This document shows positions 1 to 64,000 of a stretch of DNA of 64,000 bases, in pieces. Origin of the DNA: Pelagibacteraceae bacterium AG-414-E02 (GTDB taxonomy: Bacteria > Pseudomonadota > Alphaproteobacteria > Pelagibacterales > Pelagibacteraceae); NCBI GenBank assembly GCA_003214615.1, contig QCLK01000005.1, positions 62,001 through 126,000 on the forward strand, read 5' to 3'. Each line of letters begins with the position of its first letter. Position 1 is the first letter of the stretch. The notes under the pieces are model-generated. The model was not told the origin of the DNA. It worked only from the letters and a program-made list of their open reading frames with translations, and did not search any database. The translations under genes were made by a program, and so were the position numbers.

Positions 1-1067
1 CTTAAATCTCCAATTCTTCCATTAGTGCAACTTCCTATAAAAATTTTGTCAACTTTAATATCAGTTATTTTTGTATTTGGTTTAAGCCCCATATAATTTA
101 ATGAACGATTCATTGATGCTTTTTTATCTGCGTCTAATTCTTTTTCTGGGTCTGGAACAACTCCTGTGACTTTAACAACATCTTGAGGAGAAGTTCCCCA
201 TGTAACCATTGGGCTAATGTCATCTCCTTTAATTTCAACTTCTTTATCGAATTTGGCTTCTTTATCTGATTTAAGACCAGACCAATATTCAATTGCCTTA
301 TCCCAGTCTGTACCTTTAGGAGACATAGGTTTGTCTTTTAAATACTGAAAAGTTTTTTCATCAGGAGCTATCAATCCTGCTCTAGCACCTGCTTCTATTG
401 ACATGTTACAGATCGTCATTCGTTGTTCAATGTTCAAACTTTCGATTACAGGTCCAGCATATTCTATGACGCACCCTGTTCCTCCAGCGGTTCCTATTTT
501 TCCTATTGTTTGTAAAATTACATCTTTAGCTGTAACACCATTTGCTAACTTTCCTATTACTTTTATACAAAGATTTTTTGATTTTTTTTGCATCAAAGTT
601 TGAGTTGCTAGGACGTGTTCAACTTCAGAAGTTCCAATACCAAATGCTAATGCACCAAAAGCTCCATGTGTTGCTGTATGACTATCACCACAAACTATTA
701 TAGTTCCTGGCTGGGTAAATCCTTGCTCTGGTCCAATAATATGAACAATTCCTTGTCGCTTATCTTGCATATTAAAAAGTTTTATCCCAAAATCATTGCA
801 ATTTTTTTCAAGTGCCTCAACTTGAATTTTAGATTCTTGATCATCTATACCTTTTGATCTATCAGTAGTTGGTACATTATGATCTGCAACAGCCAGGGTA
901 AGATTTGGTTGCCTAACTTTTCTTTTTGATAATCTTAATCCCTCAAAAGCTTGAGGACTTGTTACTTCGTGAATAAGATGTCTGTCAACATATAATAGAG
1001 TGGTTCCATCATCCTGTTGGTGAACTATATGTTCGTTCCAAATTTTATCGTAAAGTGTTTGGGGCAT
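1..1067 (-). CDS. leuC: 3-isopropylmalate dehydratase large subunit, partial (C-terminus outside window)
   Basis: Minus-strand translation from ATG at 1067: [44 protein letters not shown]..., aconitase-family LeuC; open to the window edge so absent from the ORF track. Confidence 0.95.
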
Positions 1068-1079
1068 TATAAAAAAAAA

Positions 1080-1631
1080 TTATTTTTTCTTTTTTTTTAA
1101 TTCTTCTTTTTTGAGTTCAGTTTTTGCAGCTTCTTTTTTAGGCTCTGCTTTTGGAGCTGCTGCTTTAGGTTCCTCTTTTTTAGGCTCTGCCTTTAATTCT
1201 TGAGTCTCAACAGAAGGTTCCTTCACAATTTCTGCTTCGGGGGCTTGCTCAGATATATCTACACCAATTCTTTTTTTTATTTTTTCTGAAATTCTAGCTG
1301 ACTTACCTTTTCGATCTCTTAAATAATATAACTTTGCCTTTCTAACCTCGCCCGAGCGTATTACCTTAATAGAACCAATAACGGGACTATATAAAGCAAA
1401 TGTTCTTTCAACACCTTCGCCAAATGAAATTTTTCTCACTGTAAATGAAGAATTTATATTTCTATTTTTCTTTGCAATACATACTCCTTCAAAATATTGA
1501 ATTCTTTCCCTTTTTCCCTCAACAATTCTTACTCCAATTTTAATAGTATCTCCTGCAAAAAATTCAGGAATTTTCTTTTTTGCTAAAATTTTTTTTACTA
1601 TCGAGTTATTTATTTCTTCAATATTTTTCAT
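1080..1631 (-). CDS. rplS: 50S ribosomal protein L19 with Lys/Ala/Pro/Glu-rich C-terminal extension
   Basis: Core [63 protein letters not shown] is L19; last ~55 aa low complexity. Confidence 0.96.
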
Positions 1632-2317
1632 TTGTTTTTCTTATATTTTTCCCATAAATCAGGACGCCGGCGTCGTGTTATATCCTCTGATTGATGTAAA
1701 CGCCAGCCTTTAATTTTAGCGTGATCTCCAGTTAATAATACATCGGGAACATCCTTTTTTTCCCATTTTTGAGGTTTAGTATACTGCGGATATTCTAATA
1801 AATTCTTTTCAAAGCTTTCTTCGGTTAAAGACTCAAAATTTCCTACCACACCTGGAATTAATCTAACCACTGTATCAATTATTAGTAGGGCACCAATTTC
1901 GCCCCCTGACAAAACAAAATCTCCAACGCTCACTTCTTCTATATTTCTTGTTTCTAACAATCTTTGATCTACTCCTTCAAAATGTCCACATATAATGTTT
2001 ATATTTTTCTCTAACATTTTTTTTGCACTACTTTGGTCAAACTTTTTTCCTTTTGGTGATAAGTAAATAGTTGTTTCATTTTTGCTATTAATATTGTTGT
2101 CCAAAGAATTAGCTATAATATCTGCTCGCATTAACATTCCACTGCCTCCTCCAAAAGGAGTATCATCCACGGTCTTATGTTTATCTAGAGCATAATCTCT
2201 AATATTTACTACTTCCAATGACCATAGTTTTTTTTCAAGTGCTTTTTTATATAAACCACTACCTAATGGTCCTGGAAATAATTCAGGGTATAAAGTAAAT
2301 ACTTTTGCCTTCCACAT
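1628..2317 (-). CDS. trmD: tRNA (guanine-N1)-methyltransferase
   Basis: [27 protein letters not shown]..., [43 protein letters not shown]. Confidence 0.97.
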
Positions 2318-2827
2318 TTATTTTTTCTTTGGCTCTTCTTTCTTTGGTTCGGTTGTTGCAGCTTCTTTTTTTGGTTCCTCTTTTTTAGGCTCTGCTTTTG
2401 GCGCTGCTGCTTTAGGTTCCTCTTTTTTAGGCTCTGCTTTTGGCGCTTCTTTCTTTGGTTCAGTTGTTGCAGCTTCTTTTTTTGGTGCTTCGGCTGCTGG
2501 TTTTCCACCTTCTGACTTATCTTTTTTTCTATCTTTTTTAGGAATTGCCTTAAGTGGATTATTTCCTTTAGGTGGCATTGGATAAAGTTGAGCTTCTCCT
2601 AATATTCTAGAAACTCTTAAAGTTGGTTTAGCACCCTTGCTAATCCAATGTTTTATTCTCTCTGCTTCTAAATTTACTCTCTCTTTTTTTGTTTTCGGAA
2701 GTAATGGATTAAAAAAACCTACCTTTTCAATAAATCTACCGTCTCTTGGGAATCTACTGTCCGCAACCACAATCTTATAAACTGGTCTCTTTTTAGCTCC
2801 AGCCATTGATAATCTAATTTTTAACAT
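2318..2827 (-). CDS. rpsP: 30S ribosomal protein S16 with repetitive C-terminal extension
   Basis: [43 protein letters not shown]-terminal (KKEEPKAEP)-like repeats. Confidence 0.96.
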
Positions 2828-2847
2828 ATGTTTTTATTTCCTTTCTT

Positions 2848-3168
2848 TTATTTCGGCAACTTTGTAGCACCAGTTTCCATATAAACAACTTTTCCATCTT
2901 TATATTTATAGTAAGTCATTACAGCTTCTTTATTTCCATCTTTATAACTTGTAAAAGCATGCCCGAATCCAACTTCATCATTTTCAAAAAGCACTCTAAC
3001 TTTTTCCATTTGGACATCTTTCATGCCTAACCATTTTAAAATATCTTGTTTACCTAGTTTTTTTCCAGATGCGTGCATTAAAAATTGATAATCATCATGT
3101 ATCAACTTTTCTCCTGCAGCCACGTCTCCATCGTTTACTATTTTTGACATTTTTTCTATTATTGACAT
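2848..3168 (-). CDS. Small SnoaL/NTF2-like protein (tentative)
   Basis: 106-aa ORF; MSIIEKMSKIVNDGDVAAGEKLIHDDYQFLMHASGKKLGKQDILKWLG resembles NTF2-like fold proteins. Confidence 0.6.
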   Translation of the reverse strand: MSIIEKMSKIVNDGDVAAGEKLIHDDYQFLMHASGKKLGKQDILKWLGMKDVQMEKVRVLFENDEVGFGHAFTSYKDGNKEAVMTYYKYKDGKVVYMETGATKLPK

Positions 3169-3180
3169 ATTTTTTCCTTT

Positions 3181-4527
3181 CTATTTTAGTTGGTTAAGAA
3201 TATCTGGAGGTATCCCGTCTTTATGACCACCTTTAGACATTTTTTTCATCATGTTGGTCATCATTTTAAATTGTTTTAACAATTTATTTATAGTGGCTGT
3301 ATCTGCTCCTGAGCCACTAGAAATTCTTTTTTTTCTTGATCCATTAATAATTTTTGGATCCAATCTCTCTTCTTTAGTCATTGACAAAATAATTGCTTCA
3401 TTAATTTTAATAATATTTTCATCTATATTCGCGTTATCCATTTGTTTTTTTATTTTAGATACTCCTGGAAGCATGGATAATACTCCCTCCATTCCACCCA
3501 TTTTTTTCATTTGTCTTAGTTGGTTTAAGTAATCTTCCATAGAAAAAGAACCGGACTTTAAACTTTCTTCGGTTTTTTTAATTTTTTCTTCATCAAGATC
3601 CTGTGTCGCTTTTTCTACTAGAGAAACAACATCTCCCATGCCTAAAATTCTATTAGCTATTCTATCTGGATAAAAAACATCAAATTGTTCAATTTTTTCA
3701 CCAGTTCCCATAAATTTAATTGGAGTATTTGTTGCAAATTTCATACTTAATGCAGCACCTCCTCTACCATCTCCATCTACTCTAGTTAAAATAATGCTAC
3801 TTAAATCTACAGCTTTTTTAAATTCTTGAGCTACATTGACAGCTACTTGTCCTGTTAAAGAATCTGCAACTAAAATTGTTTCGGTTGGATTTGTTAAAGA
3901 TTTAATTTCTTTAATTTCATTCATCATAGATAAATCAATTTGAGTTCTGCCAGCAGTATCAAAAATTATTGTATCAACTCCACTTAATGATGCTGCATTA
4001 AGAGCTCGTTTAGCAATATCAATTGGCAATTGATCTTTAACTATAGGCAAAGTTTGTATTGAATTTTTTTCACCTAATATATTTAATTGTTCTTGCGCTG
4101 CAGGCCTGTAAACATCCAAACTAACTAGTAAAGATTTTTTTTTGTTATTTTTTTCTATATATTTGGCTAGTTTTGCTGCCGTTGTTGTTTTTCCTGATCC
4201 TTGTAATCCAACTAACATTAAACAAACTGGAGGAACAGCATTAAGATTTATTTCAGAATTAGTATCGCCGAGAATTTTTACAATCTCATCAAAAACAACT
4301 TTAATTATCATTTGGCCAGGTGTTGTTGACCTAATAATTTCCTGACCTATTGCCTTAGGTTTAATATTTTTAATTAATTCTTTTGCAACTGGTAATGCTA
4401 CATCTGCTTCTAATAATGCTTGACGTATTTTTCGTAAACCCTCATCGACCTGTGCTTCGTCAAGTGAAGGTGCTTTTTTTAAAGAACTAAAAATTTCTTC
4501 AAACTTATTTGTTAAATTTTCAAACAT
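3181..4527 (-). CDS. ffh: Signal recognition particle protein Ffh
   Basis: GLQGSGKTTTAAKLAKY, DVYRPAAQEQL, DTAGRTQIDLSMMNE, Met-rich C-terminal M domain. Confidence 0.98.
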   Translation of the reverse strand: MFENLTNKFEEIFSSLKKAPSLDEAQVDEGLRKIRQALLEADVALPVAKELIKNIKPKAIGQEIIRSTTPGQMIIKVVFDEIVKILGDTNSEINLNAVPPVCLMLVGLQGSGKTTTAAKLAKYIEKNNKKKSLLVSLDVYRPAAQEQLNILGEKNSIQTLPIVKDQLPIDIAKRALNAASLSGVDTIIFDTAGRTQIDLSMMNEIKEIKSLTNPTETILVADSLTGQVAVNVAQEFKKAVDLSSIILTRVDGDGRGGAALSMKFATNTPIKFMGTGEKIEQFDVFYPDRIANRILGMGDVVSLVEKATQDLDEEKIKKTEESLKSGSFSMEDYLNQLRQMKKMGGMEGVLSMLPGVSKIKKQMDNANIDENIIKINEAIILSMTKEERLDPKIINGSRKKRISSGSGADTATINKLLKQFKMMTNMMKKMSKGGHKDGIPPDILNQLK

Positions 4528-4544
4528 AATTTATTTATTCCAAC

Positions 4545-4633
4545 AAAAATCGCACTAGTGGGCGAACCTTCGCTGACTAGTGTCGATCCCCTTGTTGCCA
4601 AGAGCACCGCAAAAACTATCTTTTGCGGGAATA
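4545..4633 (-). ncRNA. Candidate structured small RNA or 5' leader of ffh (three consecutive hairpins)
   Basis: Minus strand: CCGCAAAA(N6)TTTTGCGG; CTCTTG-GCAA-CAAGGG; ATCG-a-CACTAGT...GCGAAGGTTCGC...ACTAGTG-CGAT followed by TTTTT. Hand-folded only. Confidence 0.55.
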
Positions 4634-4639
4634 GCGAGC

Positions 4640-4668
4640 AAAATACATATTGAGGTTTAAAAAGTCAA
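4640..4668 (-). promoter_or_regulatory. Sigma70-type promoter for the hairpin RNA / ffh
   Basis: Minus strand TTGACT-N17-TATTTT. Confidence 0.5.
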
Positions 4669-4691
4669 TCAATAAAGATAAAACTTAAAAT

Positions 4692-5519
4692 ATGAATAAT
4701 TTAGATGCTTATAAAATGGACGGATTGGGTAATGACTTCATTATATTTGATAAAAGGCAAAAACCTTTTTCCCTTACTAAGGAACAAATAATCAAAATTT
4801 CAGATAGAAATAACATTGGATGTGATCAAGTAATTTTTATTGATAAAGATAAAAGCAGCAATGTCTTCTTAAAATTTTATAACTCGGATGGTGGAGAAAT
4901 TTCTGCATGTGGAAATGGTAGTAGATGTGCTGCATATTTATTGATGAGAGAAAATAATAGTAAAAAAATATCTTTAAAAACAAAAGCTGGAATTTTGGAA
5001 GCTGAACTAAATGAAAAAAATTTAGTAAAAATAAATATGGGTCAACCTAATTTTGTATGGGATAAAATACCATTGTTAAAAAAAATGGATAATAAAAATT
5101 TAAAAATAAAAATTAATAGTAATGACGGAAATGAACTTGTAGGAGGATTTGCTTTAAGTGTTGGAAATCCACATGTGGTTTTTTTTGTTAAAAATTATAA
5201 TCAATTTAATTTGCAAGAAATTGGTCCTAAAATAGAAAACCACAATTATTTTCCCGAAAAATGCAATGTAACTTTAGCTAGTGTTAAAAATAAAAAACAC
5301 ATGAAAATAAAAGTTTGGGAACGCGGTGCTGGTTTAACTAAGGCATGCGGAACTGCTGCGTGTGCTGCGGCAGTAGCGGGTGTAGATTTAAAATTTTGTG
5401 AAAGAAATGTAGACATTGAATTTGACGAGGGATTATTAAACATCGACTGGCAAAAAGATAATAATGTCTATATGACAGGCAAAGTTTCAGAAGTTAAAAA
5501 AATTACAGTTAGTATTTAA
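4692..5519 (+). CDS. dapF: Diaminopimelate epimerase
   Basis: MDGLGNDFIIFD, SACGNGSRCAAYLL, GAGLTKACGTAACAAAVAG. Confidence 0.97.
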   Translation: MNNLDAYKMDGLGNDFIIFDKRQKPFSLTKEQIIKISDRNNIGCDQVIFIDKDKSSNVFLKFYNSDGGEISACGNGSRCAAYLLMRENNSKKISLKTKAGILEAELNEKNLVKINMGQPNFVWDKIPLLKKMDNKNLKIKINSNDGNELVGGFALSVGNPHVVFFVKNYNQFNLQEIGPKIENHNYFPEKCNVTLASVKNKKHMKIKVWERGAGLTKACGTAACAAAVAGVDLKFCERNVDIEFDEGLLNIDWQKDNNVYMTGKVSEVKKITVSI

Positions 5520-5521
5520 TT

Positions 5522-6436
5522 ATGGGTATTTTTGATAAATTTAAGTTAGGTCTAAGTAAAAGTTCAAAAAATATATCGTCTGGTTTAAACGATTTAATTT
5601 TTAAAAGAAAAATAGATAAAAACATGCTTGATGAATTGGAAGATTTTTTAATTCAATCAGACGTTGGAACTGAATCTGCAAGAGAACTAAGAGAAAAGTT
5701 TGCTAATACCAAAATAGATCCTAAAAATTCTGAAAAAGACAAAATTTTTAAGATCTTTTCTAGTTATGTTTGTGAGATATTAAAACCTCTTGAAAAAAAT
5801 CTAGAAAATTTAAATGAAAATAAACCAAATGTAATTTTAATAGCAGGAGTAAATGGAGTTGGAAAAACTACAACTATTGGAAAATTAGGTAAAATTTTAG
5901 GTCAGAATAATAAGAAAATAGTGTTTGGTGCCGCAGATACTTTTAGAGCTGCAGCAGTAGATCAACTAGAAATTTGGGCAAAAAAAATTAACGCTGATAT
6001 TATTAAATCTGAAGAAGGAGCTGATCCTGCCTCAGTTGCTTATAAATCTCTTGAACATGCTAAAAATAATAATTTTGATTATTTGCTCATTGATACAGCT
6101 GGAAGGCTGCAAAATAAAAAAAATTTAATGGACGAATTTAAAAAAATAACAAAAGTAATTAAAAAAATTGACTCGCATGCACCTCATGAAACTTTTCTTA
6201 TATTGGATGCTACAACCGGCCAAAGTGCAATCAATCAAGTAGAAGAATTTAAAAAAATAACTCCAATAACTGGAATTATTATGACCAAGCTTGATGGTAC
6301 TGCAAAAGGTGGAATTTTATTAGCAATAGGTAAAAAATTTAAATTACCTATAGTAGCCTTAGGTATGGGTGAAAAAGAAGATGATTTGCAAAAATTTAAT
6401 TCGGAATACTTCTCTGATGCATTAATGCATTCTTAA
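5522..6436 (+). CDS. ftsY: Signal recognition particle receptor FtsY
   Basis: GVNGVGKTTTIGKLGK, AADTFRAAAVDQLEIWA, DTAGRLQNKKNLMDEFKK. Confidence 0.97.
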   Translation: MGIFDKFKLGLSKSSKNISSGLNDLIFKRKIDKNMLDELEDFLIQSDVGTESARELREKFANTKIDPKNSEKDKIFKIFSSYVCEILKPLEKNLENLNENKPNVILIAGVNGVGKTTTIGKLGKILGQNNKKIVFGAADTFRAAAVDQLEIWAKKINADIIKSEEGADPASVAYKSLEHAKNNNFDYLLIDTAGRLQNKKNLMDEFKKITKVIKKIDSHAPHETFLILDATTGQSAINQVEEFKKITPITGIIMTKLDGTAKGGILLAIGKKFKLPIVALGMGEKEDDLQKFNSEYFSDALMHS

Positions 6437-7663
6437 ATGAAAAAAATATTTAATTTTGCCCTTTATGATTTTGCAAATTCTGCATTTACCACAATTATTA
6501 TAACTTTTATTTTTGCGACATATTTTGCAAAACAAATTGCTCCTAACCCGGTAATGGGTCAGTCGTATTGGGGGTGGACAATCGGTATCACGGGTTTTTT
6601 AGTAGCAATAATTGGACCAATCGTTGGTTCTTTTGCTGACAGAAAAAACAGAATTGTATTTTTTGTAAGGTGTTTTTCATTGTTATGTATTTTGTTTACT
6701 GCGCTTTTATGGTTTGCAAAACCATCTCAATCCTATCTTTTATATACTTTGATAATTGTTGGTATAGCAAATCTTTTTTATGAATTAAGTCTAATTTTTT
6801 ATAATTCATTATTAAAAGATATTACGAAAAATGAAAATCTAGGAAAATCTTCTGGTTTTGGTTTTGCTCTAGGATATGTGGGTGGAATTATAATTTTACT
6901 TATAAGTATCAAGCTATTTATAGATACGGATAATTTGCCCTTTGGATTAACCAAAGAAGAATCTGAAAATATAAGAGCAATTACATTATTAGTAAGTATT
7001 TGGTTTTTGATATTTTCAATTCCTTTTCTTTTCTTCGTAATAAAAAAAGATAAAAGTAAAAAAAATTATTCGGTCAAATCAGATAATTTAAAAAAATTAC
7101 TTTGGCATAAAAAAATTACTGTTTTAGGAAAATTTTTAATTGCCAGAATGTTATATGCGGACGGTTTAAATGCAATTATTGTAATGGGAGGAATATTTGC
7201 TGTCGGCGTATTTAATCTTGAAATAAAAGATCTTTTAAAACTTTCAATTATCATGAATGTAACTGCTTTTATTGGAGCTTTTATTGGAGGTTTTATAAAT
7301 GATAGGTATGGATCTAAAAATGTAATTATTTTCTCTTTAATTGGACTGATACTTTCTTCGATTGCTATTTTATTTACTTTTAAATCATCTACATTTTTTT
7401 ATCTTGCCGCAATCAACGGTCTATTTATAGGCCCCATACAATCCGCAAGTCGTGTAGTAATAACATCATTGCTAAAAAAAAATAATCAAGGGAAAGGATT
7501 CGGTTTATTTGCGACTTCAGGCAAATTAACATCATTTTTAGGACCTTTATTAGTGAGTACAGTTACTTTTTTAACTTCTAGTCAAAGAGTAGGGTTTTCA
7601 GCTGCTATTATATTATTATTATTAGGATTAATTATTTTACTAAATATCAAAAAAATTAATTAA
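6437..7663 (+). CDS. MFS transporter, UMF1/Atg22-like family
   Basis: ~12 TM segments; FNFALYDFANSAFTTIIITFIFATYFAKQIA typical of UMF1 family. Confidence 0.8.
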   Translation: MKKIFNFALYDFANSAFTTIIITFIFATYFAKQIAPNPVMGQSYWGWTIGITGFLVAIIGPIVGSFADRKNRIVFFVRCFSLLCILFTALLWFAKPSQSYLLYTLIIVGIANLFYELSLIFYNSLLKDITKNENLGKSSGFGFALGYVGGIIILLISIKLFIDTDNLPFGLTKEESENIRAITLLVSIWFLIFSIPFLFFVIKKDKSKKNYSVKSDNLKKLLWHKKITVLGKFLIARMLYADGLNAIIVMGGIFAVGVFNLEIKDLLKLSIIMNVTAFIGAFIGGFINDRYGSKNVIIFSLIGLILSSIAILFTFKSSTFFYLAAINGLFIGPIQSASRVVITSLLKKNNQGKGFGLFATSGKLTSFLGPLLVSTVTFLTSSQRVGFSAAIILLLLGLIILLNIKKIN

Positions 7664-8231
7664 TAAGATTTTCTGAAATTAAAGGCTTATAATATGAGCA
7701 TTTATAAGTATCACTCATATTTGTATAGCCGCAGCTTTTTAATAATGAGGATATGTATATTTTGTAATCATTTTCCATTGGAAGTCTTTCGAGTTTGTTT
7801 TCTTTAAGATTAAATTTAAAATTTGATCTAATTGATTTTATTCCACTGATCATTATTAATGTCTCATTATCACTAAGTAAATAATAAGCATAATCTTCGG
7901 GAAATACTGGTAAATTGTAATCTGAACCTAGTTGTTTAACTTTTTTAGGGAACCAATCGTGTGTAATAAGTGGGTTAGTTTTACCAGTTTCGTTGTATAA
8001 AATATACAAATCTTGAGGATAATCTTTTATATAATTAAATTCTGACCCTTTTGCTAAAATCGCTTTCTCCCTAGTTCTAAAATACAAGGTAAATTTATCA
8101 TCATGAGAAAGCATTGTGCCAACATTAAATACTTCTTCAAAATTACTCTTCACGGGGTAAATTTCATCTGAGTTTGCTTGAATATTTAAAAATAAAAAAA
8201 AGAATGTAAAATATAATAATAATTTCTTCAT
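7656..8231 (-). CDS. Hypothetical secreted protein
   Basis: N-terminal signal peptide-like segment; no recognised domain. Confidence 0.6.
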   Translation of the reverse strand: MKKLLLYFTFFFLFLNIQANSDEIYPVKSNFEEVFNVGTMLSHDDKFTLYFRTREKAILAKGSEFNYIKDYPQDLYILYNETGKTNPLITHDWFPKKVKQLGSDYNLPVFPEDYAYYLLSDNETLIMISGIKSIRSNFKFNLKENKLERLPMENDYKIYISSLLKSCGYTNMSDTYKCSYYKPLISENLIN

Positions 8232-8280
8232 TCTTTAAAACTAATATTTAACTGTGTGATTAGATTGTTTAAATTGTGAC

Positions 8281-9093
8281 CTAATTTAAGCTTTGAATAA
8301 ATTTTCTTAAAGCTGATAAAAGCTTTTCATTATATTCTACCATATGATCGCCATATTCTTGGGAATAAAAAAATTTAGGTTGATTTGCAAGTTCATACAT
8401 TTTTTCTCCCATTGTATACGGAACAATCTTATCAACTTTACCGTGTATGATTAAAACTGGACATGAAACTTTATTTATTTTTTTATTGCTTTCATATTTG
8501 TCTTTGAGCAAAAAACTAATTGGAAAAAATGGGTAATATTTTTTCCCCATATTAATCATAGAAGTAAATGGAGATTCCAATATAACACCAGCATAATTTT
8601 TATTTTGAGCAACTTCTATGGCTACCGCTGTTCCTAAAGATTCTCCATAAAGTATGATGTTTTCGTCCTGTATTCCTCTCATATTTAACCAGCTAATAGC
8701 GCTCCTAGCATCTTCGTATAAACCCACTTCATTTGGTTTTCCCATATTTCCACTAAAACCTCTCCAAGCAATTATTAAAAAATTTACATTCAGGTCTTTA
8801 AAATGATTAAGTTTATAAGTTCTATTTTTCAATGATCCTGCATTTCCATGAAAAAATACAATAGTTTTAAACTCTTTTATATTTTTATTATAAAACCATC
8901 CGGTTAAATCTATTTTGTCTCCTGTGGTAATTTTAACTTTTTCAATTTCGGTAGGTTCTGCGGCTAAGTTATCATTAAGGTAATTATCTACTGTTGGATG
9001 ATATAAAAGGTTTCTTTGAAAAAAAAACACAATAATTGTCAACAAAATATAAAAAAGTATTAGAGCTAGTATTCCTGTAGTATAAAAATTCAT
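8281..9093 (-). CDS. Alpha/beta hydrolase (BEM46-like)
   Basis: FFHGNAGSLKNR, YGESLGTAVAIEVAQ nucleophile elbow, LIIHGKVDKIVPY, GDHMVEY. Confidence 0.85.
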   Translation of the reverse strand: MNFYTTGILALILFYILLTIIVFFFQRNLLYHPTVDNYLNDNLAAEPTEIEKVKITTGDKIDLTGWFYNKNIKEFKTIVFFHGNAGSLKNRTYKLNHFKDLNVNFLIIAWRGFSGNMGKPNEVGLYEDARSAISWLNMRGIQDENIILYGESLGTAVAIEVAQNKNYAGVILESPFTSMINMGKKYYPFFPISFLLKDKYESNKKINKVSCPVLIIHGKVDKIVPYTMGEKMYELANQPKFFYSQEYGDHMVEYNEKLLSALRKFIQSLN

Positions 9094-9157
9094 AAATTTA
9101 TTAAAAAATTCATTTTATATTTTAGATATTTAAACTATCATAGACGTTGGTAAAATT

Positions 9158-9343
9158 ATGATAAAAGAATTTGAAATAAATGACATTCTAAATGCAGTAG
9201 AAAATATCTCTAAAATGGAGAAAAAAAAGAGAAAAATCGAAGAAAAAAAAGATTCCGTAGACAAAGATGAGGTTTTAACTAGTAACAATCAAGCAAAATC
9301 AAATAAAAGTGAAATCCTTGTTCTTGATCAAATGATTGAATAG
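9158..9343 (+). CDS. Small charged hypothetical protein
   Basis: 61-aa ORF in a gap between two genes, same strand as the next CDS. Confidence 0.4.
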   Translation: MIKEFEINDILNAVENISKMEKKKRKIEEKKDSVDKDEVLTSNNQAKSNKSEILVLDQMIE

Positions 9344-9373
9344 AATAATAGACTATTAATTAAAGAAAGCTCA

Positions 9374-10012
9374 ATGATTATACAGTGTGAAAGTTGTTCA
9401 AGAAAATTTGCAATAAAAGATAGTGATATTCCTAGTGAAGGAAGAATGGTTCAATGTGGCTACTGTTCTGTTACATGGCATCAAATGCCTTCTAGAATTA
9501 CACCCAAACCTGTTAAAACTTCAGATATAAACGAAACTCTTTCAGTTGATAAAATAAGAGCATCAGACGGTAAAACTTATAAATTTTTAGGTAGTCAATG
9601 GGCAGAATTACTACCCTCTGGCAAAACTGGATTATTTGCAAAAAAAAAAATTGGAAAAGAGCTTGATAAACTAACAGGTAGAAAAGAAAAAGTTATAACA
9701 AAAAAAAAGCAGAAAAAAATTAAAGAAATTGAAAAACAAATAGATCCTTCATCGGAGCTTTTAGATGATATAAAAGAATTAAAAGATAATTATAAATCAA
9801 AACAAGGCCTCGGATTTTTTGGGTATATTTTTTTATTTATAATTGTTGGTTTTTCCCTGATAGGAATAATGAAAACATTTGAAGATGACTTAATAAATTC
9901 TTTCCCAGAGATTGAGTATCTTTTTATAATGTTAGATGAACAATTAGAATTTTTAGCTGAGTCAGTAAAAAATATTATAGTATTAATAAAAGATTTGATT
10001 AATTCTTATTAA
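9374..10012 (+). CDS. MJ0042-type zinc-ribbon protein with one TM segment
   Basis: IIQCESCSRKFAIKDSDIPSEGRMVQCGYCSVTWHQ, two CxxC motifs. Confidence 0.85.
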   Translation: MIIQCESCSRKFAIKDSDIPSEGRMVQCGYCSVTWHQMPSRITPKPVKTSDINETLSVDKIRASDGKTYKFLGSQWAELLPSGKTGLFAKKKIGKELDKLTGRKEKVITKKKQKKIKEIEKQIDPSSELLDDIKELKDNYKSKQGLGFFGYIFLFIIVGFSLIGIMKTFEDDLINSFPEIEYLFIMLDEQLEFLAESVKNIIVLIKDLINSY

Positions 10013-10187
10013 TTGAATTTATTGAATCCACAATAAGAAGATAGAGAGAAAATATAACTATAACCCAAAAAGGTAACCCTCTCCAAAATCCTGCTAGACC
10101 AGTGCTTATACTCCACGCTAATCCTATTACAAATACGCTAACAAGCGTTACTCCTATTATGATTGTTATTTTTTCACTAAATTTCAT
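9999..10187 (-). CDS. Small membrane protein, hypothetical
   Basis: 62 aa, two hydrophobic segments; overlaps start of the downstream gene by 4 nt. Confidence 0.5.
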   Translation of the reverse strand: MKFSEKITIIIGVTLVSVFVIGLAWSISTGLAGFWRGLPFWVIVIFSLYLLIVDSINSINKN

Positions 10188-11518
10188 ATTTTAATTTTAT
10201 TAGTTAACCATGTTGCGTTTCTAAATAATCTTTCATCATCAAAAAGAGATGACACTAATTGCACTCCTATTGGTAAACCATTTTTTCCTTGAAGCAAAGG
10301 TAAGCTAATAGAAGGCATTCCGCAATAAGTCCAAACTGTACAAAAAATAGGATTGCCAGTAAAATCTAAACCCTTAGGTGCCTCACCTGATGCTGAAGGA
10401 GTTAAGATTGCATCATAATCATGAAAAAATTGTTTAAAGTAAGTATTTGCTGTATCTATTTTTGATAAGGCTTCATTATATTCAACAGAGGTATATTTCA
10501 TTCCTCTTTCAATAGCTTCTACAATTTTATCGCTTAATTTATTTTTAAAAGATTTATATTCTTGAGAAAAAGAAGTAGCCATGTTTGACTCCATAATTAT
10601 TTTGTGCCACTCTGGAATGCCTTTAAAACCTTCGGGAAGTTCAACTTCATCTATTTTACCTTTTAATTTATTTCTTATTTCATCTTTTATTTCCTCAAAA
10701 CCCTCTTTTGTATCCTCTTCTAATTTATCCATAAAAGGTAATTTGATATAGGCCAATACTGGTTCCATTGGAGGTTTTTGCTGACTAGCAGCTAATAATT
10801 TTGGTTTAGGATTCAAAGATGTATCAGGATCTTGTTTATCATAACCAATAAGCTGTTCGCTAATTAATGCAGCATCTTCTACTGAGTTAGAAAAAACTCC
10901 TACCTGATCCAATTTTCTAGAAACTTGTAGTACTAAGTGTCGCGAAATTAATCCTCTAGTAGGTTTATATCCTACTACACCACAGTAAGAGGCAGGCCTA
11001 ATTACTGATCCATTTGTTTGGCTTCCCACTGCAAGTGGAACCATATGTGAAGCTACAGCTGCTGCTGAGCCACTTGATGACCCACCGGGAGTTCTACTAA
11101 GATCATGTGGATTTTTAGTTTTACCAGGCGAATAGTATGCAAGCTCACACGTTACCGTTTTTCCCATAATGACCGCTCCAGCCTGTTTTAATTTCGACAC
11201 AACAGTACAATCGTTTAAACTTGGATTTTTCTTATGAATTTCTGTTCCATGTTCAGTTGGCATATCTTCTGTATCAAAAATATCTTTAATGCCGATTGGA
11301 ATACCATGAAGGTCGCCATGTTTTCCTGATTGATGAAGCAAATCTGATTTTTTTGCTTGAGCAAGGGCAAGTTCTTCATCAAAGAATTCCCAAGCTTGAA
11401 TATCTTTTTCTTTTTTTTTTATTTCTTTTATGTAATTTTTTACAAGTTCTTCTGATGTAATTTCGCCCTTTTTAATAGATTTAACCATTTCTACTACGGA
11501 AGTATTAAGTGCAGACAT
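10184..11518 (-). CDS. Amidase (amidase signature family, GatA-like)
   Basis: GIPIGIKDIFDT, SRTPGGSSSGSAAAVASHMVPLAVGSQTNGSVIRPASYCGVVGYKPT. Confidence 0.9.
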   Translation of the reverse strand: MSALNTSVVEMVKSIKKGEITSEELVKNYIKEIKKKEKDIQAWEFFDEELALAQAKKSDLLHQSGKHGDLHGIPIGIKDIFDTEDMPTEHGTEIHKKNPSLNDCTVVSKLKQAGAVIMGKTVTCELAYYSPGKTKNPHDLSRTPGGSSSGSAAAVASHMVPLAVGSQTNGSVIRPASYCGVVGYKPTRGLISRHLVLQVSRKLDQVGVFSNSVEDAALISEQLIGYDKQDPDTSLNPKPKLLAASQQKPPMEPVLAYIKLPFMDKLEEDTKEGFEEIKDEIRNKLKGKIDEVELPEGFKGIPEWHKIIMESNMATSFSQEYKSFKNKLSDKIVEAIERGMKYTSVEYNEALSKIDTANTYFKQFFHDYDAILTPSASGEAPKGLDFTGNPIFCTVWTYCGMPSISLPLLQGKNGLPIGVQLVSSLFDDERLFRNATWLTNKIKI

Positions 11519-11523
11519 TAATT

Positions 11524-12870
11524 CTATTTAGCAATACCAAAAAAGTAATCTGGTAAATATAATGCTATCCCTGGAAAATTGTACATAAGCACCATTGTAA
11601 ATATTACTATAGCTAAATAAGGCATGATGCTTTTAAATATTTCTATTAATTCAATCTCATCTCCAACCACACCCTTCAAATAATAAGCTGCCATCGCCAT
11701 CGGTGGAGTCAGAAAGGAAGTTTGTAGGTTTAAAGCGACCAACATGGCAAAAAAGTATGGGTTCACACCAAATGTATCAAGCATAGGTAAGAAAATTGGA
11801 ACAAAGATAATTAATATTTCAGTCCATTCCAAAGGCCATCCAAGTAAAAAAATTATTAATTGAACTAGAACAAGAAATTGCCAAGGTTCCAAGTTCATAG
11901 CAAGAATCCAATGTTCAATTATTGCATGGCCACCTAGATATGAAAAAACCGAGGCAAAAGTCCAAGAACCAACAAATAACCAACAAACCATCGCTGTTGT
12001 TTTGGCTGTTAAGAAAATCGATTGTTTTAATGTTTTCCAATTAAGTGCTTTATAACAAAAAGCTAAAAACAATCCTCCAAAAGCACCAATTGCAGCAGCT
12101 TCTGCTGGAGTTGCCAATCCGAGTAAAATTGAGCCAAGTACTGTTAAAATTAATAATGCTAGAGGTACGAATGAAGTTAATAGTTGAAGTAAAATAACTC
12201 TCGTTGGCGGAACTTCTTCTTCTATAGGTTTTGGTGCAAGACTTGGATTAAAATATGCACGGGTAACAACATAAATCATATAAAAACCAGCTAATAAAAA
12301 ACCAGGAAAAATTGCTGCAGCATAAAGTCTCAACGGAGATAATTCAGCTATGGCCGCATAAACAATAAGCATAATACTTGGAGGAATTAGTATTCCTAAA
12401 GTTCCTCCTGCACAAATAACTCCAGAGGCAAAGCCTCTGTGATAACCTGCTTTAACCATGGCTGGAAAAGCTAATAGTCCCATTAACGTAACAACTGCTC
12501 CAATGATTCCGCTTGCCGTAGCAAATATTGCACAAGTAGCAAGCGCCGCTACAGCCATTGATCCTGGAAGATGTCGTGTAGCCAATTGTAAACTAAAAAA
12601 TAATCTATTAACAATATTTGCACGCTCAACAACATAGCCCATAAATAAAAATAGAGGTATGGCAACCAAAACATCATTTTCCATTACGGAATAGGTATTT
12701 TGATTAAGTAAATAAAAAATTTGATTATTAAATAAATTGTCTGCTTGGAAGTATGCGTAATAACCAAAACCCACACCCATAGCAATAAGTGTAAAGGCTA
12801 TAGGAAAGCCTAATAAAACTAGAAAGATAAACATTGAAAGCATTAACATAGCCACTTGTGGATCTGTCAT
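11524..12870 (-). CDS. TRAP transporter large permease, DctM subunit
   Basis: Multi-TM; AGGTLGILIPPSIMLIVYA signature. Confidence 0.94.
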   Translation of the reverse strand: MTDPQVAMLMLSMFIFLVLLGFPIAFTLIAMGVGFGYYAYFQADNLFNNQIFYLLNQNTYSVMENDVLVAIPLFLFMGYVVERANIVNRLFFSLQLATRHLPGSMAVAALATCAIFATASGIIGAVVTLMGLLAFPAMVKAGYHRGFASGVICAGGTLGILIPPSIMLIVYAAIAELSPLRLYAAAIFPGFLLAGFYMIYVVTRAYFNPSLAPKPIEEEVPPTRVILLQLLTSFVPLALLILTVLGSILLGLATPAEAAAIGAFGGLFLAFCYKALNWKTLKQSIFLTAKTTAMVCWLFVGSWTFASVFSYLGGHAIIEHWILAMNLEPWQFLVLVQLIIFLLGWPLEWTEILIIFVPIFLPMLDTFGVNPYFFAMLVALNLQTSFLTPPMAMAAYYLKGVVGDEIELIEIFKSIMPYLAIVIFTMVLMYNFPGIALYLPDYFFGIAK

Positions 12871-13470
12871 TTAATTATCCTTTCCCAATGCTTTTTTTCT
12901 TCTTTGTTCTTCTTCTTGTTGTTTAATTAAATCTTCTTCAGTTTCTCTGACATCTTCATGTCTCTGCATCCATGTGCCATGTCTAATACAAAGAATACAT
13001 CTCATAGATTCTGAAATCCCTTGTAGAATTAATAATCCTCCAGCAAGAGGTATTAGGGATTTAAAAAAATAAATTTGAATTCGAGCAGGGCTATTCCAGC
13101 TAACTTCTTTATATCTCCAAGAGTCACTAGCTATTTCATATCCAAACCAAACTAAAGCCAACATCCCAGGAAAAAAGAAAAAAATGTAAAGTATTAAATC
13201 AATCCACGCCTGCGCTTTAACAGGAAATAATCTATATAAAACATCACCTCTTACATGAGCATCTTGTGCTAATGCATAAGCTCCGGCCATTAGAAATAAT
13301 CCGCCGTACATTTGAACCATCATATCAAACGCCCAAACTGTTGGAGCGTTTAAAACATAACGTACAAAAACTTCATATGTGACTGAAAGGGTTAAAATTA
13401 CAATACACCAACCAAATGCTCTTCCTATCCAGATGCTTAAACTTTCAAAAAAATATATAAATTTTTCCAT
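12871..13470 (-). CDS. TRAP transporter small permease, DctQ subunit
   Basis: 4 TM, SVTYEVFVRYVLNAPTVWAFDM; adjacent to dctM and dctP. Confidence 0.92.
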   Translation of the reverse strand: MEKFIYFFESLSIWIGRAFGWCIVILTLSVTYEVFVRYVLNAPTVWAFDMMVQMYGGLFLMAGAYALAQDAHVRGDVLYRLFPVKAQAWIDLILYIFFFFPGMLALVWFGYEIASDSWRYKEVSWNSPARIQIYFFKSLIPLAGGLLILQGISESMRCILCIRHGTWMQRHEDVRETEEDLIKQQEEEQRRKKALGKDN

Positions 13471-13488
13471 TTGATCTAGCTTAATTGA

Positions 13489-13517
13489 AAAGGGCGACTT
13501 TTAAAAGCCGCCCTTAA
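13489..13517 (-). terminator. Intercistronic stem-loop between dctP and dctQ
   Basis: Minus strand AAGGGCGGCTTTTAAAAGTCGCCCTT followed by TT: long inverted repeat with one G-U. Confidence 0.6.
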
Positions 13518-13537
13518 AAAATTATTCTTATGATTAC

Positions 13538-14683
13538 TTAAATTGCTTTTGTAGGCTCACCGAAGTGGTGTCTATAAGCCAATCCGTAATCAGGTTGGTT
13601 AAGCAATAGGTATGCCATAACTTTTTTAGCATATGTTTTTTGTGATTTTACAACTTTATCAAAGAAAGGATCTTTCTTTGAAAATTTCTTTGTAATCACA
13701 TCCCATGCTTTTAATTGATCAGCCATCACACTGTCTGGCGTTCTGTAAACATTTACGCCAAGCTTGTTTTTTAATTTAACAAGGTCATCAGCATATCTTA
13801 ATGTGTTGTGCCAGAAGAAGTTAGAGTTTTCTGCTTCAGAAGCATACTCTAGAATTTTTTGTAATTCTGGAGCAAGGCCACTAAATTTTTTCTTATTAAA
13901 TGTAACCTCAAAAGCTTCTTGTGATTGGTGAAAGCTCGCTAAGTGATAATGTTTTGATACATCTTGCATACCAAAGTCACTATCAGAAGTTGGATTGTTA
14001 AACTCAGCAGCATCAATTAATCCACTCTTCATTGCTGGTTGAATTTCTCCACCTGGCAATTGAACAACTGACATTCCCATTTCTCCTAGAACGTCTGCAG
14101 CTAATCCCACAGTACGATATTTCAAACCTTTCATTTGAGAAGATTTTTTGATTTGCTCTTTGAACCATCCAAGTGGTTGAGCAGGCATTGGACTATTAAA
14201 GAAACTAACAAGGTTTAATCCTAAACTACCCATCAGTTCATTAAATAATTGCATACCGCCACCATATTGTATCCAACCTAACAACTCTTGTGCGCTCCAA
14301 CCCCAACATGGGCCTGTACCGAAAAGAGATGCAGCAGGCGATTTACTGTACCAATATGCTGGTACATAGTGAGCTCCATCTAGAACTCCTCTGTGAACAG
14401 CATCTTGCATTTGACTAGTTTTCACTACAGAATTTACAGGTAGTAAATCAATTTTTAAACTACCACCTGACATTTCGTTAACTCTTTTAACGTATGCTTG
14501 TGCATTCTCTAGGAATATTCCACCACCCCAAGCAGCTTGTACCTTTAAAGTTGTAGCAGCTTTAGCGATAGAAGGCATAGCCAACGTTGCGGCAGCAACA
14601 GCTCCTGTTGCAGCAGCAGCCTTAAAGAATTTACGTCTTGAAGGTGTTTTAATCCCTTTCAACGTTTTATCTTTTTTTGACAT
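13538..14683 (-). CDS. TRAP transporter substrate-binding protein, DctP (TakP-like), Tat-type signal
   Basis: SRRKFFKAAAATGAVAAATLAMPSIAKA signal; LPGGEIQPAMKSGLIDAAEFNNPTSD. Confidence 0.93.
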   Translation of the reverse strand: MSKKDKTLKGIKTPSRRKFFKAAAATGAVAAATLAMPSIAKAATTLKVQAAWGGGIFLENAQAYVKRVNEMSGGSLKIDLLPVNSVVKTSQMQDAVHRGVLDGAHYVPAYWYSKSPAASLFGTGPCWGWSAQELLGWIQYGGGMQLFNELMGSLGLNLVSFFNSPMPAQPLGWFKEQIKKSSQMKGLKYRTVGLAADVLGEMGMSVVQLPGGEIQPAMKSGLIDAAEFNNPTSDSDFGMQDVSKHYHLASFHQSQEAFEVTFNKKKFSGLAPELQKILEYASEAENSNFFWHNTLRYADDLVKLKNKLGVNVYRTPDSVMADQLKAWDVITKKFSKKDPFFDKVVKSQKTYAKKVMAYLLLNQPDYGLAYRHHFGEPTKAI

Positions 14684-14831
14684 AAGTTTTCCCCCTTAAT
14701 TGTCATAAGTTAATTAACTTAGTTGAATTTAACCACATAAGTTTTTTAGAGTCTTTCTAAATTTTAACGAAAAACTTTGATAAATGGGCTTTAAAAAACA
14801 AAAAAAAACTAAATACAATTTATAATTGAAT

Positions 14832-16025
14832 TTATTTATTATTCTTAAAACTATTTTCGATGCACATAGCGATACCCATTCCACCTCCAATACATAGAGT
14901 TGCTAAACCTTTTTTCGCATCTCTTTTTTTCATTTCATGAATGAGTGTCACTAATATTCTGGCACCTGAAGCTCCAATTGGATGTCCTAAAGCTATTGCT
15001 CCACCGTTCACATTAACTTTTTCTTCCGGTAATCCCAAATCTTTAATTACGGCTAAACTTTGAGCCGCAAATGCTTCGTTGGATTCTATTAAGTCCAAAT
15101 CATTTATTTCCCATCCTGCTTTCTTCAAAGCTTTTTTTGAGGCAGGAATTGGTCCTGAACCCATTAAAGATGGATCAACACCACATGTAGCCCACGAAAT
15201 AATTTTAGCTAAAGGATTTAAGTTTCTTTTCTTAGCCTCATCTTCATCCATTAAAATCACAACAGCAGCACCATCATTTATTCCAGAGGCGTTACCAGGC
15301 GTTACTGTACCTTTTTTTTTAAATGAAGGCTTTAATCTTGCAAGTCTTTCCAAAGACATGCCAGCTCTTGGATGTTCATCAACCTCCAATTTATTTTTTT
15401 TATTAAAGATAGCGGGAATAATTTCATTTTTAAATTTTTTTTCCTTTTGTGCTTTTTCAGCTTTAAGCTGCGATGATAATGCAAAATCATCTTGATCTTT
15501 TCTAGAAATATCCCACTTGGTAGCTACATTTTCAGCAGTAACTCCCATATGGTAACCATTAAATGCATCCCAAAGACCATCCTTTATCATTGTATCAATA
15601 AGATCTTTTTCATTTAATTTTTTACCTTTACGATAGTGAATTGCATGGGGTGCGTTTGTCATACTTTCTTGACCACCGGCAATTATTATTTTTGAATCAT
15701 TAGAAAGAATTGATTGGTATCCTGCAGCTATAGATCTAAGCCCCGATCCACAAACTTGGTTTATTACGTAAGCAGTTTTTTCAATCGGTAGTCCAGCTTG
15801 GATTGCGGCTTGTCTAGCTGGATTTTGTCCAGTAGCATTGGTTAATACCTGTCCCATTATTAATTCATCTACATCTGCTGAATTTAAATTTGATTTTTGC
15901 ATAGATGCTCTAGCTACTAAGGCCCCCAGATCTTTTGCCTGCATATCTTTTAATGAACCATTAAATACACCGATTGCAGTTCTTACAGCAGAAGTAATTA
16001 CAATGCTTTTTTTGTTTGAGCTCAT
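14832..16025 (-). CDS. Acetyl-CoA C-acetyltransferase (thiolase)
   Basis: [60 protein letters not shown]. Confidence 0.95.
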
Positions 16026-16029
16026 AAAT

Positions 16030-16983
16030 TTAATTTATTTTATTTTTGCATTTTCCAGTTTTAAAAAATTCTATGATATTGCTAACAGCCAAATCCCCCA
16101 TTGCAACTCGAGTTTTTATTGTTGAACTTCCTAAATGTGGTAAGACAAAAACATTAGGCAAAGCTAAATATTCTGGATGAATGTTAGGTTCTCCGTTGTA
16201 TACATCTAAGCCTAAAGAAAAAATTTTTCCACTTTTTAAAGCTTTAACCATTGCCTCATCATCAATCATATCCCCCCTAGCACTGTTCGAGATCACGGCT
16301 CCATCTGGAAAATTCTTTATAGTTTTCTCGTTAATAATATGTTTTGTTTCTTTTGTTGCGGGGCAATTAATTGATAAAAAATCTGAAACTGACAAAAGAC
16401 TTTCTAAAGATTTATGATAAACGGCATCTTTTTCCAAATTTTTTTTTAATCTCGATCTATTAAAATAATGAATTTTCATCCCAAACGATCTTGCTCTATC
16501 AGCAACAGCTCCACCAATCCTGCCCATTCCCAAAATTCCTAGTCTTGAACCTGTTAACTGTTTTCCCATTAAAAAATCAGCTGACCACTTCCAATTTTTT
16601 TTATTAGCCCATTCTATTCCTTCTTTGGCTCTTCGAGCCGCTCCTAAAAGTACAAGTATTGCAATTTCCGCTGTAGCATCTGTTAAAACATCAGGTGTAT
16701 TTGTAACAACAATGTTTCTTTTTTTTGCTGCTTCAACATCAATGTTTCCATAGCCAACAGCAAAATTAGAAATAATTTTAATTTTATCCGAGAGTTTTGA
16801 AATCACTTCTGCATCTAAATTTTCCGCAATGGAAGATAATATCCCATCACAATCGTAACTTTGATTAACCAACTCATTTTTTGTTAATAATTTATCTTCT
16901 TTGTTTAGTTTTACATTAAAAAATTTTGACGCATATTCTTCGCTTGATTTAATAAGTCTTCTAGTAATTAGTATTTTTCTCAT
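16030..16983 (-). CDS. D-2-hydroxyacid dehydrogenase (glyoxylate/hydroxypyruvate reductase-like)
   Basis: LGILGMGRIGGAVADRARSFGM, NSARGDMIDDEAMVKAL, LPHLGSSTIKTR. Confidence 0.9.
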   Translation of the reverse strand: MRKILITRRLIKSSEEYASKFFNVKLNKEDKLLTKNELVNQSYDCDGILSSIAENLDAEVISKLSDKIKIISNFAVGYGNIDVEAAKKRNIVVTNTPDVLTDATAEIAILVLLGAARRAKEGIEWANKKNWKWSADFLMGKQLTGSRLGILGMGRIGGAVADRARSFGMKIHYFNRSRLKKNLEKDAVYHKSLESLLSVSDFLSINCPATKETKHIINEKTIKNFPDGAVISNSARGDMIDDEAMVKALKSGKIFSLGLDVYNGEPNIHPEYLALPNVFVLPHLGSSTIKTRVAMGDLAVSNIIEFFKTGKCKNKIN

Positions 16984-18287
16984 ATTTTTCTTAAGATTTC
17001 TGGTTTAGGTCCACCTGTAAACCAATCAATAACTTCGACTGTATGAACAATTGGAATCCTGGTGCCGTGAGCAATTTGTGTAATACAACCAATGTTTCCA
17101 GTAGCAATAAATTGGGGATTTATTTTCTCAATGTTATAAATTTTTTTTTTTAGTAACTCTTGGGCAATATCACTTTGAAGTAAATTGTATGTACCTGCCG
17201 AGCCACAGCAGAGATGACCGTCTGGAATATTAAGCACATTATTTCCAGTTTTTTTTATTAAATTAATTGGAATGTCATGAATTTTTTGACCATGTTGCAT
17301 GGAACATGCTGAATGATAAGCAATTTGATATTTTTTTTCACTTTTTTTATTTTCGTCAAAATTAAGTTTAACATTCTCATTTAAATATTCTGATATATCT
17401 TTTGTTAGCTCTGATATTTTTTTAGATTTTTTTTTAAAGTTATTATCCGATCTAAAAATAAATCCATAATCTTTTAGAGTTGTGCCACATCCTGATGTGT
17501 TAGAAATTATAGCATCCAACCCATTTTTTAAATATTCATCGTACCAAATTGAAATATTTTTTTTAAAAGTTTTATTAGCCAATTCATTTTTTCCCAAATG
17601 ATGATTTAAAGAACCACAACAATCTATACCTTGTGGAACAACTACTTCAATGTTATGCCGATTTAATAATCTAATAGTTGCTTCATTAATTTGTGGAGAA
17701 AGTACCTTTTGCACACATCCTGTTAGTAAAGCAACTCTAGCCACAGGTTTCTTTTTTTTTTGAGACTTATAAATTTTCATTTTTGGAAGTGTTTTTCTTG
17801 GAAATTTGTTGGGCATAAAAGATATCATTTTTCTTAATTTTTTTGGAAGTAGAAAACTTACCGGTTTTATGAATTTAGTTAAAATAGCAACAATTCTAAA
17901 ATTAATTGATTTAGATAATGTTATAGATAACATATTTCTAATAATTCTATCACCTAAAGGTCTTTTATAAGTTTTTTCAATATGATTTCTGCCATGGTCT
18001 ATAAGATGCATGTAATTCACTCCAGAAGGACAAGTTGTCATACAGCTGTAACATGAAAGGCACCTATCGATATGCTTTACAATTTTTTCGTTGGCCGGCT
18101 TATTTTTCTCTAACATATCTTTAATCAAATATATTCTTCCCCTGGGACCATCTAACTCATCTCCAAGGAGCTGATACGTAGGACAAGTGGCATTGCAAAA
18201 TCCACAATGAACACATTTTCTAAAAATTTTTTCGCTAGATTTATTATCTTTATCTTTTAACTGTTCTTGAGAAAAATGAGTTTCCAT
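16980..18287 (-). CDS. glcF: Glycolate oxidase iron-sulfur subunit
   Basis: CVHCGFCNATCPTYQLLGDELDGPRGRIYLIK, CLSCYSCMTTCPSGV, paired CCG motifs. Confidence 0.95.
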   Translation of the reverse strand: METHFSQEQLKDKDNKSSEKIFRKCVHCGFCNATCPTYQLLGDELDGPRGRIYLIKDMLEKNKPANEKIVKHIDRCLSCYSCMTTCPSGVNYMHLIDHGRNHIEKTYKRPLGDRIIRNMLSITLSKSINFRIVAILTKFIKPVSFLLPKKLRKMISFMPNKFPRKTLPKMKIYKSQKKKKPVARVALLTGCVQKVLSPQINEATIRLLNRHNIEVVVPQGIDCCGSLNHHLGKNELANKTFKKNISIWYDEYLKNGLDAIISNTSGCGTTLKDYGFIFRSDNNFKKKSKKISELTKDISEYLNENVKLNFDENKKSEKKYQIAYHSACSMQHGQKIHDIPINLIKKTGNNVLNIPDGHLCCGSAGTYNLLQSDIAQELLKKKIYNIEKINPQFIATGNIGCITQIAHGTRIPIVHTVEVIDWFTGGPKPEILRKI

Positions 18288-19589
18288 TTATATACCTGTA
18301 TACATTTTACTAGCGTTAAGTATTCTTTTTGGATCAAAACTTTTTTTTATATTTTGAGTTATATTGAATCGATCTCTATTAATAGTAAATACTTCTTCGA
18401 CATACGGGAGATAATCAGAATTTTTTATCATTGTTACATAACCACCAAGTTTAATTATTTTTTTTCTTATAGATTCAAACATTTCTTCAGATAATTCAAA
18501 TGCTTCCATCCACATTAAGGCTCCTCCCCAATCAAAATAATATTTAAACTTATTTGATAGTTGATAGACTAAATTGACACACTCCGATGGAGGAATAACT
18601 ATTCTAAGAATATTATTTTTTGTAGAGGAAAAAAGTTCTAGGGTCTTAATTTTATTCCAAAAAATTTCTGACTGAATTGTTTCAAGAATAGAAATGTCAA
18701 AATTCGCTACTTTTAGTTCATTACTTAAATTTTTAAATCTTTGATCAATTGAATTTTTTGATCCCTCAATTCTAATAGCAGTTATAGAACCATTGTTTTT
18801 AAGATCATTTAATTTAAAAGTTTTTTCGATATCCATTACACACCCAGCTACCTTTGGTTCATTCGGTAAATAAATTGCTCCGGATATATCGCTTGAGGAA
18901 CTTATTGACCTATATAATAAATCAGCTGCGAATTCTAACTTCTGATTATGAATAACTAATGTTTTACTTTCATCAGGTGCAGGTAATACCTTAAAAGTAA
19001 TTTCTGTTAAAGCTGCTAGGGTTCCATACGATCCACATATTAATTTACTTAAATCATAACCAGTAACATTTTTAACTACTACTCCGCCTGATTTGATAAT
19101 TTCTCCCCTACCGTTGACGCCTCTAAATCCTAATACATGATCTCTGACACTCCCTACTTTAAATCTACGTGATCCTGAAATATTGCAAGAAACCTGACCT
19201 CCTGCAGTCCCATAATCACTTTTTCCATTTAATAAAAATCCAAAATCAATAGGTTCGAATGCCAATTGTTGTTTATTTTTTTTTAATTCTTCTTCTATTT
19301 CTTTTATTGGAGTTGCTGCTTTAACTTTAATATATAGCTCCTCTGGCAAGTATTCTATAATTCCATTCAATTTTGATAAATTTAATGTTTTAGCACATTG
19401 AAGAGGTTTTCCCATTTTTTTTTTTGAACCTGAACCAACCAATTCTACAGGGATACCAGATTTATAAAATTTTTTTATAAAGCTTGATACTTCTTTTTCA
19501 TTCTTGGGATATTCGGTAGAATCAGAATCTTGGAATGTCGGGGAATTTTGTTTTTCCTCTATGGACATGAACTCTCCCTTCTTCTGCAC
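18288..19589 (-). CDS. glcE: Glycolate oxidase subunit GlcE (FAD-binding); real start may be 19568 (MSIEEKQN)
   Basis: FAD_binding_4-like, DYGTAGGQVSCNISGSRRFKVGSVRDHVLGFRGVNGRGEIIKSGGVVVKNVTGYDLSKL. Confidence 0.93.
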   Translation of the reverse strand: MQKKGEFMSIEEKQNSPTFQDSDSTEYPKNEKEVSSFIKKFYKSGIPVELVGSGSKKKMGKPLQCAKTLNLSKLNGIIEYLPEELYIKVKAATPIKEIEEELKKNKQQLAFEPIDFGFLLNGKSDYGTAGGQVSCNISGSRRFKVGSVRDHVLGFRGVNGRGEIIKSGGVVVKNVTGYDLSKLICGSYGTLAALTEITFKVLPAPDESKTLVIHNQKLEFAADLLYRSISSSSDISGAIYLPNEPKVAGCVMDIEKTFKLNDLKNNGSITAIRIEGSKNSIDQRFKNLSNELKVANFDISILETIQSEIFWNKIKTLELFSSTKNNILRIVIPPSECVNLVYQLSNKFKYYFDWGGALMWMEAFELSEEMFESIRKKIIKLGGYVTMIKNSDYLPYVEEVFTINRDRFNITQNIKKSFDPKRILNASKMYTGI

Positions 19590-21018
19590 ACTTTCTTAAA
19601 ATTGGATAAACTTTGCCTGGGTTTAATAGTGAACTCGCATCTAAAGCTTTTTTTATTTTGATTTGCTGTTGAATATCATTATTATTAAACATTTCACACA
19701 TCAATTCTCTTTTTTCAACTCCAACACCATGTTCTCCTGTTAAAACTCCTCCAACTTTTACACAATATTTCAATATATCCGCGCCAAATTTTTCTGTTTT
19801 TTCTAAAGCATTCTTTTCATTTGCATCATACATAATTAAAGGGTGAAGATTTCCATCTCCAGCATGGAATGCATTAGCTACCGGTAAATTGTATTTTTTC
19901 GACAATCTACCTATTTCCTTTAAAACTTCTGCTAATTTTCCTCTAGGAATTGTACCATCCATGCAATAGTAATCTGGTGCCATATCTCCGCAAGCGGGAA
20001 AAGCAGCTTTGCGACCAGCCCAAAATTTTAATCTTTGTTTTTCATTTTTACTAATTTTGATACTTGAAGATTTATTTTTTTTGGCAATTTCACTTACTTT
20101 TTCAATTAACTCTTCTACTTCAATTTCTGCACCATCTAATTCTACAATTAGCATTGATTCTGCATCTCTTGGGTAGCCTGCTTTAACAAAATTATCCGTT
20201 GCATGTATCAATGCTTTATCCATCATCTCCATTCCAGAAGGAATAATTCCGCTTGCAATAATTTCGGATACACATTTTCCCCCATCTTCAATGCTTGGGA
20301 AGCCAATTAAAGCCGCTTTAACACTTTGAGGTTTTTTTAAAATCTTAACAGTAACTTCCGTAATTACACATAGCAGACCTTCAGACCCTGTAATTAACCC
20401 TAGTAAATCATAACCTTCGGAATCGTAAGTTTTTCCTCCTAATCTACTTATGGTTCCATCCATAAAAACCACTTCGACACCAAGAAGATTATTTGTTGTA
20501 GTTCCATATTTCAAAGAATGTACACCTCCAGAATTTTCAGCAACATTTCCTCCTATTGAACAGGCAATTTGACTAGAAGGATCTGGAGCATAATAAAAAC
20601 CTTTTTCTTCGACAGCTTGTGTTATTGATAGGTTAGTGACTCCAGGCTGAGCAACTACACATCTATTCTTATAATCAACTTCCAAAATTTTGTTAAATTT
20701 TCCTAAACATAAAAGTACACAATCTGCCAAGGGTAATGCTCCTCCAGATAATCCAGTGCCAGAACCTCTTGGTACAACTTTAATTCTTTCCCGATTACAA
20801 AAAGCAAGTATCTTGCTTACTTCTTCAGTATTTTCTGGAAAAACAGCAATTAATGGTTTTTGCTTATATGCGGACAGGGCATCTGTTTCGAAAGGACGAA
20901 GTTGATCTTCGTGATCTAAAACATTTTCAGCTTTGATAATTTTTTTAAGACCTTTAACAATTTCTATTTTTTTTGATGTAAGTTTCCGATCAATCTTCGG
21001 CATGGCTAGTTTGTTCAT
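19522..21018 (-). CDS. glcD: Glycolate oxidase subunit GlcD
   Basis: PRGSGTGLSGGALPLADCVLL, NSGGVHSLKYGTTTNNLLGVEVV, ending GRVHVHRGKTKFPDIPRF. Confidence 0.96.
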   Translation of the reverse strand: MNKLAMPKIDRKLTSKKIEIVKGLKKIIKAENVLDHEDQLRPFETDALSAYKQKPLIAVFPENTEEVSKILAFCNRERIKVVPRGSGTGLSGGALPLADCVLLCLGKFNKILEVDYKNRCVVAQPGVTNLSITQAVEEKGFYYAPDPSSQIACSIGGNVAENSGGVHSLKYGTTTNNLLGVEVVFMDGTISRLGGKTYDSEGYDLLGLITGSEGLLCVITEVTVKILKKPQSVKAALIGFPSIEDGGKCVSEIIASGIIPSGMEMMDKALIHATDNFVKAGYPRDAESMLIVELDGAEIEVEELIEKVSEIAKKNKSSSIKISKNEKQRLKFWAGRKAAFPACGDMAPDYYCMDGTIPRGKLAEVLKEIGRLSKKYNLPVANAFHAGDGNLHPLIMYDANEKNALEKTEKFGADILKYCVKVGGVLTGEHGVGVEKRELMCEMFNNNDIQQQIKIKKALDASSLLNPGKVYPILRKCAEEGRVHVHRGKTKFPDIPRF

Positions 21019-21068
21019 AAAAATATATTACAGCCTAAAAGGCCGGTGGTCAAAAAGGTAAAAATGAA

Positions 21069-22232
21069 TTATTTAAGTATTTTATGTATTTTTTCTATAG
21101 CTTTACTTATATTTTCTCTTGATACAGCAAAATTAAATCTAACATTATCTGTGGCATATTTTCCAAATGCTGTTCCAGGTATCATGGCAACACCTGCCTC
21201 TTTTAAGCATTTCTCTGTAAATATCTCCCCATTCATTCCAGTGCCCTTAACATTAGGAAAAGCGAAGAAAGAACCGCCTGGTAAACTGCATGTAACACCA
21301 TTTAAACTTTTTAGTCCATCAACTATTAGTTTTCTTCTTATGGTAAATTCCCTCATCATATCATTTAAATGATCTTCTGGCCCATCGAGTGCTGCTATTG
21401 CACCATATTGAGCAGGAGTATTTACACATGAATGGCTATTGACACAAAATTTAAATACATGTTCAATTAATTTTTTAGGCCATACACCCCAACCCAAACG
21501 CCATCCTGTCATAGCGTATGTTTTGCTCCACCCATTTAAAACAATAAGTCTGTCAAAAAGATCAGGGTAATTTAATAAAGTTGGAATTTCCTTATTGTCA
21601 AAAATTAACCTATCATAAACTTCGTCACTTAAAATTGCTAAATTAGGAAATTTTTTTAAACCATTAGCTAATTTATCAATCACATTTTTTTCGGTAAAAC
21701 CACCTGTTGGATTATGAGGATTGTTCAAAATTAATAATCGGGTTTTTTCATTAATTAGTGATAAGATTTTATCAGGATTAATCGAAAAATCTTTATTTTC
21801 TGTCATATTATAAGAAACTGCTTTGGCTCCAGTAAAATTAATCATTGATTCATAAATTGGAAATCCTGGATCAGGATATATAATTTCAGCACCAGACTCT
21901 CCAAAAAAAGAAATAGCATAGTGCATTGTAGGTTTGCCCCCAGGCATGATTACTATTCTTTCAGGATCAATGTCAGCTTTGTACAAACTTTTAATTTTTC
22001 TACTTACAGCTTCTCTACACTCAATAGTCCCGTTGGGTAATGTATAACCATGATGGCCCTCTTTTAATGCTTTGATTGCAGCATCTACAGCGTGTTTTGG
22101 GGATTTAAAATCTGATTGTCCTAAACTTAAATCAATAATTTCTTTTCCTTGTTTTATTAAATTTTTTGTTTTTGCAAAAATATTATAGACGGCCTCTGTA
22201 CCAAGTCTATTAACACCTTTTGCAATTTTCAT
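21069..22232 (-). CDS. Class I pyridoxal-phosphate aminotransferase
   Basis: NNPHNPTGG, DEVYDRLIFD, NGWSKTYAMTGWRLGWGVWP. Confidence 0.93.
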   Translation of the reverse strand: MKIAKGVNRLGTEAVYNIFAKTKNLIKQGKEIIDLSLGQSDFKSPKHAVDAAIKALKEGHHGYTLPNGTIECREAVSRKIKSLYKADIDPERIVIMPGGKPTMHYAISFFGESGAEIIYPDPGFPIYESMINFTGAKAVSYNMTENKDFSINPDKILSLINEKTRLLILNNPHNPTGGFTEKNVIDKLANGLKKFPNLAILSDEVYDRLIFDNKEIPTLLNYPDLFDRLIVLNGWSKTYAMTGWRLGWGVWPKKLIEHVFKFCVNSHSCVNTPAQYGAIAALDGPEDHLNDMMREFTIRRKLIVDGLKSLNGVTCSLPGGSFFAFPNVKGTGMNGEIFTEKCLKEAGVAMIPGTAFGKYATDNVRFNFAVSRENISKAIEKIHKILK

Positions 22233-22234
22233 TT

Positions 22235-23389
22235 TTAATTTTTTCTAATTATAACTTTAGATCTGTTTAATTCTTGAATGGACTTGCATCCCATTAATAT
22301 CATGTCACGATTTATTTCAGCTTTCATTTTTTGCAATAATGCTTCAACACCTTTTTGACCGGCAGCACCTAAAGCAAATAGATATGCTTTTCCAAAACTA
22401 CAAGCCTTGGCTCCAAGCGCCAATGCTTTTAAAACATGAGTACCCCTTCTAACTCCACCATCAAGTATTACCTCTATTTTATCTCCAACTGCATCAACAA
22501 TTTCACTCAATTGATCAAAAGGTGTTCTTGAACCATCGAGTTGTCTTCCTCCATGGTTTGAAATTATTATTGCCGTACATCCAATATCGATTGCTTTTTT
22601 TGCATCTTCTACCGACATAACTCCTTTAAGAGCAAAAGGACCTCCCCACTTTTTGACACAATACTCTGCATCACCCCAGCTCATTTTAGTTTCAAATTGT
22701 TCATTCATGTAATTCATAACTGATTGATCTATTTTACTTCCTTTATCAGTTGCATGAATTACATTTGATAATTCAAATTTTTTTCTAAACAAATAATTTA
22801 GACTCCATTCGGGGTGCATAGCAAAACTTAGTAAACTACCTAATGTTAATCTAGGGGGGGTTGAAAAACCTGTTCTATGATCTCTTTCTCTATTGCCAGC
22901 CACAACAGCATCAACTGTCAAACACATGCTTTTAAATCCAGAATTCTTGCATCTTTCAATTAAATTATCGGTTAGTCCTTTATCTTTATGAATATAAAGT
23001 TGAAATAATTTTGGACCAGTATTTATTTTTCCGATCTCCTCAATACTTGTCGTTGACATAGTCGATATACCAAACATCGTACCCATTTTTTGTGCAGCTC
23101 TCGCTGTAGCCTTTTCACCTTCATGATTATATAGACGATGCATAGCGGTGGCAGAAAGAAAAAGAGGGAAATCAATTTTTTGACCTAAAACAGTAGTTGA
23201 TAAATCAATATTGCTAGCACCAGTTAATACATTCGGAATCAGATCGCAATTATTAAAAGAATCAGTATTTCTTTTTAACGTAACTTCATCGTCAGCACCG
23301 CCATCAATATAGTGAAAAATTGGTGATGGTAACTTTTTTTTTGCTAATTTTCTAAAGTCTTCTACATTATGACAATCTTTAAGATTCAT
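22235..23389 (-). CDS. FMN-dependent alpha-hydroxy-acid oxidase/dehydrogenase (L-lactate dehydrogenase-like)
   Basis: YIDGGADDEVTLKRNTDSF, ISNHGGRQLDGSRTPFDQL, VILDGGVRRGTHVLKALALGA. Confidence 0.93.
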   Translation of the reverse strand: MNLKDCHNVEDFRKLAKKKLPSPIFHYIDGGADDEVTLKRNTDSFNNCDLIPNVLTGASNIDLSTTVLGQKIDFPLFLSATAMHRLYNHEGEKATARAAQKMGTMFGISTMSTTSIEEIGKINTGPKLFQLYIHKDKGLTDNLIERCKNSGFKSMCLTVDAVVAGNRERDHRTGFSTPPRLTLGSLLSFAMHPEWSLNYLFRKKFELSNVIHATDKGSKIDQSVMNYMNEQFETKMSWGDAEYCVKKWGGPFALKGVMSVEDAKKAIDIGCTAIIISNHGGRQLDGSRTPFDQLSEIVDAVGDKIEVILDGGVRRGTHVLKALALGAKACSFGKAYLFALGAAGQKGVEALLQKMKAEINRDMILMGCKSIQELNRSKVIIRKN

Positions 23390-23424
23390 TTTATAATATT
23401 AATTTTAACTTAATTGTGGATAAA

Positions 23425-23943
23425 TCAAAACTGTTTAATAAAATTAAACATATAACTATTTGCTCCTGGATTTTTTGTTCCAAGACTAGCATTTGATATG
23501 TGATTATAAGACATTCCAAAATGAGTACTATCGGATACATCAAAGGTCATTTGTATTTCACTTTTAAATTCTAAGGGGTAGCCTAAATCTTTTCCGTTAC
23601 CACTATTATAATAACCTGGCGCAAAACTAGGAGTAATTTTTACAAGTCCAAGATCATACTCTGCCTGAATTCCAGAATATAAATAAAATGCTGAATTTTC
23701 TGTCAAAAAACCTCCGGTAACTGGAGATAACTTTCCTAAAAAACTATTTCTAAATAAATCGTCATTTTGATGTTGTACACCAAAGGTACCTGCTTTTTGT
23801 TTATGGTCACTAAAATCAAACATTCCAGTAAAAAAGTTAAGTTCACTTTCGTTTGACTTCAAATTTTCATCTGCTGCCAAAGAAAAATTTCCTAAACAAA
23901 AAAATAGAAATCCGTTTAACATTAAAAAAGCAATTTTCCTCAT
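23425..23943 (-). CDS. Lipid A 3-O-deacylase (PagL)-like outer membrane protein
   Basis: Signal peptide; C-terminal MSYNHISNASLGTKNPGANSYMFNFIKQF matches PagL H-x-S-N region. Confidence 0.8.
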   Translation of the reverse strand: MRKIAFLMLNGFLFFCLGNFSLAADENLKSNESELNFFTGMFDFSDHKQKAGTFGVQHQNDDLFRNSFLGKLSPVTGGFLTENSAFYLYSGIQAEYDLGLVKITPSFAPGYYNSGNGKDLGYPLEFKSEIQMTFDVSDSTHFGMSYNHISNASLGTKNPGANSYMFNFIKQF

Positions 23944-24020
23944 AATCGAAACATATAACCTTCAATCTTAAAAATATACTTATTTTCTTATAAATGGAGT
24001 AGTGAATTTGTATGAATTTA

Positions 24021-24079
24021 TGCCTAATTAAGAGAACAAGAGGGAGATGAAGATTGTAATAAGTGCTCCTAACTAGGCA
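24021..24079 (-). repeat. Long-range inverted repeat, possible RNA structure
   Basis: TGCCTAATTA (24021-24030) and TAACTAGGCA (24070-24079); fully paired 10 bp with a G-U only in minus-strand RNA. Confidence 0.35.
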
Positions 24080-24155
24080 ATAAACACTAATTACATTTAT
24101 ATTTTGTCTAACTTTTGAAAAAAAAATGTTTAATTTAAGGCAGTATATATATTAA

Positions 24156-24476
24156 CTAATTTGAAGGTCTGAAGTAGCCAGATCCTTTTTTACCTGTAAA
24201 AATTTCTTCTATAAGAGGATGTCTGATAGGTTCATCTGAATCATCATTAACCAAATTTTGCTCTGAAACATAAGCCTCATAAGTAATTTCATTATTTTCC
24301 GCCAATAAATGATAAAAAGGTTGATCTTTTCTAGGTCTAACTTCCTTAGGTATAGATTGATACCAGGTTTCAGAATTATTGAACTCAAAATCTACATCAT
24401 AGATAACACCTCTAAAGTCAAAGTGCTTGTGCTTTACAACATCTCCAATTGAAAATTTAGCTGTGTTTACTGCCAT
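24156..24476 (-). CDS. hspQ: Heat shock protein HspQ / hemimethylated DNA-binding (YccV-like)
   Basis: FSIGDVVKHKHFDFRGVIYDVDFEF..WYQSIPKEVRPRKDQPFYHLLAENNEITYEAYVSEQNL. Confidence 0.93.
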   Translation of the reverse strand: MAVNTAKFSIGDVVKHKHFDFRGVIYDVDFEFNNSETWYQSIPKEVRPRKDQPFYHLLAENNEITYEAYVSEQNLVNDDSDEPIRHPLIEEIFTGKKGSGYFRPSN

Positions 24477-24561
24477 TTGATAGGTAATAAGATAAGTATA
24501 TTTATAAAAAAATCAATAGAAAAAAATATACCTTCAAACTGGTATATGCTAACATTTTTAT

Positions 24562-25110
24562 ATGGGAAAGCCTGCAGTTAAATTTGTAACAGATTTTGGT
24601 CCACTCCTTATTTTCTTTGTAATATATTTTAAAAATGGTCAAGATTTAAAAATAGCTATTCCACCATTTGTTTTAGCAACAATCGTTTCATTGTTAATTG
24701 TTTTTTTTTTAGAAAAAAAAATTCCAATGGTACCTTTAACAAGTGGCATACTTATTACATTATTCGGAGGCCTGACTTTATATTTTGATAACAAAATATT
24801 CTTTTATATGAAACCTACTATTATAAATATATTATTCGCTGGAGTACTATTTTTTGGTAAATATTTTAGCAAAAAACCTTTACTAAAAGTTTTATTGCAA
24901 AATTCGCTAAATTTAGAAGATGAGGGTTGGAAAAAATTGACTTATCGCTGGACTTATTTTTTTATTTTTGTGGCAATACTTAATGAAGCTGTATGGAGAA
25001 CTCAGACAGAAGCATTATGGGTTAATTTTAAAGTTTGGGGCCTGTTACCAATTAGTTTGATATTTTTTGCAAGTCAAGTTCCATTAATAAATAAATATAG
25101 ATTGAAATAA
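24562..25110 (+). CDS. yciB: Inner membrane-spanning protein YciB / septation protein A family
   Basis: KFVTDFGPLLIFFVIYF, LNLEDEGWKKLTYRWTYFFIFVAILNEAVWRT. Confidence 0.92.
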   Translation: MGKPAVKFVTDFGPLLIFFVIYFKNGQDLKIAIPPFVLATIVSLLIVFFLEKKIPMVPLTSGILITLFGGLTLYFDNKIFFYMKPTIINILFAGVLFFGKYFSKKPLLKVLLQNSLNLEDEGWKKLTYRWTYFFIFVAILNEAVWRTQTEALWVNFKVWGLLPISLIFFASQVPLINKYRLK

Positions 25111-25112
25111 TA

Positions 25113-25454
25113 ATGAAACATTTAAGTTTAGTTGTTAACAACAAAAATAAAAAGAAAGAAATTTTTTTTAATAAGGAAGAATTAAAATTAATACTAAATC
25201 TATATGCTAGAATGGTTTCAAGTGGTGAATGGAAAGACTATGGATTAAATATTTCAAAAAAAGAAGTAAGTTTTAATGTATATCAAAGAGCATCTGAATT
25301 TCCCGCTTATAAAATAACGAAAAATTTTAAACCAAAAAATAATAATGAAAAATATCTAATTAAAGATGCTCAAAATAGAATAATTAACAATTCTGAAAAT
25401 CTTGAAGTATTAATTAAAAAAATAGTTTGGAAAAAATTTAAATTAGTAAACTAA
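25113..25454 (+). CDS. DUF2794-like protein
   Basis: FNKEELKLILNLYARMVSSGEWKDYGLNISKKEVSFNVYQRASEFPAYKI. Confidence 0.75.
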   Translation: MKHLSLVVNNKNKKKEIFFNKEELKLILNLYARMVSSGEWKDYGLNISKKEVSFNVYQRASEFPAYKITKNFKPKNNNEKYLIKDAQNRIINNSENLEVLIKKIVWKKFKLVN

Positions 25455-25456
25455 GC

Positions 25457-26236
25457 TTATCGTCTTTGACCAAATAATCTAAGTAGCATGATAAACAAGT
25501 TAATAAAGTCTAAATAAAGTGTAAGGGCGCCCATAACAGCTTTCTTGCCCATAATTTCTCCAGTGTCACTAACTAAATACATATTTTTTATTTTTTGAGT
25601 ATCGTAAGCGGTCAAGCCAACAAAAATTAAAACTCCAAGAATAGATATAACAAAATACATCATTGATGATTTCATAAATATGTTAACTATCGATGCAATA
25701 ATAATTCCAATTAAACCCATCATAAGAAAGGATCCCAATTTTGTTAAGTCCCTCTTAGTTGTATATCCATAAATACTCATTGCACTAAAAGTTCCTGCGG
25801 TAATAAAAAATACACGCGTTATGCTTGCTCCAGTGTAAACTAAAAAAATGGATGACAACGAAGCACCCATTAACGCAGCAAAAATCCAAAAAGTCATTTG
25901 CGCTTTGGCAGCACTCATTTTTCTTATTCCAAAACTCATATAAAAAACTACTCCTAATGGGGCCAACATTACTACCCACATTAATGCGGAATTGTACAAT
26001 GCATTACCTATAGATGTTAGACCGGTTATTGATCCATCAGGTGCCATAACAACTGATAATTTAAAAAGCAACAATGAAATAATACCAGTTAAAAATATAC
26101 CCGAAGCCATGTAATTATAAACTTTAAGCATATATGCCCTTAGTCCTTCATCAACTACATGCGTCTCAGCGGTTCTGGCTCTTGATTGAATATTTTGTTT
26201 ATTAAATTCCATAAAATAGGATAAATATATTGCCAT
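25457..26236 (-). CDS. Bax inhibitor-1/YccA family membrane protein
   Basis: 7 TM, LTAYDTQKIKNMY, ALTLYLDFINLFIMLLRLFGQRR. Confidence 0.92.
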   Translation of the reverse strand: MAIYLSYFMEFNKQNIQSRARTAETHVVDEGLRAYMLKVYNYMASGIFLTGIISLLLFKLSVVMAPDGSITGLTSIGNALYNSALMWVVMLAPLGVVFYMSFGIRKMSAAKAQMTFWIFAALMGASLSSIFLVYTGASITRVFFITAGTFSAMSIYGYTTKRDLTKLGSFLMMGLIGIIIASIVNIFMKSSMMYFVISILGVLIFVGLTAYDTQKIKNMYLVSDTGEIMGKKAVMGALTLYLDFINLFIMLLRLFGQRR

Positions 26237-26299
26237 TCGAACTAATTTTCAAGATGTTAGAAGAGTTTAATAAAACTTTAAAATGGTTGAACCAAAAGT

Positions 26300-27355
26300 A
26301 TGAATTTTAAAATATTAGGAAATACAGATTTAAAGGTCAGTACAATTTGTCTTGGTACAATGACTTTTGGTGAACAAAACAGCCAAAAAGACGCTTTTGA
26401 ACAGATGGACTATGCTTTAGATAAAGGTGTTAATTTTTTTGATACAGCTGAAATTTATCCTTCTCCATGTTTTGAAAAAACTTGTGGTTCAACAGAAAAG
26501 ATAATTGGCAATTGGTTTAAAGAAAAAAAAAATCGGGATAAAGTTATATTAGCTTCTAAAATTTCTGGTCCAGGGTTATCGTGGATTCGAGGAGGAGGTC
26601 AACAGTACTCCGAACAAAATATTAAAGATGCAATAGAAAATAGTTTAAAAAGATTGAATACAGATTATATTGATCTTTATCAACTTCATTGGCCAGAGAG
26701 GAAAACTAACTTTTTTGGAAGACTTGGTTATGAACATAAAGAGGAAGAAACTCACCGATTCAAAGGAGGCTGGAATAGTTTTGAAAAAATATTGATTGTA
26801 TTGGAAAAATTTATAAAACAAGGAAAAATTCGCCACATTGGTTTATCAAATGAAACTTCTTGGGGTTTGTCAAAGTTTTTAGAAATTTCAAAATTAAATA
26901 AGCTTCCAAAAGTAATGTCTGTACAAAATCCTTACAACTTATTATGCAGAACCTATGAAATAGGCCTGGCTGAAATTTCAATTAGAGAAAACAGTGGATT
27001 GCTAGCCTACTCTCCACTTGCGGGTGGATTTTTAACAGGAAAATATAGGAATAAAAATTTACCAGATAAATCTAGACAACAATTATTTGCAAACTATTAT
27101 ACTAGATATAGTAAGCCCACTGCATCAATTGTAATAGAAAAATACTACAACATTGCAAAAAAATTTGCTTTGGATTTTGCGCAAATGTCAATAAAATTCT
27201 GTGAAATTCAAAAATTTGTAACTTCAGTTATAATTGGTGCAACACAAATGGACCAGTTGAAAATTGATATAGAAAGTGTAAATGTAAATTTAACAGATGA
27301 AATAAATAAAGAAATAAATGATGTACAATTAATATATCCAAACCCATGTCCATAA
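26300..27355 (+). CDS. Aldo/keto reductase (Tas-like)
   Basis: LGNTDLKVSTICLGTMTFGEQNSQKDAFEQMDYALDKGVNFFDTAEIYP. Confidence 0.93.
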   Translation: MNFKILGNTDLKVSTICLGTMTFGEQNSQKDAFEQMDYALDKGVNFFDTAEIYPSPCFEKTCGSTEKIIGNWFKEKKNRDKVILASKISGPGLSWIRGGGQQYSEQNIKDAIENSLKRLNTDYIDLYQLHWPERKTNFFGRLGYEHKEEETHRFKGGWNSFEKILIVLEKFIKQGKIRHIGLSNETSWGLSKFLEISKLNKLPKVMSVQNPYNLLCRTYEIGLAEISIRENSGLLAYSPLAGGFLTGKYRNKNLPDKSRQQLFANYYTRYSKPTASIVIEKYYNIAKKFALDFAQMSIKFCEIQKFVTSVIIGATQMDQLKIDIESVNVNLTDEINKEINDVQLIYPNPCP

Positions 27356-27861
27356 AAATTTATAAAAAAATTATTGTTGTAATTACATTTTGTTTTGTTT
27401 TTAATGTATTAAAAGCTGAAGATAATTTAAAAAGTATTGGTAAATTCAAAGATTGGGAAAGTTTTATTTTATCTCAAGAGGGAAGTAAAATTTGTTTTGC
27501 ACAATCAGTACCTGTTGTAAGAGCACCAAAAAAATTAAAAAGAGAACCTTCAAGATTGTTTGTAAGTTTTAGGCCGGCAGAAAATATTAAAAATGAAATT
27601 AGTGTAACCAATGGTTACGAATTTAAACCAAAAGCTCCTGTTGCCGCAAAATCCGGTAAAAGAAGCTACGATCTGTTTTCTAAAGGTCGGTTTGCATGGA
27701 TCGTTGATAATGAAGACGAAATTAAACTAATTTCTACTATGAAAAAAGCATCAAGACTTATGATTATTGGTAATTCTGAAAAAGGGGAACAAACAACAGA
27801 TCACTATTCAATGATGGGTTTTACAAAGGCTTACAATACAGCAAAAAAAAGCTGTAGCTAA
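27346..27861 (+). CDS. Invasion-associated locus B (IalB)-like secreted protein
   Basis: Signal peptide; FKDWESFILSQEGSKICFAQSVP..., SARdSKGMKAA-like ISTMKKASRLMIIG pattern. Confidence 0.7.
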   Translation: MSIKIYKKIIVVITFCFVFNVLKAEDNLKSIGKFKDWESFILSQEGSKICFAQSVPVVRAPKKLKREPSRLFVSFRPAENIKNEISVTNGYEFKPKAPVAAKSGKRSYDLFSKGRFAWIVDNEDEIKLISTMKKASRLMIIGNSEKGEQTTDHYSMMGFTKAYNTAKKSCS

Positions 27862-27873
27862 AAAAAATAATTA

Positions 27874-29055
27874 ATGAAAAAAAAAAGAAAGATAGTCCTA
27901 GCCTATTCTGGCGGATTGGATACATCTGTAATACTTAAGTGGCTACAAGAAAACTATAATGCAGAAGTAATAGCATTCACTGCTGATGTTGGACAAAAAT
28001 TAAACAAAAAAAAAATAATTAAAAATGCAAAAACACTTGGCGTAAAAAAAATAATTATTGAAGATTTAAAAAATTTATTTGTTAAAGAATATATTTACCC
28101 AATGATTAGGGGGCATGCGCTTTATGAAGGTGTTTATTTATTAGGAACTTCTATAGCAAGGCCTTTAATTGCAAAAAGACAAATAGCTGCAGCAAAAAAA
28201 AATAGGGCATATGCTGTATCACATGGTTCGACAGGAAAAGGTAATGACCAAGTTAGATTTGAACTTGGATATCATTATTTTGGTTCTAAAATTAAAGTAA
28301 TTGCCCCATGGAGAATTTGGAAATTAAATTCAAGAACAGATTTAATTAGATATGCTAAAAAAAATAAAATTCCTATACCTAAAGACAAAAAAGGAGCGCC
28401 TCCCTTTTCTGTGGATGAAAATTTATTTCATACATCAACTGAAGGAAAAATTTTAGAAAATCCTAAAAATACAGCTCCAGAATTTATTTTTCAAAGAACA
28501 GTTTCACCTGAAAAAGCACCTAATAAGGCTTCTTACGTAGTTATAAAATTTAAAAATGGAGATCCTATAACAGTTAATAATAAAAAATTATCACCAGGAA
28601 ATTTATTACAAAAATTGAATTTCGTTGCAGGTAAAAATGGTATTGGCAGAGTTGATTTAGTAGAAAATAGATTCATAGGAATAAAATCAAGAGGTGTATA
28701 TGAAACCCCTGGGGGAACATTGTTAATGGTCGCCCATAGAGCAATTGAATCAGTTACTTTGGACAAAGAGACTATGCATAAAAAAGATAAAATTATGCCT
28801 AAATACGCAGAACTTATTTACAATGGTTATTGGTATTCGAAAGCAAGATTTAAACTTCAAAAAATTGTTGATCTAAAAAGAAATAAAGTAAATGGGTCTG
28901 TTAAACTTAAATTGTACAAAGGTAATATTATAATTATTTCAAGAAAAACTAAAAGCAACGCATATTCAATGAAAAAAGTATCCTTTGAAGAAAATAAAAC
29001 ATTTAATAAATCAAATGTCGAAAGATTTATTAATTTTCATAAAAAAAAACTATAG
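27874..29055 (+). CDS. argG: Argininosuccinate synthase
   Basis: KIVLAYSGGLDTSVILKWLQE, AVSHGSTGKGNDQVRFELGYH. Confidence 0.98.
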   Translation: MKKKRKIVLAYSGGLDTSVILKWLQENYNAEVIAFTADVGQKLNKKKIIKNAKTLGVKKIIIEDLKNLFVKEYIYPMIRGHALYEGVYLLGTSIARPLIAKRQIAAAKKNRAYAVSHGSTGKGNDQVRFELGYHYFGSKIKVIAPWRIWKLNSRTDLIRYAKKNKIPIPKDKKGAPPFSVDENLFHTSTEGKILENPKNTAPEFIFQRTVSPEKAPNKASYVVIKFKNGDPITVNNKKLSPGNLLQKLNFVAGKNGIGRVDLVENRFIGIKSRGVYETPGGTLLMVAHRAIESVTLDKETMHKKDKIMPKYAELIYNGYWYSKARFKLQKIVDLKRNKVNGSVKLKLYKGNIIIISRKTKSNAYSMKKVSFEENKTFNKSNVERFINFHKKKL

Positions 29056-29058
29056 ACT

Positions 29059-29481
29059 TTATAATTTATGAAAATGATTTTTAACTTCATTCTTAAAAAG
29101 AAAATATAAACAAGATATTTGTAAAAACGTATTTAAAATCAATATAAATCTAACGCCTAAGCTTGTTAAACCTATTTCTGGTATTGGCTCATAGGGAACT
29201 GATAAGCTAATTCCTATAGCACCAATTAAATCTATAAGTCCTAAAATATTCCAGGAAAGTAATATCCCCCATAAAAAAGAGGAAGGTTTTTTTAATATAC
29301 CATAAACTAAAAAAAAAGCTGTTGTTCCTATAATAAAGTCACCAATTAATGGCAAAACCCATTCTGAAGGTGCTGCTCTTTCATTACCAGTTATTGTCCA
29401 AAATAAAAATAAGGTAGAACCAACTGCTCTAAATGTCATCCATCCGGTAACAAACACAATCCACTTAATTGAACTATACAT
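29059..29481 (-). CDS. Hypothetical membrane protein
   Basis: 140 aa, ~4 TM. Confidence 0.65.
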   Translation of the reverse strand: MYSSIKWIVFVTGWMTFRAVGSTLFLFWTITGNERAAPSEWVLPLIGDFIIGTTAFFLVYGILKKPSSFLWGILLSWNILGLIDLIGAIGISLSVPYEPIPEIGLTSLGVRFILILNTFLQISCLYFLFKNEVKNHFHKL

Positions 29482-29486
29482 AAATT

Positions 29487-29717
29487 CTATTTAGTTATTT
29501 TATCTACAAATTTTTTTGCAAAAGGTCCAACAAATAAAGCCGTTCCAATAGCAATTGGCAAACTGACAGTCCAAGCTTTTAAAAACCTTTGCATGTATTC
29601 GTCATCCATTCCTGTATTAACAAAGGTAATGATTAAAGTCATGAGAAGACTCATTAAAAATCCCATAATTAAAACAAATAAGAATTGTGAATATTTTTTT
29701 GAAAACATTATGGTCAA
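29487..29717 (-). CDS. DUF2798-like small membrane protein
   Basis: 76 aa, 2 TM; LMTLIITFVNTG..FLKAWTVSLPIAIGTALFVGPFAKKFVDKI. Confidence 0.75.
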   Translation of the reverse strand: MTIMFSKKYSQFLFVLIMGFLMSLLMTLIITFVNTGMDDEYMQRFLKAWTVSLPIAIGTALFVGPFAKKFVDKITK

Positions 29718-30559
29718 TTAGAATGAGCTTTTTTAAAACACTCAACAGTATTGTTGAGTAAACAAGCTATAGTCATTGGACCTACACCACCTGGTACTGG
29801 TGTAATTGCTTTAGCAACTTTAGAAACTTCGTTAAAATCAACGTCACCCACTATGCCTGAATCAGTTTTATTAATTCCAACATCAATAACTATTGCGCCT
29901 TTTTTTACCCAGTCTCCTTTCACTAATTTGGGCATGCCTACTGCTGCAATAATTATATCTGCTCTAAGACATTCTTTTTTTAAATCCTTCGTCTTTGAGT
30001 GGGTAATGGTGACCGTACAATTTTCTTTTAAAAGTAATTGAGTCATTGGCTTTCCATTTAAATTTGATCTTCCAATCATGACAGCGTGTTTGCCACTCAA
30101 GTTTTTTTCCACTTTTTTAAGTAACAAATAACAACCTAGTGGAGTGCAAGGAATACTACTCTCATATCCTGATGATAAATTCCCTACATTTACAGGATGA
30201 AATCCATCCACATCTTTACCAGGTAGTATAGATTCTATAACTTTTCTTTTATCTATATGTTTAGGCAAAGGCAATTGTACCAAAATCCCTGAAACTTTTT
30301 TATCATTATTTAGCTCTATAATTTTATTTAGGACAACCTTTTCTTCCACATTTTCTGGGTACCTAATAACTTCTGAATTCATTCCAACTTCTTTTGCAAA
30401 TTTTTCTTTATTTTTAACATAAATTTTACTAGGCGGGTCTTCGCCAACTAAAATTACGGTTAGTCCCGGGACGGCATTGTAAGTAGATTTAAGCTCTACT
30501 ATCTTTTTTTTCAATTCTTCTCTCAGCTCTGCGGCTGTTTTTTTTCCATCAATAATCAT
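29714..30559 (-). CDS. folD: Methylenetetrahydrofolate dehydrogenase/cyclohydrolase
   Basis: GILVQLPLPKHID, PGKDVDGFHPVNVG, GRSNLNGKPMTQLLL, TPVPGGVGPMTIA. Confidence 0.98.
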   Translation of the reverse strand: MIIDGKKTAAELREELKKKIVELKSTYNAVPGLTVILVGEDPPSKIYVKNKEKFAKEVGMNSEVIRYPENVEEKVVLNKIIELNNDKKVSGILVQLPLPKHIDKRKVIESILPGKDVDGFHPVNVGNLSSGYESSIPCTPLGCYLLLKKVEKNLSGKHAVMIGRSNLNGKPMTQLLLKENCTVTITHSKTKDLKKECLRADIIIAAVGMPKLVKGDWVKKGAIVIDVGINKTDSGIVGDVDFNEVSKVAKAITPVPGGVGPMTIACLLNNTVECFKKAHSN

Positions 30560-30561
30560 TT

Positions 30562-30852
30562 TTAAAATAAACCTGGCGCAAAAATTTCAAAAATTATATT
30601 TCTAAGAAACATCAAAATTAAAATTAATACAACGGGCGATATATCTATTGAACCAAAAGTTGGAATAAAACGTCTTATTTTATTTAAAGCAGGATCCGTC
30701 ATTTTATAAGTTGCATCAAGTATAGAAAAAACAAATCGATTTTGCGTATTTAGAATATTAAATGCAACTAACCAACTTAAGACAGCATTTATAATTATAA
30801 TCCATAAATAAATCGTAATGAGGCTATCCAGCAAAATGAATATTGATTTCAT
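30562..30852 (-). CDS. YggT family membrane protein
   Basis: NAVLSWLVAFNILN...TDPALNKIRRFIPTFGSIDISPVVLILIL. Confidence 0.9.
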   Translation of the reverse strand: MKSIFILLDSLITIYLWIIIINAVLSWLVAFNILNTQNRFVFSILDATYKMTDPALNKIRRFIPTFGSIDISPVVLILILMFLRNIIFEIFAPGLF

Positions 30853-31934
30853 TTTTTCTCCACATAAATAGACTGGCTAGGGAACGCAAAAGAAGCATTA
30901 TTTTTTTCTACAATTTGTTTAATTTCTATTGCTAACCTTTCTTTAACTGCAAGCCATTCGTCCCAATCATCTGTAACTGTAAAGCATCTAATGTACATAT
31001 CTATTGAGCTATCCGAAAATTTATCAACTCTAACAGCATGACCTAAACTAGTTTTATAATCTTTATGAGTGGTAACATATTTTTCTATTTCGTCTCTAAT
31101 TTTTTTAAGTTGTTCTACAGTTGTGTTGTATTGCAAAGTAATAACCCAACTAATTATCCAATTAGTTGTTTCACTAATATTAATTACAGCATTTTCTGCA
31201 AATTGAAAATTTGGGATAATTGCTATTGATTTATCAAATTTTCTGACAACGGTTGATCTAAACCCTATCCTTTCAACAATTCCTTCTATAATGTCTTCTA
31301 CAATAATCCAATCGCCAACTTTAAATCTTTTTTCTACTAATACTAAAATCCCTGATATTAAATTTTTAAATAAATCTTGAGCTCCTAATGCTACAGCAAC
31401 ACCAAACAAACCTAGTCCAGCAATTATTGGTCCTATTTTTATTCCCCAAAGTTCTAAAACTGCTGCGGCGCCTAAAATAATAATAAGTATTTTAAAAGCT
31501 TTAACTATCCAACCAATAAGTTCTTTTGTTAAAAGTTTTTCTAATCCGCCCAAAAGATAACTAACGGGTTGAATAAATTGGTGTATTAACCAAAAAATTA
31601 AAATTGTTATAAGTGATTTATTTAAATTATCTATAAATGACTGTGATTCAGGACTAAATTCTAAATAATAACTTGCGATAAAAAAACCTATAACGATCGG
31701 AAAAAATCTTGCTGGACCTTCCATTGCTTGAACAAAAGTATCATCAAATTTGTTCGTAGTTTTTTTTGCTATTTTTTTCAAACGATTAATAATAATTTTA
31801 CTAATAAAACCTCTAAATAATAAAAAAATTAAAAAAATCCCTAAACCAATTAGTATTTGAAAAATATCTACACCAAGAATACCTTTTTCCCATACCTCAA
31901 AGAATAAAGCCGAAAAATTTTTAAATATATCCAT
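30849..31934 (-). CDS. Mechanosensitive ion channel, MscS family
   Basis: GLGLFGVAVALGAQDLFKNLISGILVLVEKRFKVGDWI. Confidence 0.92.
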   Translation of the reverse strand: MDIFKNFSALFFEVWEKGILGVDIFQILIGLGIFLIFLLFRGFISKIIINRLKKIAKKTTNKFDDTFVQAMEGPARFFPIVIGFFIASYYLEFSPESQSFIDNLNKSLITILIFWLIHQFIQPVSYLLGGLEKLLTKELIGWIVKAFKILIIILGAAAVLELWGIKIGPIIAGLGLFGVAVALGAQDLFKNLISGILVLVEKRFKVGDWIIVEDIIEGIVERIGFRSTVVRKFDKSIAIIPNFQFAENAVINISETTNWIISWVITLQYNTTVEQLKKIRDEIEKYVTTHKDYKTSLGHAVRVDKFSDSSIDMYIRCFTVTDDWDEWLAVKERLAIEIKQIVEKNNASFAFPSQSIYVEKK

Positions 31935-31937
31935 TTT

Positions 31938-32639
31938 TTACCTAATTTTTTTTAACAAATATTCTTCTTCTCCAGGATTAAAAACAAATACTTTTTTCCA
32001 TTTAATCTGTTTTAATACTGATAATACCTTCTCGCTTATACACATTAGATTAGATTGAGTCACTACGTTTAAAAGTGAATATTTATTTATTAGATTAAAT
32101 AAATTTTTAGCGCTCTTTGAAGAATAAATAAAAATAACATCTGGCGGTTTTTTTTCAAAAAAACTTAATGTTTTTTTATCAATTTCCTCAACTGGAATAG
32201 ACGTATAATTTGAAATTCTATCAACTATGTACCCTGCATTAACTAAATCTTTATCTAGATCTTTAGAAATAAACTCACTACTTAAATAAAGTAATCTTCC
32301 AGATTTATTATCTAAATTTCTAATAATTAATTCAACTAAGGAATCAACTGTTCCTTCGGAAGTGTGTGTATTAATGAAACCCACTTGCTTTGCTGAAGAT
32401 TCTGTTGCCTTACCAACGCAAAAACATTTAATTTTTGAATTAAATTTTTCTATATTCATAAATCTTATTGCATTTGAACTTGTAAAAATTATGGCTTGAT
32501 AATTTAACAAATTTATTTTCTTCGTTGCTAATTTTTCAATTTTAATTACTGGCAAATGAGTCACTACATGACCTGATTTTATTAAATTTTCAATAAGATA
32601 TAGTGAATCTTCTTTGGGTCTTGTAATAACAATATGCAC
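31938..32639 (-). CDS. hemD: Uroporphyrinogen-III synthase
   Basis: VITRPKEDSLYLIENLIKSGHVVTHLPVIKI; adjacent to hemC. Confidence 0.88.
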   Translation of the reverse strand: MHIVITRPKEDSLYLIENLIKSGHVVTHLPVIKIEKLATKKINLLNYQAIIFTSSNAIRFMNIEKFNSKIKCFCVGKATESSAKQVGFINTHTSEGTVDSLVELIIRNLDNKSGRLLYLSSEFISKDLDKDLVNAGYIVDRISNYTSIPVEEIDKKTLSFFEKKPPDVIFIYSSKSAKNLFNLINKYSLLNVVTQSNLMCISEKVLSVLKQIKWKKVFVFNPGEEEYLLKKIR

Positions 32640-32642
32640 TTT

Positions 32643-33578
32643 TTAGTTTCCTTGTGTTGTAAAATTTGGGCCAGCTTTTTTTAATAGCTCTTTACCAACT
32701 TTATAACCTATTTCTTTAGCTTTGCTAAAGTGTCCCGAACTTTGAAATTCAAATTTTTTTTTTCCATCATTTGAAAAAAGCTCACTTTTTAAAGATATTT
32801 CATTATTTGATAATTTAGCTAAACCTCCAATAGCGGTATCACAGTCTCCACCTATTGCTTCGAGTAAAGCACGTTCAGCCTGAATACAATAATATGTTTC
32901 TTTATGATTAATAGTTTTTAAAATATCTAAAGTTTTTTGATCATCTTTTTTACACTGCAATGCAATTGCTCCCTGACCTATGGCAGGCAGCATCTGCTCA
33001 AAAGTAAAAATTTCTTTAACTTGATTTATTAAATTGAGCATTTGAATCCCTGCTAAAGATAAAACTATGGCATCATACTCTTTATTTTTTAATTTTGTGA
33101 TCCTTGTATCAATATTTCCTCTCATCATCACAACTTCAAGATCGTTTCTTAATAAATTTAATTGTGCATGTCTTCTAAATGAACTAGTCCCAATTTTTGA
33201 TTTAGATTTAAGTTCTTTAAAAGATTTGCTTGAATAACTTAAAAATGCATCTCTTGGATCATTTCTTTTTACTACAGCATTAACACATAATCCATTCGTC
33301 ATTTGTGTTGGTAAATCTTTTAAAGAATGAACAGCCAAATCTATTTTTGAATCTAATAACTCTTCTTCTATTTGTTTACAAAATACTCCTTTGCCCCCAA
33401 TATCTGATATTCTTTTATTTTGAAATATATCTCCTGAAGTTTTAATTATTTTTATCTCAATCAAATTATCATCAAATTGTGAGTTGGATTTTATCAATAA
33501 ATTCTTAACATGGTTTGAATAAGCCAAAGAGAGCCTACTTCCACGTGATCCGATTATAAATTTTTTCTTATCTGTCAT
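32643..33578 (-). CDS. hemC: Porphobilinogen deaminase
   Basis: IGSRGSRLSLAYSNHV, AVHSLKDLPT, GTSSFRRHAQL, GNIDTRITKL, GQGAIALQC, EGGDCD-type active site AIGGDCDTAIGG. Confidence 0.96.
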   Translation of the reverse strand: MTDKKKFIIGSRGSRLSLAYSNHVKNLLIKSNSQFDDNLIEIKIIKTSGDIFQNKRISDIGGKGVFCKQIEEELLDSKIDLAVHSLKDLPTQMTNGLCVNAVVKRNDPRDAFLSYSSKSFKELKSKSKIGTSSFRRHAQLNLLRNDLEVVMMRGNIDTRITKLKNKEYDAIVLSLAGIQMLNLINQVKEIFTFEQMLPAIGQGAIALQCKKDDQKTLDILKTINHKETYYCIQAERALLEAIGGDCDTAIGGLAKLSNNEISLKSELFSNDGKKKFEFQSSGHFSKAKEIGYKVGKELLKKAGPNFTTQGN

Positions 33579-33637
33579 TATTAATAATAATTACTTATGT
33601 TATATTATTATTTTATATTTATAGACAGGTAATCAAC

Positions 33638-34711
33638 ATGAAAGAAAAGCTTACTTTTTTGGGAATAGAAACAAGTTGCGACGAAACTGCAGCAGCCGTT
33701 GTTAGGGAAAAAGCTGATGGAACCGGGGAAATTTTATCAAATATTGTTTCTAGTCAAATTGAAGAACACAAAGAATTTGGAGGTGTAGTGCCTGAAATCG
33801 CAGCAAGAGCCCATGTTGAAAAAATAGAATTTATAATTAACAAAGCTCTAAAAGAAAGTGGTTTAAGTTTTAATAATATAGATGGAATTTCTGCGACAGC
33901 TGGTCCAGGATTGATAGTTTGTTTAACAGTCGGATTAAATGCTGGGAAAGCTATTGCAGGATCATTACAAAAACCTTTTGTAGCTGTAAATCATTTAGAA
34001 GGTCATGCATTAAGTCCAAAGATTAACAAAAAAATTAAATTCCCATATTTACTATTACTAATATCAGGGGGTCATACTCAATTTTTAGAAGTAAATGGAG
34101 TTAATAGTTATAAAAGACTTGGAACCACAATTGATGATGCATTAGGTGAAGCATTTGATAAAACTGCGAAACTTTTAGGAATAGAATTTCCAGGTGGTGC
34201 AAAAATTGAAGAGTGGGCAAAAAAAGGTGATGAAAATTATTTTAAATTACCAAAACCTATTTTAAACACGGGCGGCTGTAACTTATCTTTTTCTGGACTT
34301 AAAACTGCTGTACTAAAAATTTCTAAAAAACTAAAAAATCAAAGTGAAAAATATCACTTAGCATCATCTTTTCAAAAAACTATTAATGAAATACTTTATA
34401 ATAAAACTAAAGTAGCAATGGATGAGTATTTAAAAAATAAAAAAAATAAACAAAAATACTTTGTAATTGCAGGTGGAGTAGCTTCAAATTTATCAATTAG
34501 GGAAAATTTAAATAATTTGGCTAAAGAAAAAAAATTTACATCTATTTTTCCTCCTGTAAACCTGTGTAGTGACAATGCAGCTATGATTGCTTGGGCAGGC
34601 ATAGAACGTTTTAAGATGAATTTAACAAATAACTTAGAGTTTCCTTCAAAAGCAAGGTGGCCGTTAGATAGTTCAGCACCTTTTTTAAAAGGTCCAGGAT
34701 TGAAATTTTAA
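33638..34711 (+). CDS. tsaD: tRNA N6-adenosine threonylcarbamoyltransferase
   Basis: LGIETSCDETAAAVV, GGVVPEIAARAHVE, VNHLEGHALSP, LISGGHTQFLEV. Confidence 0.98.
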   Translation: MKEKLTFLGIETSCDETAAAVVREKADGTGEILSNIVSSQIEEHKEFGGVVPEIAARAHVEKIEFIINKALKESGLSFNNIDGISATAGPGLIVCLTVGLNAGKAIAGSLQKPFVAVNHLEGHALSPKINKKIKFPYLLLLISGGHTQFLEVNGVNSYKRLGTTIDDALGEAFDKTAKLLGIEFPGGAKIEEWAKKGDENYFKLPKPILNTGGCNLSFSGLKTAVLKISKKLKNQSEKYHLASSFQKTINEILYNKTKVAMDEYLKNKKNKQKYFVIAGGVASNLSIRENLNNLAKEKKFTSIFPPVNLCSDNAAMIAWAGIERFKMNLTNNLEFPSKARWPLDSSAPFLKGPGLKF

Positions 34712-34737
34712 TGAAAAAAAAATACCACCTATAAAAT

Positions 34738-35157
34738 ATGTCAAAGTCCTTTTGGCTACTTAAAACTGAACCTGAGGAATGGTCGTGGGAGCAGCAGGTG
34801 AATTGTTCTGATAAAGGAGCTGAATGGAATGGAGTTAGAAATTTTCAGGCAGCAAAAAACCTAAGAAATATGAAAATAGGAGATAAATGTTTTTTTTACC
34901 ATACGGGCAAAGCAAAAAGAATTGTAGGAATAGTTGAGATCAAAAAAGAAGCATTTTTAGATAAATCAGATAAAACTAAGAAATTTGTATCTATTGTGGT
35001 TAAAGCAGCATATCCCCTTAAAAAAGAAGTAAGCTTACAAGAAATCAAAAAAAATAAGGATTTTAGAGATTTTGCTCTAGTAAAACAGAGTCGTTTGTCA
35101 GTTATGAAGGTTGATTTAAAATACTGGAAAAAAATATGTAAGATGGGTAAGGTTTAG
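34738..35157 (+). CDS. EVE domain protein
   Basis: [16 protein letters not shown]...[29 protein letters not shown]. Confidence 0.93.
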
Positions 35158-35174
35158 TTTTCGGGGATAATTTT

Positions 35175-37217
35175 ATGTCTAAGAGAAAAAATAAAAAAAG
35201 AAGAAAAAAGAATAAAAAAAGAAGAAAAAAAGTAAAAAAAATAAAAAAAAGAAAAAATAAAAAGACAAAAAATTTAGAATCAAAAGATCTAATTTTTAAA
35301 GTACCAAAAAAGTGGTCCAATAATGCATATGCTGATAAAAATGAGTATGAAAAAAAATATAAATTATCAATTAAAGATAATGAGGGATTCTGGAAAAAAG
35401 AGGGAAAAAGAATAGATTGGATTAAACCTTACACAAAAATAAAAGACGTAAAATATAGTAAAACCGAAGTTAAAATAAAATGGTATTATGATGGAACACT
35501 TAATGCATCAGCAAATTGTATTGACAGACACCTAAAGAATAAAAAAAATAAAACAGCAATTATCTGGGTCGGCGATGATCCAAAAGATTCCAAACAAATA
35601 AGCTACAAAGAACTTCACAAAAAAGTTTGCGAAACTGCAAATGGATTGAAAAAACTTGGTATCAAAAAAGGTGATAGAGTAACTATCTATTTGACTATGA
35701 TTCCGGAACTAGCTTTTGTAATGCTAGCATGTGCAAGAATTGGAGCTATTCATTCTATAATATTTGGAGGTTTCTCGCCCGACTCCATAGCTGGAAGAAT
35801 TAATGATTGCCAATCAGATTATATTATTACTGCTGATGAAGGAGTAAGAGGTGGAAAAATTATACCGCTAAAAAAAATAGCAGATGAAGCATTAGAACAA
35901 TGCCCTAATGTAAAAAAATGTGTTGTCGTAAAAAGAACAGGTAATGAAGTTAATTGGATTGAAGACAGAGATGTTTGGTATCACGATATAACAAAAATGG
36001 CTTCGGATAAATGCGATCCAGAAGAAATGAGTGCTGAAGATCCTCTATTTATACTTTACACATCTGGATCTACAGGAAAACCAAAAGGGGTTTTACATAC
36101 TACGGGAGGGTATATGGTTTATGCCTCGATGACGCATCAATATATTTTCGATTATAAAAAAAATGATATTTATTGGTGTTCAGCTGATATTGGTTGGGTA
36201 ACGGGACATAGTTATATTATCTATGGGCCTCTTTCAAATGGAGCCACAACAATAATGTTTGAAGGTGTACCAACTTATCCTGATTTTTCTAGATGGTGGC
36301 AAATTATTGACAAATATAAAGTAAACATTTTTTATACTGCACCTACAGCACTACGAGCTCTTATGAGGGAAGGAGAAGGTCCAGTTAAAAAAACAAGCAG
36401 AAAATCTTTAAAACTTTTAGGCACAGTTGGTGAACCAATCAATCCAGAGGCATGGCTTTGGTATTATAAAATTGTGGGAGATTCACGATGTCCAATAGTT
36501 GACACATGGTGGCAAACAGAAACAGGTGGAATATTAATTTCTCCACAACCGGGTGCAATTGATCTCAAACCAGGTTCAGCAACTAAACCATTCTATGGAA
36601 TTAAACCAGTTATTGTTGATGAAAGAGGAAAAGCTCTTAAAGGAGTATGTAAGGGAAGATTATGTATAGCTCAATCATGGCCGGGACAAATGAGAACAGT
36701 ATATGGTGATCACCAAAGATTTATTGATACTTATTTTTCACAATTTGATGGAAAGTATTTTACTGGTGACGGATGTAAAAGAGATGAAGATGGGTATTAT
36801 TGGATAACAGGAAGAGTAGACGATGTGATTATAGTATCTGGGCACAATTTAGGAACGGCTGAAATAGAAAGTGCTTTTGTGGCTCATCCAAAAGTGGCTG
36901 AAGCTGCTGTAGTTGGTTATCCGCATGATATCAAAGGAAATGGACTTTATTGTTATGTAACATTAAATGCCTCTGAAAGACCTTCTGGAGAATTGGAAAG
37001 AGATTTAAAACTTTGGGTGCGCAAACAAATTGGGGTAATAGCAACACCTGATCTGATACAATTTGCTCCTGCTTTACCAAAGACAAGATCTGGTAAAATC
37101 ATGAGAAGAATATTGAGAAAAATTGCTGCAAACGAACATGATCAATTAGGTGACACAACAACATTGGCTGATCCAACTGTAGTTGATAGCTTGGTTGATA
37201 ATAGAAAAAATAAATAA
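35175..37217 (+). CDS. acs: Acetyl-CoA synthetase with poly-lysine/arginine N-terminal extension
   Basis: [67 protein letters not shown]. Confidence 0.97.
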
Positions 37218-37224
37218 TTAATAA

Positions 37225-37734
37225 ATGGATGGTTTAATAAAAACATTAATAAAGCCTGATTGGGATGATAATCCAAAAAGGTCAGAAATTCTTCATGCTG
37301 CAAACTTACTTCAAGTGGGTGAGTTTCAATTAATTCAACTGGCTTATAAAATTTGGTACAAGGAAGATCTTCCAGAAAATAAAGTCAGTAAAATATTTAG
37401 CGAATATATGATAACAGGAATAATACCAATTTGGGTAACTTCATACGCCAGAGATATTTTAAAATTGGATCGAGCAAATGTTCTTGATAGTTACAATGAA
37501 AAATATCACGTTTATGATCACGAATTTGGAAAAAAAATAGATAATGAACAACAAAGAAGAAGACGTGGTATCTTTTACGCATTAATTATTGGATTTGTTT
37601 TTGCGGCTAGTCATTATATGGCTGCAAATTATGCCGAAGAACCTGCAGGATTTTACCCTCCATATATTGAAAAAAGAGTAGTTTATCCGGAATTATATAA
37701 GGATAAAGGTTACGGATGGGAACTTAAAGATTAG
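37225..37734 (+). CDS. Conserved hypothetical protein, one TM segment
   Basis: 169 aa; tightly spaced after acs. Confidence 0.65.
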   Translation: MDGLIKTLIKPDWDDNPKRSEILHAANLLQVGEFQLIQLAYKIWYKEDLPENKVSKIFSEYMITGIIPIWVTSYARDILKLDRANVLDSYNEKYHVYDHEFGKKIDNEQQRRRRGIFYALIIGFVFAASHYMAANYAEEPAGFYPPYIEKRVVYPELYKDKGYGWELKD

Positions 37735-37740
37735 CAATTA

Positions 37741-37944
37741 ATGTTTGATTTTATTCCACCGGAATACGAAAAGTTAGTTAATATTATATTTTTAGTCATC
37801 ACAGCTTTAATCGCTCATCATGGAATAACTTATAGAAATGAAGATGGAGAAAGAGATTTTGTAAGATTACTTTTTGGATGTATTGCAGCAACATACTTTT
37901 TTTTGGTTCTTTTTAAAGATGTTTTGGGTCTAATAAGTTTTTAA
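37741..37944 (+). CDS. Small membrane protein, hypothetical
   Basis: 67 aa, 2 TM, in operon-like spacing. Confidence 0.6.
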   Translation: MFDFIPPEYEKLVNIIFLVITALIAHHGITYRNEDGERDFVRLLFGCIAATYFFLVLFKDVLGLISF

Positions 37945-38561
37945 AGTTTACCCGGTTTATGCATCACTTGGCCCTCATCTAGCTCTTTTATACTCAACAC
38001 TCTTTCATTTTCAGGAAGCTGAAGTTGTTCATTAAGATACAGAGCACGTTCTTTTACTGAAGAAGATTTGAATTTATAGTTTAAGATTATTGTACCTAGG
38101 CCAGGACCAGCTACCGCTTCATGGTCAATTCCAAGAGCTTTTACATAATCTCGAAGGGCACCCTCATAATTTTTATTTCTATCTTTTATAATACCACGAT
38201 TAGCATATGCGGCTGCTAAGGTACCAATTCCAGTTCGATCATCATCTTTAACGGTTGTTTCTAAATAATTTATTAAATAATCAAGTTCTTGATTTGCTTC
38301 TGTATACATTTTTTGAGAAATAAAAACCAAAGCTTTGCACATAATAGCTCCGCGATGGTTAGGACTTTTTTCTAATGCTTTATCGGCTGCTTGAATTGCT
38401 TTGTCGAACAGTTGATCTTTTAAACGAATATCACAAACCTCAGTTTCATAATCTCCTGGAGGTCTATTCATGAATGATCTTATTAATGCCCATACTGTAA
38501 ACATGACAAAAGTTAATATTGCCATGTATATGACGAATCTTTTCAAAACTCTTGTATTCAT
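37941..38561 (-). CDS. TPR-repeat protein with N-terminal TM anchor
   Basis: QLFDKAIQAADKALEKSPNHRGAIMCKALVFISQKMYTEANQELDYLI. Confidence 0.75.
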   Translation of the reverse strand: MNTRVLKRFVIYMAILTFVMFTVWALIRSFMNRPPGDYETEVCDIRLKDQLFDKAIQAADKALEKSPNHRGAIMCKALVFISQKMYTEANQELDYLINYLETTVKDDDRTGIGTLAAAYANRGIIKDRNKNYEGALRDYVKALGIDHEAVAGPGLGTIILNYKFKSSSVKERALYLNEQLQLPENERVLSIKELDEGQVMHKPGKL

Positions 38562-38800
38562 TAATTAAAAACTTGTTTTACATAAATGTAGCTAAAGACA
38601 ATGCACAATAGTATTGCGGTAAGCGTAGCTCTTTTTCTTAAGCTTTTTCTATCTTCCTCAGAAACAGATTGCTGAGTCTTTTGCTTTCTTCTTACGTATA
38701 AGACCCATATTAATTTTCTAACTGGGAAAAATAAAGCCGTACTCAAAAATGCAATCCATAAAGGATCATGAAATGTTATGTAATAATTAGTAAATTCCAT
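38561..38800 (-). CDS. Small membrane protein, hypothetical
   Basis: 79 aa, 2 TM, start/stop contact with next gene. Confidence 0.6.
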   Translation of the reverse strand: MEFTNYYITFHDPLWIAFLSTALFFPVRKLIWVLYVRRKQKTQQSVSEEDRKSLRKRATLTAILLCIVFSYIYVKQVFN

Positions 38801-38949
38801 AAAAATTATTTATATAGTCTTAATGATATATAGATAAATAACATCGAAATACTACTTGTTTCAATTAATAGTTGTATATATCTTGGCCTTTTTACTATCA
38901 TTTAAAAGTGTTGCTTTGAACAATTAATTATGCTGAAATTTCGTTATAA

Positions 38950-38975
38950 ATGCTTGGAACTATGGTTCTGAGCAT
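38950..38975 (+). promoter_or_regulatory. 11-bp leader hairpin upstream of symporter gene
   Basis: ATGCTTGGAAC-TATG-GTTCTGAGCAT pairs fully with G-U wobbles, followed by TTTTAT. Confidence 0.4.
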
Positions 38976-39021
38976 TTTATGTTTTATAAAACAAGTTAAA
39001 AAATAAAAAGGGGGAACCTTT

Positions 39022-40965
39022 ATGTCAGCAAAAGTTACGTGGCTGATTGTGTTCGTGCTACTCTACTGGGCGTATTGTATATTCTGGGGAGTAAGAGGCG
39101 CACAGATGGCGAAAACAGCATCTGACTACTTTATATCAGGAAGAAAACTTCCTATGTGGGTATTCGTTCTGGCCGCCACAGCTACATCATTTTCTGGATG
39201 GACCTTTATGGGTCACCCAGGATTAATTTATAGAGACGGTTTCCAGTATGCTTACGCATCTTTCTATGTCATCACAATTCCTTTTACAGGCGTGATGTTT
39301 TTAAAAAGACAGTGGATACTAGGAAAACGTTTTGGTTACGTAACACCAGGAGAAATGCTATCCGATTACTTTAAAGGTGATATGATACGTGTTTTGACTG
39401 TTGTCGTAGCTTTATGTTTCTCAGTTCCTTACTTAGGTTTACAGCTAGCAGCATCTGGAAAATTATTTAACGTATTATCAGATGGTCTTTGGGGCGTTAC
39501 AACTGGTACATGGGTACTAGCTGCTATCGTGGCCCTTTACGTAGGACTAGGCGGTTTGAGAGCCGTAGCTTACGTAGATACGCTGCAGTGTATACTTTTA
39601 TGGTTTGGAATTGTTGCAATTGGCTTTATAGCGTACGACCTCGTAGGAGGTTGGGATTCATTGAACGAAGGTTTGGCAAAAGTAGCATTAGTAGAAGGCA
39701 CCAAGTGGGGTAGAACTCCTGGTGATAATTATTCTGCTTACTTTGCAATACCTGGTGTCATACAATTTACAGCTGGACTAGGAAAAGAAACTCCAGTTGG
39801 AGGATTGTGGACAGGTGTTATGGTGTTAACTTATATGTTTGCTCTTATGGGCATACATTCATCACCAGCATTTTCAATGTGGGCGTTTTCAAATAAAGAT
39901 CCAGAACCATTTGCACCACAACAAGTTTGGGCATCTTCAGTAGGAATAGGCTTTGCTCTATTCATATTTACTGCAGCTCAAGGAATGGGGGCACATATTT
40001 TAGGTGCCGATCCAGTTGTGAATGCAGCAGGAGTTAATATTTCAAATGTACTTCCAGAATCGATTGGTAAGGGTGGTCAAGGAAATCTTGTTCCATATTT
40101 AATCAATACGATCGGAGATGCAGCTCCTTGGTTTGTAGGTCTTCTTGCGGTATGCGCACTAGCTGCTATGCAGTCTACAGGTGCAGCGTACATGTCAACT
40201 TGTGGTTCAATGTTAACTAGAGATATCTACAAAAAATTCTTCAGACCAAAAATGTCACACGCTGAACAAAAATTGTTCGGAAGAATATGTGTGGTATTAG
40301 TTGTTGGTGGAGCTTTATTAGTAGCTACATTCTCTAGAGATGCATTAGTACTACTTGGTGGATTAGCAGTAGCGTTTGGTTTCCAAATGTGGGTACCATT
40401 AGCTGCAGTATGTTATTTCCCTTGGTTAACTAGAGAAGGAGTATCTTGGGGTCTGTTAGCGGGAATTATTGCAGTGATGATGACGGAAAGTATCGGTCAA
40501 CAATTATTTGGCGATTCTATTCCATGGGGTAGATGGCCTTGGACAATGCATTCAGCATTCTGGGGTATTTTCTTCAATCTACTAGTTGCAATACCAGTTT
40601 CTGCAATGACGCAAAACTCTAGAGATCGTGCTCATAGACAAAAATACCATGACTTCTTATCAGATCATGCTTCACTTCCAGCAAGCAAAGAAAGTCTTAA
40701 GCCTGCGGCTTGGATAATCACTATTGCTTGGTTGTTTTTCGGAATTGGACCAGGAGCTGTTATAGGAAATGATATCTTTGGTTCGCCAAATGATATTAGT
40801 ACGTGGACGTTTGGAATTCCATCAATTTGGGCTTGGCAAATCATCTTCTGGATTTTAGGTTGCGGAATGATGTGGTTCTTAGCTTACAAAATGGAAATGT
40901 CTACAATTCCTAAGAAATCAGTGAGCGCTTTAGTAGAAGATATCGGAGACTCAGCAAGAGCGTAA
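39022..40965 (+). CDS. Sodium:solute symporter (SSS family)
   Basis: ~13-14 TM; GARGAQ-like N-term, SDYFISGRKLPMWVFVLAATATSFSGWTFMGHPGLIYRDG; strong SD AAGGGGGAA. Confidence 0.92.
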   Translation: MSAKVTWLIVFVLLYWAYCIFWGVRGAQMAKTASDYFISGRKLPMWVFVLAATATSFSGWTFMGHPGLIYRDGFQYAYASFYVITIPFTGVMFLKRQWILGKRFGYVTPGEMLSDYFKGDMIRVLTVVVALCFSVPYLGLQLAASGKLFNVLSDGLWGVTTGTWVLAAIVALYVGLGGLRAVAYVDTLQCILLWFGIVAIGFIAYDLVGGWDSLNEGLAKVALVEGTKWGRTPGDNYSAYFAIPGVIQFTAGLGKETPVGGLWTGVMVLTYMFALMGIHSSPAFSMWAFSNKDPEPFAPQQVWASSVGIGFALFIFTAAQGMGAHILGADPVVNAAGVNISNVLPESIGKGGQGNLVPYLINTIGDAAPWFVGLLAVCALAAMQSTGAAYMSTCGSMLTRDIYKKFFRPKMSHAEQKLFGRICVVLVVGGALLVATFSRDALVLLGGLAVAFGFQMWVPLAAVCYFPWLTREGVSWGLLAGIIAVMMTESIGQQLFGDSIPWGRWPWTMHSAFWGIFFNLLVAIPVSAMTQNSRDRAHRQKYHDFLSDHASLPASKESLKPAAWIITIAWLFFGIGPGAVIGNDIFGSPNDISTWTFGIPSIWAWQIIFWILGCGMMWFLAYKMEMSTIPKKSVSALVEDIGDSARA

Positions 40966-40990
40966 ATCAAGTAGTTTATACTTTATTCAA

Positions 40991-41023
40991 GAAGGGCGAG
41001 AATTTCTCGCCCTTCTTTTTTTT
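40991..41023 (+). terminator. Rho-independent terminator of symporter gene
   Basis: GAAGGGCGAGAATTTCTCGCCCTTCTTTTTTTT. Confidence 0.93.
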
Positions 41024-41057
41024 GACATAATACAAATATAAAAATATAAATTTCCCT

Positions 41058-41717
41058 ATGGCCCATATTAAAATTTCACCATCTATTTTGTCAGCAGATT
41101 TTAGTAGGTTAGGAAGTGAAATTCAGAATTTAGAAAAAGCTAATGCTGATTTAATTCACATAGATGTTATGGATGGACATTTTGTTCCAAATATTACTAT
41201 TGGACCTGAGGTTATAAGTAAACTTCGAAAATACACATCATTACCATTTGATGTTCATTTAATGATTTCTCCAGTTCATGATTTTATTAAAAATTTTGCT
41301 GAAGCGGGTGCAGACATTATTACAATACATCCGGAAGCAACAAATAATCTAAAAAGTTCAATTGAAAAAATTAAATCTTTTAATAAGAAGGCTGGAGTAT
41401 CTCTAAATCCAGAAACTTCTACGGATAAAATCTTGCCTGTTTTAAATTTAATTGATTTAGCTTTAATAATGAGTGTAAATCCTGGTTTTGGTGGACAAAA
41501 ATTTATGGAAGAAACTTTAAAAAAGGTAAAGATATTAAGAAATGAGATAGACTCAAAAAAACTCAAAACATTAATAGAAATTGACGGCGGCATAAACTTT
41601 CAAAATGCTAAAAAAGCTAGAGAGTCTGGAGTAGATATAATAGTTTCAGGCACAACCGTTTTTAAGGAAAATGGGGGTAACTTAAAAAAAAATATCCAAT
41701 TGTTAAGAACAGGATAA
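41058..41717 (+). CDS. rpe: Ribulose-phosphate 3-epimerase
   Basis: KISPSILSADFSRLGSEI, HIDVMDGHFVPNITIGP, MSVNPGFGGQKF. Confidence 0.97.
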   Translation: MAHIKISPSILSADFSRLGSEIQNLEKANADLIHIDVMDGHFVPNITIGPEVISKLRKYTSLPFDVHLMISPVHDFIKNFAEAGADIITIHPEATNNLKSSIEKIKSFNKKAGVSLNPETSTDKILPVLNLIDLALIMSVNPGFGGQKFMEETLKKVKILRNEIDSKKLKTLIEIDGGINFQNAKKARESGVDIIVSGTTVFKENGGNLKKNIQLLRTG

Positions 41718-41720
41718 ATA

Positions 41721-43376
41721 ATGCATGGACTTAAAAGTATCAAACTATACTTTTTTTCTATTCTTAAGTTATCTTCTTTAAGTTTTAGAAATTATTATTT
41801 TAGTTCCAGTTTTTATAATAAAAAATTAGCCACATTTATTCCTGAAAGAATTTTTTATAATCCCGGAACATATCTGAGTGCTTCTTTAACTACTACTAGT
41901 AGTGACTTTTATAAAATAAAAAGTACTTCTCCTAAATTATTATGGGAAACCAGTGTTAAGGATAAACAGAAATTTGAAAATTTACATAGCTTCTTATGGC
42001 TAACAAGACTCGACAGAAAAAATAGTAAAATTATTACCAAGGATATTATTAAAAGTTGGATCAATAATTTTTTTAATTACAACTCCAATACTTGGAAAAT
42101 GGAAATTACAGCAAAGAGGATTATTGCCTGGGCTTCAAATACGGATATTACTTTGGAAAATTCGGATAAAATATACAAAGAAAAATTTTTTTTGAGTATA
42201 ATTAAACAATCAAATTTTCTTATTAAAAATTTAAAAAATTTATTTAATGATTCAAGTAAAATTATATGTTGCGCTGCTATAATATTATCAGGGATGATAT
42301 TCAAAGAAAATGATTTTAATTTTAAAATAGGAATTAAAGAATTAGAAAAAGTTGTAAAAAATTATTTTGATGATAGCGGATTCCCAAAATCAAGAAATCC
42401 TGAGGAAGTTTTTATTTGTATTAAATATTTAATTTTAATTAGAGAATGGTTTAAAGAAGGCCAAAGACCTATACCTGATTTTTTAAATGAAATTATACTT
42501 AAATCTGGAAATTGTTATTCAATGTTATCTTGTGTAAATAAACAATTTCCTTTATTTAATGGCGCTACAGAAATAAATCACAAGGAATACGATATATTTT
42601 TAAAAACACTTAAATATAAATTTAATAGTAGTGGTTACGAAATTGCAGATTTTATAAAAATTAAAAAAAAGAAATTTGAATTTTTTATAGATTGTGGAAA
42701 CCCTCCAACAAATAATTTTGCTAAATATTACCAGGCGGGATGTTTATCATTTGAGCTTAATGCGAATAAACAAAAAGTAATATGTAATTCCGGATATGGA
42801 AAATATTTATCGCCAAAACTTAATTCTTTAAGCCGCTCTACTGCAGCACATTCAACTTTATATATAAATGACACTTCTTCTTGTATTTTTCAAAAAAACA
42901 AATCTATAAATAAAGTATATGGCAGCTCACTTTTAGAAAAACATAAAGTAATTTATAAAAATTACACGGAAGATGAAAAATTTTATTCTATAATTGCAGC
43001 ACATAATGGTTATGAAAAAAAATTTGGTTATATACATAAAAGATCAATAAAAATATTAAAAAAAGAAGACAAAATTTTTGGCCAAGATGATTTGCAAAAA
43101 ACTAAAAAATATTTAAATCCTCTATTCTATTTTATAAGATTTCATATTTATCCAGATATTAAAATTGTTAAAACAAAAGCTGGAAACTCAATAATAATTA
43201 GTTTACCAAATGGAGAGGGATGGCTATTAAAAAGCGATACTAACGTTTTTGAAATTGAAAAGAATATATTTTTGGGTAACAAAAGAAAAATTATCACCAA
43301 TGAATCTGTTTCTATTTCAGGAAAAATAAGTGAGGAAGCATTATCCGTAAGGTGGGTAATTGAAAGAGTAACTTAA
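41721..43376 (+). CDS. Heparinase II/III family protein
   Basis: FLWLTRLDRKNSKIITKDIIKSWI, DCGNPPTNNFAKYYQAGCLSFELNANKQKVICNSGYG, STAAHSTLYIND. Confidence 0.88.
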   Translation: MHGLKSIKLYFFSILKLSSLSFRNYYFSSSFYNKKLATFIPERIFYNPGTYLSASLTTTSSDFYKIKSTSPKLLWETSVKDKQKFENLHSFLWLTRLDRKNSKIITKDIIKSWINNFFNYNSNTWKMEITAKRIIAWASNTDITLENSDKIYKEKFFLSIIKQSNFLIKNLKNLFNDSSKIICCAAIILSGMIFKENDFNFKIGIKELEKVVKNYFDDSGFPKSRNPEEVFICIKYLILIREWFKEGQRPIPDFLNEIILKSGNCYSMLSCVNKQFPLFNGATEINHKEYDIFLKTLKYKFNSSGYEIADFIKIKKKKFEFFIDCGNPPTNNFAKYYQAGCLSFELNANKQKVICNSGYGKYLSPKLNSLSRSTAAHSTLYINDTSSCIFQKNKSINKVYGSSLLEKHKVIYKNYTEDEKFYSIIAAHNGYEKKFGYIHKRSIKILKKEDKIFGQDDLQKTKKYLNPLFYFIRFHIYPDIKIVKTKAGNSIIISLPNGEGWLLKSDTNVFEIEKNIFLGNKRKIITNESVSISGKISEEALSVRWVIERVT

Positions 43377-43379
43377 AAT

Positions 43380-44921
43380 ATGAACATTAAAAAAATAAAA
43401 AGGGCAATTATTTCAGTTTCTGATAAATCAAATCTAAAAATTATATTACCTATTTTAAAAAAATTTAATATTGAAATTATAAGTTCGGGAAAAACTTATA
43501 AAAAAATTAGAAATATGAAATATAATTGTGTTGAAGTCTCTAATTATACTGGTTTCTCTGAAATGCTTGATGGCAGAGTAAAAACATTACATCCTAAAAT
43601 TCATGCAGGTATTTTAAATATAAGGAAAAATAAAGAACATAAAAAAGATTTAAAAAAAAAAAATATACATAATATTGATTTGGTAATTGTTGATCTTTAC
43701 AAATTTGAAAAACAACTTAGAGGAAAAATAAAAATTGAGAAACTAATTGAATATATAGATATTGGTGGACCAGCATTAATAAGATCTGCGGCTAAAAATT
43801 TTAATGATGTAACGATAATTTCCAATATTTCTGATTATTCCCTGTTAACAAAAGAACTTAAAATCAATAAAGGTTCAACATCAATAAATTTTAGAAAGTA
43901 TATGTCAGCAAAAGCGTTTGGTTTAACTGCCTATTATGATTCTGTCATATCAAACTATTTTAACAATCAATTAAATATAAAATTCCCTGAAAAAAAAACT
44001 ATACATGGAAAGTTAATAGAACATCTTCGTTATGGAGAAAATCCACATCAAAAAGCTTATTTATACAGTGATCACAACAATTTTGGTTTAACTAAACTGC
44101 ACGGTAAAGATCTTGGATATAATAATTATAATGATATTTTTTCCGCTTTATCTATTTTAGAATCTTTTAATAAAAATATTGGTTCTGTTATTATTAAACA
44201 TGCTAATCCTTGTGGAGTTTCTGCTGAAATTAATCAATTTATATCATTTAAAAATGCTTTAGCTTGTGATCCTATAAGTGCATTTGGAGGAGTAATAGCG
44301 ATTAATTCTGTTATAAAAGAAAAATTAGCATTAGAATTAAATAAATATTTTTTTGAAATAATTATGTCAAAAGGCTTTTCAAAAAAAGCCCTAAAAATTT
44401 TAAAAAGAAGAAAAAAAATAATATTAATAAATTGCAATAAATTTTCCTTTAAAAATATAAATAACTATCTTTTCCTAGAAAATGGTTTTTTAGCTCAAGA
44501 CTCAAATAATATATTAATCAATAAAAAAATAAAAATTGTCAGTAAAAAGAAACCATCACTAAACCAACTTAATAGTTTAAAATTTGCATTCAATATTTGT
44601 AAGTTTGCTAAATCTAATGCGATTGTTTTGGTAAATAATAAATCAACAATTGGAATTGGAGCGGGACAACCAAGTAGATTGGATAGTTGTAAAATTGCAT
44701 CATATAAAGCAATGCAATTTGTTCCTGAAAAAATTATAGACTCTGTGGCAGCTTCAGATGCTTTTTTTCCTTTTACTGATGGAATTGAAGAGTTAATAAA
44801 GGTTGGAGTAAATGCTATTATTCAACCTGGTGGTTCTATAAATGATAAAAAAGTAATTTCAGCAGCGAATAAAGCTGGTGTGATTATGGCTTTTACTGGT
44901 ACTCGCCACTTTAAACATTAA
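43380..44921 (+). CDS. purH: Bifunctional AICAR formyltransferase/IMP cyclohydrolase
   Basis: RAIISVSDKSNL, MLDGRVKTLHPKIHAGIL, LRYGENPHQKAYLY, GAGQPSRLDS, GVNAIIQPGGS. Confidence 0.97.
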   Translation: MNIKKIKRAIISVSDKSNLKIILPILKKFNIEIISSGKTYKKIRNMKYNCVEVSNYTGFSEMLDGRVKTLHPKIHAGILNIRKNKEHKKDLKKKNIHNIDLVIVDLYKFEKQLRGKIKIEKLIEYIDIGGPALIRSAAKNFNDVTIISNISDYSLLTKELKINKGSTSINFRKYMSAKAFGLTAYYDSVISNYFNNQLNIKFPEKKTIHGKLIEHLRYGENPHQKAYLYSDHNNFGLTKLHGKDLGYNNYNDIFSALSILESFNKNIGSVIIKHANPCGVSAEINQFISFKNALACDPISAFGGVIAINSVIKEKLALELNKYFFEIIMSKGFSKKALKILKRRKKIILINCNKFSFKNINNYLFLENGFLAQDSNNILINKKIKIVSKKKPSLNQLNSLKFAFNICKFAKSNAIVLVNNKSTIGIGAGQPSRLDSCKIASYKAMQFVPEKIIDSVAASDAFFPFTDGIEELIKVGVNAIIQPGGSINDKKVISAANKAGVIMAFTGTRHFKH

Positions 44922-45259
44922 ATCGTAATTTTATCAATTTTAGCAGCTAAAATAAAATCACTTTCTACAAGACCTTTAATTTTGTGAGTAAAAATCTGAA
45001 TTTTTGCATATCCCCAACCAAATATTATATCGGGATGATGTCCTTCAGCTTCAGAAATATTACCAACTTGAATTACAAATTTTTGGCTTTCTGCAAAATT
45101 TTTAAAGGTAAAATTTTTTTCTAGAAAATAAGTTTTATTTTCTTTTTCTTTAACATCCCATCCATCTACTTTTTTTACATATTTATGTATTTCAGATAAA
45201 TCAAATGGGGGGATGCCTCCCTTACAAGGAATACAATTTTTATTGTGTAAATCAGTCAT
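44918..45259 (-). CDS. phhB: 4a-hydroxytetrahydrobiopterin dehydratase
   Basis: VGNISEAEGHHPDIIFGWGYAKIQIFTHKIKGLVESDFILAAKID. Confidence 0.92.
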   Translation of the reverse strand: MTDLHNKNCIPCKGGIPPFDLSEIHKYVKKVDGWDVKEKENKTYFLEKNFTFKNFAESQKFVIQVGNISEAEGHHPDIIFGWGYAKIQIFTHKIKGLVESDFILAAKIDKITI

Positions 45260-45262
45260 ATA

Positions 45263-45586
45263 TCATTGACACTGTACAATACCTATTACTCTTAATTCCA
45301 TATCAACAGATTGTCCAAGGTCCGCATATGTTCTATCTTTGTAATCTACTGCTTCAGTTTTTTGTTGTAAAATTGCAAAATTACCCGCTGTCGCTTTACA
45401 TAACTTTGATGCTCTTTTGTTAAAATAGCCTTTTAATCTTTCTTCAGAGGTATAGGAATTTCCTCGAAAAGAAATTTCATATTTATTATCTCCCAAAGAC
45501 TCTTCGTACCTAGGTGCTAAAGTATAAGATGTCGCGCAAGAATTTAATAAAATGCAAAAAAATATTATATAAATAAATCTATTCAT
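45263..45586 (-). CDS. Putative lipoprotein
   Basis: Lipobox IIFFCILLNSCATS; RNSYTSEERLKGYFNKRASKLCKATAGNFAIL. Confidence 0.65.
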   Translation of the reverse strand: MNRFIYIIFFCILLNSCATSYTLAPRYEESLGDNKYEISFRGNSYTSEERLKGYFNKRASKLCKATAGNFAILQQKTEAVDYKDRTYADLGQSVDMELRVIGIVQCQ

Positions 45587-45691
45587 ATTTACAGTTTTTA
45601 TTGTATTTCAACGATAATTTTTAGTCAAATGGTCAAAACCGCACTCTTGTATGATCTGTAGTGTAATGAAATTTTGTTATAGAATTATTAT

Positions 45692-46186
45692 ATGAAAAAT
45701 TTCATAGCGATTATCATTTTATTAAATTTACTTAATTCGTGTGCAAAACCGAAGGTAGTAAATGTTACTTTACCTGGGGATAATAAATTGAATTGCACAC
45801 AGTTAAAAAATGAAATTGACGATGCACAAAAAATTAAAAGAGATGCTGATTTTGCCAAGACAGGTACTGGTGGGAATATTACAAGGCTAGTATTATTTTG
45901 GCCTGCTTGGGCTAAAACACTGCATAATGCTGATGTAGCTATAGAAGCAGCAAATGATAGAAGTTATCATCTTTTGAAAATTATGAAAAATAAAAAATGT
46001 AGTGGAGTAGAAAAAATTGAATCTCAAATAATAGCGAGTGCAACTTACACTACTCCTGTTAGTGTTAATAAAAATAATAATGAAAGTAATGTTGCAGAAC
46101 AATTAAAAATTTTAAAAGAGATGTATGAGTCTGGCGATTTAACCCAGGAAGAATATTTAAAAGCAAAAAAGAAAGTTCTCGATTAA
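45692..46186 (+). CDS. Putative lipoprotein with C-terminal SHOCT-like motif
   Basis: Lipobox ILLNLLNSCAKP; C-term QLKILKEMYESGDLTQEEYLKAKKKVLD. Confidence 0.75.
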   Translation: MKNFIAIIILLNLLNSCAKPKVVNVTLPGDNKLNCTQLKNEIDDAQKIKRDADFAKTGTGGNITRLVLFWPAWAKTLHNADVAIEAANDRSYHLLKIMKNKKCSGVEKIESQIIASATYTTPVSVNKNNNESNVAEQLKILKEMYESGDLTQEEYLKAKKKVLD

Positions 46187-46217
46187 ATTATTATTAATTA
46201 GCTAAACTTTTAAAGAT

Positions 46218-46292
46218 TGGAGCGGGAGAAGGGAATTGAACCCTCGGCCTAAACGTTGGCAACGTTTCGCTCTACCACTGAGCTACTCCCGC
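46218..46292 (-). tRNA. tRNA-Gly (anticodon GCC), CCA encoded
   Basis: Minus strand GCGGGAGTAGCTCAGTGGTAGAGCGAAACGTTGCCAACGTTTAGGCCGAGGGTTCAATTCCCTTCTCCCGCTCCA; cloverleaf closes by hand. Confidence 0.97.
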
Positions 46293-46354
46293 TTTTAGCA
46301 ATATTATAAAACAACGATTTGTTAAACGCAATAAGCGTAATAATCAAGGAAAAA

Positions 46355-47626
46355 TTAACTTGGTTTATTCATAGAAATAAAAAAATCAATATTATTTTTT
46401 GTATTTCTAAGTTTTGACAGAAGAAATTCGATCGCATCCATAGTACCCATAGAACTTAAAATTTTTCTTAGCACGTTCATTTTAAGCAAATCATCATTTT
46501 TAAATAATAATTCCTCTCTTCTAGTTCCTGATTTTGTAATATCAACCGCTGGAAATATTCTTTTATCCGAAATTTTTCTATCTAATATTAGCTCACTATT
46601 ACCTGTACCTTTAAATTCTTCAAAAATTACTTCATCCATCCTACTTCCTGTATCAATTAAAGCCGTTGAAATTATTGTTAAGGAACCTCCTTGCTCAATA
46701 TTTCTTGCTGCTCCAAAAAATCTTTTTGGCCTTTGCAATGCGTTTGCATCAACTCCGCCTGTTAGTACTTTTCCTGAGCTAGGTACTACTGCGTTATAAG
46801 CCCTGCCGAGTCTCGTTATTGAATCCAATAAGATAATTACATCTTTTTTATGTTCGGTTAATCTTTTTGCTTTTTCTATAACCATTTCGGCAACGGCTAC
46901 GTGCCTTGCCGCAGGTTCATCAAATGTTGAACTTATAACTTCTCCTTTTACTGATCTTTGCATATCTGTAACTTCTTCAGGTCTTTCATCTATAAGCAAA
47001 ACCATCAGATAGCATTCTGGATGATTTTGTGCGATCGAGTGTGCAATATTTTGTAGGATTATAGTTTTTCCTGCTTTTGGTGGAGAAATAATTAATGATC
47101 TTTGCCCCTTACCAATAGGACTAACAAGATCAATTAATCGTGCTGTTAAATCTGGTTTTTTTTCAACTTTGGTTAACTCTATTTCCATTTTCAATTGCTT
47201 GTCAGGATATAAAGGAGTTAAGTTATCAAAAGCAATTTTATTTCTTGCTTTATCAGGATTATCAAAATTTATTTTATCTACCTTGAGTAATGCAAAATAT
47301 CTTTCTTGATCTTTTGGAGCTCTAATTTCCCCTTCAACAGAATCCCCTGTTCTTAAACCAAATTTTCTTATCTGACTTGGGCTAATATAAATATCATCAG
47401 GACCAGGCAAATAATTGGATTCAATAGCTCTTAGAAAACCAAAACCATCTTGCAAAACTTCCAGAACACCGCCACCGGTGATTTGTTCATTTTTTTGTGC
47501 AAGTTTTTTAAGTATCGCGAACAAAATTTCTTGCTTACGTAATGTGCTTGGGTTTTCTATTTCTAGTTTTTCAGCTTGTGAAATAAGCTCTGCAGGTGTT
47601 TTCTTTTTTAGTTCTTGTAGATTCAT
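46355..47626 (-). CDS. rho: Transcription termination factor Rho
   Basis: [48 protein letters not shown]. Confidence 0.98.
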
Positions 47627-47688
47627 GTTTGATTGTTTGGTTTAGAGACGTGTACTAAATATAGTATGTTTTTAATTTATTTCAAGTC

Positions 47689-48132
47689 TCATAATGGTTT
47701 AAAAACTGCTATAATAATTATAGCTATGAGTAGAATTGTTGGTATTTCGTTGATTACCCTATAAAACCTTGGTGAATATGAGTTATTATTTTCAGCAAAT
47801 TTACTCAAACATTGGAATAAAAAAAAATGATAAATACTCAAAATAACGACAAAAACTATCTTTAGCTGGAGCCAAAAAAAACTTAAATTATCCAGACCAA
47901 TAGTATGTATTAATAAAATTCCAAATATCCATGAGACTATCATTGCAGGGTTCATAATATAAACAAAAAGTCTTCTTTCCATAATTTTAAAAGTTGAATT
48001 TAATGCTTCGGGCTTATTATTGATAATTGCTTCACTATGATAAACAAATATTCTTGGCAAATATAAAAGTCCAGCCATCCAGGAAATGACTGCTATAAGA
48101 TGAATTGACTTAAAAAGTAGATATGTATTCAT
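47689..48132 (-). CDS. hemJ: Protoporphyrinogen oxidase HemJ-like membrane protein
   Basis: KSIHLIAVISWMAGLLYLPRIFVYHSEA; adjacent to hemH. Confidence 0.88.
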   Translation of the reverse strand: MNTYLLFKSIHLIAVISWMAGLLYLPRIFVYHSEAIINNKPEALNSTFKIMERRLFVYIMNPAMIVSWIFGILLIHTIGLDNLSFFWLQLKIVFVVILSIYHFFLFQCLSKFAENNNSYSPRFYRVINEIPTILLIAIIIIAVFKPL

Positions 48133-49149
48133 TTATAATTCCAAGCATGGACATTTTAAATATTTATTAGGACACATTAGTGACGAAACAAAATTACCTT
48201 TTGTTTCTTTTGTTAAAACTAATTTTGTTAATCCTTTAATAAAATACTCTTCAACACCTAATGCTGGTACTCTTTTATAAAAACTGCAACCATTTTTTTC
48301 CGCTAATTTTTTATATTCAATATCTAATTCTACTAATGTCTCTGAGTGTTCTGAAACAAAAGCCACAGGTACTACAATAATACCTTTTTTCTCTTTAGAG
48401 TACTTAATAATTACCTCATCAGTAGATGGTCCAATCCATTTTAGTGGACCCACGCGACTTTGATAACTTATCATGTAATCTAAATTTTCATCCTTTAATT
48501 TTAACATTATACCTTCTACAGTTTGTTCTACTTGCCACTGATAAGGATCACCTTTTTTTATTTTAATCTCAGGTAAACCATGGGCAGAGAAAAGTAGTTT
48601 AAAATTTTTATTGTTTAAATTTTTTATTGTTTTTTTAATAAGGGCAACGTGAGATTCTACAAAATTATTTTCCGTTGGGTAACAACAAATTGTTTTAGTT
48701 TTAATATTGTAGTTTTCTTTTTTACATAAATCATTCCATTCGTTTATAGAAGAGCCAGAAGTTGATGCCGAATATTGAGGATAAAGAGGTAAAAGTATTA
48801 CCTCACCAGGGTTATACTCTTTAACTTTTTTAATTACATCTGAGGCTCGTGGATGCCAACATCTCATTACAACGAAACACTTATATTCACCTTCTCTAGA
48901 CAAATTTTTTTCTAAACTTTTTGCTTGATCTTGAGTTAATTTAAGAATTGGGGATTTGTTTCCAATTTCTTTATAAATATTTTTAGCAATTGGCGCTCTT
49001 CTTTTTGAAATAATTTTTGCTAAAGGATATCTAAATATTGAGGGAATACTAATAATTGCGGGATCATTAAATAAATTAAAAAGAAAAGGTTCCACGCTTT
49101 CTAATTTATCTGGACCTCCTAAATTAAACAGAATAACCGCTTTTTTCAT
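48133..49149 (-). CDS. hemH: Ferrochelatase
   Basis: VILFNLGGPDKLESVEPFLFNLFNDPAII, LLPLYPQYSASTSGSS, FSAHGLPE. Confidence 0.97.
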   Translation of the reverse strand: MKKAVILFNLGGPDKLESVEPFLFNLFNDPAIISIPSIFRYPLAKIISKRRAPIAKNIYKEIGNKSPILKLTQDQAKSLEKNLSREGEYKCFVVMRCWHPRASDVIKKVKEYNPGEVILLPLYPQYSASTSGSSINEWNDLCKKENYNIKTKTICCYPTENNFVESHVALIKKTIKNLNNKNFKLLFSAHGLPEIKIKKGDPYQWQVEQTVEGIMLKLKDENLDYMISYQSRVGPLKWIGPSTDEVIIKYSKEKKGIIVVPVAFVSEHSETLVELDIEYKKLAEKNGCSFYKRVPALGVEEYFIKGLTKLVLTKETKGNFVSSLMCPNKYLKCPCLEL

Positions 49150-49151
49150 TT

Positions 49152-50162
49152 TTATTTTTTATTTCTGACGAGCTCAATTATATATTCTATTGTTTCTGGT
49201 TTAATTTCAGGCAAAACACCATGACCTAAATTAAATATATATGGATAATCTTTAAATATATTAAGATATTTTTCGGTATTTTTTTTTATATTTTCTTTAT
49301 CAGTGAGTAATATTTTAGGATCTAATCCGCCTTGAATTGGTAAACCTTTTAAATTTTCTTTTATCCATTTTGGATCTACATCGTAATCGATGCTTATACA
49401 GTCTGGCTTAACTGTTGCACAAAAATCAACATAACTTTCTCCTATTCCCTTGGGAAAACAAATTACTGGTATTTTTTTTGATTTAACGTGTTCAACTATT
49501 TTTAATATCGGAATATAACAGTAATTTGGAAGTTCTTCTTTAGGTAATAATCCAGCCCAGGAATCAAAAATTTGTATTATATTTGCACCAGCTTCGATTT
49601 GTTTATCAATATGTAGGCATATAAATTCTTCTAATTTTTTCAACAATCTATTATTTAAAAATTTATCTTGGTTAATTTTATTAAAATCAAAACTCTTTTT
49701 TGGAGATTCTTTATTAAGCATATATAATAATAAAGTCCAAGGCGCCCCAACAAAACCGATAAGATTTTTTTCCTTTAATTTATTTTTTACTTTTTCTATC
49801 CCTAAATAAACAGATTGTAATTTCTGAACAAAATCTACACGGTCTGTATTAATTATTTTATCTAAATTTATATCTCCTAAAATTGGACCTATTGCCTTTT
49901 TGAACTCAACCTTTTGACCTAATCCATATGGTATCATTAAAATATCAGAAAAAATTATAGCTGCATCAAGATCATATCTTTTTAGTGGTTGTAGTGTAAT
50001 TTCACAAACTAGATCAGGATTTAAACATAATTTTATAAAATCTGTATTTTTTTTTCTAATTTCTCTAAATTCTGGTAAATACCTTCCAGCTTGTCTCATA
50101 AACCATATAGGTGTGTAAGATGTTTTTTTTTCGTTAATGCACTCAGTTAATCTGTTCTTCAT
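49152..50162 (-). CDS. hemE: Uroporphyrinogen decarboxylase
   Basis: TPIWFMRQAGRYLPEFREIR, AAIIFSDILMIPYGLG, GFVGAPWTLLLYML. Confidence 0.97.
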   Translation of the reverse strand: MKNRLTECINEKKTSYTPIWFMRQAGRYLPEFREIRKKNTDFIKLCLNPDLVCEITLQPLKRYDLDAAIIFSDILMIPYGLGQKVEFKKAIGPILGDINLDKIINTDRVDFVQKLQSVYLGIEKVKNKLKEKNLIGFVGAPWTLLLYMLNKESPKKSFDFNKINQDKFLNNRLLKKLEEFICLHIDKQIEAGANIIQIFDSWAGLLPKEELPNYCYIPILKIVEHVKSKKIPVICFPKGIGESYVDFCATVKPDCISIDYDVDPKWIKENLKGLPIQGGLDPKILLTDKENIKKNTEKYLNIFKDYPYIFNLGHGVLPEIKPETIEYIIELVRNKK

Positions 50163-50440
50163 TAATATATTATATAAATAAGTTATTAGTATTATTTAGC
50201 TATGTTAATAGCGGTATTAATTAGTTGTGTACAGTTTATCCATAAAATCTGTTATTAATATATATTATAAATTATTGATTTAATTACATATGTTATATTT
50301 TGTCTTTTTTTATAATAAATTGTTTATATTTTATTAACGTATATAACTTACTTGATTTATTGTTGATTTTTCTTAACAACTTCATTTAATTTTAAAAAAA
50401 ATATGAATAATTTTTTAATCAATAGTTTACTAACAGGATA
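50163..50440. other. oriC: Candidate chromosomal replication origin (oriC)
   Basis: Very AT-rich intergenic between divergent hemE and ppsR/DUF299 (17 G+C of 120 nt in 50221-50340, hand count); near-consensus DnaA box TTATCCATA at 50236-50244; conserved alphaproteobacterial oriC neighbourhood. Confidence 0.7.
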
Positions 50441-51262
50441 ATGAACAAGATTTACCAAGTTTATCAAGTATCTGATTCAACTGGAGAAACACTAGATAGG
50501 ATTTTTTTAGCCTTAAAAGCTCAATTTTCTAATTTTGAGTGTAAGACTATCCACTACTCTTTTACACGAACTAAAAATCAAATAGACAAAATTATATTCA
50601 ATTCTAAATCAGAAAATAATGTAATAATTTTATATACAATCGTGGATAATGATCTAGCCAAATATATAGATGTTGAAGCAAAAAAAAATAATATTCCTTG
50701 TTTTGAAGTTTTGGGAAATCTAATTTCTGATTTTTCTAAATTAATCAAACAAGAAGCAAGTAGAAAACCTAGTGGGCAGCATGCTTTAGATAAAGAATAT
50801 TATGATAGAATAGAAGCAGTACAATTTACCATGTCCCATGATGATGGAAAAATAGTATCGGATCTTGATAAATCAGATGTTATTTTAGTAGGAATAAGCA
50901 GAACTAGCAAAACTCCCACTTCAATTTATTTAGCAAATAGAGGTTATAAAGTTTCGAACATACCAATTATTTTAAATAAAAATTTACCTAAAGAACTTAT
51001 AGAAAGTTCTAAAAAAACTTTTGTTGTTGGTCTCGTTTGCGATGTAAATAGATTAATAGATGTAAGAAGAAATAGAATTCAATCTATGAATGAAGATAGA
51101 TCCGTAAATTATACAGATGAGGTTGAAATTTTTAATGAGGTAGAAAATTCTAAAAAAATATTTAAAAAAAACAACTGGCCCATTATAGATGTAACAAGAA
51201 AATCAGTTGAAGAAACAGCAGCGTCAATAATAAAAACATTGGATATTTTAAATTCTAGATGA
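50441..51262 (+). CDS. Pyruvate, phosphate dikinase regulatory protein (DUF299 kinase/pyrophosphorylase)
   Basis: QVSDSTGETLDRI, HDDGKIVSDLDKSDVILVGISRTSKTPTSIYLANRGYKVSNIP. Confidence 0.95.
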   Translation: MNKIYQVYQVSDSTGETLDRIFLALKAQFSNFECKTIHYSFTRTKNQIDKIIFNSKSENNVIILYTIVDNDLAKYIDVEAKKNNIPCFEVLGNLISDFSKLIKQEASRKPSGQHALDKEYYDRIEAVQFTMSHDDGKIVSDLDKSDVILVGISRTSKTPTSIYLANRGYKVSNIPIILNKNLPKELIESSKKTFVVGLVCDVNRLIDVRRNRIQSMNEDRSVNYTDEVEIFNEVENSKKIFKKNNWPIIDVTRKSVEETAASIIKTLDILNSR

Positions 51263-51846
51263 TTAGTAAAGTTATTCTTGCATCAAAAAGTGGTGTTAGA
51301 AAAAAAATTTTGGAAGGTTGTGGTATAATATGTGAAGTAATACCAGCAAATGTTGATGAAGATATGGTAAAAGAATCTTTATTAAAAGAAAATGCAACAC
51401 CTAAATTAATTTCAAAAAATCTTGCAGAGTTAAAAGCAAATAAAATTAGCAAAAAACAACCTGATAAATTTGTCTTAGGCGCGGATAGTGTAATAGATTT
51501 AAATGGAGAGCTGATATCAAAACCAAAAAGTCGAGAAGAAGCTTTTAAAATATTACAAAAACTTAGCAATCAGAAACACCAACTAATCAGTTCTGTATGT
51601 ATATCTAAAAATGGTGCAATGATTTGGAATTTTACTGATTCTTCTAATCTAAAAATGAAAAAACTTAATTCAGACGAAATTAAATCATATTTAGCAAAGA
51701 TAAAGGATAAGGAATTATATGCTTATGGAGTTTACCAAATAGAAGCGGATGGAAGATCCTTGTTTTCTGAAATAGAAGGAGATGAAAATGCTATTATGGG
51801 ATTACCAGTAATACAAATTAAGGAATATTTAAAAAATTTAAAATGA
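51259..51846 (+). CDS. maf: Maf family nucleotide pyrophosphatase
   Basis: ILASKSGVRKKILEGCGI, LGADSVIDLNGELISKPKSREEAF, IEGDENAIMGLPV. Confidence 0.95.
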   Translation: MISKVILASKSGVRKKILEGCGIICEVIPANVDEDMVKESLLKENATPKLISKNLAELKANKISKKQPDKFVLGADSVIDLNGELISKPKSREEAFKILQKLSNQKHQLISSVCISKNGAMIWNFTDSSNLKMKKLNSDEIKSYLAKIKDKELYAYGVYQIEADGRSLFSEIEGDENAIMGLPVIQIKEYLKNLK

Positions 51847-52628
51847 AAAAATACTTTGTTATAGGAAATCCAATCGATCATTCTTTATCTCCTAAACTAC
51901 ATAATTATTGGATTAAAGAAAATAACATAAATGCTGTTTATGATAAAAAACAGCTTAACGAAAGTGGTCTTGCAGAAATAGTCGAAGAGATAAAAAAAGA
52001 TAAAATAAATGGAATTAATGTAACTATTCCACTTAAGAAATCTGTGATTCCTTTTTTGGATGAATTAACCCCTCTCGCTAGTGAAGCAAGATCAGTTAAC
52101 ACAATTTTTAAAAAAGATGGTAAAGTTTTTGGTGATAACACAGATGTTGGTGGTTTTAAACAAAGCTTAAAACATATAAATTATGATGTAAAAAATAAAA
52201 AGGTTTTTATACTAGGAGCGGGCGGAGTTGTTTCATCAATTATTTTAGCTTTAAGAAAGTTAGAAGTATCAAAAATTTATTTAAGTAACAGAACAAAAGA
52301 AAAGGCAGAACAATTAAAAAAAAATTATTCTTATATTGAAATTATAGATTGGGGTGAAATTACTAATTTTGACATAATTATTAATGCAACAAGTCTAGGC
52401 TTAAAAAGCGATGATCAAATAAAATTAGATTTTGGAAAAATAGGAAATGATAAATTATTTTATGATGTAATTTATAATCCAAGCAAAACTAACTTTCTTT
52501 TAAAAGGTGAAAAGTTAGGGAATAAAATTAATAATGGGAAGATGATGTTTATTTATCAGGCGCAATTAGCATTCAAGATTTGGCATAACATTTTACCCAA
52601 AGTGACTGATAAATTATTAAATTCATGA
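51843..52628 (+). CDS. aroE: Shikimate dehydrogenase
   Basis: VIGNPIDHSLSPKLHNYWI, GINVTIPLKKSVI, NTDVGGFKQSL, LGAGGVVSSII. Confidence 0.96.
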   Translation: MKKYFVIGNPIDHSLSPKLHNYWIKENNINAVYDKKQLNESGLAEIVEEIKKDKINGINVTIPLKKSVIPFLDELTPLASEARSVNTIFKKDGKVFGDNTDVGGFKQSLKHINYDVKNKKVFILGAGGVVSSIILALRKLEVSKIYLSNRTKEKAEQLKKNYSYIEIIDWGEITNFDIIINATSLGLKSDDQIKLDFGKIGNDKLFYDVIYNPSKTNFLLKGEKLGNKINNGKMMFIYQAQLAFKIWHNILPKVTDKLLNS

Positions 52629-53203
52629 TTAGAATAGCTATCCTAGGAGATATTGGTTCTGGAAAAAGTCATGTTGCAAAATTATTTGGTTGGCCAGTTT
52701 TTAATGCCGATTTAGAGGTTGCTAAACTATATAAAAAAAATAGAAAATGTTATAAAAAACTTAAGAAAAAACTTCCAAATTACATAACCACCTTCCCAGT
52801 TAAAAAAAAAGAATTATTGAAAGCTATTATTGATAAAAAACAAAATCTTAAAAAAATTGTTAAAGTAATTCACCCAGAGGTTAGATTTAATATGTACAAT
52901 TTTATTAAAAAAAATAGAAATAAAAAAATTGTTATTTTAGATATTCCACTATTATTAGAAAACAAAATAAATAAAAAAAAAGATATTTTAGTTTATGTTC
53001 AAGCTAAAAAAAAAGACATTAGAAAAAGATTATTAAAAAGAGATAATATTAACCTAAAAATTGTAAAAAAATTAAAAAAACTTCAACTTCCTGTAGAACT
53101 TAAAAAAAAGAAAGCACATTTTATAATAAAAAATAATTTTAGGAATAATTCAGTTAAAAAAAATGTTAAAAGAGTTTTAAAGGAAATTTTATTTAATGCT
53201 TGA
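52625..53203 (+). CDS. coaE: Dephospho-CoA kinase
   Basis: IAILGDIGSGKSHVAKLFGWPVFNADLEVAKLY; VILDIPLLLENK. Confidence 0.92.
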   Translation: MIRIAILGDIGSGKSHVAKLFGWPVFNADLEVAKLYKKNRKCYKKLKKKLPNYITTFPVKKKELLKAIIDKKQNLKKIVKVIHPEVRFNMYNFIKKNRNKKIVILDIPLLLENKINKKKDILVYVQAKKKDIRKRLLKRDNINLKIVKKLKKLQLPVELKKKKAHFIIKNNFRNNSVKKNVKRVLKEILFNA

Positions 53204-53870
53204 AGTTATACTTGATACGGAAACTACAGGTTTATCAACAAGAGAAAATCATAGAATAATCGAAATTGGATGCATTGAATTAAAAGATCAAATAGCAACT
53301 AAAAATGTTTTTCATTCATATTTAAATCCACAAAGAAAAATTTCAGAAGATGCAAAAAAAATACACGGGTATACCGATGAATTTTTATTGGACAAGAAGC
53401 CTTTTTCTGAAATTGCTGATGATTTTATTGATTTTATTAAAGATAAGAAAATTATAATACATAACGCAGACTTTGATTTATCTTTTTTAAACTATGAATT
53501 AAAACTTGTTAATAAAAAAGAAATTAATAAGAAAAATGTAATTGATACGCTTGAAATGGCTCGGCAAAAGTATCCTGGTGCACAAAATTCTCTAGATGCG
53601 CTATGTAAAAGATTTAATATAGATAATTCTAAAAGAACAAAACATACTGCACTGATTGATTGTGAGCTATTAAAGGAAATTTATATTAATTTACTTGGAC
53701 AAAAAGAACCTAAATTAAATTTAAAAAGTGCCGAACTTGTAGATTCAAAATTTAAGGATGATAACACATCAAGAAAAGCGTCAAGAATAATAGTTAAACC
53801 TAGCAATGAAGAGTTAAAAATTCATAATAATTATTTGAAAACAAAACTACAGAAAAATTTTTTTAATTAA
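53196..53870 (+). CDS. dnaQ: DNA polymerase III epsilon subunit
   Basis: VILDTETTGLSTRENHRIIEIGCIEL, IHNADFDLSFLNYEL, HTALIDCELLKEIY. Confidence 0.96.
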   Translation: MLEVILDTETTGLSTRENHRIIEIGCIELKDQIATKNVFHSYLNPQRKISEDAKKIHGYTDEFLLDKKPFSEIADDFIDFIKDKKIIIHNADFDLSFLNYELKLVNKKEINKKNVIDTLEMARQKYPGAQNSLDALCKRFNIDNSKRTKHTALIDCELLKEIYINLLGQKEPKLNLKSAELVDSKFKDDNTSRKASRIIVKPSNEELKIHNNYLKTKLQKNFFN

Positions 53871-54283
53871 TTTTTATTTTTTTCGTTATACATTTTTTCA
53901 AAGTTTACTTCTTTTGTAATAGAGACATTTTTCATTCCTGCTTGAGAAAATAAATAAACAAAAATTTCATAAATAGTGGGATAAACTTCCGTAGGAATAC
54001 TTATTAGTACAATTTTTTCTAAATCTTTCTTTTCTACTTTGGCCTCTAAAGAAATTAAAGTAGAATAATTAATTTCAGCTAACATTTTATGCTTCACACC
54101 TTTGGTTGGCAAGAGTCTCAGGATAGTATTAATTTCAATTATATTATTTTTAAATGGTCTGCTTTTTATATCAAAATTTAAATTATATTTTGATATTTCT
54201 TTTTCTAGTAAAGCATAGGCTTCTACATTTGGTATTTCAAAGGAAATATCTTTAACAAATTTTGATAAAATTTTATAACTCAT
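53867..54283 (-). CDS. secB: Protein-export chaperone SecB
   Basis: FVKDISFEIPNVEAYALL, ISIPTEVYPTIYEIFVYLFSQAG; conserved neighbourhood. Confidence 0.9.
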   Translation of the reverse strand: MSYKILSKFVKDISFEIPNVEAYALLEKEISKYNLNFDIKSRPFKNNIIEINTILRLLPTKGVKHKMLAEINYSTLISLEAKVEKKDLEKIVLISIPTEVYPTIYEIFVYLFSQAGMKNVSITKEVNFEKMYNEKNKN

Positions 54284-54712
54284 TTATTTATCATTCAAAC
54301 TATCATGATTATTTTTAGTTTCTTCAAAATCTCCTTCTATAATATTTTCTTTGTTTCTCTCTCTCCTTACACCTGAGGAAAAAGTCTTAATAAAAATTTT
54401 TCTTGTTGGAGGAAATATTAATAAAAAACCGATAAAGTCTGTTAGAAATCCTGGAATAATTAGCAACAAAGCAGCAAAAGCTATAGCAGCTCCAGATATT
54501 ATTTCATATATTGGAATTTCATTTTTTAATATTTGGCTAAAACCAGATTTTAAAGCACTCAAACCTGCAAGTTTTGCAAAATAGATTCCTGTAACAGCAG
54601 TAAAAAAAATAAGGAAAATGGTATTGAAAGCTCCAATGACACTTCCTATCTTAATCATTAAATAAATTTCAACTAAAGGAATACCAATTATGAAAAGAAT
54701 AATTGCGTTCAT
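54284..54712 (-). CDS. fxsA: FxsA family membrane protein
   Basis: GIPLVEIYLMIKIGSVIGAFNTIFLIFFTAVTGIYFAKLAG, LLIIPGFLTDFIGFLLIFPPTR. Confidence 0.93.
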   Translation of the reverse strand: MNAIILFIIGIPLVEIYLMIKIGSVIGAFNTIFLIFFTAVTGIYFAKLAGLSALKSGFSQILKNEIPIYEIISGAAIAFAALLLIIPGFLTDFIGFLLIFPPTRKIFIKTFSSGVRRERNKENIIEGDFEETKNNHDSLNDK

Positions 54713-54772
54713 TTGTCAGATTATTTGTATTTGCATACTATATCATATAGGTATTATAATCAAAAAACATAT

Positions 54773-55375
54773 ATGAGTGATCAATTTGGATTTATAGATA
54801 TAATTTTATTAGCCATGTTTGCTGGCTTTATAATTTTAAGACTTAGAAATATTTTGGGTAGAAGAACAGGACATCAAGGAACCCCAACAAGCAGATACTT
54901 CCCTAGGGGAATGGAGGTTCTTAAAGATATAGAAAATAATGAAGCCATAAAACAAGGCAATGTTGATGAAGCAGCTAAAAAACAGTTTTTAAAAGGAGCA
55001 AACCTCGCTTATGAACAAATAATTACTTATTTTGCTGCGGGAGATAAAAAGTCTTTAAAAGGTTTGTTGGGAAAAAAATTATTTACTGATTTTTCTGCAG
55101 TTATAGATGAGAGAAAAGAAAAAGAACTTAACTATGAAACAACTTTTATAGGAATTAAATCTTCGAAAATATTAGAATTTAAAAAAATAGAAAATATTTA
55201 TAAAGTTTCAGTAAATTTTGTAAGTGAAATAATTACTTGTGTGAGAGATAAAAATAATAAAATAATCGAAGGAAATCCTGATACCATAAAGACAGTAAGT
55301 GATAATTGGAAATTTTCAAAGAATATGTGGAGTTCAGATCCCACTTGGTACCTGGTTGAAACATCAAATAAATAG
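54773..55375 (+). CDS. Tim44/TimA-like domain protein (start reassigned from 54713)
   Basis: MSDQFGFIDIILLAMFAGFIILRLRNILGRRTG; TIM44-like C-terminal domain; 54773 ATG is in frame and matches family N-terminus. Confidence 0.88.
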   Translation: MSDQFGFIDIILLAMFAGFIILRLRNILGRRTGHQGTPTSRYFPRGMEVLKDIENNEAIKQGNVDEAAKKQFLKGANLAYEQIITYFAAGDKKSLKGLLGKKLFTDFSAVIDERKEKELNYETTFIGIKSSKILEFKKIENIYKVSVNFVSEIITCVRDKNNKIIEGNPDTIKTVSDNWKFSKNMWSSDPTWYLVETSNK

Positions 55376-55806
55376 TGAAAAAAAAAAATTTCGTAACAAT
55401 CCAAGACAAAAAGGATTGGGATGCATTTACCAATGATCCTAATAACCTTTATGATAAAGAAGTTAATTATAAAAATATAAATAACAAAAAAAATAAGATT
55501 AAGAAATTAGACTTGCATGGTTTTTCTTTAAATGATGCAAATACGGAAGCAAAAAAATTTATAATAAAATCTTACAACTCTGGATATAAAAAATTAATAA
55601 TTATCACTGGCAAAGGATCGAGGTCAAAAACTTCTGATAATCCTTATGTTTCTAGGCAAATGGGAATATTAAAAAATTCAATACCTGAATATATATCAAA
55701 TGATGCTGACTTATCTAACATTATAAAAAATATAACAAAAGCTGATGTTCAGCATGGTGGAGAAGGAGCAATTTATATATCTTTAAAGAGATTGAAAAAA
55801 TTATAA
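55375..55806 (+). CDS. Smr domain protein (GTG start)
   Basis: [54 protein letters not shown]. Confidence 0.92.
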
Positions 55807-57174
55807 GATAAATTTTGATAAATCAGTATCTTTAGCAAGCTCACCAAGATTTTTTGTCACATAATTTTTATCAATTATAATTTTTTCACCACCTCTGTCT
55901 GTGGCTGTAAAACTTATTTCATCCAAAACTTTTTCAATAATTGTATGTAATCTTCTAGCACCTATATTTTCTATACTTGCATTAATTTCAGTAGCTAGTT
56001 TGGCAATTGTTTCGATACCGTCTTTAGTAAATTCAAGATCTACCTTTTCCGTTTCCAAAAGTGCTTTGTATTGCTTAATTAAACTATTATCAGGTTCCTC
56101 TAATATCTTTTTAAAATCATCACTAGTTAGAGCATTTAATTCTACTCTGATTGGTAATCTACCTTGCAGCTCTGGTAATAAATCAGATGGTTTCGCCAAT
56201 TGGAATGCTCCTGATGCAATAAACAAAATATGATCAGTTTTTACAGGTCCGTGTTTTGTATTCACTGTTGTTCCTTCTATTAATGGCAATAAATCTCTTT
56301 GTACACCTTCTCTAGAAACGTCCCCGCCTATACGATCCCCTCTCGCTGACACTTTGTCTATTTCATCTAAAAAAACAATACCATTATTTTCTGTCGAAAT
56401 TTTTGCCGTTTTTATAATTTTATCCTGTTCAATCATTTTATCAGATTCTTCAGCAACTAAAATTTCGTGTGATTCTTTTACAGTCATTTTTTTCTTTTTT
56501 CCTTTTTGGGTAGCTTTCCCTAACATTTCAGATAAATTAACCATACCAACATTTGCGCCAGGCATTCCAGGGATTTCAAAACTTGGCATACTTGGAGTTT
56601 CGTTAACTTCAATATCTATTTCGTTATTATCTAAATCCCCAGTTCTTAGCCTTTTTCTGTAACTTTCTCTTGTTGCAACACTTGCTTTATTTCCTACAAG
56701 AGCGTTAAGAACTCTTTCCTCGGCTGCTTGCTTTGCTTTGGTATAAACTTCTTTCCTCATTCTTTCTTTTTCAATTGCAATTGCTATTTCTAGCAAATCT
56801 CTTATTATTTGTTCGACATCTCTTCCAACATAACCAACTTCAGTAAATCTTGTGGCCTCTACTTTAACGAAAGGAGCTTCAGCTAATTTGGAAAGTCTAC
56901 GAGATATTTCTGTTTTACCTACACCTGTAGGACCAATCATTAGAATATTTTTGGGTAGAACTTCATCTTTCATCTCACCTTTTAATGCTTGTCTTCTCCA
57001 TCTATTTCTCAGAGCTATTGCAACTGCTCTTTTAGCTGCATTTTGTCCAATTACATAGCGATCTAATTCAGAAACTATTTCTCTTGGAGATAAGGACGAA
57101 ACTATAGACTCATCTTCTGTTTCTCTAATTATTTTTTTTTTGTTTAGAGATGTAATATTTGACTTACTTTTCAT
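55801..57174 (-). CDS. hslU: ATP-dependent protease ATPase subunit HslU
   Basis: [65 protein letters not shown]. Confidence 0.98.
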
Positions 57175-57178
57175 AAGA

Positions 57179-57718
57179 TTAAATTTTTTCCAAAGTTATA
57201 TTGCTATTTGTAAATACACATATTTCTGAAGCAACTTGTATTGATTTTTTAGCAATTTCTTCTGCAGAGAGTTTAGTATCCATTAATACTTTAGCAGCTG
57301 CTAATGCATAATTTCCTCCAGAACCGATACCTATAATTCCTTCTTCGGGTTCAAGTACATCTCCAGTACCTGAAATTATAAAACTTTTTTCTTTGTCTGC
57401 TATTGCCATTAAAGCTTCTAATCTTCTTAAATATTTATCGGTACGCCAATCTTTAGCCAATTCAACAGCTGCCCTAGTAAGATTACCAGCATGCTTTTCC
57501 AATTTAGCTTCCAATCTTTCAAATAAAGTTAAAGCATCTGCGGTAGAACCAGCGAAACCTGCTATCACATTTCTTTTATCAATTTTTCTTACTTTTTTAG
57601 CAGTGCTTTTTATAACCGTATTGCCCAAACTAACTTGACCATCTCCGGCCACAACTACTTCATTGCCTTTTCTGATCAAAACGATTGTAGTACCATGCCA
57701 ATTTGTATTATTGCTCAT
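57179..57718 (-). CDS. hslV: ATP-dependent protease subunit HslV
   Basis: [48 protein letters not shown]. Confidence 0.97.
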
Positions 57719-57831
57719 AACTTTACTCTATGTGGAGATTTGTTTGATATCTTCAACCCTTAAAATTCATTTATTTGATATATTGTTGTATTATATATAT
57801 ACCCTCTATTAAAATAATAAGTAAACGCGAT

Positions 57832-58422
57832 ATGGCTAGAAAAACTAAAATAAATAGAAAAACAAAAGAAACAAACATTGCTGTAGAAGTAAATATTGAT
57901 GGCAAAGGATCTTATAAAATAGACACAAAAATAGGCTTCCTAAATCATATGCTTGAACAATTTTCAAAGCATTCTTTAATTGATTTAAAAGTAGTAGCTA
58001 AAGGAGATACGCATATTGATTTGCACCACACAACCGAAGATACGGGGATAGCAATTGGCGAGTGTTTAAAAAAAGCTTTAGGTTCATCAAGAGGGATCAA
58101 GAGATTTGCCCATGCTTTAATACCGATGGATGAAACTCTGACTCGAGTTTCTATAGATGTGTCAAATAGACCTTATTTAATATGGAAGGTTAATTTAAAA
58201 GTTGAAAAACTAGGAGAAATGGATACTGAACTTTTTAAAGAATGGTTTCAGGCTTTTTCACAATCTGCAGGAATCACTTTACACATTGAAAATATGTACG
58301 GTGATAATAGTCATCATATAATCGAATCTTGCTACAAAGGACTTGCGAGATCTTTGAGACAAGCATTAGAAATTGATAAAAGAATAAAAAATAAAATTCC
58401 TTCTACGAAAGGTACTTTGTAA
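57832..58422 (+). CDS. hisB: Imidazoleglycerol-phosphate dehydratase (start reassigned from 57775)
   Basis: [68 protein letters not shown]. Confidence 0.96.
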
Positions 58423-58430
58423 ATATTATA

Positions 58431-59150
58431 ATGATAATATTACCTGCCATAGACATAAAAGGTGGCAAGTGCGTAAGATTGTTAAAAGGTGATTTTGATA
58501 AAGAAACAAATTATAAAAAATCTCCATTCGACCAAGCCGCAGAATTTTCAAACTTAGGTTTCAAAAGTATTCATATAATCGATTTAGATGGTGCTTTAAA
58601 AGGACAATTAATTAATAAGGATATTATTAAAAAGATAATCAAAGAAAATAATTTAAAAATTCAAGTAGGTGGAGGAATAAGATCTTTGAATGATATAAAA
58701 GAGTGGGTTGATGTAGGTGTAGATAAAGTTATCGTTGGAACAGCTGCAGTTGAAGATATTGAATTTTTAAAAAAAGCTTGCTTAGAATATCAAGATAAGA
58801 TTGCGCTTGCTATGGACGTGCGTAAAGGTTTTATTGCATTATCAGGATGGAAAAAACAAACCGATATTCTAGCTCAAGATTTTATTAGTAAAATTGAAGA
58901 TTTTGGAATTTCTAGAATTATTTATACAGACATAGATAAAGATGGAACTAAAGAAGGCCCTAATATTGTGGACACAATAAATCTTTCTAAAAAAACAAAA
59001 ATACCAATAATAATATCAGGAGGCATTTCGTCAATTTCTGATATTTTAAATATAAAGAAAATCAAATCTTCTAATATCGAAGGAGTAATTGTAGGCAAAG
59101 CAATTTATGATAAAAGTATTAATCTTAAAGATTTAAGTGAGATTACCTGA
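58431..59150 (+). CDS. hisA: Phosphoribosylformimino-5-aminoimidazole carboxamide ribotide isomerase
   Basis: [40 protein letters not shown]. Confidence 0.97.
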
Positions 59151-59908
59151 TGTTAAAAAAAAGAATTATCCCATGTCTTGATGTTAAAGATGGAAGAGTA
59201 GTTAAAGGAATTAATTTTGTAAATTTAACTGATGCTGGAGATCCAGTTGAACAAGCGATTATTTATGATAAAAATGGAGCAGATGAAATTTGTTTTTTAG
59301 ACATTACTGCATCAAACGAAAAAAGAAATATTTTATTAGAAACAGTTAAAAAAACCGCTCAAAATATTTCTATTCCTTTAACAGTCGGTGGTGGAGTAAG
59401 AAGCTTGGAAGATATTAATAAATTATTAAATAATGGAGCAGATAAAGTATCCATAAACACTGCAGCAGTTGTTAATAAAAATTTAATTAAAGATAGTGCA
59501 GAAAAATTTGGATCACAATGTATTGTTGTTGCCATTGATGCAAAAAAAGTGGGTGAAAATAAATGGGAAGTTTTTACTCATGGTGGTAGAAAGCCTACAG
59601 GAAAGGACGTAATAAAATTCATATCAAAAATGGAAACAATGGGTGCCGGGGAAATTTTGCTGACTTCTATGGATAGGGATGGAACTAAAAAAGGATATGA
59701 TTTAGATCTTACCAAAAGAGTATGTAGCTCGGTTAATATTCCGGTAGTTGCTTCTGGGGGAGTTGGAAATTTGGAGCATTTATATCAAGGTTTAAAAATA
59801 GGTAAAGCCAGCGCTGTATTGGCAGCATCAATCTTTCATTATGGAGAACATTCAATTCAAGATGCAAAAAAATATTTGGACTCAAAAGGAATTCCTGTAA
59901 GAATCTGA
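59150..59908 (+). CDS. hisF: Imidazole glycerol phosphate synthase cyclase subunit
   Basis: [53 protein letters not shown]. Confidence 0.98.
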
Positions 59909-59911
59909 GAA

Positions 59912-60184
59912 ATGTTTAAAACTTTAGAAGAATTAATTGCTATTATTCGTCAACGGAAAGGATCCTCAATTAAGGAATCTTATACGTATAAATTATTAAA
60001 TGACAAAAAGTTAAGTGTTGAAAAAGTCAAAGAAGAAATAGCAGAACTTATTGATGCTATCGAAAAAAATACAAACAAAGTTCATGAAGCAGCAGATGTT
60101 TTATATCATTTGATGGTGCTTTTAGAAACTAATGGTATTAAAATTGAAGATGTAATGAGTGAGTTAAAGAAAAGACAGAAATAG
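59912..60184 (+). CDS. hisE: Phosphoribosyl-ATP pyrophosphatase
   Basis: SYTYKLLNDKKLSVEKVKEEIAELIDAI..HEAADVLYHLMVLLE. Confidence 0.94.
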   Translation: MFKTLEELIAIIRQRKGSSIKESYTYKLLNDKKLSVEKVKEEIAELIDAIEKNTNKVHEAADVLYHLMVLLETNGIKIEDVMSELKKRQK

Positions 60185-60214
60185 TAAAATGATAAATTAA
60201 TAGAAAGGGAAAAA

Positions 60215-60583
60215 ATGAGTTATGATAAAAATAATATTTTTGCTAAAATTTTGAGAGGAGAAATCCCTTGCAAAAAAATTTACGAAGATGAATTTGTTCT
60301 TGCCTTTCATGATATTAACCCCCAAAAAAAAGTGCATGCTTTAGTAATTCCCAAAGGGGAGTACGTTAATTTGGATGATTTTTCATCAAAGGCATCGGAA
60401 AAAGAAATTTCTGGACTGATTAGAGGCATAGGAACAGTAGCAAAGAAAATTGGAGTTTCAGATGTGGTCAAAGGCGGTGGGTATCGATCTTTAGTTAATG
60501 TTGGTGAAAATGGAGGCCAAGAAGTTCCTCATTTACACTTTCATATTTTTGGTGGTGAAAAAGTTGGAAAAATGGTTTCGTAG
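60215..60583 (+). CDS. HIT family (HinT-like) nucleotide hydrolase
   Basis: NNIFAKILRGEIPCKKIYEDEFVLAFHDINPQKKVHALVIPK, GQEVPHLHFHIFGGEKVGKM. Confidence 0.95.
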   Translation: MSYDKNNIFAKILRGEIPCKKIYEDEFVLAFHDINPQKKVHALVIPKGEYVNLDDFSSKASEKEISGLIRGIGTVAKKIGVSDVVKGGGYRSLVNVGENGGQEVPHLHFHIFGGEKVGKMVS

Positions 60584-60612
60584 TTATATTTATTAAGAAT
60601 TAGGACGGACCA

Positions 60613-61992
60613 ATGAGTGAAAAATCTTTTGAATTACAGGAAACTTTTAATCAAGCTTTAGAAAATTATAAAAAAAAAAATTTTAAAATCGCAGAACAGC
60701 TATACAATCAAATTTTAAAAAATAAACCAAATCATTTTGAATCTCTTTTATATTTATCATTAATATTATTAAATAATAGAAATTTTATTGAGGCAAAAAA
60801 AATATGCGAAATGGCAATTAAAATTCAACCTACAAATGCTGCTGCTTATCATAATCTTGGGCGAACTTTAAAAGAATTGGGCCAAAATGAAAAAGCTATT
60901 ATATATTACAAAAGGTCAATTGAACTTCAGCCAAATCTAATTGCTTCACATAATAATCTTGGCAACATATTGCAAGAGTTTGGAAAAAAAAGTGAAGCAG
61001 TCAATTGTTTTTTAAATGTAATAAAAATTCAACCGAATATGTTTGTAGCACATAACAATTTAGGAATTGTTTATCAAGAAATGAATGAAAACGAAAAAGC
61101 TATTGAGTGTTTTAAAAAAGCTATAGAAATTAATAGTAAATTTTATATGGCTCATTACAATCTTGGCAAAATTTATAAAAAAATAAAAAATTATAAAGAA
61201 GCAATAAAATTTTTTAAAATTGCAAATACGACTAGATCTAGAGCAGAGCTTTTAGAAACTACATATTTTTCAAGTGGTCTGGAAAATTATTCTGAAATTT
61301 TAAGAACACTATCTTCAAAAGACTCTTTAAATTTAAGAGTAGCAACTATGGCAGCTTATGTATCAAAAAAGGAAAACATACAAAACGATTATCCTTTTTG
61401 TAAAAATCCATTTGATTATGTATTTATAAAAAATTTAGAAAAAGAAATAAATTCACCAGATAAATTTTCTGAAAATATAGCCAAAGTATTAAATAATGTT
61501 GAGTTAATTTGGCAACCTACCTCTAAGAGTACCACTGGAGGTTTTCATACATCTGGTAATTTATTTAATAAAAAAGACGAAATAATTTTGCAATTAAAAA
61601 AAATAATAGAAACACAAATTAATATATACAAGGATAAATTTAAGTCTGGTAATGACTATTTCATAACAAAATGGCCGAAGAGAAGTGATCTAGAAGGATG
61701 GCACGTAAAGCTTATGAAAAAAGGTTTCCAAAAATCTCATATACATCCAGCTGGGTGGTTAAGTGGTTGTTTTTATTTAAAGATTCCAACAAAATTAAAA
61801 AAAGATGAAGGTGGTATTAGATTTACTCTTTCAGGATATGATTATCCTACCGATAAAAATTTACCAGTTATAACACATATACCAAAAATTTTTGACATAG
61901 TATTGTTTCCTTCTTCATTATTCCATGAAACAATCCCTTTTGATACACGAGAAGAAAGGCATGTAATAGCTTTTGATCTATCACCAAAATAG
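60613..61992 (+). CDS. TPR-repeat protein fused to putative 2OG-Fe(II) oxygenase domain
   Basis: Multiple TPRs (AAAYHNLGRTLKELGQNEKAIIYYKRSIELQPN) then FQKSHIHPAGWLSGCFYLKIP...FPSSLFHETIPFDTREERHVIAFDLSP. Confidence 0.87.
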   Translation: MSEKSFELQETFNQALENYKKKNFKIAEQLYNQILKNKPNHFESLLYLSLILLNNRNFIEAKKICEMAIKIQPTNAAAYHNLGRTLKELGQNEKAIIYYKRSIELQPNLIASHNNLGNILQEFGKKSEAVNCFLNVIKIQPNMFVAHNNLGIVYQEMNENEKAIECFKKAIEINSKFYMAHYNLGKIYKKIKNYKEAIKFFKIANTTRSRAELLETTYFSSGLENYSEILRTLSSKDSLNLRVATMAAYVSKKENIQNDYPFCKNPFDYVFIKNLEKEINSPDKFSENIAKVLNNVELIWQPTSKSTTGGFHTSGNLFNKKDEIILQLKKIIETQINIYKDKFKSGNDYFITKWPKRSDLEGWHVKLMKKGFQKSHIHPAGWLSGCFYLKIPTKLKKDEGGIRFTLSGYDYPTDKNLPVITHIPKIFDIVLFPSSLFHETIPFDTREERHVIAFDLSPK

Positions 61993-62009
61993 AGAATTGA
62001 AAAATTTAT

Positions 62010-62570
62010 ATGAAAAAAATTTTTTTTTTTAATCAAAAATCATTTCTTGATCAACTGGGTGTTTGTATCTCAAAAAATAATTATGAAGAGTCTTTACAAA
62101 AATTAAAAGAATTATGCATTAATAGTCCGTTTAATACTCAAGCTTTTATCCAAGTTTTTATAAGAGCATGGTGTGAAAAAATTCTTAATATGTTAAATAA
62201 TGATGCATTTGAAAATGCGAGGTTAAGAATTAATTCTCTTTATATGCTAATTAAGCATAATAGTTATTTGAATAAACTTATAAATATATATTTTGAAAAA
62301 ATTAATAAAAAAGAAATTTTTTCAAACCTAAAAGATAATGATAAGGCAATATATTTATCAATGCAATCACAATACTTTTACCAAATCAATAAACACGATG
62401 ATGCAGAAAAATGTGTTCAACAATGTCTTGATATAATAATTAAAATTTCTAAAAGAAAAAAAAATTCTATAGATTTTTGGTTATTATTACAAAAAAGCCT
62501 CAAAAATGTAAAAAACAAAAAAAAATCTGAAATATTTTTAAAAAAAATTTTGGAAAATTATGAAAATTAA
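62010..62570 (+). CDS. Hypothetical protein (possible helical-repeat)
   Basis: 186-aa ORF between oxygenase and carbamoyltransferase; no recognised motif. Confidence 0.55.
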   Translation: MKKIFFFNQKSFLDQLGVCISKNNYEESLQKLKELCINSPFNTQAFIQVFIRAWCEKILNMLNNDAFENARLRINSLYMLIKHNSYLNKLINIYFEKINKKEIFSNLKDNDKAIYLSMQSQYFYQINKHDDAEKCVQQCLDIIIKISKRKKNSIDFWLLLQKSLKNVKNKKKSEIFLKKILENYEN

Positions 62571-62576
62571 TATTTT

Positions 62577-64000
62577 ATGTGGATATTAGGTATTTCAAAA
62601 AGTCATAACGGAGCGGTAGCCTTAACCCATAATGGGAAGGTAGTTTGTGCCATACAAGCAGAACGTTTGTCTCGTATTAAAAGGCAAGCTTTAGATTTAA
62701 AAAATGATAGAGAACTATTAGTTAAATGTGTTTCATATTGTTTAAATTATGCTGGGATTAGACATTCTGATTTACAATCAATCGCAATATGTACACCTTG
62801 GGACGTCGATTTTTTAGAAAATAAAACTTTGTTTGATTATATTGGAGGAGCGCCCAAAGATTATAAAGGTACTTTCTATGTACCTCATCATTATTCACAT
62901 GTTGAATACATTTTACATTATTCAAAATTATCACCTGGAATAGTTCTGATTATTGATGGTAGTGGATCAAAGGAAAAAGACAGAAAATACTTTAATATCA
63001 AAGAACAAATAAATCCAAAATGTATTTCCCATGTTCATAAATCCGGAAAAGAAACTATTTCAGCTTATTGGTTTGATGGAAAAAATTTATATTTAATTTA
63101 TAGATTCAGCCCTTCAATAAACCGTGACGATAAAATTAATCAAAATAGCAATGGTTTTCTTCAAAGCATTGGACATTATTGGCGATGGGCTTCAAATTAT
63201 TGTTGTGGTTCACATTCTGAAGCAGGAAAAGTAATGGGTCTTGCAGCTTTTGGCAAACCTAATAAGTACAAAAGTTTAAAAATTTTATCAACCAACAAAG
63301 ATGGGTTAATTAAATTAAACTACAAAAAATTAAATGAAAAATTTAATTCACCAAATATTTTTGGAACAGATTTAACCGAAAGTGAACACTACAGTAATAT
63401 TGCTGCAATGGTCCAAAAAGATACAGAACACACTATATTAAAAATTTTGAAAATTTTAAAAAAAAAATATCCTACAGATACTTTTTATTATTCAGGCGGT
63501 GTTGCTTTAAATGTCGTTGTAAATGAAAAAATTATAAAAAGTAATTTGTTTAAAAATGTTTTTCTTAATGGTTCATCAGAAGATAATGGTACGGCTATTG
63601 GTGCAGCATTATCAGTTTCGAATTTTTTAACAAATAAACGTTCGACAGAATTAGTTACAGACTATTATGGAAAAACTTATTCTAACGATGAAATTTTGAG
63701 TGCCATTAAAAAATATTCATTTAAATATGATTTTATCGATGAAAAAAAGAAATATGATTTAGTTGCATCTTTAATTTTTAAAAACAAAGTAGTTGGCTGG
63801 TTCCAAGGCAAAAGCGAATTTGGACCAAGAGCACTGGGTAACAGAAGTATTTTAGCTAATCCAATGAATCCAAAAATGAAAAATATTCTTGATCTTTATA
63901 TAAAGCAACGAGATAGATACCGTCCATATGCGCCAGTAGTATTAGAAGAATATGTTAAGGAATACTTTGATATAAAAGGCGTTTCCCCAGTTATGATGAC
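62577..64000 (+). CDS. Carbamoyltransferase, NodU/CmcH family, partial (runs off window)
   Basis: MWILGISKSHNGAVALTHNGKVVCAIQAERLSRIKRQ, FYSGGVALNVVVNEKI, VVGWFQGKSEFGPRALGNRSILANP; no stop before the window end so absent from the ORF track. Confidence 0.92.
   Translation, partial: MWILGISKSHNGAVALTHNGKVVCAIQAERLSRIKRQALDLKNDRELLVKCVSYCLNYAGIRHSDLQSIAICTPWDVDFLENKTLFDYIGGAPKDYKGTFYVPHHYSHVEYILHYSKLSPGIVLIIDGSGSKEKDRKYFNIKEQINPKCISHVHKSGKETISAYWFDGKNLYLIYRFSPSINRDDKINQNSNGFLQSIGHYWRWASNYCCGSHSEAGKVMGLAAFGKPNKYKSLKILSTNKDGLIKLNYKKLNEKFNSPNIFGTDLTESEHYSNIAAMVQKDTEHTILKILKILKKKYPTDTFYYSGGVALNVVVNEKIIKSNLFKNVFLNGSSEDNGTAIGAALSVSNFLTNKRSTELVTDYYGKTYSNDEILSAIKKYSFKYDFIDEKKKYDLVASLIFKNKVVGWFQGKSEFGPRALGNRSILANPMNPKMKNILDLYIKQRDRYRPYAPVVLEEYVKEYFDIKGVSPVMM

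Follow-up and report, generated by a model that had tools for sequence, protein, structure and literature searches.

The structured RNA in the gap between dapF and ffh of Pelagibacteraceae bacterium AG-414-E02 is, as judged from its sequence context, the 5' leader of the ffh-rpsP-trmD-rplS mRNA. The family to which it belongs, RF01793, is already known; new are a larger structure, a wider spread in the class and a link to rpsP, which appears to be the gene partner of the RNA instead of ffh. The features of the locus in the window, i.e. the whole 64,000-nucleotide stretch of DNA analyzed, are as follows.

4692..5519, plus strand: dapF, the divergent neighbor (TIGR00652)
4663..4668, minus strand: TTGACT, the -35 box in the promoter of the ffh operon (TTGAC precedes the motif at 112/112 loci)
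4640..4645, minus strand: -10-like box TATTTT, 17 nt from the -35 box (TAnnTT in relatives; start site deduced)
4607..4628, minus strand: hairpin H1, CCGCAAAA/TTTTGCGG, with its 3' arm CGG common to P2 (93% of cells paired; 4626-4609 covaries)
4539..4610, minus strand: match of the extended model R1 (P2, H3 and tail), 74.1 bits, the window sequence being part of the R1 seed
4584..4609, minus strand: helix P2, CGGU-n-(CUCUUG GCAA CAAGGG)-n-AUCG (RNAalifold, pair counts and covariation ranking)
4545..4597, minus strand: RF01793 match, 3' half of the RNA only (Rfam, 54.3 bits)
4553..4582, minus strand: helix H3, the RF01793 core, CACTAGT..GCGAAGGTTCGC..ACTAGTG, with the invariant mismatch C4575·C4560
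4539..4552, minus strand: 3' tail with UGUUGG at its end (a YUUGG-like sequence in relatives); the lineage-specific T5 run at 4549-4545 lies within it
3181..4527, minus strand: ffh, first gene of the operon, ATG at 4527 (TIGR00959, 562 bits)
2848..3168, minus strand: small ORF of 106 amino acids between ffh and rpsP (0 NCBIfam or Pfam matches at the thresholds used)
2318..2827, minus strand: rpsP, ribosomal protein S16 (TIGR00002)
1628..2317, minus strand: trmD (TIGR00088)
1080..1631, minus strand: rplS, ribosomal protein L19 (TIGR01024)

The initial annotation had described a structured RNA at 4545-4668 on the minus strand, and its sequence, coordinates and hairpins proved to be as described. 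The 106-nt RNA folded with -38.9 kcal/mol compared with -23.1 ± 3.1 kcal/mol for shuffled sequences (z = -5.05), and none of 200 shuffles was as good. No known family had been recognized, but the locus is a member of RF01793, the ffh motif: it scored 54.3 bits against a cut-off of 35 and carries the hallmark of the family, a bulged hairpin upstream of ffh (4527) with the conserved cytosines C4575 and C4560. An Infernal match to a known family had been named beforehand as the result that would speak against the annotation; such a match was obtained from RF01793, not from SRP RNA. SRP RNA (RF00169) is alike in size and in its neighboring ffh gene. It differs in that no RF00169 match was seen at the locus even at E ≤ 5, and the candidate SRP RNA of this genome lies elsewhere (G000:C1:364099-364192; 38.6 bits, just below the cut-off of 40). 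The earlier remark that the RNA is without an SRP signature was thus correct.

The ffh motif was introduced by Meyer et al. in 2009 as one bulged hairpin that precedes ffh and has no known function, and was reported in Candidatus Pelagibacter, Rhodobacterales, Sphingomonadales and Rhizobiales and as absent from Rhodospirillales and Caulobacterales (PMC2704228). An "ffH leader RNA" appeared in RNA-seq of Bartonella (PMC7717549), and RF01793 was recorded in Mesorhizobium (PMC5596092). A literature search for a function of the RNA found none. The window locus has the same hairpin, H3, at the same site upstream of ffh as the published motif (PMC2704228). The structure described here extends this single hairpin by P2, H1 and the YUUGG-like tail, and a subtype was found that carries C-G at the position of an A·C mismatch.

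Covariation supports this larger structure. RNAalifold, run without an input structure on 32 SAR11 sequences (alignment A2), returned P2 and H3. All three hairpins of the initial annotation are present in the sequence, but the conserved structure consists of P2 (CGGU..AUCG) and H3 and not of three separate hairpins; the CTCTTG-GCAA-CAAGGG hairpin that it had seen forms the inner part of P2. The outer pairs of P2 run from 4609-4584 to 4606-4587 and the inner ones from 4604-4589 to 4599-4594. With the outer stem CGGU/AUCG included, 98.8% of cells pair and five of the eight pairs changed on both sides within SAR11. The extension of the third hairpin by ATCG(a)...CGAT exists in the window sequence and in its minimum free energy fold, but received no support when the 32 SAR11 sequences were compared: of its four pairs, two are broken in 10-13 sequences, and none shows a change on both sides. 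The ATCG strand pairs instead with the upstream CGGT as part of P2.

Covariation was ranked all-against-all in 68 sequences with a tree-based null. The P2 pair 4604-4589 came first and exceeded all simulated values (E ~0), followed by 4602-4591, the H3 pair 4579-4556 and the triple 4626-4609-4584, with E values of 0.05-1.3. Because 4604-4589 alone passed the strict null, support for the structure is drawn from three sources, the covariation ranking, the pair counts and the other lineages. P2 and H3 recur in GC-rich relatives with many base changes, and in alignment A4 both-side changes were seen in 14/20 pairs (score 0.55 vs 0.20 for shuffles). Compensatory changes across relatives, the lack of which would have counted against the initial annotation, are therefore found both in SAR11 P2 and in A4. 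Clade MED-G09, the P2 variants of which were left out when P2 was defined, displays the graded series CGGUCC/..AUCG, CAGUCC/GGAUUG and CAAUCC/GGAUUG. When P2 was compared with shuffled upstream sequence at non-SAR11 loci, the mean z was -2.25, and at most one of 30 shuffles was as good in 24 of the 41; that this z is moderate is partly due to the variability of P2 at these loci.

Within H3, the C·C mismatch is present in 36/36 seed sequences (alignment A5). The adjoining A4574·C4561 alternates with C-G, G-U and U-A in other lineages and defines subtypes, one with A·C and others with C-G, G-U or U-A. H1 and P2 are mutually exclusive at their base, where both use the strand CGG: C4609 pairs either with G4626 (H1) or with G4584 (P2). 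A joint change of this triple was seen on two branches only, both in SAR11, so that an H1/P2 switch with a function is possible but has slender support; H1 is not kept in this form in MED-G09. A long-range helix between a 5' UUCC and GGAA of the tail, suggested by single-sequence folds, was rejected; by eye it is not kept, as the tail varies while UUCC stays. Some genomes (L038, L045) have a further hairpin, CAAAACC...GGTTTTG, directly after H3.

Among the same 389 alphaproteobacterial genomes, RF01793 matched 112, R1 matched 129, and model R2, which consists of H3 and the tail and includes the second subtype, matched 248, a count that is not independent because the R2 seed was drawn partly from these genomes. 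The spread in the class is thus wider than the 112 genomes that RF01793 reaches. Matches occur nearly always once per genome. All of 20 new R1 matches lie 4-76 nt upstream of ffh; of 20 new R2 matches outside the seed, 19 precede ffh, and the remaining one precedes rpsP.

The place of the RNA in the transcript follows from the surrounding genes. The operon of the window reads ffh-rpsP-trmD-rplS, compared with ffh-rpsP-rimM-trmD-rplS in most other Alphaproteobacteria. As dapF is divergent in 76/76 SAR11 loci, ffh can be transcribed only from the dapF/ffh gap, and the room for its promoter is confined to 4528-4691, with the dapF start on the other side. A second promoter would not fit downstream of the RNA: the distance from the end of H3 to the ATG of ffh is 25 nt in the window, and that from the end of the Rfam match to the ATG is 14-28 nt at nearly all SAR11 loci. 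The promoter-like signal of the initial annotation, TTGACT-17-TATTTT, is present, and all loci compared have TTGAC ahead of the motif (71/71 from SAR11, 41/41 from other Alphaproteobacteria); the pattern by itself does not exceed chance (2 found vs 2.1 expected). The terminator-like signal fared worse. T5 is there at 4549-4545, and most members of the genus to which the window belongs have it behind H3, but a run of at least five T after H3 occurs in only 16/71 SAR11 and 5/41 other loci, and a terminator scan of the locus found none at its threshold. A conserved stem with a conserved U-run, the mark of an independent small RNA, was accordingly not found.

Two of the options raised by the initial annotation can be judged from these data. 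A regulatory leader stands as far as the leader position is concerned, whereas two facts make an independent, terminated small RNA unlikely: the U-run lacks conservation, and a separate promoter for ffh would not fit. Rfam types RF01793 as sRNA, small-RNA reads have been reported (PMC2704228), and a prediction in Sinorhizobium placed a candidate of ~120 nt, sm5, at dapF<ffh> (PMC2573895), all of which would suit a trans-acting RNA made as a short transcript by termination or processing. Since in SAR11 the stretch from H3 to the ATG is too short for another promoter and transcription of ffh must therefore cross the RNA, we regard such an independent RNA as very unlikely; the leader may be processed into a small RNA.

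Several observations were made on the genes of the operon. In the SAR11 family of the window trmD follows rpsP without rimM, which is present in family f2 of the same order and in other Alphaproteobacteria. The rpsP product (window 2318-2827) has a long low-complexity C-terminal tail with AEPKKEE-like repeats in SAR11; such a tail is also seen in MED-G09 (APAPAAEVAP-like; L122:7222-7737) and in genome G458.

Downstream regions in other families contained ffh-rpsP-(rimM)-trmD in 19/19 cases, with rplS inside the fetched stretch in 17. Two lineages, MED-G09 and G458, split ffh from rpsP and hence separate the two possible partners of the RNA. MED-G09 comprised 18 genomes (G157, G263, G343, G411, G474 and G503-G515; family f40), and the motif was found in 14 of them. 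At the loci measured, rpsP follows the motif after 65-72 nt without an intervening ffh, dapF is divergent, and the operon reads rpsP-rimM-trmD-rplS. G458 yielded one copy, located after ffh (end at 62090) and before rpsP and equipped with its own TTGACT...CTAGGTT promoter; a search of 12 kb showed no second copy ahead of ffh. After this motif, at G458:C13:62201-62313, a GCGTTTTGCGTTGGG-like tail unit is present in about three tandem repeats before rpsP. Because the motif stands on rpsP in MED-G09 and between ffh and rpsP in G458, the RNA is deduced to track rpsP rather than ffh, a link that comes from these two lineages, which are mostly metagenome assemblies.

MED-G09 is also informative about ffh itself. 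A protein with an SRP54 domain (Ffh or FtsY) was above the Pfam cut-off in 0/18 genomes, one sub-threshold match reaching 20 bits, and the same search detected such proteins in 14/14 positive-control genomes. SRP RNA was not found in the five MED-G09 genomes tested, SecA was detected in 15/18, and BLAST with the Ffh of the window, a search without a positive control, found nothing in 13 genomes. The whole SRP pathway has apparently been lost in this marine alphaproteobacterial clade; a literature search for SRP loss in MED-G09 returned no report. dapF and the radical-SAM gene after dapF are kept in MED-G09, and ftsY does not follow. The family name would suggest a leader that responds to Ffh or SRP. 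The motif does stand upstream of ffh in nearly all genomes, and the 2009 paper raised an Ffh-linked role as possible while seeing no likeness to the Ffh binding site (PMC2704228). Its retention in MED-G09 and its place downstream of ffh in G458 make an Ffh-responsive leader extremely improbable.

A leader that responds to S16 or L19 should stand at the 5' end of an operon that contains the gene of its ligand, and the RNA described here does precede an operon with rpsP and rplS. Like the autogenous leaders of the S15, L20 and S4 types, it is a structured 5' leader of a ribosomal-protein operon, its conserved core being unpaired or mismatched; unlike them, its ligand is putative and no likeness to rRNA was found. 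Mimicry of rRNA is the usual sign of ribosomal-protein leaders, but many genuine ones are without obvious likeness, so that its lack weighs little. Neither model gave a match above noise in E. coli rRNA (rrnB operon, 16S/23S). We infer that the leader is probably regulated by a ribosomal protein, for which S16 would be the first candidate because it is the nearest constant partner and because an S16 leader has a precedent in Flavobacteria. There, a candidate was proposed directly upstream of rpsP, usually with rimM (PMC7247131). The likeness is by position before rpsP alone; the phylum is another one, and in Alphaproteobacteria ffh usually intervenes. We give an autogenous leader of the S16 type a nearly even chance.

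In such a mechanism, transcription of the leader would start from the TTGACT-17-TATTTT promoter. The conserved core is formed by P2, H3 with its invariant C·C and the YUUGG-like tail, with H1 competing with P2 for CGG. Free S16, or as second choice L19 from the same operon, would bind P2/H3, and the binding would lower expression of the operon, perhaps at the level of translation, termination or decay. As nearly all genomes have ffh as the first gene, with 11-284 nt between H3 and the ffh start, no single route for blocking translation is obvious. The ligand might also be L19 or TrmD instead of S16, since trmD and rplS were present in every examined operon that reached far enough; S16 as the nearest constant partner and the G458 motif directly before rpsP speak, weakly, for S16, and we consider this exchange of ligand distinctly unlikely. 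A different possibility is a leader with no protein ligand; P2/H3 would then either shield the 5' end or influence RNA polymerase on the long operon, by attenuation or antitermination. The strong conserved structure near the transcript start, the mutual exclusion of H1 and P2 as a potential switch and the T5 run in the window's genus would be in keeping with it. The U-run is not conserved beyond this genus, however, the H1/P2 triple underwent only two independent joint changes, and MED-G09 does without H1 in this form. We consider this explanation unlikely, although it retains some probability.

RF01793 may be misnamed. We propose, tentatively and at somewhat less than even chance, that it is a class-wide regulated leader of rpsP(S16)-trmD-rplS with a ribosomal-protein ligand, which persists in SRP-less MED-G09. 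If the S16/L19 operon rather than ffh is the partner of the RNA, the question of its function can be addressed directly by testing three candidate proteins for binding, and the larger structural model offers the invariant C·C mismatch as a target for mutation. A lack of both SRP protein and SRP RNA, neither of which was detected in MED-G09, would be unexpected outside the known reduced symbionts.
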